Shown here piece by piece: positions 1-64,000 of a stretch of 64,000 nt of DNA. The notes under the pieces are model-generated. The model saw only the letters and a list, made by a program, of their open reading frames with translations, ran no database searches and was not told the origin of the DNA. The stretch spans positions 2,666,001-2,730,000 of the forward strand of contig CP136064.1 in NCBI GenBank assembly GCA_032622095.1. Reading direction: 5' to 3'. Source of the DNA: Siphonodentalium dalli (lineage: Eukaryota; Mollusca; Scaphopoda; Gadilida; Siphonodentaliidae). Numbering within the stretch: position 1 is the stretch's first letter; each line of letters begins with the position of its first letter. The translations under genes and the position numbers were made by a program.

Positions 1-481
1 CCCTTGATACATAATATATCCCCACCTACATGTACCAGTAACATCCCTGATGGCACGGAACTTTTCTTCAGCATTTCTTAGACTGAGTAATTACATTCCC
101 TGCACTTTTAACCTAACAGATATTTGGTCAGTTGGAATGCCTCATCACGTAACATTAAATAGCCTGCCTCTGACCTCTCCTTTGCCCAATCTGGTATGCC
201 GTAACCTTTCTCTGACCTCTCTTTATCTGTGTGAGTCAGCGAGTCATGAGGGAAGGGAAGTCATGAGTCGACATATAAAGGAGTGTGATTCCGGAGAACA
301 AAGGGCCGGAGTTAGAGTATCGCTCCTGACTGAGTATGGATTTTCACCATGCTATACATATATTGATAACACACTAAGTCTTGCTGATCTCCATATATAT
401 GTTACAATACTTGTCACATGTTAATACATATATGATATATCAATTATAGGAATCATCATGATCTACTCTTCACACATCACC
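1..481. other. unique left flank of the RhoGAP array
   Basis: Single-copy sequence up to the first base shared with the array. One 124-codon open frame runs through it (50-424, +), but it has no recognisable domain, no clear splice logic and low-complexity composition, so I do not call it a gene. It bears no similarity to the 61-bp segment that precedes every later unit, which fixes 482 as the true left boundary of the amplified core. Confidence 0.6.
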
Positions 482-708
482 TACCCCTAGACCATCACAT
501 CGACCCAGGTTGTTGGCCCATTATGTAACACCCTCTCCAAGTTGAGCTAAAGTGTCATGGACACTTTAATTTATCAACAACATGGTTGACGGCAGCCATC
601 AATCGACTTTACTTTTTACATCACTAAATATTTCAGCATTCACTTCTCTACAACCACTAAATTTACTGGGAGTTATATGTATCATGTTTATTATATTTCT
701 GTTTACAG

Positions 709-1156
709 AAGTCTATAAAAGCTGGTGGCAGGTCACTCCCAACATCGGTTGTGCTGCATGACGCAGCCGTGCTATTCAAAAGAACACTCCTCCAACTTCA
801 AAGCTTAATTCCCTTACGACTTATCAGTCATATGAAGAAAATGGATATAAATATCTGTTTACTAATAGAGAGAGAAAAACTAGTCATTTTAAAATTCGTT
901 ATTTCCATTTTAAAGAAGATTGCTGCCGATCCGGATAACGGAATGTCTGCTCGGGCGTTGGCTGTTGTAATGGCGCCAAACATTATTCAATCTGTCGACC
1001 AGCATGAGGTGATCATCCAATTTACAGAACTTCTTATTAATAATTCGGATGACATTGGAATGGTATCCAGGACATTAATGAAAAAAGCAAATGAATTTAA
1101 AACAATCGAATTAATTGGACATTTTCCAGTGAAGAGGCGAGGATCATCATTGTCGA
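709..1156 (+). CDS. RhoGAP-domain exon, array unit 1 (ARHGAP11-like)
   Basis: Internal exon coding for the C-terminal half of a RhoGAP domain, the module that stimulates GTP hydrolysis by Rho-family GTPases. The acceptor is a T-rich tract ending TTTACAG at 701-708 and the donor is GTAAGT at 1157. The exon is 448 nt: 149 codons entering in phase 0, plus one base. The block with MSARALAVVMAPNII (exon residues about 79-93) matches the conserved RhoGAP helix containing the catalytic-pocket Asn (residue 91). The earlier HDAAVLFKRTLLQL block matches the helix before the usual LPEPL motif, which is diverged here. The region after APN (SVDQHE, then NNSDDIG) recalls ARHGAP11. The arginine-finger half must lie in an upstream exon outside the window. 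There is no start codon in this exon. Unit 1 has His at residue 138 and carries private substitutions in its introns (GGTTGAC at 583-589, CCCCCC at 1538-1543). Confidence 0.78.
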
Positions 1157-1523
1157 GTAAGTCACATTGTTACATGTCATATTGACAAATCTAGAAATGA
1201 ATGGAAGTTTTTGTGGTTGAATAATGTATCTAGACATCAGAAGCGCTTTTTGACGCCTTACAACATTTCCTCAGAAGCACATTTCGAAACCACGAAAGGC
1301 CATTTCTAGAATTTAAAAATTAGAATGACGGCGATCACAGAACTAAGGTAAAAACATGCTAAAGCCGACTAAAACGTCAAAATCTCTGAGGAAATGGGAC
1401 GTAAATTATGTTGCCGTGGCAAGGTGCGCTGAGTTTTTAACGTCACAACGTCAAAGTAACCTGGGGGTTGTAGTCAGCTGCGGGCAGAGTGGTAATGCGT
1501 TAATGAGTTGCAGTCGACCCAAG

Positions 1524-1534
1524 GATATATAAAT
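1524..1534 (+). promoter_or_regulatory. TATA-like motif in unit 1 (repeated in every unit)
   Basis: GGATATATAAATGC lies in a GC-richer patch after a run of short CGTCA-type motifs. It resembles a TATA box, but no plausible start codon or exon follows closely, so promoter function is only a possibility. The same motif sits at the same offset in all 18 units. Confidence 0.15.
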
Positions 1535-1695
1535 GCACCCCCCGCAATGAGTTTGATACAAAATTTAAGATTATTATTCAAGTTCATGATTTATATTTTT
1601 AATTTGTATATAGAATTTTGCAGCAGATGTTTTATAGCATTCTCTAGCTATCAATTCATTTTTTCATCGTAATTTGGCTAGCAGAAATTGGAAAT

Positions 1696-1716
1696 CACAT
1701 CGCAAATTGCGATGTG
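1696..1716. repeat. 21-bp perfect palindrome in unit 1 (every unit)
   Basis: CACATCGCAA and its reverse complement TTGCGATGTG are separated by a single A. It is in an otherwise AT-rich intronic stretch and is unchanged in all units. It could be a protein-binding dyad or a remnant of a small hairpin element. Confidence 0.6.
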
Positions 1717-2018
1717 AATCAAGTTAAAATGAGCCCTGAAGTTGTCATCTGTATTTATTCTACACTGTTCTGACAGATAATTTCAATCTATACCGGTACC
1801 TCACACCTTCATTCATACTATAGCTACCTCTGTGATTATAAGTCTGATGAATCACCCAGGGCTTATATTTCATCCCACTTAACAAGAATTCATGCCTACG
1901 GGTCCCAGGATCCGATGGGGTGACCTAGGTTGGCCCCATGGGAGGAAATTGTTCATTTTTATGTCTAAAATATGCAATTTCCTTGCTTCTAGATCTGGTG
2001 CATCATTAAAGATCCTGT

Positions 2019-2142
2019 GCCAGTGCATTCTCTTATATATGCGAGTCTCCCATAGTGAGCCTATTGTTAGACCGATACATTTTCTTTACACGCGGGGCTC
2101 CCTATGGGAGAATAGCTAGCGTATATTAGAGAACGCACTGGC
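2019..2142. mobile_element. hairpin MITE-like element in unit 1 (every unit)
   Basis: The left arm GCCAGTGCATTCTCTTATAT continues to GCGAGTCTCCCATAG (2019-2055). It is complementary, with mismatches, to the right arm at 2102-2142, which ends AGAACGCACTGGC. The loop is ~46 bp. The same family appears outside the array at 46561-46631 and twice inside the piggyBac-like MITE at 47417-47807. Units 3 and 5 have TATATATATGTGAG in the left arm in place of TATATATGCGAG. The short open frames of 67-79 codons over this region are by-products of the palindrome. Confidence 0.65.
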
Positions 2143-2563
2143 AAAGGGTTTTTCACAAAAAGCTCCAGTCATGAAAGGTTAAAGATATTTTTACTCAATA
2201 TCCATTCATAAAAAAATGAAGTAATTCATCTCCATAGTATAGCATTGATTCATTTCAATATATTAAATACTGGAATGTTACGAACATGAGTTTATACTAC
2301 TACTCTCTTAAATAACTCAAATAAAATAAACTTATATCTGATGTAAAGAGAAAGGCCAGTTTATATGACACAAATGAGTCATTTCTTGATCATATCCCAT
2401 TAAATAATGTACCAAGTACATTTAACCACTCGTACCAAATAGGCCACAGTCATCTATCTACATGATAGTACCTGGTCTATTCAGTACATTTACATCCAAC
2501 ATATATTTGGTCTAACATATATGTGCCTGTTATATTTCAACGTCAATTTCAGAGTGTTAGGTT

Positions 2564-2845
2564 ATGGCCATGGGTTCAGAGTTATTCCTCTTTGATCCCA
2601 CTATGCAACAGTATCATTGGATATATTATGCATGTGATGAGAACAATGTTACAGTTTTTTTTACAGTGAGGAGTGAACAGTTTGTGCACAATAAAATTTC
2701 TACTGATTATCTCTCTGAGGTAAACTCTCTGAGACCACACATTTTATGCCCTCCTATTCATTACTCACTACGTAAATTACCATGTCCTCGTGTTGAAAAT
2801 GAGATTGTTTTATGGCTAAAGAGTTGCTGTTCCCATAGACTGTAA
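2564..2845 (+). other. second open frame of unit 1, intact in units 1-6 only
   Basis: A 93-codon ATG-started frame with no domain I recognise. It is preceded by an acceptor-like CAATTTCAG (2544-2552) and contains a possible donor GAGGTAAAC, so an exon is conceivable. In units 7-18 the T-run near codon 34 shortens from 8 to 7, giving a stop three codons later, and units 9-18 add Tyr-Tyr to Asn-Asn and other changes. This decay, while the RhoGAP exon stays intact, argues against a protein-coding role. Confidence 0.2.
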
Positions 2846-2919
2846 AACTGATTGCTTCGTTAGTTCTGTCAATTCATCACACACTATTTGTAACAAGTAG
2901 ATATATGAAATAAACTTTT

Positions 2920-2980
2920 CACCGCGGTCATACCGCATGTCAACCTCGTTAAGGAGGGTCGATTAATTAGAGCATAGCTG
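2920..2980. repeat. 61-bp inter-unit junction segment (first of 17)
   Basis: It starts CACCGCGGTCATACCGC and ends AGAGCATAGCTG. It lies between the end of one core (AAATAAACTTTT) and the start of the next (TACCCCTAGACC). It is absent before unit 1 and after unit 18, so the array is 18 cores plus 17 spacers. This is what a tandem duplication with filler DNA at its first junction would leave. It contains a small dyad, GCGGT-CAT-ACCGC. Confidence 0.8.
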
Positions 2981-3207
2981 TACCCCTAGACCATCACATT
3001 GACCCAGGTTGTTGGCCCATTATGTAACACCCTCTCCAAGTTGAGCTAAAGTGTCATGGACACTTTAATTTATCAACAACATGGCTGACGGCAGCCATCA
3101 ATCGACTTTACTTTTTACATCACTAAATATTTCAGCATTCACTTCTCTACAACCACTAAATTTACTGGGAGTTATATGTATCATGTTTATTATATTTCTG
3201 TTTACAG

Positions 3208-3655
3208 AAGTCTATAAAAGCTGGTGGCAGGTCACTCCCAACATCGGTTGTGCTGCATGACGCAGCCGTGCTATTCAAAAGAACACTCCTCCAACTTCAA
3301 AGCTTAATTCCCTTACGACTTATCAGTCATATGAAGAAAATGGATATAAATATCTGTTTACTAATAGAGAGAGAAAAACTAGTCATTTTAAAATTCGTTA
3401 TTTCCATTTTAAAGAAGATTGCTGCCGATCCGGATAACGGAATGTCTGCTCGGGCGTTGGCTGTTGTAATGGCGCCAAACATTATTCAATCTGTCGACCA
3501 GCATGAGGTGATCATCCAATTTACAGAACTTCTTATTAATAATTCGGATGACATTGGAATGGTATCCAGGACATTAATGAAAAAAGCAAATGAATTTAAA
3601 ACAATCGAATTAATTGGACATTTTCCAGTGAAGAGGCGAGGATCATCATTGTCGA
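3208..3655 (+). CDS. RhoGAP-domain exon, unit 2
   Basis: Same exon as in unit 1, identical in protein (His at residue 138). The unit is 2981-5479. It is told apart by CACATTGACC near its start and by TTGATTATATCCC further on; the latter is shared only with unit 5. Acceptor and donor are intact. Confidence 0.75.
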
Positions 3656-5706
3656 GTAAGTCACATTGTTACATGTCATATTGACAAATCTAGAAATGAA
3701 TGGAAGTTTTTGTGGTTGAATAATGTATCTAGACATCAGAAGCGCTTTTTGACGCCTTACAACATTTCCTCAGAAGCACATTTCGAAACCACGAAAGGCC
3801 ATTTCTAGAATTTAAAAATTAGAATGACGGCGATCACAGAACTAAGGTAAAAACATGCTAAAGCCGACTAAAACGTCAAAATCTCTGAGGAAATGGGACG
3901 TAAATTATGTTGCCGTGGCAAGGTGCGCTGAGTTTTTAACGTCACAACGTCAAAGTAACCTGGGGGTTGTAGTCAGCTGCGGGCAGAGTGGTAATGCGTT
4001 AATGAGTTGCAGTCGACCCAAGGATATATAAATGCACCCTCCGCAATGAGTTTGATACAAAATTTAAGATTATTATTCAAGTTCATGATTTATATTTTTA
4101 ATTTGTATATAGAATTTTGCAGCAGATGTTTTATAGCATTCTCTAGCTATCAATTCATTTTTTCATCGTAATTTGGCTAGCAGAAATTGGAAATCACATC
4201 GCAAATTGCGATGTGAATCAAGTTAAAATGAGCCCTGAAGTTGTCATCTGTATTTATTCTACACTGTTCTGACAGATAATTTCAATCTATACCGGTACCT
4301 CACACCTTCATTCATACTATAGCTACCTCTGTGATTATAAGTCTGATGAATCACCCAGGGCTTATATTTCATCCCACTTAACAAGAATTCATGCCTACGG
4401 GTCCCAGGATCCGATGGGGTGACCTAGGTTGGCCCCATGGGAGGAAATTGTTCATTTTTATGTCTAAAATATGCAATTTCCTTGCTTCTAGATCTGGTGC
4501 ATCATTAAAGATCCTGTGCCAGTGCATTCTCTTATATATGCGAGTCTCCCATAGTGAGCCTATTGTTAGACCGATACATTTTCTTTACACGCGGGGCTCC
4601 CTATGGGAGAATAGCTAGCGTATATTAGAGAACGCACTGGCAAAGGGTTTTTCACAAAAAGCTCCAGTCATGAAAGGTTAAAGATATTTTTACTCAATAT
4701 CCATTCATAAAAAAATGAAGTAATTCATCTCCATAGTATAGCATTGATTCATTTCAATATATTAAATACTGGAATGTTACGAACATGAGTTTATACTACT
4801 ACTCTCTTAAATAACTCAAATAAAATAAACTTATATCTGATGTAAAGAGAAAGGCCAGTTTATATGACACAAATGAGTCATTTCTTGATTATATCCCATT
4901 AAATAATGTACCAAGTACATTTAACCACTCGTACCAAATAGGCCACAGTCATCTATCTACATGATAGTACCTGGTCTATTCAGTACATTTACATCCAACA
5001 TATATTTGGTCTAACATGTATGTGCCTGTTATATTTCAACGTCAATTTCAGAGTGTTAGGTTATGGCCATGGGTTCAGAGTTATTCCTCTTTGATCCCAC
5101 TATGCAACAGTATCATTGGATATATTATGCATGTGATGAGAACAATGTTACAGTTTTTTTTACAGTGAGGAGTGAACAGTTTGTGCACAATAAAATTTCT
5201 ACTGATTATCTCTCTGAGGTAAACTCTCTGAGACCACACATTTTATGCCCTCCTATTCATTACTCACTACGTAAATTACCATGTCCTCGTGTTGAAAATG
5301 AGATTGTTTTATGGCTAAAGAGTTGCTGTTCCCATAGACTGTAAAACTGATTGCTTCGTTAGTTCTGTCAATTCATCACACACTATTTGTAACAAGTAGA
5401 TATATGAAATAAACTTTTCACCGCGGTCATACCGCATGTCAACCTCGTTAAGGAGGGTCGATTAATTAGAGCATAGCTGTACCCCTAGACCATCACATCG
5501 ACCCAGGTTGTTGGCCCATTATGTAACACCCTCTCCAAGTTGAGCTAAAGTGTCATGGACACTTTAATTTATCAACAACATGGCTGACGGCAGCCATCAA
5601 TCGACTTTACTTTTTACATCACTAAATATTTCAGCATTCACTTCTCTACAACCACTAAATTTACTGGGAGTTATATGTATCATGTTTATTATATTTCTGT
5701 TTACAG

Positions 5707-6154
5707 AAGTCTATAAAAGCTGGTGGCAGGTCACTCCCAACATCGGTTGTGCTGCATGACGCAGCCGTGCTATTCAAAAGAACACTCCTCCAACTTCAAA
5801 GCTTAATTCCCTTACGACTTATCAGTCATATGAAGAAAATGGATATAAATATCTGTTTACTAATAGAGAGAGAAAAACTAGTCATTTTAAAATTCGTTAT
5901 TTCCATTTTAAAGAAGATTGCTGCCGATCCGGATAACGGAATGTCTGCTCGGGCGTTGGCTGTTGTAATGGCGCCAAACATTATTCAATCTGTCGACCAG
6001 CATGAGGTGATCATCCAATTTACAGAACTTCTTATTAATAATTCGGATGACATTGGAATGGTATCCAGGACATTAATGAAAAAAGCAAATGAATTTAAAA
6101 CAATCGAATTAATTGGACATTTTCCAGTGAAGAGGCGTGGATCATCATTGTCGA
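5707..6154 (+). CDS. RhoGAP-domain exon, unit 3
   Basis: His form. It has a synonymous CGA-to-CGT change near the 3' end, shared with unit 5. Just after the donor the intron reads GTAAGTGAC instead of GTAAGTCAC, which shortens the read-through open frame but does not touch the exon. The unit is 5480-7980 and has the 2-bp TA expansion in its hairpin element. Confidence 0.75.
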
Positions 6155-8207
6155 GTAAGTGACATTGTTACATGTCATATTGACAAATCTAGAAATGAAT
6201 GGAAGTTTTTGTGGTTGAATAATGTATCTAGACATCAGAAGCGCTTTTTGACGCCTTACAACATTTCCTCAGAAGCACATTTCGAAAACACGAAAGGCCA
6301 TTTCTAGAATTTAAAAATTAGAATGACGGCGATCACAGAACTAAGGTAAAAACATGCTAAAGCCGACTAAAACGTCAAAATCTCTGAGGAAATGGGACGT
6401 AAATTATGTTGCCGTGGCAAGGTGCGCTGAGTTTTTAACGTCACAACGTCAAAGTAACCTGGGGGTTGTAGTCAGCTGCGGGCAGAGTGGTAATGCGTTA
6501 ATGAGTTGCAGTCGACCCAAGGATATATAAATGCACCCTCCGCAATGAGTTTGATACAAAATTTAAGATTATTATTCAAGTTCATGATTTATATTTTTAA
6601 TTTGTATATAGAATTTTGCAGCAGATGTTTTATAGCATTCTCTAGCTATCAATTCATTTTTTCATCGTAATTTGGCTAGCAGAAATTGGAAATCACATCG
6701 CAAATTGCGATGTGAATCAAGTTAAAATGAGCCCTGAAGTTGTCATCTGTATTTATTCTACACTGTTCTGACAGATAATTTCAATCTATACCGGTACCTC
6801 ACACCTTCATTCATACTATAGCTACCTCTGTGATTATAAGTCTGATGAATCACCCAGGGCTTATATTTCATCCCACTTAACAAGAATTCATGCCTACGGG
6901 TCCCAGGATCCGATGGGGTGACCTAGGTTGGCCCCATGGGAGGAAATTGTTCATTTTTATGTCTAAAATATGCAATTTCCTTGCTTCTAGATCTGGTGCA
7001 TCATTAAAGATCCAGTGCCAGTGCATTCTCTTATATATATGTGAGTCTCCCATAGTGAGCCTATTGTTAGACCGATACATTTTCTTTACACGCGGGGCTC
7101 CCTATGGGAGAATAGCTAGCGTATATTAGAGAACGCACTGGCAAAGGGTTTTTCACAAAAAGCTCCAGTCATGAAAGGTTAAAGATATTTTTACTCAATA
7201 TCCATTCATAAAAAAATGAAGTAATTCATCTCCATAGTATAGCATTGATTCATTTCAATATATTAAATACTGGAATGTTACGAACATGAGTTTATACTAC
7301 TACTCTCTTAAATAACTCAAATAAAATAAACTTATATCTGATGTAAAGAGAAAGGCCAGTTTATATGACACAAATGAGTCATTTCTTGATCATATCCCAT
7401 TAAATAATGTACCAAGTACATTTAACCACTCGTACCAAATAGGCCACAGTCATCTATCTACATGATAGTACCTGGTCTATTCAGTACATTTACATCCAAC
7501 ATATATTTGGTCTAACATGTATGTGCCTGTTATATTTCAACGTCAATTTCAGAGTGTTAGGTTATGGCCATGGGTTCAGAGTTATTCCTCTTTGATCCCA
7601 CTATGCAACAGTATCATTGGATATATTATGCATGTGATGAGAACAATGTTACAGTTTTTTTTACAGTGAGGAGTGAACAGTTTGTGCACAATAAAATTTC
7701 TACTGATTATCTCTCTGAGGTAAACTCTCTGAGACCACACATTTTATGCCCTCCTATTCATTACTCACTACGTAAATTACCATGTCCTCGTGTTGAAAAT
7801 GAGATTGTTTTATGGCTAAAGAGTTGCTGTTCCCATAGACTGTAAAACTGATTGCTTCGTTAGTTCTGTCAATTCATCACACACTATTTGTAACAAGTAG
7901 ATATATGAAATAAACTTTTCACCGCGGTCATACCGCATGTCAACCTCGTTAAGGAGGGTCGATTAATTAGAGCATAGCTGTACCCCTAGACCATCACATC
8001 GACCCAGGTTGTTGGCCCATTATGTAACACCCTCTCCAAGTTGAGCTAAAGTGTCATGGACACTTTAATTTATCAACAACATGGCTGACGGCAGCCATCA
8101 ATCGACTTTACTTTTTACATCACTAAATATTTCAGCATTCACTTCTCTACAACCACTAAATTTACTGGGAGTTATATGTATCATGTTTATTATATTTCTG
8201 TTTACAG

Positions 8208-8655
8208 AAGTCTATAAAAGCTGGTGGCAGGTCACTCCCAACATCGGTTGTGCTGCATGACGCAGCCGTGCTATTCAAAAGAACACTCCTCCAACTTCAA
8301 AGCTTAATTCCCTTACGACTTATCAGTCATATGAAGAAAATGGATATAAATATCTGTTTACTAATAGAGAGAGAAAAACTAGTCATTTTAAAATTCGTTA
8401 TTTCCATTTTAAAGAAGATTGCTGCCGATCCGGATAACGGAATGTCTGCTCGGGCGTTGGCTGTTGTAATGGCGCCAAACATTATTCAATCTGTCGACCA
8501 GCATGAGGTGATCATCCAATTTACAGAACTTCTTATTAATAATTCGGATGACATTGGAATGGTATCCAGGACATTAATGAAAAAAGCAAATGAATTTAAA
8601 ACAATCGAATTAATTGGAGATTTTCCAGTGAAGAGGCGAGGATCATCATTGTCGA
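8208..8655 (+). CDS. RhoGAP-domain exon, unit 4
   Basis: First copy with Asp instead of His at residue 138 (GGAGAT for GGACAT), the only amino-acid difference among the 18 copies. The unit is 7981-10478. It shares a 1-bp deletion (ACATTCGAAACC), CACGTAAGG and ACCGTCAAA with unit 6, so units 3-4 and 5-6 form a duplicated two-unit block. Confidence 0.75.
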
Positions 8656-10705
8656 GTAAGTCACATTGTTACATGTCATATTGACAAATCTAGAAATGAA
8701 TGGAAGTTTTTGTGGTTGAATAATGTATCTAGACATCAGAAGCGCTTTTTGACGCCTTACAACATTTCCTCAGAAGCACATTCGAAACCACGTAAGGCCA
8801 TTTCTAGAATTTAAAAATTAGAATGACGGCGATCACAGAACTAAGGTAAAAACATGCTAAAGCCGACTAAACCGTCAAAATCTCTGAGGAAATGGGACGT
8901 AAATTATGTTGCCGTGGCAAGGTGCGCTGAGTTTTTAACGTCACAACGTCAAAGTAACCTGGGGGTTGTAGTCAGCTGCGGGCAGAGTGGTAATGCGTTA
9001 ATGAGTTGCAGTCGACCCAAGGATATATAAATGCACCCTCCGCAATGAGTTTGATACAAAATTTAAGATTATTATTCAAGTTCATGATTTATATTTTTAA
9101 TTTGTATATAGAATTTTGCAGCAGATGTTTTATAGCATTCTCTAGCTATCAATTCATTTTTTCATCGTAATTTGGCTAGCAGAAATTGGAAATCACATCG
9201 CAAATTGCGATGTGAATCAAGTTAAAATGAGCCCTGAAGTTGTCATCTGTATTTATTCTACACTGTTCTGACAGATAATTTCAATCTATACCGGTACCTC
9301 ACACCTTCATTCATACTATAGCTACCTCTGTGATTATAAGTCTGATGAATCACCCAGGGCTTATATTTCATCCCACTTAACAAGAATTCATGCCTACGGG
9401 TCCCAGGATCCGATGGGGTGACCTAGGTTGGCCCCATGGGAGGAAATTGTTCATTTTTATGTCTAAAATATGCAATTTCCTTGCTTCTAGATCTGGTGCA
9501 TCATTAAAGATCCTGTGCCAGTGCATTCTCTTATATATGCGAGTCTCCCATAGTGAGCCTATTGTTAGACCGATACATTTTCTTTACACGCGGGGCTCCC
9601 TATGGGAGAATAGCTAGCGTATATTAGAGAACGCACTGGCAAAGGGTTTTTCACAAAAAGCTCCAGTCATGAAAGGTTAAAGATATTTTTACTCAATATC
9701 CATTCATAAAAAAATGAAGTAATTCATCTCCATAGTATAGCATTGATTCATTTCAATATATTAAATACTGGAATGTTACGAACATGAGTTTATACTACTA
9801 CTCTCTTAAATAACTCAAATAAAATAAACTTATATCTGATGTAAAGAGAAAGGCCAGTTTATATGACACAAATGAGTCATTTCTTGATCATATCCCATTA
9901 AATAATGTACCAAGTACATTTAACCACTCGTACCAAATAGGCCACAGTCATCTATCTACATGATAGTACCTGGTCTATTCAGTACATTTACATCCAACAT
10001 ATATTTGGTCTAACATATATGTGCCTGTTATATTTCAACGTCAATTTCAGAGTGTTAGGTTATGGCCATGGGTTCAGAGTTATTCCTCTTTGATCCCACT
10101 ATGCAACAGTATCATTGGATATATTATGCATGTGATGAGAACAATGTTACAGTTTTTTTTACAGTGAGGAGTGAACAGTTTGTGCACAATAAAATTTCTA
10201 CTGATTATCTCTCTGAGGTAAACTCTCTGAGACCACACATTTTATGCCCTCCTATTCATTACTCACTACGTAAATTACCATGTCCTCGTGTTGAAAATGA
10301 GATTGTTTTATGGCTAAAGAGTTGCTGTTCCCATAGACTGTAAAACTGATTGCTTCGTTAGTTCTGTCAATTCATCACACACTATTTGTAACAAGTAGAT
10401 ATATGAAATAAACTTTTCACCGCGGTCATACCGCATGTCAACCTCGTTAAGGAGGGTCGATTAATTAGAGCATAGCTGTACCCCTAGACCATCACATCGA
10501 CCCAGGTTGTTGGCCCATTATGTAACACCCTCTCCAAGTTGAGCTAAAGTGTCATGGACACTTTAATTTATCAACAACATGGCTGACGGCAGCCATCAAT
10601 CGACTTTACTTTTTACATCACTAAATATTTCAGCATTCACTTCTCTACAACCACTAAATTTACTGGGAGTTATATGTATCATGTTTATTATATTTCTGTT
10701 TACAG

Positions 10706-11153
10706 AAGTCTATAAAAGCTGGTGGCAGGTCACTCCCAACATCGGTTGTGCTGCATGACGCAGCCGTGCTATTCAAAAGAACACTCCTCCAACTTCAAAG
10801 CTTAATTCCCTTACGACTTATCAGTCATATGAAGAAAATGGATATAAATATCTGTTTACTAATAGAGAGAGAAAAACTAGTCATTTTAAAATTCGTTATT
10901 TCCATTTTAAAGAAGATTGCTGCCGATCCGGATAACGGAATGTCTGCTCGGGCGTTGGCTGTTGTAATGGCGCCAAACATTATTCAATCTGTCGACCAGC
11001 ATGAGGTGATCATCCAATTTACAGAACTTCTTATTAATAATTCGGATGACATTGGAATGGTATCCAGGACATTAATGAAAAAAGCAAATGAATTTAAAAC
11101 AATCGAATTAATTGGACATTTTCCAGTGAAGAGGCGTGGATCATCATTGTCGA
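10706..11153 (+). CDS. RhoGAP-domain exon, unit 5
   Basis: Reverts to the His form and the CGT codon seen in unit 3, although unit 4 between them has Asp and CGA. The unit is 10479-12979. This alternation points to a ~5-kb higher-order duplication rather than stepwise copying of single units. Confidence 0.75.
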
Positions 11154-13206
11154 GTAAGTCACATTGTTACATGTCATATTGACAAATCTAGAAATGAATG
11201 GAAGTTTTTGTGGTTGAATAATGTATCTAGACATCAGAAGCGCTTTTTGACGCCTTACAACATTTCCTCAGAAGCACATTTCGAAAACACGAAAGGCCAT
11301 TTCTAGAATTTAAAAATTAGAATGACGGCGATCACAGAACTAAGGTAAAAACATGCTAAAGCCGACTAAAACGTCAAAATCTCTGAGGAAATGGGACGTA
11401 AATTATGTTGCCGTGGCAAGGTGCGCTGAGTTTTTAACGTCACAACGTCAAAGTAACCTGGGGGTTGTAGTCAGCTGCGGGCAGAGTGGTAATGCGTTAA
11501 TGAGTTGCAGTCGACCCAAGGATATATAAATGCACCCTCCGCAATGAGTTTGATACAAAATTTAAGATTATTATTCAAGTTCATGATTTATATTTTTAAT
11601 TTGTATATAGAATTTTGCAGCAGATGTTTTATAGCATTCTCTAGCTATCAATTCATTTTTTCATCGTAATTTGGCTAGCAGAAATTGGAAATCACATCGC
11701 AAATTGCGATGTGAATCAAGTTAAAATGAGCCCTGAAGTTGTCATCTGTATTTATTCTACACTGTTCTGACAGATAATTTCAATCTATACCGGTACCTCA
11801 CACCTTCATTCATACTATAGCTACCTCTGTGATTATAAGTCTGATGAATCACCCAGGGCTTATATTTCATCCCACTTAACAAGAATTCATGCCTACGGGT
11901 CCCAGGATCCGATGGGGTGACCTAGGTTGGCCCCATGGGAGGAAATTGTTCATTTTTATGTCTAAAATATGCAATTTCCTTGCTTCTAGATCTGGTGCAT
12001 CATTAAAGATCCTGTGCCAGTGCATTCTCTTATATATATGTGAGTCTCCCATAGTGAGCCTATTGTTAGACCGATACATTTTCTTTACACGCGGGGCTCC
12101 CTATGGGAGAATAGCTAGCGTATATTAGAGAACGCACTGGCAAAGGGTTTTTCACAAAAAGCTCCAGTCATGAAAGGTTAAAGATATTTTTACTCAATAT
12201 CCATTCATAAAAAAATGAAGTAATTCATCTCCATAGTATAGCATTGATTCATTTCAATATATTAAATACTGGAATGTTACGAACATGAGTTTATACTACT
12301 TCTCTCTTAAATAACTCAAATAAAATAAACTTATATCTGATGTAAAGAGAAAGGCCAGTTTATATGACACAAATGAGTCATTTCTTGATTATATCCCATT
12401 AAATAATGTACCAAGTACATTTAACCACTCGTACCAAATAGGCCACAGTCATCTATCTACATGATAGTACCTGGTCTATTCAGTACATTTACATCCAACA
12501 TATATTTGGTCTAACATGTATGTGCCTGTTATATTTCAACGTCAATTTCAGAGTGTTAGGTTATGGCCATGGGTTCAGAGTTATTCCTCTTTGATCCCAC
12601 TATGCAACAGTATCATTGGATATATTATGCATGTGATGAGAACAATGTTACAGTTTTTTTTACAGTGAGGAGTGAACAGTTTGTGCACAATAAAATTTCT
12701 ACTGATTATCTCTCTGAGGTAAACTCTCTGAGACCACACATTTTATGCCCTCCTATTCATTACTCACTACGTAAATTACCATGTCCTCGTGTTGAAAATG
12801 AGATTGTTTTATGGCTAAAGAGTTGCTGTTCCCATAGACTGTAAAACTGATTGCTTCGTTAGTTCTGTCAATTCATCACACACTATTTGTAACAAGTAGA
12901 TATATGAAATAAACTTTTCACCGCGGTCATACCGCATGTCAACCTCGTTAAGGAGGGTCGATTAATTAGAGCATAGCTGTACCCCTAGACCATCACATCG
13001 ACCCAGGTTGTTGGCCCATTATGTAACACCCTCTCCAAGTTGAGCTAAAGTGTCATGGACACTTTAATTTATCAACAACATGGCTGACGGCAGCCATCAA
13101 TCGACTTTACTTTTTACATCACTAAATATTTCAGCATTCACTTCTCTACAACCACTAAATTTACTGGGAGTTATATGTATCATGTTTATTATATTTCTGT
13201 TTACAG

Positions 13207-13654
13207 AAGTCTATAAAAGCTGGTGGCAGGTCACTCCCAACATCGGTTGTGCTGCATGACGCAGCCGTGCTATTCAAAAGAACACTCCTCCAACTTCAAA
13301 GCTTAATTCCCTTACGACTTATCAGTCATATGAAGAAAATGGATATAAATATCTGTTTACTAATAGAGAGAGAAAAACTAGTCATTTTAAAATTCGTTAT
13401 TTCCATTTTAAAGAAGATTGCTGCCGATCCGGATAACGGAATGTCTGCTCGGGCGTTGGCTGTTGTAATGGCGCCAAACATTATTCAATCTGTCGACCAG
13501 CATGAGGTGATCATCCAATTTACAGAACTTCTTATTAATAATTCGGATGACATTGGAATGGTATCCAGGACATTAATGAAAAAAGCAAATGAATTTAAAA
13601 CAATCGAATTAATTGGAGATTTTCCAGTGAAGAGGCGAGGATCATCATTGTCGA
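13207..13654 (+). CDS. RhoGAP-domain exon, unit 6
   Basis: Asp form, matching unit 4 in exon and diagnostic intron sites. The unit is 12980-15477. It is the last unit in which the second open frame (93 codons) is still intact. Confidence 0.75.
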
Positions 13655-15704
13655 GTAAGTCACATTGTTACATGTCATATTGACAAATCTAGAAATGAAT
13701 GGAAGTTTTTGTGGTTGAATAATGTATCTAGACATCAGAAGCGCTTTTTGACGCCTTACAACATTTCCTCAGAAGCACATTCGAAACCACGTAAGGCCAT
13801 TTCTAGAATTTAAAAATTAGAATGACGGCGATCACAGAACTAAGGTAAAAACATGCTAAAGCCGACTAAACCGTCAAAATCTCTGAGGAAATGGGACGTA
13901 AATTATGTTGCCGTGGCAAGGTGCGCTGAGTTTTTAACGTCACAACGTCAAAGTAACCTGGGGGTTGTAGTCAGCTGCGGGCAGAGTGGTAATGCGTTAA
14001 TGAGTTGCAGTCGACCCAAGGATATATAAATGCACCCTCCGCAATGAGTTTGATACAAAATTTAAGATTATTATTCAAGTTCATGATTTATATTTTTAAT
14101 TTGTATATAGAATTTTGCAGCAGATGTTTTATAGCATTCTCTAGCTATCAATTCATTTTTTCATCGTAATTTGGCTAGCAGAAATTGGAAATCACATCGC
14201 AAATTGCGATGTGAATCAAGTTAAAATGAGCCCTGAAGTTGTCATCTGTATTTATTCTACACTGTTCTGACAGATAATTTCAATCTATACCGGTACCTCA
14301 CACCTTCATTCATACTATAGCTACCTCTGTGATTATAAGTCTGATGAATCACCCAGGGCTTATATTTCATCCCACTTAACAAGAATTCATGCCTACGGGT
14401 CCCAGGATCCGATGGGGTGACCTAGGTTGGCCCCATGGGAGGAAATTGTTCATTTTTATGTCTAAAATATGCAATTTCCTTGCTTCTAGATCTGGTGCAT
14501 CATTAAAGATCCTGTGCCAGTGCATTCTCTTATATATGCGAGTCTCCCATAGTGAGCCTATTGTTAGACCGATACATTTTCTTTACACGCGGGGCTCCCT
14601 ATGGGAGAATAGCTAGCGTATATTAGAGAACGCACTGGCAAAGGGTTTTTCACAAAAAGCTCCAGTCATGAAAGGTTAAAGATATTTTTACTCAATATCC
14701 ATTCATAAAAAAATGAAGTAATTCATCTCCATAGTATAGCATTGATTCATTTCAATATATTAAATACTGGAATGTTACGAACATGAGTTTATACTACTAC
14801 TCTCTTAAATAACTCAAATAAAATAAACTTATATCTGATGTAAAGAGAAAGGCCAGTTTATATGACACAAATGAGTCATTTCTTGATCATATCCCATTAA
14901 ATAATGTACCAAGTACATTTAACCACTCGTACCAAATAGGCCACAGTCATCTATCTACATGATAGTACCTGGTCTATTCAGTACATTTACATCCAACATA
15001 TATTTGGTCTAACATATATGTGCCTGTTATATTTCAACGTCAATTTCAGAGTGTTAGGTTATGGCCATGGGTTCAGAGTTATTCCTCTTTGATCCCACTA
15101 TGCAACAGTATCATTGGATATATTATGCATGTGATGAGAACAATGTTACAGTTTTTTTTACAGTGAGGAGTGAACAGTTTGTGCACAATAAAATTTCTAC
15201 TGATTATCTCTCTGAGGTAAACTCTCTGAGACCACACATTTTATGCCCTCCTATTCATTACTCACTACGTAAATTACCATGTCCTCGTGTTGAAAATGAG
15301 ATTGTTTTATGGCTAAAGAGTTGCTGTTCCCATAGACTGTAAAACTGATTGCTTCGTTAGTTCTGTCAATTCATCACACACTATTTGTAACAAGTAGATA
15401 TATGAAATAAACTTTTCACCGCGGTCATACCGCATGTCAACCTCGTTAAGGAGGGTCGATTAATTAGAGCATAGCTGTACCCCTAGACCATCACATCGAC
15501 CCAGGTTGTTGGCCCATTATGTAACACCCTCTCCAAGTTGAGCTAAAGTGTCATGGACACTTTAATTTATCAACAACATGGCTGACGGCAGCCATCAATC
15601 GACTTTACTTTTTACATCACTAAATATTTCAGCATTCACTTCTCTACAACCACTAAATTTACTGGGAGTTATATGTATCATGTTTATTATATTTCTGTTT
15701 ACAG

Positions 15705-16152
15705 AAGTCTATAAAAGCTGGTGGCAGGTCACTCCCAACATCGGTTGTGCTGCATGACGCAGCCGTGCTATTCAAAAGAACACTCCTCCAACTTCAAAGC
15801 TTAATTCCCTTACGACTTATCAGTCATATGAAGAAAATGGATATAAATATCTGTTTACTAATAGAGAGAGAAAAACTAGTCATTTTAAAATTCGTTATTT
15901 CCATTTTAAAGAAGATTGCTGCCGATCCGGATAACGGAATGTCTGCTCGGGCGTTGGCTGTTGTAATGGCGCCAAACATTATTCAATCTGTCGACCAGCA
16001 TGAGGTGATCATCCAATTTACAGAACTTCTTATTAATAATTCGGATGACATTGGAATGGTATCCAGGACATTAATGAAAAAAGCAAATGAATTTAAAACA
16101 ATCGAATTAATTGGAGATTTTCCAGTGAAGAGGCGAGGATCATCATTGTCGA
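15705..16152 (+). CDS. RhoGAP-domain exon, unit 7
   Basis: Asp form. The unit is 15478-17975. It shares with unit 8 a private set of changes: CATCGGAAGC, GTTGCTGTGG, CCTCTCACC, GGGGTTCCC and loss of the AATAAA near the core end (AAATTAAC). The T-run in the second open frame is shortened from here on. Confidence 0.75.
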
Positions 16153-18202
16153 GTAAGTCACATTGTTACATGTCATATTGACAAATCTAGAAATGAATGG
16201 AAGTTTTTGTGGTTGAATAATGTATCTAGACATCGGAAGCGCTTTTTGACGCCTTACAACATTTCCTCAGAAGCACATTTCGAAACCACGAAAGGCCATT
16301 TCTAGAATTTAAAAATTAGAATGACGGCGATCACAGAACTAAGGTAAAAACATGCTAAAGCCGACTAAACCGTCAAAATCTCTGAGGAAATGGGACGTAA
16401 ATTATGTTGCTGTGGCAAGGTGCGCTGAGTTTTTAACGTCACAACGTCAAAGTAACCTGGGGGTTGTAGTCAGCTGCGGGCAGAGTGGTAATGCGTTAAT
16501 GAGTTGCAGTCGACCCAAGGATATATAAATGCACCCTCCGCAATGAGTTTGATACAAAATTTAAGATTATTATTCAAGTTCATGATTTATATTTTTAATT
16601 TGTATATAGAATTTTGCAGCAGATGTTTTATAGCATTCTCTAGCTATCAATTCATTTTTTCATCGTAATTTGGCTAGCAGAAATTGGAAATCACATCGCA
16701 AATTGCGATGTGAATCAAGTTAAAATGAGCCCTGAAGTTGTCATCTGTATTTATTCTACACTGTTCTGACAGATAATTTCAATCTATACCGGTACCTCTC
16801 ACCTTCATTCATACTATAGCTACCTCTGTGATTATAAGTCTGATGAATCACCCAGGGCTTATATTTCATCCCACTTAACAAGAATTCATGCCTACGGGTC
16901 CCAGGATCCGATGGGGTGACCTAGGTTGGCCCCATGGGAGGAAATTGTTCATTTTTATGTCTAAAATATGCAATTTCCTTGCTTCTAGATCTGGTGCATC
17001 ATTAAAGATCCTGTGCCAGTGCATTCTCTTATATATGCGAGTCTCCCATAGTGAGCCTATTGTTAGACCGATACATTTTCTTTACACGCGGGGTTCCCTA
17101 TGGGAGAATAGCTAGCGTATATTAGAGAACGCACTGGCAAAGGGTTTTTCACAAAAAGCTCCAGTCATGAAAGGTTAAAGATATTTTTACTCAATATCCA
17201 TTCATAAAAAAATGAAGTAATTCATCTCCATAGTATAGCATTGATTCATTTCAATATATTAAATACTGGAATGTTACGAACATGAGTTTATACTACTACT
17301 CTCTTAAATAACTCAAATAAAATAAACTTATATCTGATGTAAAGAGAAAGGCCAGTTTATATGACACAAATGAGTCATTTCTTGATCATATCCCATTAAA
17401 TAATGTACCAAGTACATTTAACCACTCGTACCAAATAGGCCACAGTCATCTATCTACATGATAGTACCTGGTCTATTCAGTACATTTACATCCAACATAT
17501 ATTTGGTCTAACATATATGTGCCTGTTATATTTCAACGTCAATTTCAGAGTGTTAGGTTATGGCCATGGGTTCAGAGTTATTCCTCTTTGATCCCACTAT
17601 GCAACAGTATCATTGGATATATTATGCATGTGATGAGAACAATGTTACAGTTTTTTTACAGTGAGGAGTGAACAGTTTGTGCACAATAAAATTTCTACTG
17701 ATTATCTCTCTGAGGTAAACTCTCTGAGACCACACATTTTATGCCCTCCTATTCATTACTCACTACGTAAATTACCATGTCCTCGTGTTGAAAATGAGAT
17801 TGTTTTATGGCTAAAGAGTTGCTGTTCCCATAGACTGTAAAACTGATTGCTTCGTTAGTTCTGTCAATTCATCACACACTATTTGTAACAAGTAGATATA
17901 TGAAATTAACTTTTCACCGCGGTCATACCGCATGTCAACCTCGTTAAGGAGGGTCGATTAATTAGAGCATAGCTGTACCCCTAGACCATCACATCGACCC
18001 AGGTTGTTGGCCCATTATGTAACACCCTCTCCAAGTTGAGCTAAAGTGTCATGGACACTTTAATTTATCAACAACATGGCTGACGGCAGCCATCAATCGA
18101 CTTTACTTTTTACATCACTAAATATTTCAGCATTCACTTCTCTACAACCACTAAATTTACTGGGAGTTATATGTATCATGTTTATTATATTTCTGTTTAC
18201 AG

Positions 18203-18650
18203 AAGTCTATAAAAGCTGGTGGCAGGTCACTCCCAACATCGGTTGTGCTGCATGACGCAGCCGTGCTATTCAAAAGAACACTCCTCCAACTTCAAAGCTT
18301 AATTCCCTTACGACTTATCAGTCATATGAAGAAAATGGATATAAATATCTGTTTACTAATAGAGAGAGAAAAACTAGTCATTTTAAAATTCGTTATTTCC
18401 ATTTTAAAGAAGATTGCTGCCGATCCGGATAACGGAATGTCTGCTCGGGCGTTGGCTGTTGTAATGGCGCCAAACATTATTCAATCTGTCGACCAGCATG
18501 AGGTGATCATCCAATTTACAGAACTTCTTATTAATAATTCGGATGACATTGGAATGGTATCCAGGACATTAATGAAAAAAGCAAATGAATTTAAAACAAT
18601 CGAATTAATTGGAGATTTTCCAGTGAAGAGGCGAGGATCATCATTGTCGA
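18203..18650 (+). CDS. RhoGAP-domain exon, unit 8
   Basis: Asp form. The unit is 17976-20473. It carries the same private markers as unit 7, so units 7 and 8 are each other's closest copies. Confidence 0.75.
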
Positions 18651-20700
18651 GTAAGTCACATTGTTACATGTCATATTGACAAATCTAGAAATGAATGGAA
18701 GTTTTTGTGGTTGAATAATGTATCTAGACATCGGAAGCGCTTTTTGACGCCTTACAACATTTCCTCAGAAGCACATTTCGAAACCACGAAAGGCCATTTC
18801 TAGAATTTAAAAATTAGAATGACGGCGATCACAGAACTAAGGTAAAAACATGCTAAAGCCGACTAAACCGTCAAAATCTCTGAGGAAATGGGACGTAAAT
18901 TATGTTGCTGTGGCAAGGTGCGCTGAGTTTTTAACGTCACAACGTCAAAGTAACCTGGGGGTTGTAGTCAGCTGCGGGCAGAGTGGTAATGCGTTAATGA
19001 GTTGCAGTCGACCCAAGGATATATAAATGCACCCTCCGCAATGAGTTTGATACAAAATTTAAGATTATTATTCAAGTTCATGATTTATATTTTTAATTTG
19101 TATATAGAATTTTGCAGCAGATGTTTTATAGCATTCTCTAGCTATCAATTCATTTTTTCATCGTAATTTGGCTAGCAGAAATTGGAAATCACATCGCAAA
19201 TTGCGATGTGAATCAAGTTAAAATGAGCCCTGAAGTTGTCATCTGTATTTATTCTACACTGTTCTGACAGATAATTTCAATCTATACCGGTACCTCTCAC
19301 CTTCATTCATACTATAGCTACCTCTGTGATTATAAGTCTGATGAATCACCCAGGGCTTATATTTCATCCCACTTAACAAGAATTCATGCCTACGGGTCCC
19401 AGGATCCGATGGGGTGACCTAGGTTGGCCCCATGGGAGGAAATTGTTCATTTTTATGTCTAAAATATGCAATTTCCTTGCTTCTAGATCTGGTGCATCAT
19501 TAAAGATCCTGTGCCAGTGCATTCTCTTATATATGCGAGTCTCCCATAGTGAGCCTATTGTTAGACCGATACATTTTCTTTACACGCGGGGTTCCCTATG
19601 GGAGAATAGCTAGCGTATATTAGAGAACGCACTGGCAAAGGGTTTTTCACAAAAAGCTCCAGTCATGAAAGGTTAAAGATATTTTTACTCAATATCCATT
19701 CATAAAAAAATGAAGTAATTCATCTCCATAGTATAGCATTGATTCATTTCAATATATTAAATACTGGAATGTTACGAACATGAGTTTATACTACTACTCT
19801 CTTAAATAACTCAAATAAAATAAACTTATATCTGATGTAAAGAGAAAGGCCAGTTTATATGACACAAATGAGTCATTTCTTGATCATATCCCATTAAATA
19901 ATGTACCAAGTACATTTAACCACTCGTACCAAATAGGCCACAGTCATCTATCTACATGATAGTACCTGGTCTATTCAGTACATTTACATCCAACATATAT
20001 TTGGTCTAACATATATGTGCCTGTTATATTTCAACGTCAATTTCAGAGTGTTAGGTTATGGCCATGGGTTCAGAGTTATTCCTCTTTGATCCCACTATGC
20101 AACAGTATCATTGGATATATTATGCATGTGATGAGAACAATGTTACAGTTTTTTTACAGTGAGGAGTGAACAGTTTGTGCACAATAAAATTTCTACTGAT
20201 TATCTCTCTGAGGTAAACTCTCTGAGACCACACATTTTATGCCCTCCTATTCATTACTCACTACGTAAATTACCATGTCCTCGTGTTGAAAATGAGATTG
20301 TTTTATGGCTAAAGAGTTGCTGTTCCCATAGACTGTAAAACTGATTGCTTCGTTAGTTCTGTCAATTCATCACACACTATTTGTAACAAGTAGATATATG
20401 AAATTAACTTTTCACCGCGGTCATACCGCATGTCAACCTCGTTAAGGAGGGTCGATTAATTAGAGCATAGCTGTACCCCTAGACCATCACATCGACCCAG
20501 GTTGTTGGCCCATTATGTAACACCCTCTCCAAGTTGAGCTAAAGTGTCATGGACACTTTAATTTATCAACAACATGGCTGACGGCAGCCATCAATCGACT
20601 TTACTTTTTACATCACTAAATATTTCAGCATTCACTTCTCTACAACCACTAAATTTACTGGGAGTTATATGTATCATGTTTATTATATTTCTGTTTACAG

Positions 20701-21148
20701 AAGTCTATAAAAGCTGGTGGCAGGTCACTCCCAACATCGGTTGTGCTGCATGACGCAGCCGTGCTATTCAAAAGAACACTCCTCCAACTTCAAAGCTTAA
20801 TTCCCTTACGACTTATCAGTCATATGAAGAAAATGGATATAAATATCTGTTTACTAATAGAGAGAGAAAAACTAGTCATTTTAAAATTCGTTATTTCCAT
20901 TTTAAAGAAGATTGCTGCCGATCCGGATAACGGAATGTCTGCTCGGGCGTTGGCTGTTGTAATGGCGCCAAACATTATTCAATCTGTCGACCAGCATGAG
21001 GTGATCATCCAATTTACAGAACTTCTTATTAATAATTCGGATGACATTGGAATGGTATCCAGGACATTAATGAAAAAAGCAAATGAATTTAAAACAATCG
21101 AATTAATTGGAGATTTTCCAGTGAAGAGGCGAGGATCATCATTGTCGA
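20701..21148 (+). CDS. RhoGAP-domain exon, unit 9
   Basis: Asp form. The unit is 20474-22971. It is the first of the right-hand group (units 9-18), marked by GGATAAATAATGC and ACGTATATTA in the second open frame. It goes back to CATCAGAAG and CCTCACACC. Confidence 0.75.
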
Positions 21149-23198
21149 GTAAGTCACATTGTTACATGTCATATTGACAAATCTAGAAATGAATGGAAGT
21201 TTTTGTGGTTGAATAATGTATCTAGACATCAGAAGCGCTTTTTGACGCCTTACAACATTTCCTCAGAAGCACATTTCGAAACCACGAAAGGCCATTTCTA
21301 GAATTTAAAAATTAGAATGACGGCGATCACAGAACTAAGGTAAAAACATGCTAAAGCCGACTAAAACGTCAAAATCTCTGAGGAAATGGGACGTAAATTA
21401 TGTTGCCGTGGCAAGGTGCGCTGAGTTTTTAACGTCACAACGTCAAAGTAACCTGGGGGTTGTAGTCAGCTGCGGGCAGAGTGGTAATGCGTTAATGAGT
21501 TGCAGTCGACCCAAGGATATATAAATGCACCCTCCGCAATGAGTTTGATACAAAATTTAAGATTATTATTCAAGTTCATGATTTATATTTTTAATTTGTA
21601 TATAGAATTTTGCAGCAGATGTTTTATAGCATTCTCTAGCTATCAATTCATTTTTTCATCGTAATTTGGCTAGCAGAAATTGGAAATCACATCGCAAATT
21701 GCGATGTGAATCAAGTTAAAATGAGCCCTGAAGTTGTCATCTGTATTTATTCTACACTGTTCTGACAGATAATTTCAATCTATACCGGTACCTCACACCT
21801 TCATTCATACTATAGCTACCTCTGTGATTATAAGTCTGATGAATCACCCAGGGCTTATATTTCATCCCACTTAACAAGAATTCATGCCTACGGGTCCCAG
21901 GATCCGATGGGGTGACCTAGGTTGGCCCCATGGGAGGAAATTGTTCATTTTTATGTCTAAAATATGCAATTTCCTTGCTTCTAGATCTGGTGCATCATTA
22001 AAGATCCTGTGCCAGTGCATTCTCTTATATATGCGAGTCTCCCATAGTGAGCCTATTGTTAGACCGATACATTTTCTTTACACGCGGGGCTCCCTATGGG
22101 AGAATAGCTAGCGTATATTAGAGAACGCACTGGCAAAGGGTTTTTCACAAAAAGCTCCAGTCATGAAAGGTTAAAGATATTTTTACTCAATATCCATTCA
22201 TAAAAAAATGAAGTAATTCATCTCCATAGTATAGCATTGATTCATTTCAATATATTAAATACTGGAATGTTACGAACATGAGTTTATACTACTACTCTCT
22301 TAAATAACTCAAATAAAATAAACTTATATCTGATGTAAAGAGAAAGGCCAGTTTATATGACACAAATGAGTCATTTCTTGATCATATCCCATTAAATAAT
22401 GTACCAAGTACATTTAACCACTCGTACCAAATAGGCCACAGTCATCTATCTACATGATAGTACCTGGTCTATTCAGTACATTTACATCCAACATATATTT
22501 GGTCTAACATGTATGTGCCTGTTATATTTCAACGTCAATTTCAGAGTGTTAGGTTATGGCCATGGGTTCAGAGTTATTCCTCTTTGATCCCACTATGCAA
22601 CAGTATCATTGGATAAATAATGCATGTGATGAGAACAATGTTACAGTTTTTTTACAGTGAGGAGTGAACAGTTTGTGCACAATAAAATTTCTACTGATTA
22701 TCTCTCTGAGGTAAACTCTCTGAGACCACACATTTTATGCCCTCCTATTCATTACTCACTACGTATATTACCATGTCCTCGTGTTGAAAATGAGATTGTT
22801 TTATGGCTAAAGAGTTGCTGTTCCCATAGACTGTAAAACTGATTGCTTCGTTAGTTCTGTCAATTCATCACACACTATTTGTAACAAGTAGATATATGAA
22901 ATAAACTTTTCACCGCGGTCATACCGCATGTCAACCTCGTTAAGGAGGGTCGATTAATTAGAGCATAGCTGTACCCCTAGACCATCACATCGACCCAGGT
23001 TGTTGGCCCATTATGTAACACCCTCTCCAAGTTGAGCTAAAGTGTCATGGACACTTTAATTTATCAACAACATGGCTGACGGCAGCCATCAATCGACTTT
23101 ACTTTTTACATCACTAAATATTTCAGCATTCACTTCTCTACAACCACTAAATTTACTGGGAGTTATATGTATCATGTTTATTATATTTCTGTTTACAG

Positions 23199-23646
23199 AA
23201 GTCTATAAAAGCTGGTGGCAGGTCACTCCCAACATCGGTTGTGCTGCATGACGCAGCCGTGCTATTCAAAAGAACACTCCTCCAACTTCAAAGCTTAATT
23301 CCCTTACGACTTATCAGTCATATGAAGAAAATGGATATAAATATCTGTTTACTAATAGAGAGAGAAAAACTAGTCATTTTAAAATTCGTTATTTCCATTT
23401 TAAAGAAGATTGCTGCCGATCCGGATAACGGAATGTCTGCTCGGGCGTTGGCTGTTGTAATGGCGCCAAACATTATTCAATCTGTCGACCAGCATGAGGT
23501 GATCATCCAATTTACAGAACTTCTTATTAATAATTCGGATGACATTGGAATGGTATCCAGGACATTAATGAAAAAAGCAAATGAATTTAAAACAATCGAA
23601 TTAATTGGAGATTTTCCAGTGAAGAGGCGAGGATCATCATTGTCGA
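23199..23646 (+). CDS. RhoGAP-domain exon, unit 10
   Basis: Asp form. The unit is 22972-25469. I found no difference from unit 9 at any of the diagnostic sites. Confidence 0.75.
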
Positions 23647-25696
23647 GTAAGTCACATTGTTACATGTCATATTGACAAATCTAGAAATGAATGGAAGTTT
23701 TTGTGGTTGAATAATGTATCTAGACATCAGAAGCGCTTTTTGACGCCTTACAACATTTCCTCAGAAGCACATTTCGAAACCACGAAAGGCCATTTCTAGA
23801 ATTTAAAAATTAGAATGACGGCGATCACAGAACTAAGGTAAAAACATGCTAAAGCCGACTAAAACGTCAAAATCTCTGAGGAAATGGGACGTAAATTATG
23901 TTGCCGTGGCAAGGTGCGCTGAGTTTTTAACGTCACAACGTCAAAGTAACCTGGGGGTTGTAGTCAGCTGCGGGCAGAGTGGTAATGCGTTAATGAGTTG
24001 CAGTCGACCCAAGGATATATAAATGCACCCTCCGCAATGAGTTTGATACAAAATTTAAGATTATTATTCAAGTTCATGATTTATATTTTTAATTTGTATA
24101 TAGAATTTTGCAGCAGATGTTTTATAGCATTCTCTAGCTATCAATTCATTTTTTCATCGTAATTTGGCTAGCAGAAATTGGAAATCACATCGCAAATTGC
24201 GATGTGAATCAAGTTAAAATGAGCCCTGAAGTTGTCATCTGTATTTATTCTACACTGTTCTGACAGATAATTTCAATCTATACCGGTACCTCACACCTTC
24301 ATTCATACTATAGCTACCTCTGTGATTATAAGTCTGATGAATCACCCAGGGCTTATATTTCATCCCACTTAACAAGAATTCATGCCTACGGGTCCCAGGA
24401 TCCGATGGGGTGACCTAGGTTGGCCCCATGGGAGGAAATTGTTCATTTTTATGTCTAAAATATGCAATTTCCTTGCTTCTAGATCTGGTGCATCATTAAA
24501 GATCCTGTGCCAGTGCATTCTCTTATATATGCGAGTCTCCCATAGTGAGCCTATTGTTAGACCGATACATTTTCTTTACACGCGGGGCTCCCTATGGGAG
24601 AATAGCTAGCGTATATTAGAGAACGCACTGGCAAAGGGTTTTTCACAAAAAGCTCCAGTCATGAAAGGTTAAAGATATTTTTACTCAATATCCATTCATA
24701 AAAAAATGAAGTAATTCATCTCCATAGTATAGCATTGATTCATTTCAATATATTAAATACTGGAATGTTACGAACATGAGTTTATACTACTACTCTCTTA
24801 AATAACTCAAATAAAATAAACTTATATCTGATGTAAAGAGAAAGGCCAGTTTATATGACACAAATGAGTCATTTCTTGATCATATCCCATTAAATAATGT
24901 ACCAAGTACATTTAACCACTCGTACCAAATAGGCCACAGTCATCTATCTACATGATAGTACCTGGTCTATTCAGTACATTTACATCCAACATATATTTGG
25001 TCTAACATGTATGTGCCTGTTATATTTCAACGTCAATTTCAGAGTGTTAGGTTATGGCCATGGGTTCAGAGTTATTCCTCTTTGATCCCACTATGCAACA
25101 GTATCATTGGATAAATAATGCATGTGATGAGAACAATGTTACAGTTTTTTTACAGTGAGGAGTGAACAGTTTGTGCACAATAAAATTTCTACTGATTATC
25201 TCTCTGAGGTAAACTCTCTGAGACCACACATTTTATGCCCTCCTATTCATTACTCACTACGTATATTACCATGTCCTCGTGTTGAAAATGAGATTGTTTT
25301 ATGGCTAAAGAGTTGCTGTTCCCATAGACTGTAAAACTGATTGCTTCGTTAGTTCTGTCAATTCATCACACACTATTTGTAACAAGTAGATATATGAAAT
25401 AAACTTTTCACCGCGGTCATACCGCATGTCAACCTCGTTAAGGAGGGTCGATTAATTAGAGCATAGCTGTACCCCTAGACCATCACATCGACCCAGGTTG
25501 TTGGCCCATTATGTAACACCCTCTCCAAGTTGAGCTAAAGTGTCATGGACACTTTAATTTATCAACAACATGGCTGACGGCAGCCATCAATCGACTTTAC
25601 TTTTTACATCACTAAATATTTCAGCATTCACTTCTCTACAACCACTAAATTTACTGGGAGTTATATGTATCATGTTTATTATATTTCTGTTTACAG

Positions 25697-26144
25697 AAGT
25701 CTATAAAAGCTGGTGGCAGGTCACTCCCAACATCGGTTGTGCTGCATGACGCAGCCGTGCTATTCAAAAGAACACTCCTCCAACTTCAAAGCTTAATTCC
25801 CTTACGACTTATCAGTCATATGAAGAAAATGGATATAAATATCTGTTTACTAATAGAGAGAGAAAAACTAGTCATTTTAAAATTCGTTATTTCCATTTTA
25901 AAGAAGATTGCTGCCGATCCGGATAACGGAATGTCTGCTCGGGCGTTGGCTGTTGTAATGGCGCCAAACATTATTCAATCTGTCGACCAGCATGAGGTGA
26001 TCATCCAATTTACAGAACTTCTTATTAATAATTCGGATGACATTGGAATGGTATCCAGGACATTAATGAAAAAAGCAAATGAATTTAAAACAATCGAATT
26101 AATTGGAGATTTTCCAGTGAAGAGGCGAGGATCATCATTGTCGA
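25697..26144 (+). CDS. RhoGAP-domain exon, unit 11
   Basis: Asp form. The unit is 25470-27967. It matches units 9 and 10 at the diagnostic sites. Confidence 0.75.
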
Positions 26145-28194
26145 GTAAGTCACATTGTTACATGTCATATTGACAAATCTAGAAATGAATGGAAGTTTTT
26201 GTGGTTGAATAATGTATCTAGACATCAGAAGCGCTTTTTGACGCCTTACAACATTTCCTCAGAAGCACATTTCGAAACCACGAAAGGCCATTTCTAGAAT
26301 TTAAAAATTAGAATGACGGCGATCACAGAACTAAGGTAAAAACATGCTAAAGCCGACTAAAACGTCAAAATCTCTGAGGAAATGGGACGTAAATTATGTT
26401 GCCGTGGCAAGGTGCGCTGAGTTTTTAACGTCACAACGTCAAAGTAACCTGGGGGTTGTAGTCAGCTGCGGGCAGAGTGGTAATGCGTTAATGAGTTGCA
26501 GTCGACCCAAGGATATATAAATGCACCCTCCGCAATGAGTTTGATACAAAATTTAAGATTATTATTCAAGTTCATGATTTATATTTTTAATTTGTATATA
26601 GAATTTTGCAGCAGATGTTTTATAGCATTCTCTAGCTATCAATTCATTTTTTCATCGTAATTTGGCTAGCAGAAATTGGAAATCACATCGCAAATTGCGA
26701 TGTGAATCAAGTTAAAATGAGCCCTGAAGTTGTCATCTGTATTTATTCTACACTGTTCTGACAGATAATTTCAATCTATACCGGTACCTCACACCTTCAT
26801 TCATACTATAGCTACCTCTGTGATTATAAGTCTGATGAATCACCCAGGGCTTATATTTCATCCCACTTAACAAGAATTCATGCCTACGGGTCCCAGGATC
26901 CGATGGGGTGACCTAGGTTGGCCCCATGGGAGGAAATTGTTCATTTTTATGTCTAAAATATGCAATTTCCTTGCTTCTAGATCTGGTGCATCATTAAAGA
27001 TCCTGTGCCAGTGCATTCTCTTATATATGCGAGTCTCCCATAGTGAGCCTATTGTTAGACCGATACATTTTCTTTACACGCGGGGCTCCCTATGGGAGAA
27101 TAGCTAGCGTATATTAGAGAACGCACTGGCAAAGGGTTTTTCACAAAAAGCTCCAGTCATGAAAGGTTAAAGATATTTTTACTCAATATCCATTCATAAA
27201 AAAATGAAGTAATTCATCTCCATAGTATAGCATTGATTCATTTCAATATATTAAATACTGGAATGTTACGAACATGAGTTTATACTACTACTCTCTTAAA
27301 TAACTCAAATAAAATAAACTTATATCTGATGTAAAGAGAAAGGCCAGTTTATATGACACAAATGAGTCATTTCTTGATCATATCCCATTAAATAATGTAC
27401 CAAGTACATTTAACCACTCGTACCAAATAGGCCACAGTCATCTATCTACATGATAGTACCTGGTCTATTCAGTACATTTACATCCAACATATATTTGGTC
27501 TAACATGTATGTGCCTGTTATATTTCAACGTCAATTTCAGAGTGTTAGGTTATGGCCATGGGTTCAGAGTTATTCCTCTTTGATCCCACTATGCAACAGT
27601 ATCATTGGATAAATAATGCATGTGATGAGAACAATGTTACAGTTTTTTTACAGTGAGGAGTGAACAGTTTGTGCACAATAAAATTTCTACTGATTATCTC
27701 TCTGAGGTAAACTCTCTGAGACCACACATTTTATGCCCTCCTATTCATTACTCACTACGTATATTACCATGTCCTCGTGTTGAAAATGAGATTGTTTTAT
27801 GGCTAAAGAGTTGCTGTTCCCATAGACTGTAAAACTGATTGCTTCGTTAGTTCTGTCAATTCATCACACACTATTTGTAACAAGTAGATATATGAAATAA
27901 ACTTTTCACCGCGGTCATACCGCATGTCAACCTCGTTAAGGAGGGTCGATTAATTAGAGCATAGCTGTACCCCTAGACCATCACATCGACCCAGGTTGTT
28001 GGCCCATTATGTAACACCCTCTCCAAGTTGAGCTAAAGTGTCATGGACACTTTAATTTATCAACAACATGGCTGACGGCAGCCATCAATCGACTTTACTT
28101 TTTACATCACTAAATATTTCAGCATTCACTTCTCTACAACCACTAAATTTACTGGGAGTTATATGTATCATGTTTATTATATTTCTGTTTACAG

Positions 28195-28642
28195 AAGTCT
28201 ATAAAAGCTGGTGGCAGGTCACTCCCAACATCGGTTGTGCTGCATGACGCAGCCGTGCTATTCAAAAGAACACTCCTCCAACTTCAAAGCTTAATTCCCT
28301 TACGACTTATCAGTCATATGAAGAAAATGGATATAAATATCTGTTTACTAATAGAGAGAGAAAAACTAGTCATTTTAAAATTCGTTATTTCCATTTTAAA
28401 GAAGATTGCTGCCGATCCGGATAACGGAATGTCTGCTCGGGCGTTGGCTGTTGTAATGGCGCCAAACATTATTCAATCTGTCGACCAGCATGAGGTGATC
28501 ATCCAATTTACAGAACTTCTTATTAATAATTCGGATGACATTGGAATGGTATCCAGGACATTAATGAAAAAAGCAAATGAATTTAAAACAATCGAATTAA
28601 TTGGAGATTTTCCAGTGAAGAGGCGAGGATCATCATTGTCGA
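28195..28642 (+). CDS. RhoGAP-domain exon, unit 12
   Basis: Asp form. The unit is 27968-30465. It carries TTAAAAGTTAG and CCTCTCACC in the downstream intron, which mark the group made of units 12 and 14-18. Confidence 0.75.
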
Positions 28643-30692
28643 GTAAGTCACATTGTTACATGTCATATTGACAAATCTAGAAATGAATGGAAGTTTTTGT
28701 GGTTGAATAATGTATCTAGACATCAGAAGCGCTTTTTGACGCCTTACAACATTTCCTCAGAAGCACATTTCGAAACCACGAAAGGCCATTTCTAGAATTT
28801 AAAAGTTAGAATGACGGCGATCACAGAACTAAGGTAAAAACATGCTAAAGCCGACTAAAACGTCAAAATCTCTGAGGAAATGGGACGTAAATTATGTTGC
28901 CGTGGCAAGGTGCGCTGAGTTTTTAACGTCACAACGTCAAAGTAACCTGGGGGTTGTAGTCAGCTGCGGGCAGAGTGGTAATGCGTTAATGAGTTGCAGT
29001 CGACCCAAGGATATATAAATGCACCCTCCGCAATGAGTTTGATACAAAATTTAAGATTATTATTCAAGTTCATGATTTATATTTTTAATTTGTATATAGA
29101 ATTTTGCAGCAGATGTTTTATAGCATTCTCTAGCTATCAATTCATTTTTTCATCGTAATTTGGCTAGCAGAAATTGGAAATCACATCGCAAATTGCGATG
29201 TGAATCAAGTTAAAATGAGCCCTGAAGTTGTCATCTGTATTTATTCTACACTGTTCTGACAGATAATTTCAATCTATACCGGTACCTCTCACCTTCATTC
29301 ATACTATAGCTACCTCTGTGATTATAAGTCTGATGAATCACCCAGGGCTTATATTTCATCCCACTTAACAAGAATTCATGCCTACGGGTCCCAGGATCCG
29401 ATGGGGTGACCTAGGTTGGCCCCATGGGAGGAAATTGTTCATTTTTATGTCTAAAATATGCAATTTCCTTGCTTCTAGATCTGGTGCATCATTAAAGATC
29501 CTGTGCCAGTGCATTCTCTTATATATGCGAGTCTCCCATAGTGAGCCTATTGTTAGACCGATACATTTTCTTTACACGCGGGGCTCCCTATGGGAGAATA
29601 GCTAGCGTATATTAGAGAACGCACTGGCAAAGGGTTTTTCACAAAAAGCTCCAGTCATGAAAGGTTAAAGATATTTTTACTCAATATCCATTCATAAAAA
29701 AATGAAGTAATTCATCTCCATAGTATAGCATTGATTCATTTCAATATATTAAATACTGGAATGTTACGAACATGAGTTTATACTACTACTCTCTTAAATA
29801 ACTCAAATAAAATAAACTTATATCTGATGTAAAGAGAAAGGCCAGTTTATATGACACAAATGAGTCATTTCTTGATCATATCCCATTAAATAATGTACCA
29901 AGTACATTTAACCACTCGTACCAAATAGGCCACAGTCATCTATCTACATGATAGTACCTGGTCTATTCAGTACATTTACATCCAACATATATTTGGTCTA
30001 ACATGTATGTGCCTGTTATATTTCAACGTCAATTTCAGAGTGTTAGGTTATGGCCATGGGTTCAGAGTTATTCCTCTTTGATCCCACTATGCAACAGTAT
30101 CATTGGATAAATAATGCATGTGATGAGAACAATGTTACAGTTTTTTTACAGTGAGGAGTGAACAGTTTGTGCACAATAAAATTTCTACTGATTATCTCTC
30201 TGAGGTAAACTCTCTGAGACCACACATTTTATGCCCTCCTATTCATTACTCACTACGTATATTACCATGTCCTCGTGTTGAAAATGAGATTGTTTTATGG
30301 CTAAAGAGTTGCTGTTCCCATAGACTGTAAAACTGATTGCTTCGTTAGTTCTGTCAATTCATCACACACTATTTGTAACAAGTAGATATATGAAATAAAC
30401 TTTTCACCGCGGTCATACCGCATGTCAACCTCGTTAAGGAGGGTCGATTAATTAGAGCATAGCTGTACCCCTAGACCATCACATCGACCCAGGTTGTTGG
30501 CCCATTATGTAACACCCTCTCCAAGTTGAGCTAAAGTGTCATGGACACTTTAATTTATCAACAACATGGCTGACGGCAGCCATCAATCGACTTTACTTTT
30601 TACATCACTAAATATTTCAGCATTCACTTCTCTACAACCACTAAATTTACTGGGAGTTATATGTATCATGTTTATTATATTTCTGTTTACAG

Positions 30693-31140
30693 AAGTCTAT
30701 AAAAGCTGGTGGCAGGTCACTCCCAACATCGGTTGTGCTGCATGACGCAGCCGTGCTATTCAAAAGAACACTCCTCCAACTTCAAAGCTTAATTCCCTTA
30801 CGACTTATCAGTCATATGAAGAAAATGGATATAAATATCTGTTTACTAATAGAGAGAGAAAAACTAGTCATTTTAAAATTCGTTATTTCCATTTTAAAGA
30901 AGATTGCTGCCGATCCGGATAACGGAATGTCTGCTCGGGCGTTGGCTGTTGTAATGGCGCCAAACATTATTCAATCTGTCGACCAGCATGAGGTGATCAT
31001 CCAATTTACAGAACTTCTTATTAATAATTCGGATGACATTGGAATGGTATCCAGGACATTAATGAAAAAAGCAAATGAATTTAAAACAATCGAATTAATT
31101 GGAGATTTTCCAGTGAAGAGGCGAGGATCATCATTGTCGA
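30693..31140 (+). CDS. RhoGAP-domain exon, unit 13
   Basis: Asp form. The unit is 30466-32963. It has the unit 9-11 state (AAAAATTAG, CCTCACACC) although both neighbours have the other state, so it is an interleaved copy. Confidence 0.75.
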
Positions 31141-33190
31141 GTAAGTCACATTGTTACATGTCATATTGACAAATCTAGAAATGAATGGAAGTTTTTGTGG
31201 TTGAATAATGTATCTAGACATCAGAAGCGCTTTTTGACGCCTTACAACATTTCCTCAGAAGCACATTTCGAAACCACGAAAGGCCATTTCTAGAATTTAA
31301 AAATTAGAATGACGGCGATCACAGAACTAAGGTAAAAACATGCTAAAGCCGACTAAAACGTCAAAATCTCTGAGGAAATGGGACGTAAATTATGTTGCCG
31401 TGGCAAGGTGCGCTGAGTTTTTAACGTCACAACGTCAAAGTAACCTGGGGGTTGTAGTCAGCTGCGGGCAGAGTGGTAATGCGTTAATGAGTTGCAGTCG
31501 ACCCAAGGATATATAAATGCACCCTCCGCAATGAGTTTGATACAAAATTTAAGATTATTATTCAAGTTCATGATTTATATTTTTAATTTGTATATAGAAT
31601 TTTGCAGCAGATGTTTTATAGCATTCTCTAGCTATCAATTCATTTTTTCATCGTAATTTGGCTAGCAGAAATTGGAAATCACATCGCAAATTGCGATGTG
31701 AATCAAGTTAAAATGAGCCCTGAAGTTGTCATCTGTATTTATTCTACACTGTTCTGACAGATAATTTCAATCTATACCGGTACCTCACACCTTCATTCAT
31801 ACTATAGCTACCTCTGTGATTATAAGTCTGATGAATCACCCAGGGCTTATATTTCATCCCACTTAACAAGAATTCATGCCTACGGGTCCCAGGATCCGAT
31901 GGGGTGACCTAGGTTGGCCCCATGGGAGGAAATTGTTCATTTTTATGTCTAAAATATGCAATTTCCTTGCTTCTAGATCTGGTGCATCATTAAAGATCCT
32001 GTGCCAGTGCATTCTCTTATATATGCGAGTCTCCCATAGTGAGCCTATTGTTAGACCGATACATTTTCTTTACACGCGGGGCTCCCTATGGGAGAATAGC
32101 TAGCGTATATTAGAGAACGCACTGGCAAAGGGTTTTTCACAAAAAGCTCCAGTCATGAAAGGTTAAAGATATTTTTACTCAATATCCATTCATAAAAAAA
32201 TGAAGTAATTCATCTCCATAGTATAGCATTGATTCATTTCAATATATTAAATACTGGAATGTTACGAACATGAGTTTATACTACTACTCTCTTAAATAAC
32301 TCAAATAAAATAAACTTATATCTGATGTAAAGAGAAAGGCCAGTTTATATGACACAAATGAGTCATTTCTTGATCATATCCCATTAAATAATGTACCAAG
32401 TACATTTAACCACTCGTACCAAATAGGCCACAGTCATCTATCTACATGATAGTACCTGGTCTATTCAGTACATTTACATCCAACATATATTTGGTCTAAC
32501 ATGTATGTGCCTGTTATATTTCAACGTCAATTTCAGAGTGTTAGGTTATGGCCATGGGTTCAGAGTTATTCCTCTTTGATCCCACTATGCAACAGTATCA
32601 TTGGATAAATAATGCATGTGATGAGAACAATGTTACAGTTTTTTTACAGTGAGGAGTGAACAGTTTGTGCACAATAAAATTTCTACTGATTATCTCTCTG
32701 AGGTAAACTCTCTGAGACCACACATTTTATGCCCTCCTATTCATTACTCACTACGTATATTACCATGTCCTCGTGTTGAAAATGAGATTGTTTTATGGCT
32801 AAAGAGTTGCTGTTCCCATAGACTGTAAAACTGATTGCTTCGTTAGTTCTGTCAATTCATCACACACTATTTGTAACAAGTAGATATATGAAATAAACTT
32901 TTCACCGCGGTCATACCGCATGTCAACCTCGTTAAGGAGGGTCGATTAATTAGAGCATAGCTGTACCCCTAGACCATCACATCGACCCAGGTTGTTGGCC
33001 CATTATGTAACACCCTCTCCAAGTTGAGCTAAAGTGTCATGGACACTTTAATTTATCAACAACATGGCTGACGGCAGCCATCAATCGACTTTACTTTTTA
33101 CATCACTAAATATTTCAGCATTCACTTCTCTACAACCACTAAATTTACTGGGAGTTATATGTATCATGTTTATTATATTTCTGTTTACAG

Positions 33191-33638
33191 AAGTCTATAA
33201 AAGCTGGTGGCAGGTCACTCCCAACATCGGTTGTGCTGCATGACGCAGCCGTGCTATTCAAAAGAACACTCCTCCAACTTCAAAGCTTAATTCCCTTACG
33301 ACTTATCAGTCATATGAAGAAAATGGATATAAATATCTGTTTACTAATAGAGAGAGAAAAACTAGTCATTTTAAAATTCGTTATTTCCATTTTAAAGAAG
33401 ATTGCTGCCGATCCGGATAACGGAATGTCTGCTCGGGCGTTGGCTGTTGTAATGGCGCCAAACATTATTCAATCTGTCGACCAGCATGAGGTGATCATCC
33501 AATTTACAGAACTTCTTATTAATAATTCGGATGACATTGGAATGGTATCCAGGACATTAATGAAAAAAGCAAATGAATTTAAAACAATCGAATTAATTGG
33601 AGATTTTCCAGTGAAGAGGCGAGGATCATCATTGTCGA
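33191..33638 (+). CDS. RhoGAP-domain exon, unit 14
   Basis: Asp form. The unit is 32964-35461. It has the markers of unit 12 (AAAAGTTAG, CCTCTCACC). Confidence 0.75.
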
Positions 33639-35688
33639 GTAAGTCACATTGTTACATGTCATATTGACAAATCTAGAAATGAATGGAAGTTTTTGTGGTT
33701 GAATAATGTATCTAGACATCAGAAGCGCTTTTTGACGCCTTACAACATTTCCTCAGAAGCACATTTCGAAACCACGAAAGGCCATTTCTAGAATTTAAAA
33801 GTTAGAATGACGGCGATCACAGAACTAAGGTAAAAACATGCTAAAGCCGACTAAAACGTCAAAATCTCTGAGGAAATGGGACGTAAATTATGTTGCCGTG
33901 GCAAGGTGCGCTGAGTTTTTAACGTCACAACGTCAAAGTAACCTGGGGGTTGTAGTCAGCTGCGGGCAGAGTGGTAATGCGTTAATGAGTTGCAGTCGAC
34001 CCAAGGATATATAAATGCACCCTCCGCAATGAGTTTGATACAAAATTTAAGATTATTATTCAAGTTCATGATTTATATTTTTAATTTGTATATAGAATTT
34101 TGCAGCAGATGTTTTATAGCATTCTCTAGCTATCAATTCATTTTTTCATCGTAATTTGGCTAGCAGAAATTGGAAATCACATCGCAAATTGCGATGTGAA
34201 TCAAGTTAAAATGAGCCCTGAAGTTGTCATCTGTATTTATTCTACACTGTTCTGACAGATAATTTCAATCTATACCGGTACCTCTCACCTTCATTCATAC
34301 TATAGCTACCTCTGTGATTATAAGTCTGATGAATCACCCAGGGCTTATATTTCATCCCACTTAACAAGAATTCATGCCTACGGGTCCCAGGATCCGATGG
34401 GGTGACCTAGGTTGGCCCCATGGGAGGAAATTGTTCATTTTTATGTCTAAAATATGCAATTTCCTTGCTTCTAGATCTGGTGCATCATTAAAGATCCTGT
34501 GCCAGTGCATTCTCTTATATATGCGAGTCTCCCATAGTGAGCCTATTGTTAGACCGATACATTTTCTTTACACGCGGGGCTCCCTATGGGAGAATAGCTA
34601 GCGTATATTAGAGAACGCACTGGCAAAGGGTTTTTCACAAAAAGCTCCAGTCATGAAAGGTTAAAGATATTTTTACTCAATATCCATTCATAAAAAAATG
34701 AAGTAATTCATCTCCATAGTATAGCATTGATTCATTTCAATATATTAAATACTGGAATGTTACGAACATGAGTTTATACTACTACTCTCTTAAATAACTC
34801 AAATAAAATAAACTTATATCTGATGTAAAGAGAAAGGCCAGTTTATATGACACAAATGAGTCATTTCTTGATCATATCCCATTAAATAATGTACCAAGTA
34901 CATTTAACCACTCGTACCAAATAGGCCACAGTCATCTATCTACATGATAGTACCTGGTCTATTCAGTACATTTACATCCAACATATATTTGGTCTAACAT
35001 GTATGTGCCTGTTATATTTCAACGTCAATTTCAGAGTGTTAGGTTATGGCCATGGGTTCAGAGTTATTCCTCTTTGATCCCACTATGCAACAGTATCATT
35101 GGATAAATAATGCATGTGATGAGAACAATGTTACAGTTTTTTTACAGTGAGGAGTGAACAGTTTGTGCACAATAAAATTTCTACTGATTATCTCTCTGAG
35201 GTAAACTCTCTGAGACCACACATTTTATGCCCTCCTATTCATTACTCACTACGTATATTACCATGTCCTCGTGTTGAAAATGAGATTGTTTTATGGCTAA
35301 AGAGTTGCTGTTCCCATAGACTGTAAAACTGATTGCTTCGTTAGTTCTGTCAATTCATCACACACTATTTGTAACAAGTAGATATATGAAATAAACTTTT
35401 CACCGCGGTCATACCGCATGTCAACCTCGTTAAGGAGGGTCGATTAATTAGAGCATAGCTGTACCCCTAGACCATCACATCGACCCAGGTTGTTGGCCCA
35501 TTATGTAACACCCTCTCCAAGTTGAGCTAAAGTGTCATGGACACTTTAATTTATCAACAACATGGCTGACGGCAGCCATCAATCGACTTTACTTTTTACA
35601 TCACTAAATATTTCAGCATTCACTTCTCTACAACCACTAAATTTACTGGGAGTTATATGTATCATGTTTATTATATTTCTGTTTACAG

Positions 35689-36136
35689 AAGTCTATAAAA
35701 GCTGGTGGCAGGTCACTCCCAACATCGGTTGTGCTGCATGACGCAGCCGTGCTATTCAAAAGAACACTCCTCCAACTTCAAAGCTTAATTCCCTTACGAC
35801 TTATCAGTCATATGAAGAAAATGGATATAAATATCTGTTTACTAATAGAGAGAGAAAAACTAGTCATTTTAAAATTCGTTATTTCCATTTTAAAGAAGAT
35901 TGCTGCCGATCCGGATAACGGAATGTCTGCTCGGGCGTTGGCTGTTGTAATGGCGCCAAACATTATTCAATCTGTCGACCAGCATGAGGTGATCATCCAA
36001 TTTACAGAACTTCTTATTAATAATTCGGATGACATTGGAATGGTATCCAGGACATTAATGAAAAAAGCAAATGAATTTAAAACAATCGAATTAATTGGAG
36101 ATTTTCCAGTGAAGAGGCGAGGATCATCATTGTCGA
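35689..36136 (+). CDS. RhoGAP-domain exon, unit 15
   Basis: Asp form. The unit is 35462-37959. It is indistinguishable from unit 14 at the sites compared. Confidence 0.75.
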
Positions 36137-38186
36137 GTAAGTCACATTGTTACATGTCATATTGACAAATCTAGAAATGAATGGAAGTTTTTGTGGTTGA
36201 ATAATGTATCTAGACATCAGAAGCGCTTTTTGACGCCTTACAACATTTCCTCAGAAGCACATTTCGAAACCACGAAAGGCCATTTCTAGAATTTAAAAGT
36301 TAGAATGACGGCGATCACAGAACTAAGGTAAAAACATGCTAAAGCCGACTAAAACGTCAAAATCTCTGAGGAAATGGGACGTAAATTATGTTGCCGTGGC
36401 AAGGTGCGCTGAGTTTTTAACGTCACAACGTCAAAGTAACCTGGGGGTTGTAGTCAGCTGCGGGCAGAGTGGTAATGCGTTAATGAGTTGCAGTCGACCC
36501 AAGGATATATAAATGCACCCTCCGCAATGAGTTTGATACAAAATTTAAGATTATTATTCAAGTTCATGATTTATATTTTTAATTTGTATATAGAATTTTG
36601 CAGCAGATGTTTTATAGCATTCTCTAGCTATCAATTCATTTTTTCATCGTAATTTGGCTAGCAGAAATTGGAAATCACATCGCAAATTGCGATGTGAATC
36701 AAGTTAAAATGAGCCCTGAAGTTGTCATCTGTATTTATTCTACACTGTTCTGACAGATAATTTCAATCTATACCGGTACCTCTCACCTTCATTCATACTA
36801 TAGCTACCTCTGTGATTATAAGTCTGATGAATCACCCAGGGCTTATATTTCATCCCACTTAACAAGAATTCATGCCTACGGGTCCCAGGATCCGATGGGG
36901 TGACCTAGGTTGGCCCCATGGGAGGAAATTGTTCATTTTTATGTCTAAAATATGCAATTTCCTTGCTTCTAGATCTGGTGCATCATTAAAGATCCTGTGC
37001 CAGTGCATTCTCTTATATATGCGAGTCTCCCATAGTGAGCCTATTGTTAGACCGATACATTTTCTTTACACGCGGGGCTCCCTATGGGAGAATAGCTAGC
37101 GTATATTAGAGAACGCACTGGCAAAGGGTTTTTCACAAAAAGCTCCAGTCATGAAAGGTTAAAGATATTTTTACTCAATATCCATTCATAAAAAAATGAA
37201 GTAATTCATCTCCATAGTATAGCATTGATTCATTTCAATATATTAAATACTGGAATGTTACGAACATGAGTTTATACTACTACTCTCTTAAATAACTCAA
37301 ATAAAATAAACTTATATCTGATGTAAAGAGAAAGGCCAGTTTATATGACACAAATGAGTCATTTCTTGATCATATCCCATTAAATAATGTACCAAGTACA
37401 TTTAACCACTCGTACCAAATAGGCCACAGTCATCTATCTACATGATAGTACCTGGTCTATTCAGTACATTTACATCCAACATATATTTGGTCTAACATGT
37501 ATGTGCCTGTTATATTTCAACGTCAATTTCAGAGTGTTAGGTTATGGCCATGGGTTCAGAGTTATTCCTCTTTGATCCCACTATGCAACAGTATCATTGG
37601 ATAAATAATGCATGTGATGAGAACAATGTTACAGTTTTTTTACAGTGAGGAGTGAACAGTTTGTGCACAATAAAATTTCTACTGATTATCTCTCTGAGGT
37701 AAACTCTCTGAGACCACACATTTTATGCCCTCCTATTCATTACTCACTACGTATATTACCATGTCCTCGTGTTGAAAATGAGATTGTTTTATGGCTAAAG
37801 AGTTGCTGTTCCCATAGACTGTAAAACTGATTGCTTCGTTAGTTCTGTCAATTCATCACACACTATTTGTAACAAGTAGATATATGAAATAAACTTTTCA
37901 CCGCGGTCATACCGCATGTCAACCTCGTTAAGGAGGGTCGATTAATTAGAGCATAGCTGTACCCCTAGACCATCACATCGACCCAGGTTGTTGGCCCATT
38001 ATGTAACACCCTCTCCAAGTTGAGCTAAAGTGTCATGGACACTTTAATTTATCAACAACATGGCTGACGGCAGCCATCAATCGACTTTACTTTTTACATC
38101 ACTAAATATTTCAGCATTCACTTCTCTACAACCACTAAATTTACTGGGAGTTATATGTATCATGTTTATTATATTTCTGTTTACAG

Positions 38187-38634
38187 AAGTCTATAAAAGC
38201 TGGTGGCAGGTCACTCCCAACATCGGTTGTGCTGCATGACGCAGCCGTGCTATTCAAAAGAACACTCCTCCAACTTCAAAGCTTAATTCCCTTACGACTT
38301 ATCAGTCATATGAAGAAAATGGATATAAATATCTGTTTACTAATAGAGAGAGAAAAACTAGTCATTTTAAAATTCGTTATTTCCATTTTAAAGAAGATTG
38401 CTGCCGATCCGGATAACGGAATGTCTGCTCGGGCGTTGGCTGTTGTAATGGCGCCAAACATTATTCAATCTGTCGACCAGCATGAGGTGATCATCCAATT
38501 TACAGAACTTCTTATTAATAATTCGGATGACATTGGAATGGTATCCAGGACATTAATGAAAAAAGCAAATGAATTTAAAACAATCGAATTAATTGGAGAT
38601 TTTCCAGTGAAGAGGCGAGGATCATCATTGTCGA
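38187..38634 (+). CDS. RhoGAP-domain exon, unit 16
   Basis: Asp form. The unit is 37960-40457. It is indistinguishable from unit 14 at the sites compared. Confidence 0.75.
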
Positions 38635-40684
38635 GTAAGTCACATTGTTACATGTCATATTGACAAATCTAGAAATGAATGGAAGTTTTTGTGGTTGAAT
38701 AATGTATCTAGACATCAGAAGCGCTTTTTGACGCCTTACAACATTTCCTCAGAAGCACATTTCGAAACCACGAAAGGCCATTTCTAGAATTTAAAAGTTA
38801 GAATGACGGCGATCACAGAACTAAGGTAAAAACATGCTAAAGCCGACTAAAACGTCAAAATCTCTGAGGAAATGGGACGTAAATTATGTTGCCGTGGCAA
38901 GGTGCGCTGAGTTTTTAACGTCACAACGTCAAAGTAACCTGGGGGTTGTAGTCAGCTGCGGGCAGAGTGGTAATGCGTTAATGAGTTGCAGTCGACCCAA
39001 GGATATATAAATGCACCCTCCGCAATGAGTTTGATACAAAATTTAAGATTATTATTCAAGTTCATGATTTATATTTTTAATTTGTATATAGAATTTTGCA
39101 GCAGATGTTTTATAGCATTCTCTAGCTATCAATTCATTTTTTCATCGTAATTTGGCTAGCAGAAATTGGAAATCACATCGCAAATTGCGATGTGAATCAA
39201 GTTAAAATGAGCCCTGAAGTTGTCATCTGTATTTATTCTACACTGTTCTGACAGATAATTTCAATCTATACCGGTACCTCTCACCTTCATTCATACTATA
39301 GCTACCTCTGTGATTATAAGTCTGATGAATCACCCAGGGCTTATATTTCATCCCACTTAACAAGAATTCATGCCTACGGGTCCCAGGATCCGATGGGGTG
39401 ACCTAGGTTGGCCCCATGGGAGGAAATTGTTCATTTTTATGTCTAAAATATGCAATTTCCTTGCTTCTAGATCTGGTGCATCATTAAAGATCCTGTGCCA
39501 GTGCATTCTCTTATATATGCGAGTCTCCCATAGTGAGCCTATTGTTAGACCGATACATTTTCTTTACACGCGGGGCTCCCTATGGGAGAATAGCTAGCGT
39601 ATATTAGAGAACGCACTGGCAAAGGGTTTTTCACAAAAAGCTCCAGTCATGAAAGGTTAAAGATATTTTTACTCAATATCCATTCATAAAAAAATGAAGT
39701 AATTCATCTCCATAGTATAGCATTGATTCATTTCAATATATTAAATACTGGAATGTTACGAACATGAGTTTATACTACTACTCTCTTAAATAACTCAAAT
39801 AAAATAAACTTATATCTGATGTAAAGAGAAAGGCCAGTTTATATGACACAAATGAGTCATTTCTTGATCATATCCCATTAAATAATGTACCAAGTACATT
39901 TAACCACTCGTACCAAATAGGCCACAGTCATCTATCTACATGATAGTACCTGGTCTATTCAGTACATTTACATCCAACATATATTTGGTCTAACATGTAT
40001 GTGCCTGTTATATTTCAACGTCAATTTCAGAGTGTTAGGTTATGGCCATGGGTTCAGAGTTATTCCTCTTTGATCCCACTATGCAACAGTATCATTGGAT
40101 AAATAATGCATGTGATGAGAACAATGTTACAGTTTTTTTACAGTGAGGAGTGAACAGTTTGTGCACAATAAAATTTCTACTGATTATCTCTCTGAGGTAA
40201 ACTCTCTGAGACCACACATTTTATGCCCTCCTATTCATTACTCACTACGTATATTACCATGTCCTCGTGTTGAAAATGAGATTGTTTTATGGCTAAAGAG
40301 TTGCTGTTCCCATAGACTGTAAAACTGATTGCTTCGTTAGTTCTGTCAATTCATCACACACTATTTGTAACAAGTAGATATATGAAATAAACTTTTCACC
40401 GCGGTCATACCGCATGTCAACCTCGTTAAGGAGGGTCGATTAATTAGAGCATAGCTGTACCCCTAGACCATCACATCGACCCAGGTTGTTGGCCCATTAT
40501 GTAACACCCTCTCCAAGTTGAGCTAAAGTGTCATGGACACTTTAATTTATCAACAACATGGCTGACGGCAGCCATCAATCGACTTTACTTTTTACATCAC
40601 TAAATATTTCAGCATTCACTTCTCTACAACCACTAAATTTACTGGGAGTTATATGTATCATGTTTATTATATTTCTGTTTACAG

Positions 40685-41132
40685 AAGTCTATAAAAGCTG
40701 GTGGCAGGTCACTCCCAACATCGGTTGTGCTGCATGACGCAGCCGTGCTATTCAAAAGAACACTCCTCCAACTTCAAAGCTTAATTCCCTTACGACTTAT
40801 CAGTCATATGAAGAAAATGGATATAAATATCTGTTTACTAATAGAGAGAGAAAAACTAGTCATTTTAAAATTCGTTATTTCCATTTTAAAGAAGATTGCT
40901 GCCGATCCGGATAACGGAATGTCTGCTCGGGCGTTGGCTGTTGTAATGGCGCCAAACATTATTCAATCTGTCGACCAGCATGAGGTGATCATCCAATTTA
41001 CAGAACTTCTTATTAATAATTCGGATGACATTGGAATGGTATCCAGGACATTAATGAAAAAAGCAAATGAATTTAAAACAATCGAATTAATTGGAGATTT
41101 TCCAGTGAAGAGGCGAGGATCATCATTGTCGA
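40685..41132 (+). CDS. RhoGAP-domain exon, unit 17
   Basis: Asp form. The unit is 40458-42955, the last one followed by the 61-bp junction segment. Confidence 0.75.
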
Positions 41133-43182
41133 GTAAGTCACATTGTTACATGTCATATTGACAAATCTAGAAATGAATGGAAGTTTTTGTGGTTGAATAA
41201 TGTATCTAGACATCAGAAGCGCTTTTTGACGCCTTACAACATTTCCTCAGAAGCACATTTCGAAACCACGAAAGGCCATTTCTAGAATTTAAAAGTTAGA
41301 ATGACGGCGATCACAGAACTAAGGTAAAAACATGCTAAAGCCGACTAAAACGTCAAAATCTCTGAGGAAATGGGACGTAAATTATGTTGCCGTGGCAAGG
41401 TGCGCTGAGTTTTTAACGTCACAACGTCAAAGTAACCTGGGGGTTGTAGTCAGCTGCGGGCAGAGTGGTAATGCGTTAATGAGTTGCAGTCGACCCAAGG
41501 ATATATAAATGCACCCTCCGCAATGAGTTTGATACAAAATTTAAGATTATTATTCAAGTTCATGATTTATATTTTTAATTTGTATATAGAATTTTGCAGC
41601 AGATGTTTTATAGCATTCTCTAGCTATCAATTCATTTTTTCATCGTAATTTGGCTAGCAGAAATTGGAAATCACATCGCAAATTGCGATGTGAATCAAGT
41701 TAAAATGAGCCCTGAAGTTGTCATCTGTATTTATTCTACACTGTTCTGACAGATAATTTCAATCTATACCGGTACCTCTCACCTTCATTCATACTATAGC
41801 TACCTCTGTGATTATAAGTCTGATGAATCACCCAGGGCTTATATTTCATCCCACTTAACAAGAATTCATGCCTACGGGTCCCAGGATCCGATGGGGTGAC
41901 CTAGGTTGGCCCCATGGGAGGAAATTGTTCATTTTTATGTCTAAAATATGCAATTTCCTTGCTTCTAGATCTGGTGCATCATTAAAGATCCTGTGCCAGT
42001 GCATTCTCTTATATATGCGAGTCTCCCATAGTGAGCCTATTGTTAGACCGATACATTTTCTTTACACGCGGGGCTCCCTATGGGAGAATAGCTAGCGTAT
42101 ATTAGAGAACGCACTGGCAAAGGGTTTTTCACAAAAAGCTCCAGTCATGAAAGGTTAAAGATATTTTTACTCAATATCCATTCATAAAAAAATGAAGTAA
42201 TTCATCTCCATAGTATAGCATTGATTCATTTCAATATATTAAATACTGGAATGTTACGAACATGAGTTTATACTACTACTCTCTTAAATAACTCAAATAA
42301 AATAAACTTATATCTGATGTAAAGAGAAAGGCCAGTTTATATGACACAAATGAGTCATTTCTTGATCATATCCCATTAAATAATGTACCAAGTACATTTA
42401 ACCACTCGTACCAAATAGGCCACAGTCATCTATCTACATGATAGTACCTGGTCTATTCAGTACATTTACATCCAACATATATTTGGTCTAACATGTATGT
42501 GCCTGTTATATTTCAACGTCAATTTCAGAGTGTTAGGTTATGGCCATGGGTTCAGAGTTATTCCTCTTTGATCCCACTATGCAACAGTATCATTGGATAA
42601 ATAATGCATGTGATGAGAACAATGTTACAGTTTTTTTACAGTGAGGAGTGAACAGTTTGTGCACAATAAAATTTCTACTGATTATCTCTCTGAGGTAAAC
42701 TCTCTGAGACCACACATTTTATGCCCTCCTATTCATTACTCACTACGTATATTACCATGTCCTCGTGTTGAAAATGAGATTGTTTTATGGCTAAAGAGTT
42801 GCTGTTCCCATAGACTGTAAAACTGATTGCTTCGTTAGTTCTGTCAATTCATCACACACTATTTGTAACAAGTAGATATATGAAATAAACTTTTCACCGC
42901 GGTCATACCGCATGTCAACCTCGTTAAGGAGGGTCGATTAATTAGAGCATAGCTGTACCCCTAGACCATCACATCGACCCAGGTTGTTGGCCCATTATGT
43001 AACACCCTCTCCAAGTTGAGCTAAAGTGTCATGGACACTTTAATTTATCAACAACATGGCTGACGGCAGCCATCAATCGACTTTACTTTTTACATCACTA
43101 AATATTTCAGCATTCACTTCTCTACAACCACTAAATTTACTGGGAGTTATATGTATCATGTTTATTATATTTCTGTTTACAG

Positions 43183-43630
43183 AAGTCTATAAAAGCTGGT
43201 GGCAGGTCACTCCCAACATCGGTTGTGCTGCATGACGCAGCCGTGCTATTCAAAAGAACACTCCTCCAACTTCAAAGCTTAATTCCCTTACGACTTATCA
43301 GTCATATGAAGAAAATGGATATAAATATCTGTTTACTAATAGAGAGAGAAAAACTAGTCATTTTAAAATTCGTTATTTCCATTTTAAAGAAGATTGCTGC
43401 CGATCCGGATAACGGAATGTCTGCTCGGGCGTTGGCTGTTGTAATGGCGCCAAACATTATTCAATCTGTCGACCAGCATGAGGTGATCATCCAATTTACA
43501 GAACTTCTTATTAATAATTCGGATGACATTGGAATGGTATCCAGGACATTAATGAAAAAAGCAAATGAATTTAAAACAATCGAATTAATTGGAGATTTTC
43601 CAGTGAAGAGGCGAGGATCATCATTGTCGA
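43183..43630 (+). CDS. RhoGAP-domain exon, unit 18 (last)
   Basis: Asp form in the final unit (42956-45392). It is the copy closest to the in-phase terminal exon at 46455, about 2.8 kb downstream, and so the one best placed for ordinary splicing. Its unit keeps ACGTAAATTA, the state of units 1-8, while units 9-17 have ACGTATATTA. That fits an edge copy less exposed to homogenisation. Confidence 0.77.
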
Positions 43631-45392
43631 GTAAGTCACATTGTTACATGTCATATTGACAAATCTAGAAATGAATGGAAGTTTTTGTGGTTGAATAATG
43701 TATCTAGACATCAGAAGCGCTTTTTGACGCCTTACAACATTTCCTCAGAAGCACATTTCGAAACCACGAAAGGCCATTTCTAGAATTTAAAAGTTAGAAT
43801 GACGGCGATCACAGAACTAAGGTAAAAACATGCTAAAGCCGACTAAAACGTCAAAATCTCTGAGGAAATGGGACGTAAATTATGTTGCCGTGGCAAGGTG
43901 CGCTGAGTTTTTAACGTCACAACGTCAAAGTAACCTGGGGGTTGTAGTCAGCTGCGGGCAGAGTGGTAATGCGTTAATGAGTTGCAGTCGACCCAAGGAT
44001 ATATAAATGCACCCTCCGCAATGAGTTTGATACAAAATTTAAGATTATTATTCAAGTTCATGATTTATATTTTTAATTTGTATATAGAATTTTGCAGCAG
44101 ATGTTTTATAGCATTCTCTAGCTATCAATTCATTTTTTCATCGTAATTTGGCTAGCAGAAATTGGAAATCACATCGCAAATTGCGATGTGAATCAAGTTA
44201 AAATGAGCCCTGAAGTTGTCATCTGTATTTATTCTACACTGTTCTGACAGATAATTTCAATCTATACCGGTACCTCTCACCTTCATTCATACTATAGCTA
44301 CCTCTGTGATTATAAGTCTGATGAATCACCCAGGGCTTATATTTCATCCCACTTAACAAGAATTCATGCCTACGGGTCCCAGGATCCGATGGGGTGACCT
44401 AGGTTGGCCCCATGGGAGGAAATTGTTCATTTTTATGTCTAAAATATGCAATTTCCTTGCTTCTAGATCTGGTGCATCATTAAAGATCCTGTGCCAGTGC
44501 ATTCTCTTATATATGCGAGTCTCCCATAGTGAGCCTATTGTTAGACCGATACATTTTCTTTACACGCGGGGCTCCCTATGGGAGAATAGCTAGCGTATAT
44601 TAGAGAACGCACTGGCAAAGGGTTTTTCACAAAAAGCTCCAGTCATGAAAGGTTAAAGATATTTTTACTCAATATCCATTCATAAAAAAATGAAGTAATT
44701 CATCTCCATAGTATAGCATTGATTCATTTCAATATATTAAATACTGGAATGTTACGAACATGAGTTTATACTACTACTCTCTTAAATAACTCAAATAAAA
44801 TAAACTTATATCTGATGTAAAGAGAAAGGCCAGTTTATATGACACAAATGAGTCATTTCTTGATCATATCCCATTAAATAATGTACCAAGTACATTTAAC
44901 CACTCGTACCAAATAGGCCACAGTCATCTATCTACATGATAGTACCTGGTCTATTCAGTACATTTACATCCAACATATATTTGGTCTAACATGTATGTGC
45001 CTGTTATATTTCAACGTCAATTTCAGAGTGTTAGGTTATGGCCATGGGTTCAGAGTTATTCCTCTTTGATCCCACTATGCAACAGTATCATTGGATAAAT
45101 AATGCATGTGATGAGAACAATGTTACAGTTTTTTTACAGTGAGGAGTGAACAGTTTGTGCACAATAAAATTTCTACTGATTATCTCTCTGAGGTAAACTC
45201 TCTGAGACCACACATTTTATGCCCTCCTATTCATTACTCACTACGTAAATTACCATGTCCTCGTGTTGAAAATGAGATTGTTTTATGGCTAAAGAGTTGC
45301 TGTTCCCATAGACTGTAAAACTGATTGCTTCGTTAGTTCTGTCAATTCATCACACACTATTTGTAACAAGTAGATATATGAAATAAACTTTT

Positions 45393-45594
45393 ATTACACG
45401 CTTCACATATTCACAAATCCGTATGCAACATACGTTCCATACGCATCTCGTTGACGTAAAATGACGTACATGACGTTCGCCTCAACCACGAAACTGGAAC
45501 TATTTAATTAAAAGAATCATCACACATGACAAACACGCCCTGTATGAGCCTAAATAAACATTCTAATCTTGTATTTTTAATGCACGTGTAATAA
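45393..45594. other. unique right flank of the array
   Basis: Sequence departs from the repeat at 45393, immediately after the AAATAAACTTTT that closes every core. It contains CGTA/TACG-rich short motifs (45418-45475) but no exon or element I can support. Confidence 0.5.
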
Positions 45595-45756
45595 ACACAG
45601 AACGACACGATGTGTAAATGGGTTTGTCGATACGGCACTCGTGCTGTCGCGGAAGGATAGAACTCGAGGCGCAAGCGCCTCTCGTTCTATCCTTACGCGA
45701 CAGCTAGCACTCGTGCCGTATCGACAAACCCATTTACACATCGTGTCATTCTGTGT
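45595..45756. repeat. 162-bp near-perfect palindrome
   Basis: The arms 45595-45672 and 45675-45756 pair almost perfectly around a 2-nt centre (GAGGCGC-AA-GCGCCTC). The outer ends are ACACAGAACGACACGATG and its complement. The only interruptions are a 4-nt TAGC insertion in the right arm and single mismatches. It is GC-richer than its surroundings. A transcript would fold into a ~78-bp hairpin. It could be a foldback MITE or a small-RNA precursor; I see no clear target-site duplication. Confidence 0.85.
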
Positions 45757-46260
45757 ATTAATGGTACACCCATTGTATGTATTACCATAGTGGCCACTGG
45801 CAAGCTCCTATCATGGACAGTAATTAATTACCTCTTGACATGTGTCGGTCCTTGTTTATCAATTTTTTTTTATGATGATTATACCCTCTCCCCAACCCCC
45901 AACCCCCATATATTGTGGGGGTGATACTAGATCAGCTTGTCTGTCCATCATCTATCTGTGAACACAAATTTGTCCAGATTTTTTCTCAGTCATTGTTTAA
46001 ATAATTTTTCCTGAAACTTGGCACAGGCATCAACCACCATCGGAAACTGCACCTGTGATTATGAGGTCTGTCCTACTTTTTTTTTAGTTGTCTCCCTCCC
46101 TTTTTCTACTAAGAAAATTTTCATTTAGTGTTTTAAAAACATGGGGGTAGCCTTAGTCCCATTCAGGGACAGTCACACCTCATCACACCTAGTTCAATTT
46201 GTAACATGGGGCATGCATCCAATTAAAATTTTATCAAATTCGTATGGTTTTATTAATTAG
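45757..46260. other. intergenic or intronic sequence with pyrimidine-rich tracts
   Basis: Contains a C-rich stretch (CCCAACCCCCAACCCCC, 45892-45908) and a CTGTCCATCATCTATCTGTG block followed by AAACTTGGCACAGGCATCA. That pairing is familiar from dispersed repeats in marine-invertebrate genomes. No open frame or splice-bounded exon stands out. Confidence 0.4.
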
Positions 46261-46395
46261 TTTTATACTAAGAAAAAAAAATTCTTATTGGAACTAATTA
46301 TAACTTATTTATAATTAATAACTTATTTATAAGTATGAACTAATTATAAATTATTTATAAGTATGAATTAATTAATAACTTATTTATCAGTATGA
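46261..46395. repeat. degenerate AT-rich tandem repeat
   Basis: Repeats of the type AACTTATTTATAAGTATGAA and ACTAATTATAA, about 3-4 imperfect copies. They lie just upstream of the pyrimidine tract of the exon at 46455, so this is probably intronic satellite sequence. Confidence 0.6.
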
Positions 46396-46454
46396 TAAGG
46401 TATCACAAGTTTCTGTTTGTAAATTCTTTATTGCTTTTTTTGTTTCTTCTCCAG

Positions 46455-46516
46455 GAGCAATAAAACGTATACGGTCGTTGACGGGGAAATATGCATCATA
46501 TGATCTTATGAACTAA
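46455..46516 (+). CDS. candidate C-terminal exon of the RhoGAP gene
   Basis: Follows a strong acceptor (TTTTTTGTTTCTTCTCCAG, ending 46454). The RhoGAP exon donor leaves one base (A). Joining it to GA gives Arg, and the frame then reads AIKRIRSLTGKYASYDLMN before TAA at 46514-46516. The other two phases stop within a few codons (TAA) or at a TGA near 46502, so the fitting phase is also the longest. The basic stretch continues the KRRGSSLS tail of the RhoGAP exon, in line with the basic, Ser-rich segment after the GAP domain of ARHGAP11-type proteins. A consensus donor (ACG/GTGAGT) at 46531, 14 nt past the stop, suggests either a 3' UTR intron or another splice form. The exon is short, so chance cannot be excluded without transcripts. 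Confidence 0.5.
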
Positions 46517-46560
46517 ATTAAGTGACTACGGTGAGTTTCTTTCAACAGCATTAAAGATCC

Positions 46561-46631
46561 TGTGCCAGGCCATTCTCTTATATATGTGAGTCTCTCATAG
46601 GGAGCCTCGCATATTAATGAGATGCACTGGC
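46561..46631. mobile_element. hairpin MITE-like element, solo copy
   Basis: TGTGCCAGGCCATTCTCTTA and what follows pair with CCTCGCATATTAATGAGATGCACTGGC (46605-46631). It is preceded by CATTAAAGATCC, the same flank that precedes the hairpin in every array unit. The two insertions therefore share more than the hairpin, and part of the array unit is itself this wider repeat. Confidence 0.65.
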
Positions 46632-47416
46632 TAACAAGGTCAAGGTAAATATTTTCAGGCCAATGCATTCTCCAGTCTGACAAAACTCAGACCGTGTTTC
46701 ATTTCAATCAACTTACGGTCTGAAGTCTCTCATGGTTAACATTATTTCAAACGAGAGAAATCTAGCCAATACGCAGCGAGTGATGCCCTGATTGACCAAT
46801 GAATAGCTTCTTGCGAATTCAATTAATATTCATATTCCTACAAGCCACACCCGCGGCATTTAACTGCAATCTCATGAAGTTATCGTATAAACTACAATTT
46901 TATTGCAAAAAAGAAGAGTGACAACTCTTATATGTTTACATGACCTCGGGCGCACGTGTGTAGATCTATGTGTGTATCGCAATGATAAACACTGCCTTAT
47001 GAATATTAATGAGTTTTCACAAACAAGGGAATTTCCTCTTCATCTCTGAAATCAGATTCCATGCGAGTGTCGTCAGACATAGATGAAAGTAATGATACAT
47101 GTATATCAGACTCTGCATTCTCTTGTACATGTATGTACAAGGTGTATGTACAAGGCACTGGAGCCATAAATTCATTTTCAGTATATTTATCATGTTGTTT
47201 GCACATGATTGTATTTCACACTAATCCATGTCGCAAATTGTTTCACTTGTCAGTCCTTCCCAGGAGATGGGAGTGATTGCTCCAGTATCCATACGCACTC
47301 GTACTTTTCAATTCACAGGTGCTAAAATTTGCACCCGTCCCTCTTCGCAAAATATTAATGGAGACTGTTTGAGATGACATTTATCCATTATTTGTAGCAT
47401 TCAATTCTAATATGCG
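46632..47416. other. intergenic stretch without a supported gene
   Basis: A small dyad sits at about 46688-46725 (CAGACCGT ... ACGGTCTG). The overlapping short frames at 47006-47206 (-) and 47061-47276 (+) are unrelated to any family I know. The minus frame is acidic (MSDDTRMESDFRDEEE) and could be a stray exon, but no splice sites fix it. Confidence 0.35.
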
Positions 47417-47570
47417 TTAACCCTTTACCCAACAGAATGCCCAGAAACGCCCGAATGAAGCTTCAACAGCCTAAATTATCTTGGGTCTGTCTCAATAAAA
47501 CCATACACATATGGATATCATTGGAACCGGCTCATTGACCACATTGTGATGGTTGCAGTTATGCCCTGTG

Positions 47571-47637
47571 CCAATGCATTCTCTTATATATGCGAGTCGA
47601 CCATAGGTCGCCTCGCATATATAAGAGAATGGATTGG
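47571..47637. repeat. hairpin 1 of the MITE
   Basis: CCAATGCATTCTCTTATATA pairs with the right half ending AGAGAATGGATTGG around the centre CGACCATAGGTCG. One mismatch breaks the outer stem. Confidence 0.8.
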
Positions 47638-47709
47638 CCTAAAAAAAAATCTTTTTTTACCATTTTTTCTTACGTTCTTTAACAATTTTATAATTTGTAA
47701 TGTGTTAAG

Positions 47710-47776
47710 CCAATGCATTCTCTTATATATGCGAGGCGACCTATGGTCAACTCGCATATATACGAGAATGCATTGG
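47710..47776. repeat. hairpin 2 of the MITE, inverted relative to hairpin 1
   Basis: Its reverse complement matches hairpin 1 with a few mismatches, so the element can fold as two separate hairpins or as one long cruciform arm. Confidence 0.8.
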
Positions 47777-47811
47777 CACAGGGCCCTTCTGTTGGGTAAA
47801 GGGTTAATATA

Positions 47812-47950
47812 AAAATGGTGACGTGGCTCGAGGGCAACATTGCGGATTGTCTCCCCGAGGAACCAATGTCTCCCGAGGCGGAGCCGAGTGAGACATTGGT
47901 TCCAAGGGGAGACTATCCGCAATGTTGCCCTCGAAACACGTTACCATTGT
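47812..47950. repeat. 57-bp-arm hairpin with 17-nt loop
   Basis: The arms 47816-47872 and 47890-47946 pair with few mismatches (TGGTGACGTGGCTCGAGGGC against GCCCTCGAAACACGTTACCA). The A/T-rich flanks (AATATAAAAA and TTTTTATTATA) are also partly complementary. It abuts the TTAA of the preceding MITE within 5-8 bp. Open frames on both strands here are palindrome artefacts. Confidence 0.8.
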
Positions 47951-47961
47951 TTTTATTATAC

Positions 47962-48028
47962 CGAATAACCATGTCATATCATCGGGTGAAACATCCGCCA
48001 ATCGCTTCGATTTGACACTGGCATCCAT
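47962..48028 (-). CDS. candidate first coding exon, unknown protein
   Basis: On the minus strand an ATG at 48028 with A at -3 and G at +4 opens MDASVKSKRLADVSPDDMTW, which is good coding-like composition. The frame reaches a possible donor (TTCG/GTATAA) at 47961, just before the 47812-47950 hairpin. Upstream on this strand lies a CRE-like ATGACGTA (48096-48103). I recognise no family. It may be a real first exon with the hairpin in its intron, or chance. Confidence 0.22.
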
Positions 48029-48322
48029 GATGTTACTTTGAAGAATGCGGAAGTCGTCTGAATCGTGACAATTTTTCCGGTTTGAATGTCACGGTCAAAA
48101 TACGTCATAAAATTTCGTTCGGGTGCTTCCGTGAACATGTTCGTGCTCTTCCGGTCTTAGCGGTTAACATTGCAAAAAATGGTGACCGGCAATATTTCAT
48201 GGGCGGGAAACATTGCAAATTGTAAAATCACACCCTATGGGAAATTAACATAGGCTTTTAATATGAGGTATAATAATATGATAATGCTCCAATCGTTAAT
48301 ACTAATACCTCATTGTTTTCAG

Positions 48323-48406
48323 ACTTCCATGCATGACCAGGATATACCTGCAGTTACCATCGCCACCAGATCACAGGAGTCGAGTGTCTCATTGATTCGT
48401 CTATAA
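48323..48406 (+). CDS. candidate terminal exon, unknown protein
   Basis: Follows CTCATTGTTTTCAG (ends 48322) and reads TSMHDQDIPAVTIATRSQES and then SVSLIRL before TAA at 48404-48406, where a foldback element begins 2 bp later. All that supports it is one open phase plus an acceptor. No upstream partner exon is visible. Confidence 0.2.
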   Translation, partial: TSMHDQDIPAVTIATRSQESSVSLIRL

Positions 48407-48407
48407 T

Positions 48408-48820
48408 GCCCCAGTTAAAGGATTCTCTTAATTCTAGAATCATTTATTTGTATTAAAGTTGATTTCTTAGAATAGGTGTAGCTCAAATACAATAAGTGTT
48501 TTCTTCCAAATAATAGAACTGATAACAAAGCCAGATGTTAGTTGGGAAATATTATTTAATACTATGTTCAACTGAATGGTATTTAGAAATTAGTCAGGCT
48601 CACAATAACACAAGATAGGCAAATAATACTGACAATAAATAACATGCAACTTTTGGTATTTGTTTCACCAAGTTCAGTGAGATTTTTGTAAGTGGGATAA
48701 ACTAGATTTTATAATATGACTGTTAGAACTCTATAAATTACATTTTTATTAAGATGAGTTATTTGATTCGAATATAAGTTATAAATGATTCTAGAATTGC
48801 TAGCATCTCGTAACTGGGGC
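48408..48820. mobile_element. foldback MITE-like element
   Basis: The ends GCCCCAGTTA (48408-48417) and TAACTGGGGC (48811-48820) are exact inverses. Inner blocks AATTCTAGAATCATTTAT and ATAAATGATTCTAGAATT extend the arms to ~41 bp with a diverged stretch between. The AT-rich interior has no open frame. I could not identify a target-site duplication. Confidence 0.6.
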
Positions 48821-48861
48821 GGGATCAGTGTGAATAGGAGTGTATCCCTTTGTGATCTGTA

Positions 48862-49078
48862 GTGGGGGGGGGGGGGGGGGGGGGTGTTTGAGTGGGGGGG
48901 GGGGGGGGGGGTGTTTGAGTGGGGGGGGGGGGTGTTTGAGTAGGGTGGGGTGTTTGAGTGGGGGGGGTGTTTGATTGGGGGGGGGTGTTTGAGTGGGGTG
49001 GGGTGTTTGAGTGGGGTGGGGTGTTTGAGTGGATTGGGGGTGTTTGAGTGGATTGGGGGTGTTTGATTGGGGTGGGGA
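48862..49078 (+). repeat. G-run / GTGTTTGAGT minisatellite
   Basis: About ten units of GTGTTTGAGT (or GATT) separated by G-runs that shrink from 21 G through 18 and 12 down to 4-9, interrupted by T or A towards the right. The G-rich strand should readily form G-quadruplexes. The Pro/His/Thr-rich minus-strand open frame over it is an artefact of the repeat. Confidence 0.9.
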
Positions 49079-49175
49079 TATTTTAGTAGTGTGGTGGGTG
49101 TTTGGGAGGGGGGTTGTCAAAGGGGAGGGGGGTCATTGTTTTATGGAGCCCATATACAGAATGAGCAATGGAATC

Positions 49176-49858
49176 CCCTCTCTGGAGTTTAAATGTATGG
49201 GTCCCATTCTCCAATCCCCAAGTGGACTGGAACCCCCTCTCTGGAGTATAAATGTATGGGTCCCATTCTCCAATGTCCCATTCTCCAATCCCCAAGTGGA
49301 CTGGAACCCCCCATCTCTGGAGTGTAAATGTATGGGTCCCATTCTCCAATCCCCAAGTGGACTGGAACCCCCTATCTCCGGAGTGTAAATGTATGGGTCC
49401 CATTCTCCAATCCCCAAGTGGACTGGAACCCCCCTCTCTGGAGTATAAATGTATGGGTCCCATTCTCCAATGTCCCATTCTCCAATCCCCAAGTGGACTG
49501 GAACCCCCCATCTCTGGAGTGTAAATGTATGGGTCCCATTCTCCAATGTCCCATTCTCCAATCCCCAAGTGGACTGGAACCCCCCATCTCCGGAGTGTAA
49601 ATGTATGGGTCCCATTCTCCAATGTCCCATTCTCCAATCCCCAAGTGGACTGGAACCCCCCATCTCCGGAGTTTAAATGTATGGGTCCCATTCTCCAATC
49701 CCAAAGTGGACTGGAACCCCCCTCTCTGGAGTATAAATGTATGGGTCCCATTCTCCAATCCCCAAGTGGACTGGAACCCCCCCCCTCTCTGGGGTGTAAA
49801 TGAATGGGTCCCATTCTCCAATCCCCAAGTGGACTGGAACCCCCCTCTCTGGATGTAA
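49176..49858 (+). repeat. minisatellite with alternating ~60- and 76-bp units
   Basis: About eleven units of ATGTATGGGTCCCATTCTCC followed by CAAGTGGACTGGAACCCCC and CTCTGGAGT. Unit spacings are 59, 76, 61, 60, 76, 76, 76, 60 and 63 bp. The long units differ by an internal duplication of CCCATTCTCCAATGT. The motif has no stop in several frames on either strand, which gives many overlapping 75-243-codon frames; none looks like a protein family. It abuts zinc-finger segment A directly. Confidence 0.92.
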
Positions 49859-50467
49859 ATCATCAGAAATCATGAGGTATAGTCCACAGAAAGCACACAT
49901 TTATTCAATTAAATAAAACAATATTGACCTAAATTTCAATATGTTACAAGCCACAAACTTCAGAGTGTGCAATAATCATAGAACACAGTTGTGCGAACAT
50001 GGCACACATTTCTAATGTTGCGAGGTAAAACTTGAACCAATGTTTCTTGATTCAATATCGCGTCACAACAAACTTGTGCATTATTGTTAGCAGTTCACAA
50101 ACTTGTGTTCTATGTCTTCTCATGCTTTCATTAAGCTAACCAAAGAAATTGGTCTAAATTAAACTATAATCTGGGCATTCTTTGGAAGTTGTGAAGTAAT
50201 CAATTTTAATTTCATCTTTTTTAGCTATCTCCACACAGTTACTAACCAGCAATCTTGTTTTAAAATTAAAAAAATACATACCAGTTCTTTGATTTTACCT
50301 GCCCATATTGGAAAATTCATATATATCTAGACAACACTCTGCGTCTGTGCATGTGGTTGCAAAGACTGGCTTATGACAGAATACCCTATATGATACAAAT
50401 GTGGCAAACCGTCCCCAAATTACTGTAAATGCTGTTCCTTGCAATACACATGTCTTAAATATTTCAG

Positions 50468-50648
50468 ATGGCTGAATTGCTTTCTATGTAAAAAAAAATT
50501 CAAGAAAATACGTTAGAGAAACCGTCATGTAAGAGAACTGCATGTGAAGCGAGGACAAATGGAATGTTTTGAGTGCATCTACCATTGCAACAGGTGGGCA
50601 GATCTTTATCTCCACATTGAGAGAATGCATAGTTCTGGAGGTTTGTAA
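50468..50648 (+). pseudogene. two-finger C2H2 zinc-finger terminal exon, copy A, broken
   Basis: Starts after AATATTTCAG (ends 50467). Compared with copies B and C it has a 1-nt insertion (GAATTGC for GATTGC) and a TAG where they have a Tyr codon (CGTTAG for CGGTAT), so as read it stops after seven codons. In the finger frame all eight zinc ligands remain: CFLC with HVRELH, then CFEC with HIERMH, and the frame ends at the shared GGL-TAA. About 38 of ~180 positions differ from copy C while the flanks hardly differ. It was probably functional until recently. The AATAAA at 50840-50845 would serve as its polyadenylation signal. Confidence 0.6.
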
Positions 50649-50912
50649 AACAGTTAGAAATATAATTATAAATATAACCTGGTCTTACTAAATTGATTTA
50701 TCTACTTAGTTCTTTATAAAATTTGATGTTTAGTGATTAAGTAGATAGATTCTAAGGCTGTAATGATTCACAGTGAATTCAATGTATTGCAATGCACTAT
50801 CAAACGATACATGTATCGTGTCATGTGGTATCTCGATACAATAAATCAAGTAATTTCTGAAGGTGGTCATGTGTAAACCAGCAATGTTGTCTATAAGGGT
50901 ATTAACAAAGTT

Positions 50913-51190
50913 GTACTGGTACAATCAAATCTTAAACATTATATGCATAATACCTGAATAGTAGATACTATTACCTCATGGTGTTCACTCGAGTATCAAC
51001 AACGTTTTACTGGTACAAACAAATATTAAAACTTATATGCATATTTCCTGAATAGTAGATACTATAACATGGTGTCTATAAGGGTACAAATAAATCTTAA
51101 ACCTTATATGCATATTTCCTGAATAATAGATACTATTAACACATGGTATCACTAGAGTATTTAACAAAGTTTTACTGGTACAATCAAATA
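50913..51190 (+). repeat. ~94-bp tandem repeat, copy A tail
   Basis: About three imperfect units containing TACTGGTACAATCAAAT, TTATATGCATATTTCCTGAA and TAGTAGATACTATTA. The same array follows copies B and C. It lies beyond the putative polyadenylation signal. Confidence 0.7.
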
Positions 51191-53670
51191 TTAACTCTTT
51201 AACACTCAAATAGTTTTCTAGCGTAACCCTCAATGACGTGATTTGACGTGGCTACCTATTCCTCAATGACGTGATTTGACGTGTTGGTTTGCATGGCAAG
51301 TTTTTTGTTTATATACCCTTACCGAAATCTTAGTGATATCTTAGTGCTTCCTTAGTGATTGAATGCTGGAGGAAAATCACTAAGAAATCACTAACAATAA
51401 TCAGTAGGTGAAATGCCTAATAGGGAAAGTGAATGCTAATCTTAGTGCTTCTTAATGCTCAAGCACTACCTTAGTGCTTCCTTAGTCCTCTATTTGGGTG
51501 AAATATTCATGAGCTTAGTGCTCGAGCACTAAGCTTAGTGCTCGAGCACTAATCTAATTTACATATCACTAGTGCTTGCCTTAGTGCTCAAGCACTTATT
51601 TTTAATGATTTGTGAGCACTAAGGTTGAAATAATAAATTCCAGCTAATATAGTATAGGCTAGTAGTAAATAAACATGCACATGTACTCACAATTTATTCT
51701 ATAGGGTCCATATTTGTGTCCCACGGGTGTATATATAATCCTTCATTAAGTTTTTAATGAAATACAGTAATTTTCAAATTGATAACTTGATAACTTTTAA
51801 TTGGAAAAATAACATTTATACTAAACATCTGTAACATTTCATCGAACACTTATCTAAATCACGAATATATGTACATGATTCTCTATTCTGGTCTTCCTCG
51901 GTTTAATTGTACTGACTTATTCCTGCAAAGAGAAATAAAAAATATGTTTAAAATTTGAATTATAATGTTGAATCTAGGCATACTATTACTGAATGAGTGT
52001 CTAATCTCCAATGGATGCAAATAGCAATTCTGCCAATATGCGTTATTTGCAATCCGATGCTAGCTTAAATTTAAAAAAACATATTTTTGAAATAACAGAA
52101 CTATATGCCAATATTATCATTATTCCTACCTGTTTTCCATAAAATAAGACCCACTTATACATATATACTGATGATACTGTCCTAGCTGCCTCAAACTTTT
52201 GCAATTTAACTGAAAACTTTCAATGTTAAAGGAAATAATTTAAAAAAATCCTGTATAAGCATCATTTTTGCAATCCATGTTTTAATAATTTGGCATTTCA
52301 CACATTTGTATAACTCACTCTATAATCTCTTTCTTTTTTGCCATAAGTTGAGCTACCAGTACTGCTACTGAGAGATTGATTCAACTCCCTGCAATTCAAG
52401 CTGATTTCCTGCTGTATAGTCATGATGCAGTTTCTTCCCAAATCTTGCATGAATGCATGCTTCTTTGAAAGAGAAATTGTGAAATCTGAAATTAAAATAG
52501 AATAATTAATATGTCTTGGCTATAAAGATATTAAAGTCATATTTTTCTCTCATTTTGATCTTGGGGGGTACCATTAAAGAAAATATATTGGCCTTATAAA
52601 ATTGTTTATTGGGGAAGACAATTAGCACATTATAGTTAATTAATACACCCAGTGTAAGTTTCTTTTAAATATAAAAAATTGCAATATATCATTCAAATAT
52701 GTATATATAGATTTACACCTTGGAGGTGTGAGTCATTTTTTTATTTTCAAAAGGGTTAAATTTCCTATGAGAATTGATATATTAAATCCCATTTATACAT
52801 GTTTGTGTATTTTTAAAGGGAACCTGAGAATCTGGTGGAGAGTTTGGTGAATTGTGGCAGCTGGGCCTTGTAATGATCGCTGTAGCTATTTATATTTGTT
52901 TAATATTGCACTGTGTGTACTTGAGTTGGTGAAGTAATCCTGTGAATATTATTAGTACTGTTGACAATATCATAGTTTGGATTTTCATGAGGCAACATAT
53001 AAATTAAAAAGATTTATGAGAGTATATACTTACATTGTTCCCCATCCTGGTGCTGTTGTTTCTCCATCAAAAACACAGAAAAAACTGAGAAATTATCTCT
53101 TTTCACATACATAAATGTGTTAGGTATATATATTGAAAACATACTTCTTCCATATTCCGATTAAACTCACTGATTCTTTAGAAAAAATATGAGAATAACA
53201 GCTAGCTCCATGTGTATAATATATGACTGAGAGACAAACTATGGGTAGTCAAAACAAGAGAGCACATACACTATGACAAACATCTGTTGCTGATATTAAA
53301 GAAGTGTCAAATTACAAGATGTGGCTGGATTCCTTTGTGATGTAACTAAATTTAGAACAAGTTCAAATAATCCTATATAGGCTCCAGGGGGTGGTCAGAT
53401 TAGATGATTAATTTATATATATAGGCACTGTCTTGTCCCAGGAATATTTTTAGAGCATGCATATGATACAGTTGGTTTTATTGCAGTTTAATAGCTCCAA
53501 TTAAGAGCCAGCTAGTAGCTAGTACATGTAGTGAGAACAATTCGATCATTACTTGAATTAGTTAAGCAAATTGTCTCTTTTATAACTACTTTGATTCAGA
53601 ATTGGGGTAGTTTCAATTCATATTAATTATCAACTACTAGTACTTATAGATCCAAAATGGTATTACATGT

Positions 53671-54203
53671 ATTTCCAATTAAAAATTATATTTTAAATGT
53701 ATCTAAAAAAAATCAATAATTTTTGTCCCTTTTCAGAACAAATAATTGGAGAAAAATACATTTGAATAACACAAACTCATGTTGACTGGTCTGCCTGACT
53801 GAAAACATTATTATTTTATATAAAAAAAACAAAACAATATTAATAAATAATAATAATAATTTATTTATATAGGATATGAAGGGGTTGACAATCTGACAAT
53901 ATACTTTATATTGGTCTCACCTTGAAGTGTTGATCAAACCACTTATTTTGATATGTATAATGCACAGATCAACCAATTGTTGATGCAGCAATGGATTTTT
54001 TCTCACTTTTTCCATGAAATATCTGTTGAACCTGAGTTAGTTTAATTGCAAGAGATTCTCTGCTTGAAATAAACAAAGTTCTCAGCTGTAAGCACTAAGA
54101 GTGCCTTACTAGTGATTGAGAAAATCCCAGAAACATTAAATGACTGCTGTTATTTAGAAGCTAAATTCTTAGTGCTTCCTATTACTCCAATCTCATGGTT
54201 TTG
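53671..54203 (+). repeat. direct repeat, first copy
   Basis: Matches 54258-54702 with ~80% similarity by eye. Anchors are GCAATGGATTTTTTCTCACT (53988 and 54491, offset 503) and GCACTAAGAG with TAGTGATTGAGAAAATC. A TAATAATAATAATAATTTAT microsatellite (about 53841-53860) is present only in this copy. Confidence 0.7.
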
Positions 54204-54257
54204 ACATTGTGTATTGAATAGATATCTTTTGTTGCAAATATTTCACTTAAAAGATAG

Positions 54258-54702
54258 ATTTCCAATAAAAAAGTTTTTAAATGTATCTTAATCAGCCACA
54301 TTTTCCATCCTTGTTCAGAGAAAATATGTTCATGTGAGTGCATGTATGTGACACAAACTTACCCTAACTGGTCTGTTTCACTCAAAAATTATTTTTTAAT
54401 ATAAAAAAAATAATTGGTCTCAGCATGAAGAGTTCATCAAACTGCTTCTTTTGATATACATAAAGCACATACTAGTCAATACTTGTTACAGCAATGGATT
54501 TTTTCTCACTTTTTCCGTGAATTCCATGAACCTGACTTAGTTTATTTCAAGCAGAGATTCTCTTGAAATTAAACTAAGTTCTCTGTAAGCACTAAGAGTT
54601 CCTTACTAGTGATTGAGAAAATCTCACAAACATTAACTGACTGCAGATATTTGGAAGATAAATGCTTAGTGCTTCATATTACTCCAGTCTCATGGTTTAA
54701 AA
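54258..54702 (+). repeat. direct repeat, second copy
   Basis: The partner of 53671-54203. The pair accounts for part of the AGCACTAAG enrichment at the right end of the element by internal duplication. Confidence 0.7.
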
Positions 54703-54921
54703 CATCATGCAGCATTAACAATCAGATGGTTGGAGTACTAAGAATCACTAAGAATCACTAAGGAGAAAATCCCTTAGTGCTCAAGCACTAGCATTAGTGA
54801 TATTCTTAGTGCTTACACCCCACAAACATTAAGGAAATGTGGAAATTAATGATTCTTAGTGCTCGAGCACTAAGCAAGCACTAAGGAATCACTTATTTAG
54901 TGATTTCTTTCGGTAAGGGTA

Positions 54922-55507
54922 AACGGTGTATATTCAGTTTTTTTATGCTTTATTGAATATGAATACTGTGACATAACTGTTCAGATCAACACATTGTCGA
55001 TTTATTTATCAAGTAGCGGGAAGTTTATATCGCCAAGTGCAGTTTAATATGGAATAATCCATTTGAATCCCGGCTGGGGGTGCAAATAATTATTCCATTT
55101 TCAATGACATACTAGTATAGCGGTACCCAGGTATTACAACATACTGGTATCAGTACTGAAATTGTCTTCTAATGTTTCCAAATCCGCCTGAACAAACCAA
55201 AGATCTATTTCTTGTTGCCATTTTCTGAATAATTATATCGTTTGAACCAACTTTGCGATTCTTAATTCAACTTCGGTCGAGTGAAAACCACGTGTGTGTG
55301 TTGTGATGCAAACCGGAAGAGTGGATCAATCGGGAGGTTATTGGAAGAGCCTGTATAATTGATGGAAGAGCCGGACCAATCCAGTGACGGCAGAATCAAG
55401 CCTCACCCAAATAAGGAAGTTGGATTTATTTTTATTTTTTATTGATATTGGGAATCGTAGGGATTATTCATATTTAAGAGACGAGTGACACCATCGCAAC
55501 AGATAAA
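54922..55507. other. interior of the TTAA-bounded element, no gene seen
   Basis: Mixed sequence with the short motif GGAAGAG repeated at about 55315-55370. There is no long open frame and no paired splice sites. Confidence 0.4.
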
Positions 55508-56224
55508 TACTCTAGTAGCTGCATGAGGGCGTTTCGTATGCACTTTTATGTCCAGAACAAAACTCTTCACGAATCCACTAATTGAAGGTACACGAACAAT
55601 ATTTGGTTGGTGACACATTTCCCATTGAGGGCGAAATGGGTCAAATGGCCACGCCCTTTTTTGCGCGAAGTACTACCATCCGCCGTGACTATATCTCGAG
55701 AACCGTTGGTCAAAGGGGGTCGTGTGACCACTCAAAATGTGCAGAATGGCCACATTATGGGGGGTCAATAATACATTTTCATATCCAAAAGTCAATGGTT
55801 TTTAAGATAATTGCCAAAAACAAAAATAAATCCATTTTTAAGGGCACAATTTTGGGGTTCAGCACTTTTATCTCAAAGCTGAGCCCCCAATTCAAATTTT
55901 ATTGATCTATATCCATCGGTGCCACATATAGGTATAATTTCTGTAGCATTAGTGGATGAGATTGACCTCCAAGGAGCTCTTGACCCTGAAAATAAGGTTT
56001 TTGGATAGAATATATTGGTCGTAGAATGAAAAACAGACATTTTCCCCAATAACAAAGATGTTGAGGAAATCATCAATTATACGGTATTTGATCAGTAACC
56101 TAAAACTCCTACAAAAAGGTTACCTGGTGATATAATTTGAATGTAGTTCATCTTTTGTTATCTAGATTTCATGGCCTTTGATGTGATATGGCTGCCAAAA
56201 TGGTTATAAATGGAATGACATATA
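55508..56224 (+). repeat. left long inverted arm
   Basis: Contains GCACTTTTATGTCCAGA, GGGCGAAATGGGTCAAATGG and GATCTATATCCATCGGTG. It pairs with 58681-59394. Confidence 0.8.
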
Positions 56225-56231
56225 TCAACAC

Positions 56232-56402
56232 AATTTTATTGATCTATATCCATCGGTGCCACATATAGGTATATTTTCTGTACCATTATCGGATGGGATT
56301 GACCTCCAAGGAGCTCTTGACCCTGAAAATCCACAGTATGGGGGGTCAGTAATACATTTTCATATCCAAAAGTCAATGGTTTTTAAGATAATTGCCAAAA
56401 AA
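56232..56402 (+). repeat. scrambled partial copy of the arm
   Basis: 56232-56331 repeats arm positions ~55894-55992 (up to GACCCTGAAAAT). 56331-56402 then repeats arm positions ~55750-55820 (CCACATTATGGGGGGTC onward, here CCACAGTATGG). The two pieces are in swapped order, directly inside the left arm. Confidence 0.75.
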
Positions 56403-56408
56403 ACGATT

Positions 56409-58680
56409 TCAGCATGTTACGCACCACAAGTATACAATACATCCAAGGCCACAGCATATGTATGACACTTTTTAAAGAACTATCCGAATTCTCTGATCGA
56501 CTTAAGAGCACAATTGACCACACACAATGGGATTAGCTGGAAATTGCTGCTGAGGATGTGTTGATCCCGACACACAACGTGAGCTCTTCATGACTGAACA
56601 TGCCTTGGAAACTGGTGTGCTTTACCAAAAATCAGGTAACAATTGTGCTCTAATCAACAGAAATGTACAGATTGAACAAAACAGGTTTTCAAAATTTGTT
56701 ATCAACATTTAACAGCTGATCTGATTTAAGTGACCAAGATATGAAACATGCTAAACACTTTTACTAAATGGAATAACCAGCTGTTTGCTTCATGCAGCAG
56801 CCACGTGTTGCGATCCTAAAATGGGTATTGCACCTGGGCATAGTAAAAACATGTTGTAATCAGATGGGAGATGACCATATATACCAGTATATATTTCAGA
56901 AGTAATCAATTCTTACAAAAGGACACCTCATCTCACAAAAAGTTTTAGGAAATGATGGAATGATCACTATTCAATCAATAGTAGAATGAGCCTTTGTCAG
57001 TCACACATTAGTTTTGATTGGCCATGATAGTTGCATCACTTGCAGGTTGGAGAAGATGAGGGTCTATAATTTCACTAACATAATTCTTCATAATAGCTAA
57101 TAGCCCTCATAACTTACCATTTTAAAGATATTTTCATTTTCAATACCACCTCAGGTTAAGTCGTCCTGCTAATTTTATATTATGCTGATGGGTACTGCTG
57201 TATTGATATGTTTGTAGGTCAAAGCAATTCTGTCAAGTACCATCATTTTACCTAAAGTTGGTTATTTTTGCATTGTTTGCCTAACCCGAGCAATTTGTGC
57301 AAGAGTCAGTGTCTGTATGCAACATTCAAGAACATATATACTTCAAAATTTTATTGTGTACGCTGATGTTTGGTAAACAACAGGAATAGTCATCTCAATT
57401 ATGACCAGTTTGTAAAAACCAGCACCCATTATTAAAATATTTCACAATATACATGTTTTTTAATGTTTTCTACACATTGTGGCTTATCCTCGATTCGTTC
57501 AGATCGCTTTGCTCCACCTGAATATCATACCAAATGTATTAGCATCACCACTACTGAATACTGCCAAATGAATATATTGTGATAAGGGCAGTGGAAAAAT
57601 AATGGTTGAGTGTTTTCTAAATATAATTCTAGTAAAACCTACACAATACCGTCTTGGTCTGATAAGACTCAGAGTCATGCTTATTTAGGAGTATAGACAT
57701 GAAGTCCACCAGTCTCATGAAAATTAAATGGGCTCTGCACTAGTAACATCTGGACTCCTGGGACCCATTAATATTGACAAATGCAACACAAATGAAAAAT
57801 ACATAGTAACTTTCCTCAAACATAGATTATACCCTGACAATCATTGTATTTGAATCAGTGTACATATGTAGGCATGGCCATAGCATGTTTTTGAAATACT
57901 GCAGAGTGCAGACCATAAATTTCACTAGAATATACATGTAGTTACTGCATGTACACCACACACATAAGGCGACTGACACACATAAACGTACCTGCAGGGT
58001 TCACAATATTTTACATGTAAAGTATATATATATCTCCTGTGCCTATAACATCAAACCAAACGGTTTACAGTACTTTTACTGACATTTTTGGAGTGGCACA
58101 TATACATGCATAAAAAATAAAAGTCAATTTAAAGGGACGAAATGAAAAATAAATTTGTGCAACTATAATGGAGATCTATATTGCATTACAACATCCACAA
58201 ATCTACAAAATCTACAACATCCACAAATCTACAAAATCTACAAAAACATCTGACTATCTTAGACATTGGTAATGTGATCATTTTTCCTTGAGGGAGGATT
58301 GCATAGCATGGCTACATGCAGAATGTAGATTTGTATGTATTTATATCTGCATATCAACTGATGCTTGTATTTTTCTTCTAACTCACTCCAGGCTAGCCAT
58401 TATTTGTTCTAGAATAATGTACATGTTAGGGAAATTGTAGAACCTTTATACAAAATGGTGATGCAGCCAATCAAAATTGATGTGGGACTGATAAAGACAC
58501 AACCTGCTCGACTACTGAATCATACTGATTGATCAAATTGTAGTAACTCAACATTTACTAAACCTACTTGTGGGCTGAGTATAATTCAATTCAACATTAG
58601 AATACCATAAAAACACCCTGTTCTCCCATAAGTTTAAAGAAAATAACACATTGAACTCATTTACAAGTATATTGCTAATG
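56409..58680. other. AT-rich interior of the long-arm element
   Basis: No open frame above ~60 codons and no recognisable coding remnant. A 27-bp unit (ACATCCACAAATCTACAAAA type) is repeated about twice at 58188-58247. Otherwise I see nothing to annotate. Confidence 0.5.
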
Positions 58681-59394
58681 TGATATGTCATTCCATTTAT
58701 AACCATTTTGGCAGCCATCTCACATCAAAGGCCATGAAATCTAGATAACAAAAGATGAACTACATTCAAATTATATCACCAGGTAACCTTTTTGTAGGAG
58801 TTTTAGGTTACTGATCAAATACCGTATAATTGATGATTTCCTCAACATCTTTGTTATTGGGAAAATGTCTGTTTTTCATTCTACGACCAATATATTCCAT
58901 CCAAAAACCTTATTTTCAGGATCAAGAGCTCCTGGGAGGTCAATCTCATCCACTAATGGTACAGAAATTATACCTATATGTGGCACCGATGGATATAGAT
59001 CAATAAAATTTGAATTGGGGGCTCAGCTTTGAGATAAAAGTGCTGAACCCCAAAATTGTGCCCTTAAAAATGGATTTTTTTTGGTTTTTGGCAATTATCT
59101 TAAAAACCATTGACTTTTGGATATGAAAATGTATTACTGATCCCCCCATAATGTGGCCATTTTGCACATTTTGAGTGGTCACACGACCCCCTATGTCCAA
59201 CAGTTCTGGAGATATAGTCACGGCGGGTGGTAGTACTTCGCGCAAAAAGGGGCGTGGCCATTTGACCCATTTCGCCCTCAATGGGAAATGTGTCACCAAC
59301 CAAATATTGTTCGTGTACCTTCAATTAGTGGATTCGTGAAGAGTTTTGCTCTGGACATAAAAGTGCATACGAAACGCCCTCAGCTACTAGAGTA
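58681..59394 (-). repeat. right long inverted arm
   Basis: Reverse complement of 55508-56224. It has a few substitutions (for example GCATTAGTGG in the left arm against ACCATTAGTGG here) and small indels in the A-run of the AAAACAAAAATAAATCC block. Confidence 0.8.
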
Positions 59395-59960
59395 AAATAA
59401 ACAACGCGTTTTGCGAAAGCGACAAACTGAAAATGACGCAACCAACAATCACGTCATAAAATGTTATGATTTACTCGATATTAAAGCTAGATTTTTCCAG
59501 TTTTCTCCGCAAAAGTTTAAATTATAATCGGAGATGGGATGTGTATTCCCTTCATAACAAGGATTTCCCCCTAAACAAACAGTCTGTTCAACTTTTTCTG
59601 GTGACTTTCTCAACTTTTCCGAGGAAGTTTGGCATAAATAAAAATGAAATTTTATCCATTCCTGCATGATTTAGACCAACCAGTTCCGTTGTATAGGCGT
59701 GATTCTCACAATGAAAATTTAGCTGGTAATAAGTTGTAGAATAACGGATACAATTTGCATTTAAATGTAACTTTCGGTGTTGTTCAAGAAATTCGCGGTA
59801 ACAACATGTCTAATAAAATTATCAATAAGCGAGCACAATAAATTCGCTACTAATTACGCCCTGTTGTCTACCTTGATGTTACATTTGAGGGCTGTCCCGG
59901 GCAACGTCACAGATACCCGTTAGACACGTCAAATCACGTCATTGAGGGTTAAAGAGTTAA
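59395..59960. other. right part of the TTAA-bounded element
   Basis: Sequence between the long-arm element and the right TTAA end. Two mirrored 67-codon frames at 59464-59669 overlap on opposite strands with no family signature. The last ~36 bp are the inverted terminal repeat. Confidence 0.45.
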
Positions 59961-59994
59961 AGCAACATGGCAAAGAATATATTATTACTTTCAG

Positions 59995-60119
59995 ACGAAT
60001 TCATCAACAACGTTCAAGCATTGATGGGAGCAGAGGTGGATGTTGAAGTACTCGACAGAAAGGCGGAACTAAAATCCATGTCAAAAGAGCAGGGGGGCAG
60101 ATTTATGTCTGGAGGATGA
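59995..60119 (+). CDS. candidate terminal exon, unknown protein
   Basis: Follows TATTATTACTTTCAG (ends 59994). Read in the phase that needs one upstream base, it gives EFINNVQALMGAEVDVEVLD, then RKAELKSMSKEQGGRFMSGG and TGA at 60117-60119. An AATAAA at about 60173 follows. The composition is protein-like and the other two phases stop earlier. It lies between the TTAA-bounded element and zinc-finger segment B, so it may be a further alternative 3' exon of the same gene or the end of another gene. I recognise no domain. Confidence 0.35.
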
Positions 60120-60734
60120 CATGTTCGCACCGCATTACAAACAAATTACGTCATTGACGATGTCGACTTTAAAATAAAATGTTTTCACTAAATCATCAGA
60201 AATCATGAGGTATAGTCCAAAGAAAGCACACATTTATTCAATTAAATAAAACAATATTGACCTAAATTTCAATATGTTACAAGCCACAAACTTCAGAGTG
60301 TGCAATAATCATAGAACACAGTTGTGTGAACATGGCACACATTTCTAATGTTGCGAGGTAAAACTCGAACCAATGTTTCTTGATTCAATATCGCGTCACA
60401 ACAAACTTGTGCATTATTGTTAGCAGTTCACAAACTTGTGTTCTATGTCTTCTCATGCTTTCATTAAGCTAACCAAAGAAATTGGTCTAAATTAAACTAT
60501 AATCTGGGCATTCTTTGGAAGTTGTGAAGTAATCAATTTTAATTTCCATCTTTTTTAGCTATCTCCACACAGTTACTAACCAGCAATCTTGTTTTAAAAT
60601 TAAAAAAATACATGCCAGTTCTTTGATTTTACCTGCCCATATTGGAAAAGTCATATATATCTAGACAACACTCTGCGTCTGTGCATGTGGTTGCAAAGAC
60701 TGGCTTATGACAGAATACCCTATATGATACAAAT

Positions 60735-61965
60735 TAGTGCTGAAACGGTTGACCTATTTTTGTAGCCGGTTAACCGCGACGTGTAACCGGATCATAACCG
60801 GTTATCCGCTATTTTCAACCTATGACTTTAAACTGATTATTTACACCATAATATGTACCAATATATCAGTATAATTTGATTTATTAACTGTATGGCAAAC
60901 TCGCGTAATGTTTACACAGACATAGCTTCTATTAAACGAATGTAAATCACCAAACACGAACGTCACAAAGCCACGTGTTGACAACTTGGCAGATGACACA
61001 GTGAACTAAAACTCAGTTTTTATAAATAGACGTGTCATGCTTGACCTGTTTGTACTGCAGTTGCGACTGCTACCTGACTTGTTATCGTTCTCGTCTTGGG
61101 AAGAATATTGTGTGACCTATATACATGTTCGTACATGCAAATATCAGAAGTGTTTTTTTTATTGCCATTATAGCGTTTGCGGGACTGGCCGATTATTAGG
61201 TCATGTGACTCAGGTATTCTAACTGCTGGGTGTTCTTTGGCAATTTGAGATTGATAGGATCATGACTGACATCGATAAACACAATTATGAAGATTGTGAA
61301 CTTTATGTAGTTAACAAATGAAAATAAAAAAATCAGCTGAAAACAGTGTTTTCTGTTATAAGACAATCAAATGCTGAGAATTTATAGTCATTAGTAGGAT
61401 GCAAATAAGTCCGACTGCACGAGAACACCACTTAAGTGATTCGAGTTCATTTGAACTTCATCGACTGAGATTACTCAAACTCAGTAATGTTACCGTAGAA
61501 GTATAGACCGAGCGTATGTAAATAGGGTTGGTTCTCAGAGATTGCATTCTGCCAATTTCTCTTTGAAATGTGCCCAGGCATCTGATTTACTCATTTCTTG
61601 GGTATCCATGATACTGTCTGCAAGTAGTGAGTCGGAGAGTAGAAGTCAAATGATCACGCCGTACTGCAGTGAAAACGATTGTATTGATCTTTGCCGATGA
61701 CCAGGTGGCGTCAGTGCACGTGTTTTACCGGACATAGGAATATCAAAGATGACGTCATGCATCTTTGATGTTTAGCCGCCAATGACAGACTATGTAATCT
61801 ACCATTCATGGAAGACTTTTGATCTGAAGGACCTGAACACGATAGTTTTTATCAGTGGCATTGCATGTGTGTATTACATAGCGGTTAACCGGTTGATCGT
61901 AGTTCAACCGGTTGCCGACGGTAGCCGGTTGCCAACCGGTTATCCGGATATCCGTTTCAGCACTA
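60735..61965. mobile_element. hAT-like non-autonomous element, 1231 bp, with 8-bp target duplication
   Basis: Terminal inverted repeats TAGTGCTGAAACGG (60735-60748) and CCGTTTCAGCACTA (61952-61965). Both sides carry the perfect 8-bp duplication ATACAAAT (60727-60734 and 61966-61973), the length made by hAT transposases. Copies A and C show the uninterrupted site GATACAAATGTGG. Subterminal AACCGGTT/GCCGGTTAACC motifs cluster within ~100 bp of each end. Short open frames inside (61037-61222, 61782-62048) show no transposase features. Near 61742-61769 a dyad ATCAAAGATG/CATCTTTGAT encloses GACGTCA. Confidence 0.9.
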
Positions 61966-62040
61966 ATACAAATGTGGCAAAGCGTCCCCAAATTATGATA
62001 ATTGCTGTGCCTTGCAATACACATGTCTTAAATATTTCAG

Positions 62041-62214
62041 ATGGCTGATTGCTATATATGTCGAAAGAAAATATTGTATAGAAACCGTCATGTAAGAGAA
62101 CTACACGTTAAGCCAGGACTTATAGAATGTTTTGACTGCAACTACAAGTGCAACAGGTGGGGAAATCTTTCGATCCACATGAAGAGAATTCATCATGGTT
62201 GTGGAGGTTTGTAA
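62041..62214 (+). CDS. two-finger C2H2 zinc-finger terminal exon, copy B
   Basis: Acceptor AATATTTCAG ends at 62040. The frame runs 57 codons to TAA at 62212-62214. Finger 1 is CYIC followed by only nine residues and HVRELH, because 9 nt present in copy C are missing. Finger 2 is a canonical C-X2-C-X12-H-X4-H (CFDC, NRWGNLSI, HMKRIH). It ends HGCGGL. A pair of fingers in a short 3' exon with its own stop and AATAAA (62406-62411) is the layout of the alternative C-terminal exons of lola-type BTB zinc-finger genes; that assignment is inference. The Met at the start is probably internal, since the acceptor sits directly before it. The shortened first finger may not fold normally. Confidence 0.65.
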   Translation: MADCYICRKKILYRNRHVRELHVKPGLIECFDCNYKCNRWGNLSIHMKRIHHGCGGL

Positions 62215-62477
62215 AACAGTTAGAAATATAATTATAAATATAACCTGGTCTTACTAAATTGATTTATCTACTTAGTTCTTTATAAAATTTGATGTTTAGT
62301 GATTAAGTAGATAGATTCTAAGGCTGTAATGATTCACAGTGAATTCAATGTATTGCAATGCACTACCAAACGATACATGTATCGTGTCATCTGGTATCTC
62401 GATAAAATAAATCAAGTAATTTCTGAAGGTGGTCATGTGTAAACCAGCAATGTTGTCTATAAGGGTATCAACAAAGT

Positions 62478-62584
62478 TGTACTGGTACAAACAAATCTTA
62501 AACATTATATGCATATTACCTGAATAGTAGATACTATTACCTCATGGTGTTCACTCGAGTATCAACAAAGTTTTACTTGTACAA
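62478..62584 (+). repeat. 94-bp tandem repeat, copy B tail
   Basis: Little more than one unit, broken off at AATCAAATATTA, after which copy B loses similarity to A and C. Confidence 0.6.
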
Positions 62585-62913
62585 TCAAATATTACAACTA
62601 AACTTTCTGAAATCGGTTCCGTCCGCTCCACTATTACATGTAGTCTTTATTTATCTGGGACGATTTCTTTACAAAGGCAAACAACAAATAGTTAAGTCAA
62701 TCTTCATGGCATACCTTATAGAAGCTGATGTTAGTTTCGCTTCCCAAAGGCTCAGTCCAAACCTAACTTACTGGACTCATTTTGTAAATTCTGATATAAA
62801 CCGGATCTCAAAATCCATAAAATGTTTTCAAAAATCAAAATATATCTGCTGCAAATCAGCTGCCTTTTATGAGAATCAAACTAAGAATTCTGATTCTTAT
62901 CAGATTTTTAGCC
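62585..62913. other. spacer between zinc-finger segments B and C
   Basis: Not shared with A. A 126-codon + frame (62544-62924) starts inside the 94-bp repeat and ends inside copy C. I see no domain or splice signals in it, and since it spans three sequence blocks of different origin I do not treat it as a gene. Confidence 0.4.
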
Positions 62914-63015
62914 CTGGCTTATGACATAATACCCTATATGATACAAATGTGGCAAACCGTCCCCAAATTACTGTAAATGCTGTTCCTTGCAATACACATG
63001 TCTTAAATATTTCAG

Positions 63016-63198
63016 ATCTCTGATTGCTATAGATGTCGAAAGACATTCAAGAAAATACGGTATAGAAACCATCATGTAAGAGAACTACATTATAAGCCAG
63101 GACTTATAGAACGTTTTGACTGCAACTACAAGTGCAACAGGTGGGGAAATCTTTCGATCCACATGAAGAGAATTCATCATGGTTGTGGAGGTTTGTAA
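63016..63198 (+). CDS. two-finger C2H2 zinc-finger terminal exon, copy C
   Basis: Acceptor AATATTTCAG ends at 63015. Sixty codons run to TAA at 63196-63198. Finger 1 is canonical: CYRC, twelve residues (RKTFKKIRYRNH) and HVRELH. Finger 2 has lost its first ligand: ERFDC where copy B has ECFDC (CGT for TGT). The rest (NRWGNLSI, HMKRIH) is intact and identical in DNA to copy B. Exon entry lacks the Met found in A and B (ATCTCT for ATGGCT), so it can only be translated as part of a spliced message. The AATAAA at 63390-63395 is in the same place as in A. Confidence 0.62.
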   Translation: MSDCYRCRKTFKKIRYRNHHVRELHYKPGLIERFDCNYKCNRWGNLSIHMKRIHHGCGGL

Positions 63199-63462
63199 AA
63201 CAGTTAGAAATATAATTATAAATATAACCTGGTCTTACTAAATTGATTTATCTACTTAGTTCTTTATAAAATTTGATGTTTAGTGATTAAGTAGATAGAT
63301 TCTAAGGCTGTAATGATTCACAGTGAATTCAATGTATTGCAATGCACTATCAAACGATACATGTATCGTGTCATCTGGTATCTCGATACAATAAATCAAG
63401 TAATTTCTGAAGGTGGTCATGTGTAAACCAGCAATGTTGTCTATAAGGGTATTAACAAAGTT

Positions 63463-63718
63463 GTACTGGTACAATCAAATCTTAAACATTATATGCATAT
63501 TTCCTGAATAGTAGATACTATTACCTCATGGTGTTCACTCGAGTATCAACAAAGTTGTACTGGTACAATCAAATCTTAAAACTTATATGCATATTTCCTG
63601 AATAGTAGATACTATTACCTCATGGTGTTCACTCGAGTATAAATAACGTTGTACTGGTACAAACAAATCTTAAACCTTATATGCATATTTCCTGAATAAT
63701 AGATACTATTAACACATA
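63463..63718 (+). repeat. ~94-bp tandem repeat, copy C tail
   Basis: About three units with TACTGGTACAATCAAAT, TTATATGCATATTTCCTGAA and CATGGTGTTCACTCGAGTAT. The last is truncated at CACATATTG. Confidence 0.75.
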
Positions 63719-64000
63719 TTGTATCTCACGTGACTTTGTTATTGAAATCAAGCTTTCCGATTGATTGGCTACTCGACTCTATTAGTCGTAGTTGCATACT
63801 ACGCCTTCAAGTCTCTCCCATCGTGCACTATGCATATGTAGTTTTGACTACTAAAAATAGTAACGAACACTACATCAAACTTTGTTCTGAAACTACTTGT
63901 TATTTCGCCGCTGATCCAACTTAAAGCTTCAGTAAGGCAAACATCAATTGTCTGACCTTAGTAAAAGTTGAAAATAGTAGTTTCCTACTGCTAAATCAAA
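63719..64000. other. right edge, no supported gene
   Basis: Sequence after copy C. A 64-codon + frame (63730-63924) has no recognisable features. Nothing else stands out before the window ends. Confidence 0.4.

Follow-up and report, generated by a model that had tools for sequence, protein, structure and literature searches.

The two-finger array and its copies in the window

Positions without a prefix refer to the window, the 64,000-nt stretch of Siphonodentalium dalli contig CP136064.1 (2,666,001-2,730,000, forward strand) that was analysed. The window holds three copies, A, B and C, of an array unit, each with a small reading frame of 57-64 residues that encodes two C2H2 fingers. A genome search listed 18 copies on C4, 17 of them within C4:2.614-2.787 Mb and one at 2.947 Mb, besides three additional 43-bp end fragments. 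The copies fall into two main lineages, an A-type (e2619, e2661 and A) and a B-type (e2618 to e2663, and B). The e2614 protein matched the C2H2 finger model PF00096 with 28.5 bits, above the Pfam cut-off of 25.2, and the protein of the B-type copy B scored 22.2 bits, under the cut-off. The features of the window are listed below.

49860..50400, + strand: distal upstream flank of copy A, B-unit type; 98.3-99.1% identical to the upstream sequence of B and of ten B-type copies in C4:2.617-2.663 Mb
50366..50467, + strand: proximal upstream sequence of A, A-type; 102/102 identical to e2619, 101/102 to e2661 and to C
50468..50648, + strand: two-finger segment of copy A, A-type, damaged
50649..50938, + strand: 3' flank of A; 1-5 differences over ~290 positions to C, B, e2652, e2663 and e2618
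60193..60734, + strand: distal upstream flank of copy B; over 542 aligned positions it differs from A by 5 mismatches and 1 gap
60735..61965, no strand assigned: hAT-like insertion in the upstream sequence of B, 1,231 bp, as read from the sequence
62041..62214, + strand: two-finger ORF of copy B, B-type, intact, with a 9-nt deletion in finger 1
62416..63015, + strand: upstream sequence of copy C, A-unit (ancestral) type; 98.2% identical to e2661 over 600 bp and 96.6% to e2619 over 551
63016..63198, + strand: two-finger segment of copy C, B-type, with the 9 nt retained
63199..63488, + strand: 3' flank of C; 1/290 differences to A

The insertion in B is bounded by an 8-bp target duplication, ATACAAAT, at 60727-60734 and 61966-61973, and has the terminal inverted repeat TAGTGCTGAAACGG / CCGTTTCAGCACTA; we take it to be hAT-like on account of the 8-bp duplication. 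The close likeness of A and B upstream, which had been pointed out before, holds for the distal flank, but the insertion splits the flank of B, and 7 of the proximal 76 bp differ between the two copies.

Five of the 18 copies are damaged (A, C, e2661, e2663 and e2946). The zinc ligands had been described as mostly kept, which needs qualifying for the two copies compared, since in A a 1-bp insertion follows the ATG and a TAG interrupts the frame of the fingers and first cysteine, and in C the ATG is gone and one cysteine of finger 2 has become arginine. A frameshift is present in e2661, leaving e2619 as the one intact copy of the three A-type copies. Ligands and frame are kept in 10 of the 11 single-lineage B-type copies and likewise in e2619.

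The segment had been assumed to be a spliced terminal exon. The segment opens with ATGGCTGA in the B-type copies, in e2619, e2661, A and e2946, and in both intact C7 relatives; C, e2614 and e2786m lack it there. Measured by eye, the distance from the assumed CAG to the first Cys was 9 nt in B-type copies, 10 in the damaged A and 37 in e2614, so that the phases differ. An ATG-initiated small ORF appears at least as likely as the spliced exon, and the two-finger ORFs are probably translated now or were formerly. A host gene with a BTB exon found no support: the BTB search, with 150 of 226 candidates scored, gave 144 matches, none of them on C4 before 35.8 Mb, and no listed match lies near the locus.

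The neighbourhood is highly repetitive, with an 18-copy 2.5-kb array and long minisatellite arrays. The 2.5-kb array contains a RhoGAP exon; a possible link to the fingers was checked, and the finger search gave no match in this array.

Mosaic copies with moving breakpoints

The finger segments of A and C differ by 35 (pairwise alignment) or 36 (multiple alignment) substitutions at 180 aligned positions, close to the ~38 of ~180 given in the preliminary description. The flanks were also as described there, with 0 of 76 differences upstream and 1 of 290 downstream. When flank and finger divergence were compared on an alignment, the contrast persisted (finger 35/180 vs flanks 2/330, of which 90 up and 240 down; Fisher p=4.7e-15). 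Plain neutral decay after duplication is unable to give this pattern, as the preliminary description rightly held. The contrast between A and C is real, but it is a property of two recombinant copies.

In copy A, the distal upstream flank is of the B-unit type: e2619, e2661 and C match 49860..50400 in its last 35 bp only, and the upstream sequence of e2652 aligns over 600 positions with 8 mismatches and one gap. The proximal upstream sequence is A-type and differs from that of the B-type e2652 at 5 of 76 positions. The A-type patch has its left breakpoint somewhere from 50366 to about 50409; the similarity of the 3' flanks among the copies compared makes its right end, at nt 167 or later, unplaceable. 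Copy A thus reads as a B-type unit with a patch of A-type sequence. Copy C appears to be the converse, with A-type upstream sequence and a B-type finger segment. Its upstream sequence, the left part of which overlaps the 3' flank of B, aligns to e2946 in blocks of 166 and 212 positions at 92.8% and 90.1%, and its finger segment differs from that of the B-type e2663 at 4/174 positions and from that of A at 36/180.

In C the change from A-type to B-type at the variable sites comes between -31 and +14; in both e2619 and e2661 it comes between nt 117 and 131, and e2619 is A-like again at the lone site 167. Since e2619 and e2661 switch inside the segment, the breakpoints move. A PHI test on 8 of the 18 C4 copies gave p=0.0002, incompatibility being seen in 88 of the 351 informative site pairs; this set leaves out the B-type copies e2629, e2638, e2640, e2643, e2645, e2654 and e2657, e2614 and e2786m (upstream not homologous) and the outgroup e2946. 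A run-length test for A and C gave p=0.0035, uncorrected over 28 pairs.

The mosaic structure is as read in the assembly sequence. False mosaics from collapsed or chimeric tandem copies would be favoured by so repetitive a neighbourhood, but the mosaic states recur in separate copies with common derived changes (e2619 with e2661, and C with e2663), and the 142 kb examined contains no N; an assembly artefact is very improbable.

The abrupt change at TTTCAG and GGAGGTTTGTAA, where the preliminary description had placed the borders of divergence, is found for A vs C but not for other pairs. Between A and e2652 divergence starts already in the proximal upstream sequence (5/90), and between e2619 and e2652 it all but stops within the finger segment. 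The agreement of the A vs C change with these two motifs speaks for a programmed or targeted swap in which a distant donor supplies the finger exon as an exact cassette. The other borders of the other pairs speak against it, as does the presence of likely donors in the same array. Among the 148 protein matches listed, those outside the cluster were at most 55% identical, two e2946 pieces excepted. No flanking signal was noticed around the finger segment in a by-eye reading. A cassette swap is extremely unlikely, and in its exact form it is contradicted by the moving breakpoints.

The 3' flank of the three A-type copies lacks old variation, so that at least one further exchange is needed, which counts against the exchange reading given below. 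This flank contains a minisatellite unit, at 50666-50713 in A, starting 18 nt past the stop, and at 63216-63263 in C. Across the cluster's left half the flank has grown into large 48-bp minisatellite arrays, and 556 exact 32-mer cores of the unit were counted in C4:2608001-2750000. Exchange between the array units probably lies behind this expansion.

Age of the finger lineages and tests for selection

Diversifying (positive) selection, which would have sped up finger substitutions after a recent duplication in the style of venom-toxin exons, is opposed by the synonymous sites. Finger-segment dS is about 0.18-0.30 vs about 1-4% divergence in the 3' flank, and e2619 and e2614 differ at 4.5/20.2 synonymous sites vs 3/234 in the 3' flank (p=0.0009 or less), indicating that the synonymous divergence is old. 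The A-type branch carries six codon changes that could be read as selected (Y to F, T to K, L to Q, I to M, N to I and K to H), but also four synonymous changes. Point estimates of dN/dS were 0.43-0.81 (e2619 vs e2786m, e2614 and C; 38-52 codons), with bootstrap limits of 0.14 to 2.7; the upper ends were 1.5-2.7, and the intervals include 1.

The divergence matrices and the trimmed e2946 comparison cover 11 of the 18 C4 copies. More than ~235 nt downstream, e2619, e2661, e2614, e2786m and e2946 are not homologous in the flank alignment, and the e2946 flank was trimmed to homologous sequence, as the non-homologous end of the 240-nt downstream flank inflates flank divergence. Compared with e2946 after trimming, the finger segment did not differ significantly from the flank in e2652 (B-type; 17/171 vs 18/277, p=0.21) or C (19/180 vs 20/277, p=0.23). 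It exceeded the flank in A (28/180 vs 18/277, p=0.002; p=0.054 without trimming) and in the first 126 nt of e2619 (20/126 vs 19/277, p=0.006). For A vs e2652 the finger segment differed at 29/171 positions vs 5/90 upstream (p=0.011). Neither of the two C7 control pairs has a finger excess: the duplicate pair differs at 4/174 finger vs 18/858 flank positions (p=0.78) and the tandem pair at 25/170 vs 74/423 (p=0.47). A coding divergence above that of the flanks is thus no family-wide rule: it is absent from the two C7 pairs, not significant in e2652 and C, and present in A and e2619.

Over 126 nt the copies are almost equally distant from c7a (A 40, e2619 39, C 41, e2786m 40), which gives no sign of faster evolution in the A-type. 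When polarised by e2946, the A-C differences split 23 to 12 between the A and C sides (p=0.09); polarised by c7a, they split 14 to 13, with 9 undecided. Because the C7 relative-rate comparison shows no acceleration, an A-type finger lineage older than the e2946 split seems likelier than faster A-type evolution. Diversifying selection, one of the explanations first offered for the A-C contrast, is unneeded: as a main cause it is rejected on the synonymous divergence, dN/dS, the C7 controls and the c7a distances, and the frameshifts in A and e2661 and the stop in A also count against it, so that it is very unlikely. A small part for it stays open because of the A-type excess relative to e2946 and the wide intervals.

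Selection may instead have preserved a difference under conversion, keeping two functional finger types distinct and leaving a peak on the finger segment. The peak between A and C is indeed located there, and the kept ligands and frames of e2619 and of nearly all single-lineage B-type copies fit. Such coding divergence peaks under conversion reportedly also occur in RHD/RHCE. A precedent is human red/green opsin exon 5, for which the available text of PMC3924837 describes a divergence peak between near-identical flanks arising through flank conversion, with selection inferred to hold the two working genes apart. As in the opsin case, so far as that text describes it, the coding segment of the cluster has diverged between nearly identical non-coding flanks; unlike there, the copies bearing the peak are damaged and the breakpoints wander. 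Moreover, the divergent tract takes in the proximal upstream sequence and only partly covers the segment in e2619 and e2661, and just one of three A-type copies is intact. Selection for difference is thus unlikely, though less so than diversifying selection.

Probable exchange within the array and related systems

Non-allelic gene conversion or unequal exchange in the tandem array very probably made the mosaic copies. Short tracts would have moved between units by either route, with conversion probably acting instead of paired crossovers. Copy A would be of B-type origin, with an acquired A-type tract at least about 180-230 bp long that comprises the proximal upstream sequence and the finger segment, and C would be an A-type unit whose finger segment came from the B-type. 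In e2619 and e2661, acquired B-type sequence would make up the greater part of the segment's final third, and the 3' flank would have been homogenised in the copies compared, e2614 among them. Because of these exchanges, A vs C would set two old finger lineages between recently shared flanks. Flank-homogenising conversion and segment replacement, both named in the preliminary description, come close to the data, but the donors were probably neighbouring copies of the array. The proposal made there of a mechanism that diversifies terminal DNA-binding exons is unsupported, as the breakpoints ignore the borders and both compared copies are damaged. The array is instructive as an ordinary outcome of recombination and gives no evidence for a new diversity-making mechanism.

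Pairing two recombinant copies can mimic diversifying selection or exon-cassette exchange, and the other copies, wider flanks and outgroups remove most of the A/C paradox. Lola and mod(mdg4) represent the type with alternative terminal zinc-finger exons. In lola, C-terminal finger segments are joined to a common BTB region, according to the available part of PMC1947980. The cluster differs from lola as described there in lacking a listed BTB match on C4 before 35.8 Mb, and resembles it in having several short clustered C2H2 segments ending in a stop. In snake three-finger toxins (ASSET/accelerated exon evolution), exons differ, introns are similar and cysteines are kept; the switched segments have a mutual identity of 12.5-50%, and altered targeting was proposed (PMC2474615, available text). 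Unlike these, the segments of the cluster are homologous and their synonymous sites are old. The clustered protocadherins of fugu, in the portion of PMC1852091 at hand, have a 3' region in which paralogues are >99% identical and a 5' part that diverges, attributed to regional gene conversion. The cluster shares with them, to the extent covered there, the tandem units, the homogenised 3' region and the divergent 5' part, but is seen as short candidate ORFs, in contrast to the long variable exons of a known family.

The cluster illustrates, in a natural setting, non-allelic exchange next to a minisatellite that grew out of the 3' flanking sequence of a small reading frame. It is improbable that the array serves as a shuffling ground in which conversion moves whole or partial two-finger modules between unit backgrounds, with A and C as reciprocal products, and sometimes yields intact chimeras such as e2619 for selection to act on. 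The e2619 chimera combines an A-type first finger with a largely B-type second finger helix; if the two-finger ORFs are expressed, this intact copy would be a test case for conversion creating new finger combinations.

Divergence of the finger segment and its borders

The finger segments (two-C2H2-finger reading frames) of copies A (50468-50648) and C (63016-63198) differed at 35-36 of 180 positions, while the sequence upstream was identical (0/76) and that downstream carried a single difference (1/290). Divergence of the finger segment significantly exceeded that of the flanks (p=4.7e-15), confirming the contrast reported in the preliminary description, which is genuine for this pair. That description proposed diversifying selection, flank conversion or cassette replacement. 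The cause is very probably ordinary: non-allelic conversion, or exchange, between tandemly arrayed units, viewed through two recombinant, damaged copies.

The change in divergence had been placed at the segment borders. In 20-bp windows this held for A versus C, where divergence covered the finger segment, but not for two other pairs. Between A and the B-type copy e2652 divergence started about 60 bp upstream, and between the A-type copy e2619 and e2652 it nearly ended at about nt 120 of the segment, with one later difference within it. The 3' flank, compared over 223 nt in nine cluster copies, showed 1-5 differences among them and 5-9 for the minus-strand copy e2786m; the other seven cluster copies carry minisatellite or insertion changes there. 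It is the likeness of this flank that makes the right border seem to fall at the stop, and since the flank carries no A-type or B-type marks, tract ends cannot be placed in it. The flank may have been homogenised through exchange within it. A 48-bp unit begins 18 nt past the stop. Amplification has raised it to hundreds of copies between 2.620 and 2.662 Mb, and 142 kb of sequence contained 556 exact 32-mer cores.

C4:2620000-2662000 (loci L006-L010) contains large minisatellite arrays of 48/104 bp that arose from the finger unit's 3' flank.

Copy integrity, lineages and mosaic copies

DNA and protein searches of the genome (2.23 Gb, nine contigs), whose counts are lower bounds, detected at least 18 two-finger segments on C4, named by their position in kb except for A, B and C, the copies inside the window (C4:2666001-2730000):

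C4 2.614-2.729 Mb, plus strand: 16 two-finger copies
C4 2.787 Mb, minus strand: e2786m
C4 2.947 Mb: e2946, the outgroup copy

Relatives with 54-55% protein identity were found at two places on C7. An intact ATG-to-stop frame with both fingers was present in 13 of the 18 C4 copies. Copy A is broken by a 1-bp insertion and an in-frame TAG, C by loss of the ATG and a Cys-to-Arg change in finger 2, e2661 and e2946 by frameshifts and e2663 by a Cys-to-Arg change. A 9-nt deletion shortening finger 1 is common to 10 of the 13 intact copies and the broken e2663. The Pfam C2H2 score of e2614 exceeded the cut-off, and that of copy B was under it.

In the proximal upstream and finger segment, variable sites split the A-type copies (A, e2619 and e2661) from the B-type copies. 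The wider upstream served as a marker of each copy's unit background. A long upstream is common to e2619, e2661 and C, and is also found in e2946 at 89.6-92.8%. The upstream of A is B-type (8 mismatches and one gap against e2652 in 600 aligned positions), except that the final 102 bp match e2619 at every position. A is therefore a B-type unit bearing an A-type patch. The finger segment of C is B-type (4/174 differences from e2663, 36/180 from A) and sits in an A-type unit. The proximal upstream of A and C is identical and their finger segments differ because the two are reciprocal recombinants. Copies e2619 and e2661 remain A-type as far as nt 117 and have switched to B-type by nt 131; at the single site 167, e2619 reverts to the A-like state. 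Recombination was detected by the PHI test (p=0.0002, 8 of 18 copies) and by run-length tests for A-C (p=0.0035) and B-C (p=0.0005), the latter two values uncorrected for 28 pairs.

Duplicated genes under conversion, such as red/green opsin exon 5, show a coding-segment divergence peak with homogenised flanks (PMC3924837), protocadherin variable exons show regional homogenisation (PMC1852091), and exon segment switching in snake toxins is read as adaptive (PMC2474615). The finger array behaves as the opsin and protocadherin cases; maintenance of its peak by selection is rather unlikely. The comparison with lola (PMC1947980) concerns the finger arrangement.

Copies e2614 and e2786m sit in an inverted duplicate of about 3.4 kb (99.1%; L005:4490-7869 versus L013:1566-4942), whose arms lie on opposite strands, about 170 kb apart, at both cluster ends. 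C7 carries a further, older family of related two-finger segments in tandem (C7:183.78 Mb, L015; C7:183.09 Mb, L016), which is itself duplicated, with about 96% identity over 2.1 kb at two places about 690 kb apart.

Selection and age of the A-type segment

Between the intact A-type copy e2619 and e2614 or e2786m, 4.5-5 synonymous differences occurred in 20-28 sites (dS 0.20-0.30); the 3' flank of e2619 differed at 3/234 positions from e2614 and 9/234 from e2786m. Synonymous divergence significantly exceeded that of the 3' flank (p 0.0009 or less for e2614, 0.0099 for e2786m). The dN/dS was 0.43-0.76 by our own count and 0.43-0.81 by Biopython, with bootstrap limits of 0.14 to 2.7. On the A-type branch, six of the placeable codons changed the amino acid and four changed synonymously.

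In comparisons with e2946 that kept only the homologous part of the flanks, finger divergence exceeded flank divergence for A (28/180 versus 18/277, p=0.002) and e2619 (20/126 versus 19/277, p=0.006). No significant excess was found for the B-type e2652 (17/171 versus 18/277, p=0.21) or C (19/180 versus 20/277, p=0.23), and finger excess was absent in the C7 duplicate pair (p=0.78) and the C7 tandem pair (p=0.47). A faster A-type branch would lie further from C7, but over 126 nt the distances to the C7 copy c7a were 40 for A, 39 for e2619, 41 for C, 40 for e2786m and 34 for e2946. We therefore read the A-type finger segment, on these distances, as an older lineage whose split would predate e2946, rather than as a fast-evolving one. 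The A-C differences polarised to the A side (23/35 by e2946, 14/27 by c7a) fit both an older and an accelerated lineage. Constraint was likely relaxed to some degree in A-type copies too.

Reading frame and neighbouring elements

The splice acceptor of the preliminary description was an assumption, and we consider an ATG-initiated small ORF no less likely than a terminal exon. The segment starts with ATGGCTGA in the B-type copies, e2619, e2661, A, e2946 and both intact C7 copies; e2614 and e2786m begin otherwise (MDWGTSY), and in C ATGGCTGA has been lost. A BTB search gave none near the locus among the matches listed.

Window positions 1-45428 hold eighteen head-to-tail copies of a 2,498-2,501 bp unit. 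Compared 300-bp stretches were 99-100% identical, except in the last copy, where one stretch reached 92%. Every unit carries one RhoGAP exon (Pfam PF00620; first copy 29.8 bits) with splice-like ends by eye, and the sole other relative among the matches listed is at C4:2504524 (45% identity). By eye, a short tandem repeat with units of roughly 60-70 bp lies immediately left of copy A (49500-49860). A long inverted repeat resembling a fold-back element spans 55524-59382; its arms consist of three blocks (241, 288 and 183 bp) that are 97-99% complementary and enclose about 2.46 kb. A hAT-like insertion (60735-61965) with an 8-bp target duplication interrupts the upstream of copy B.
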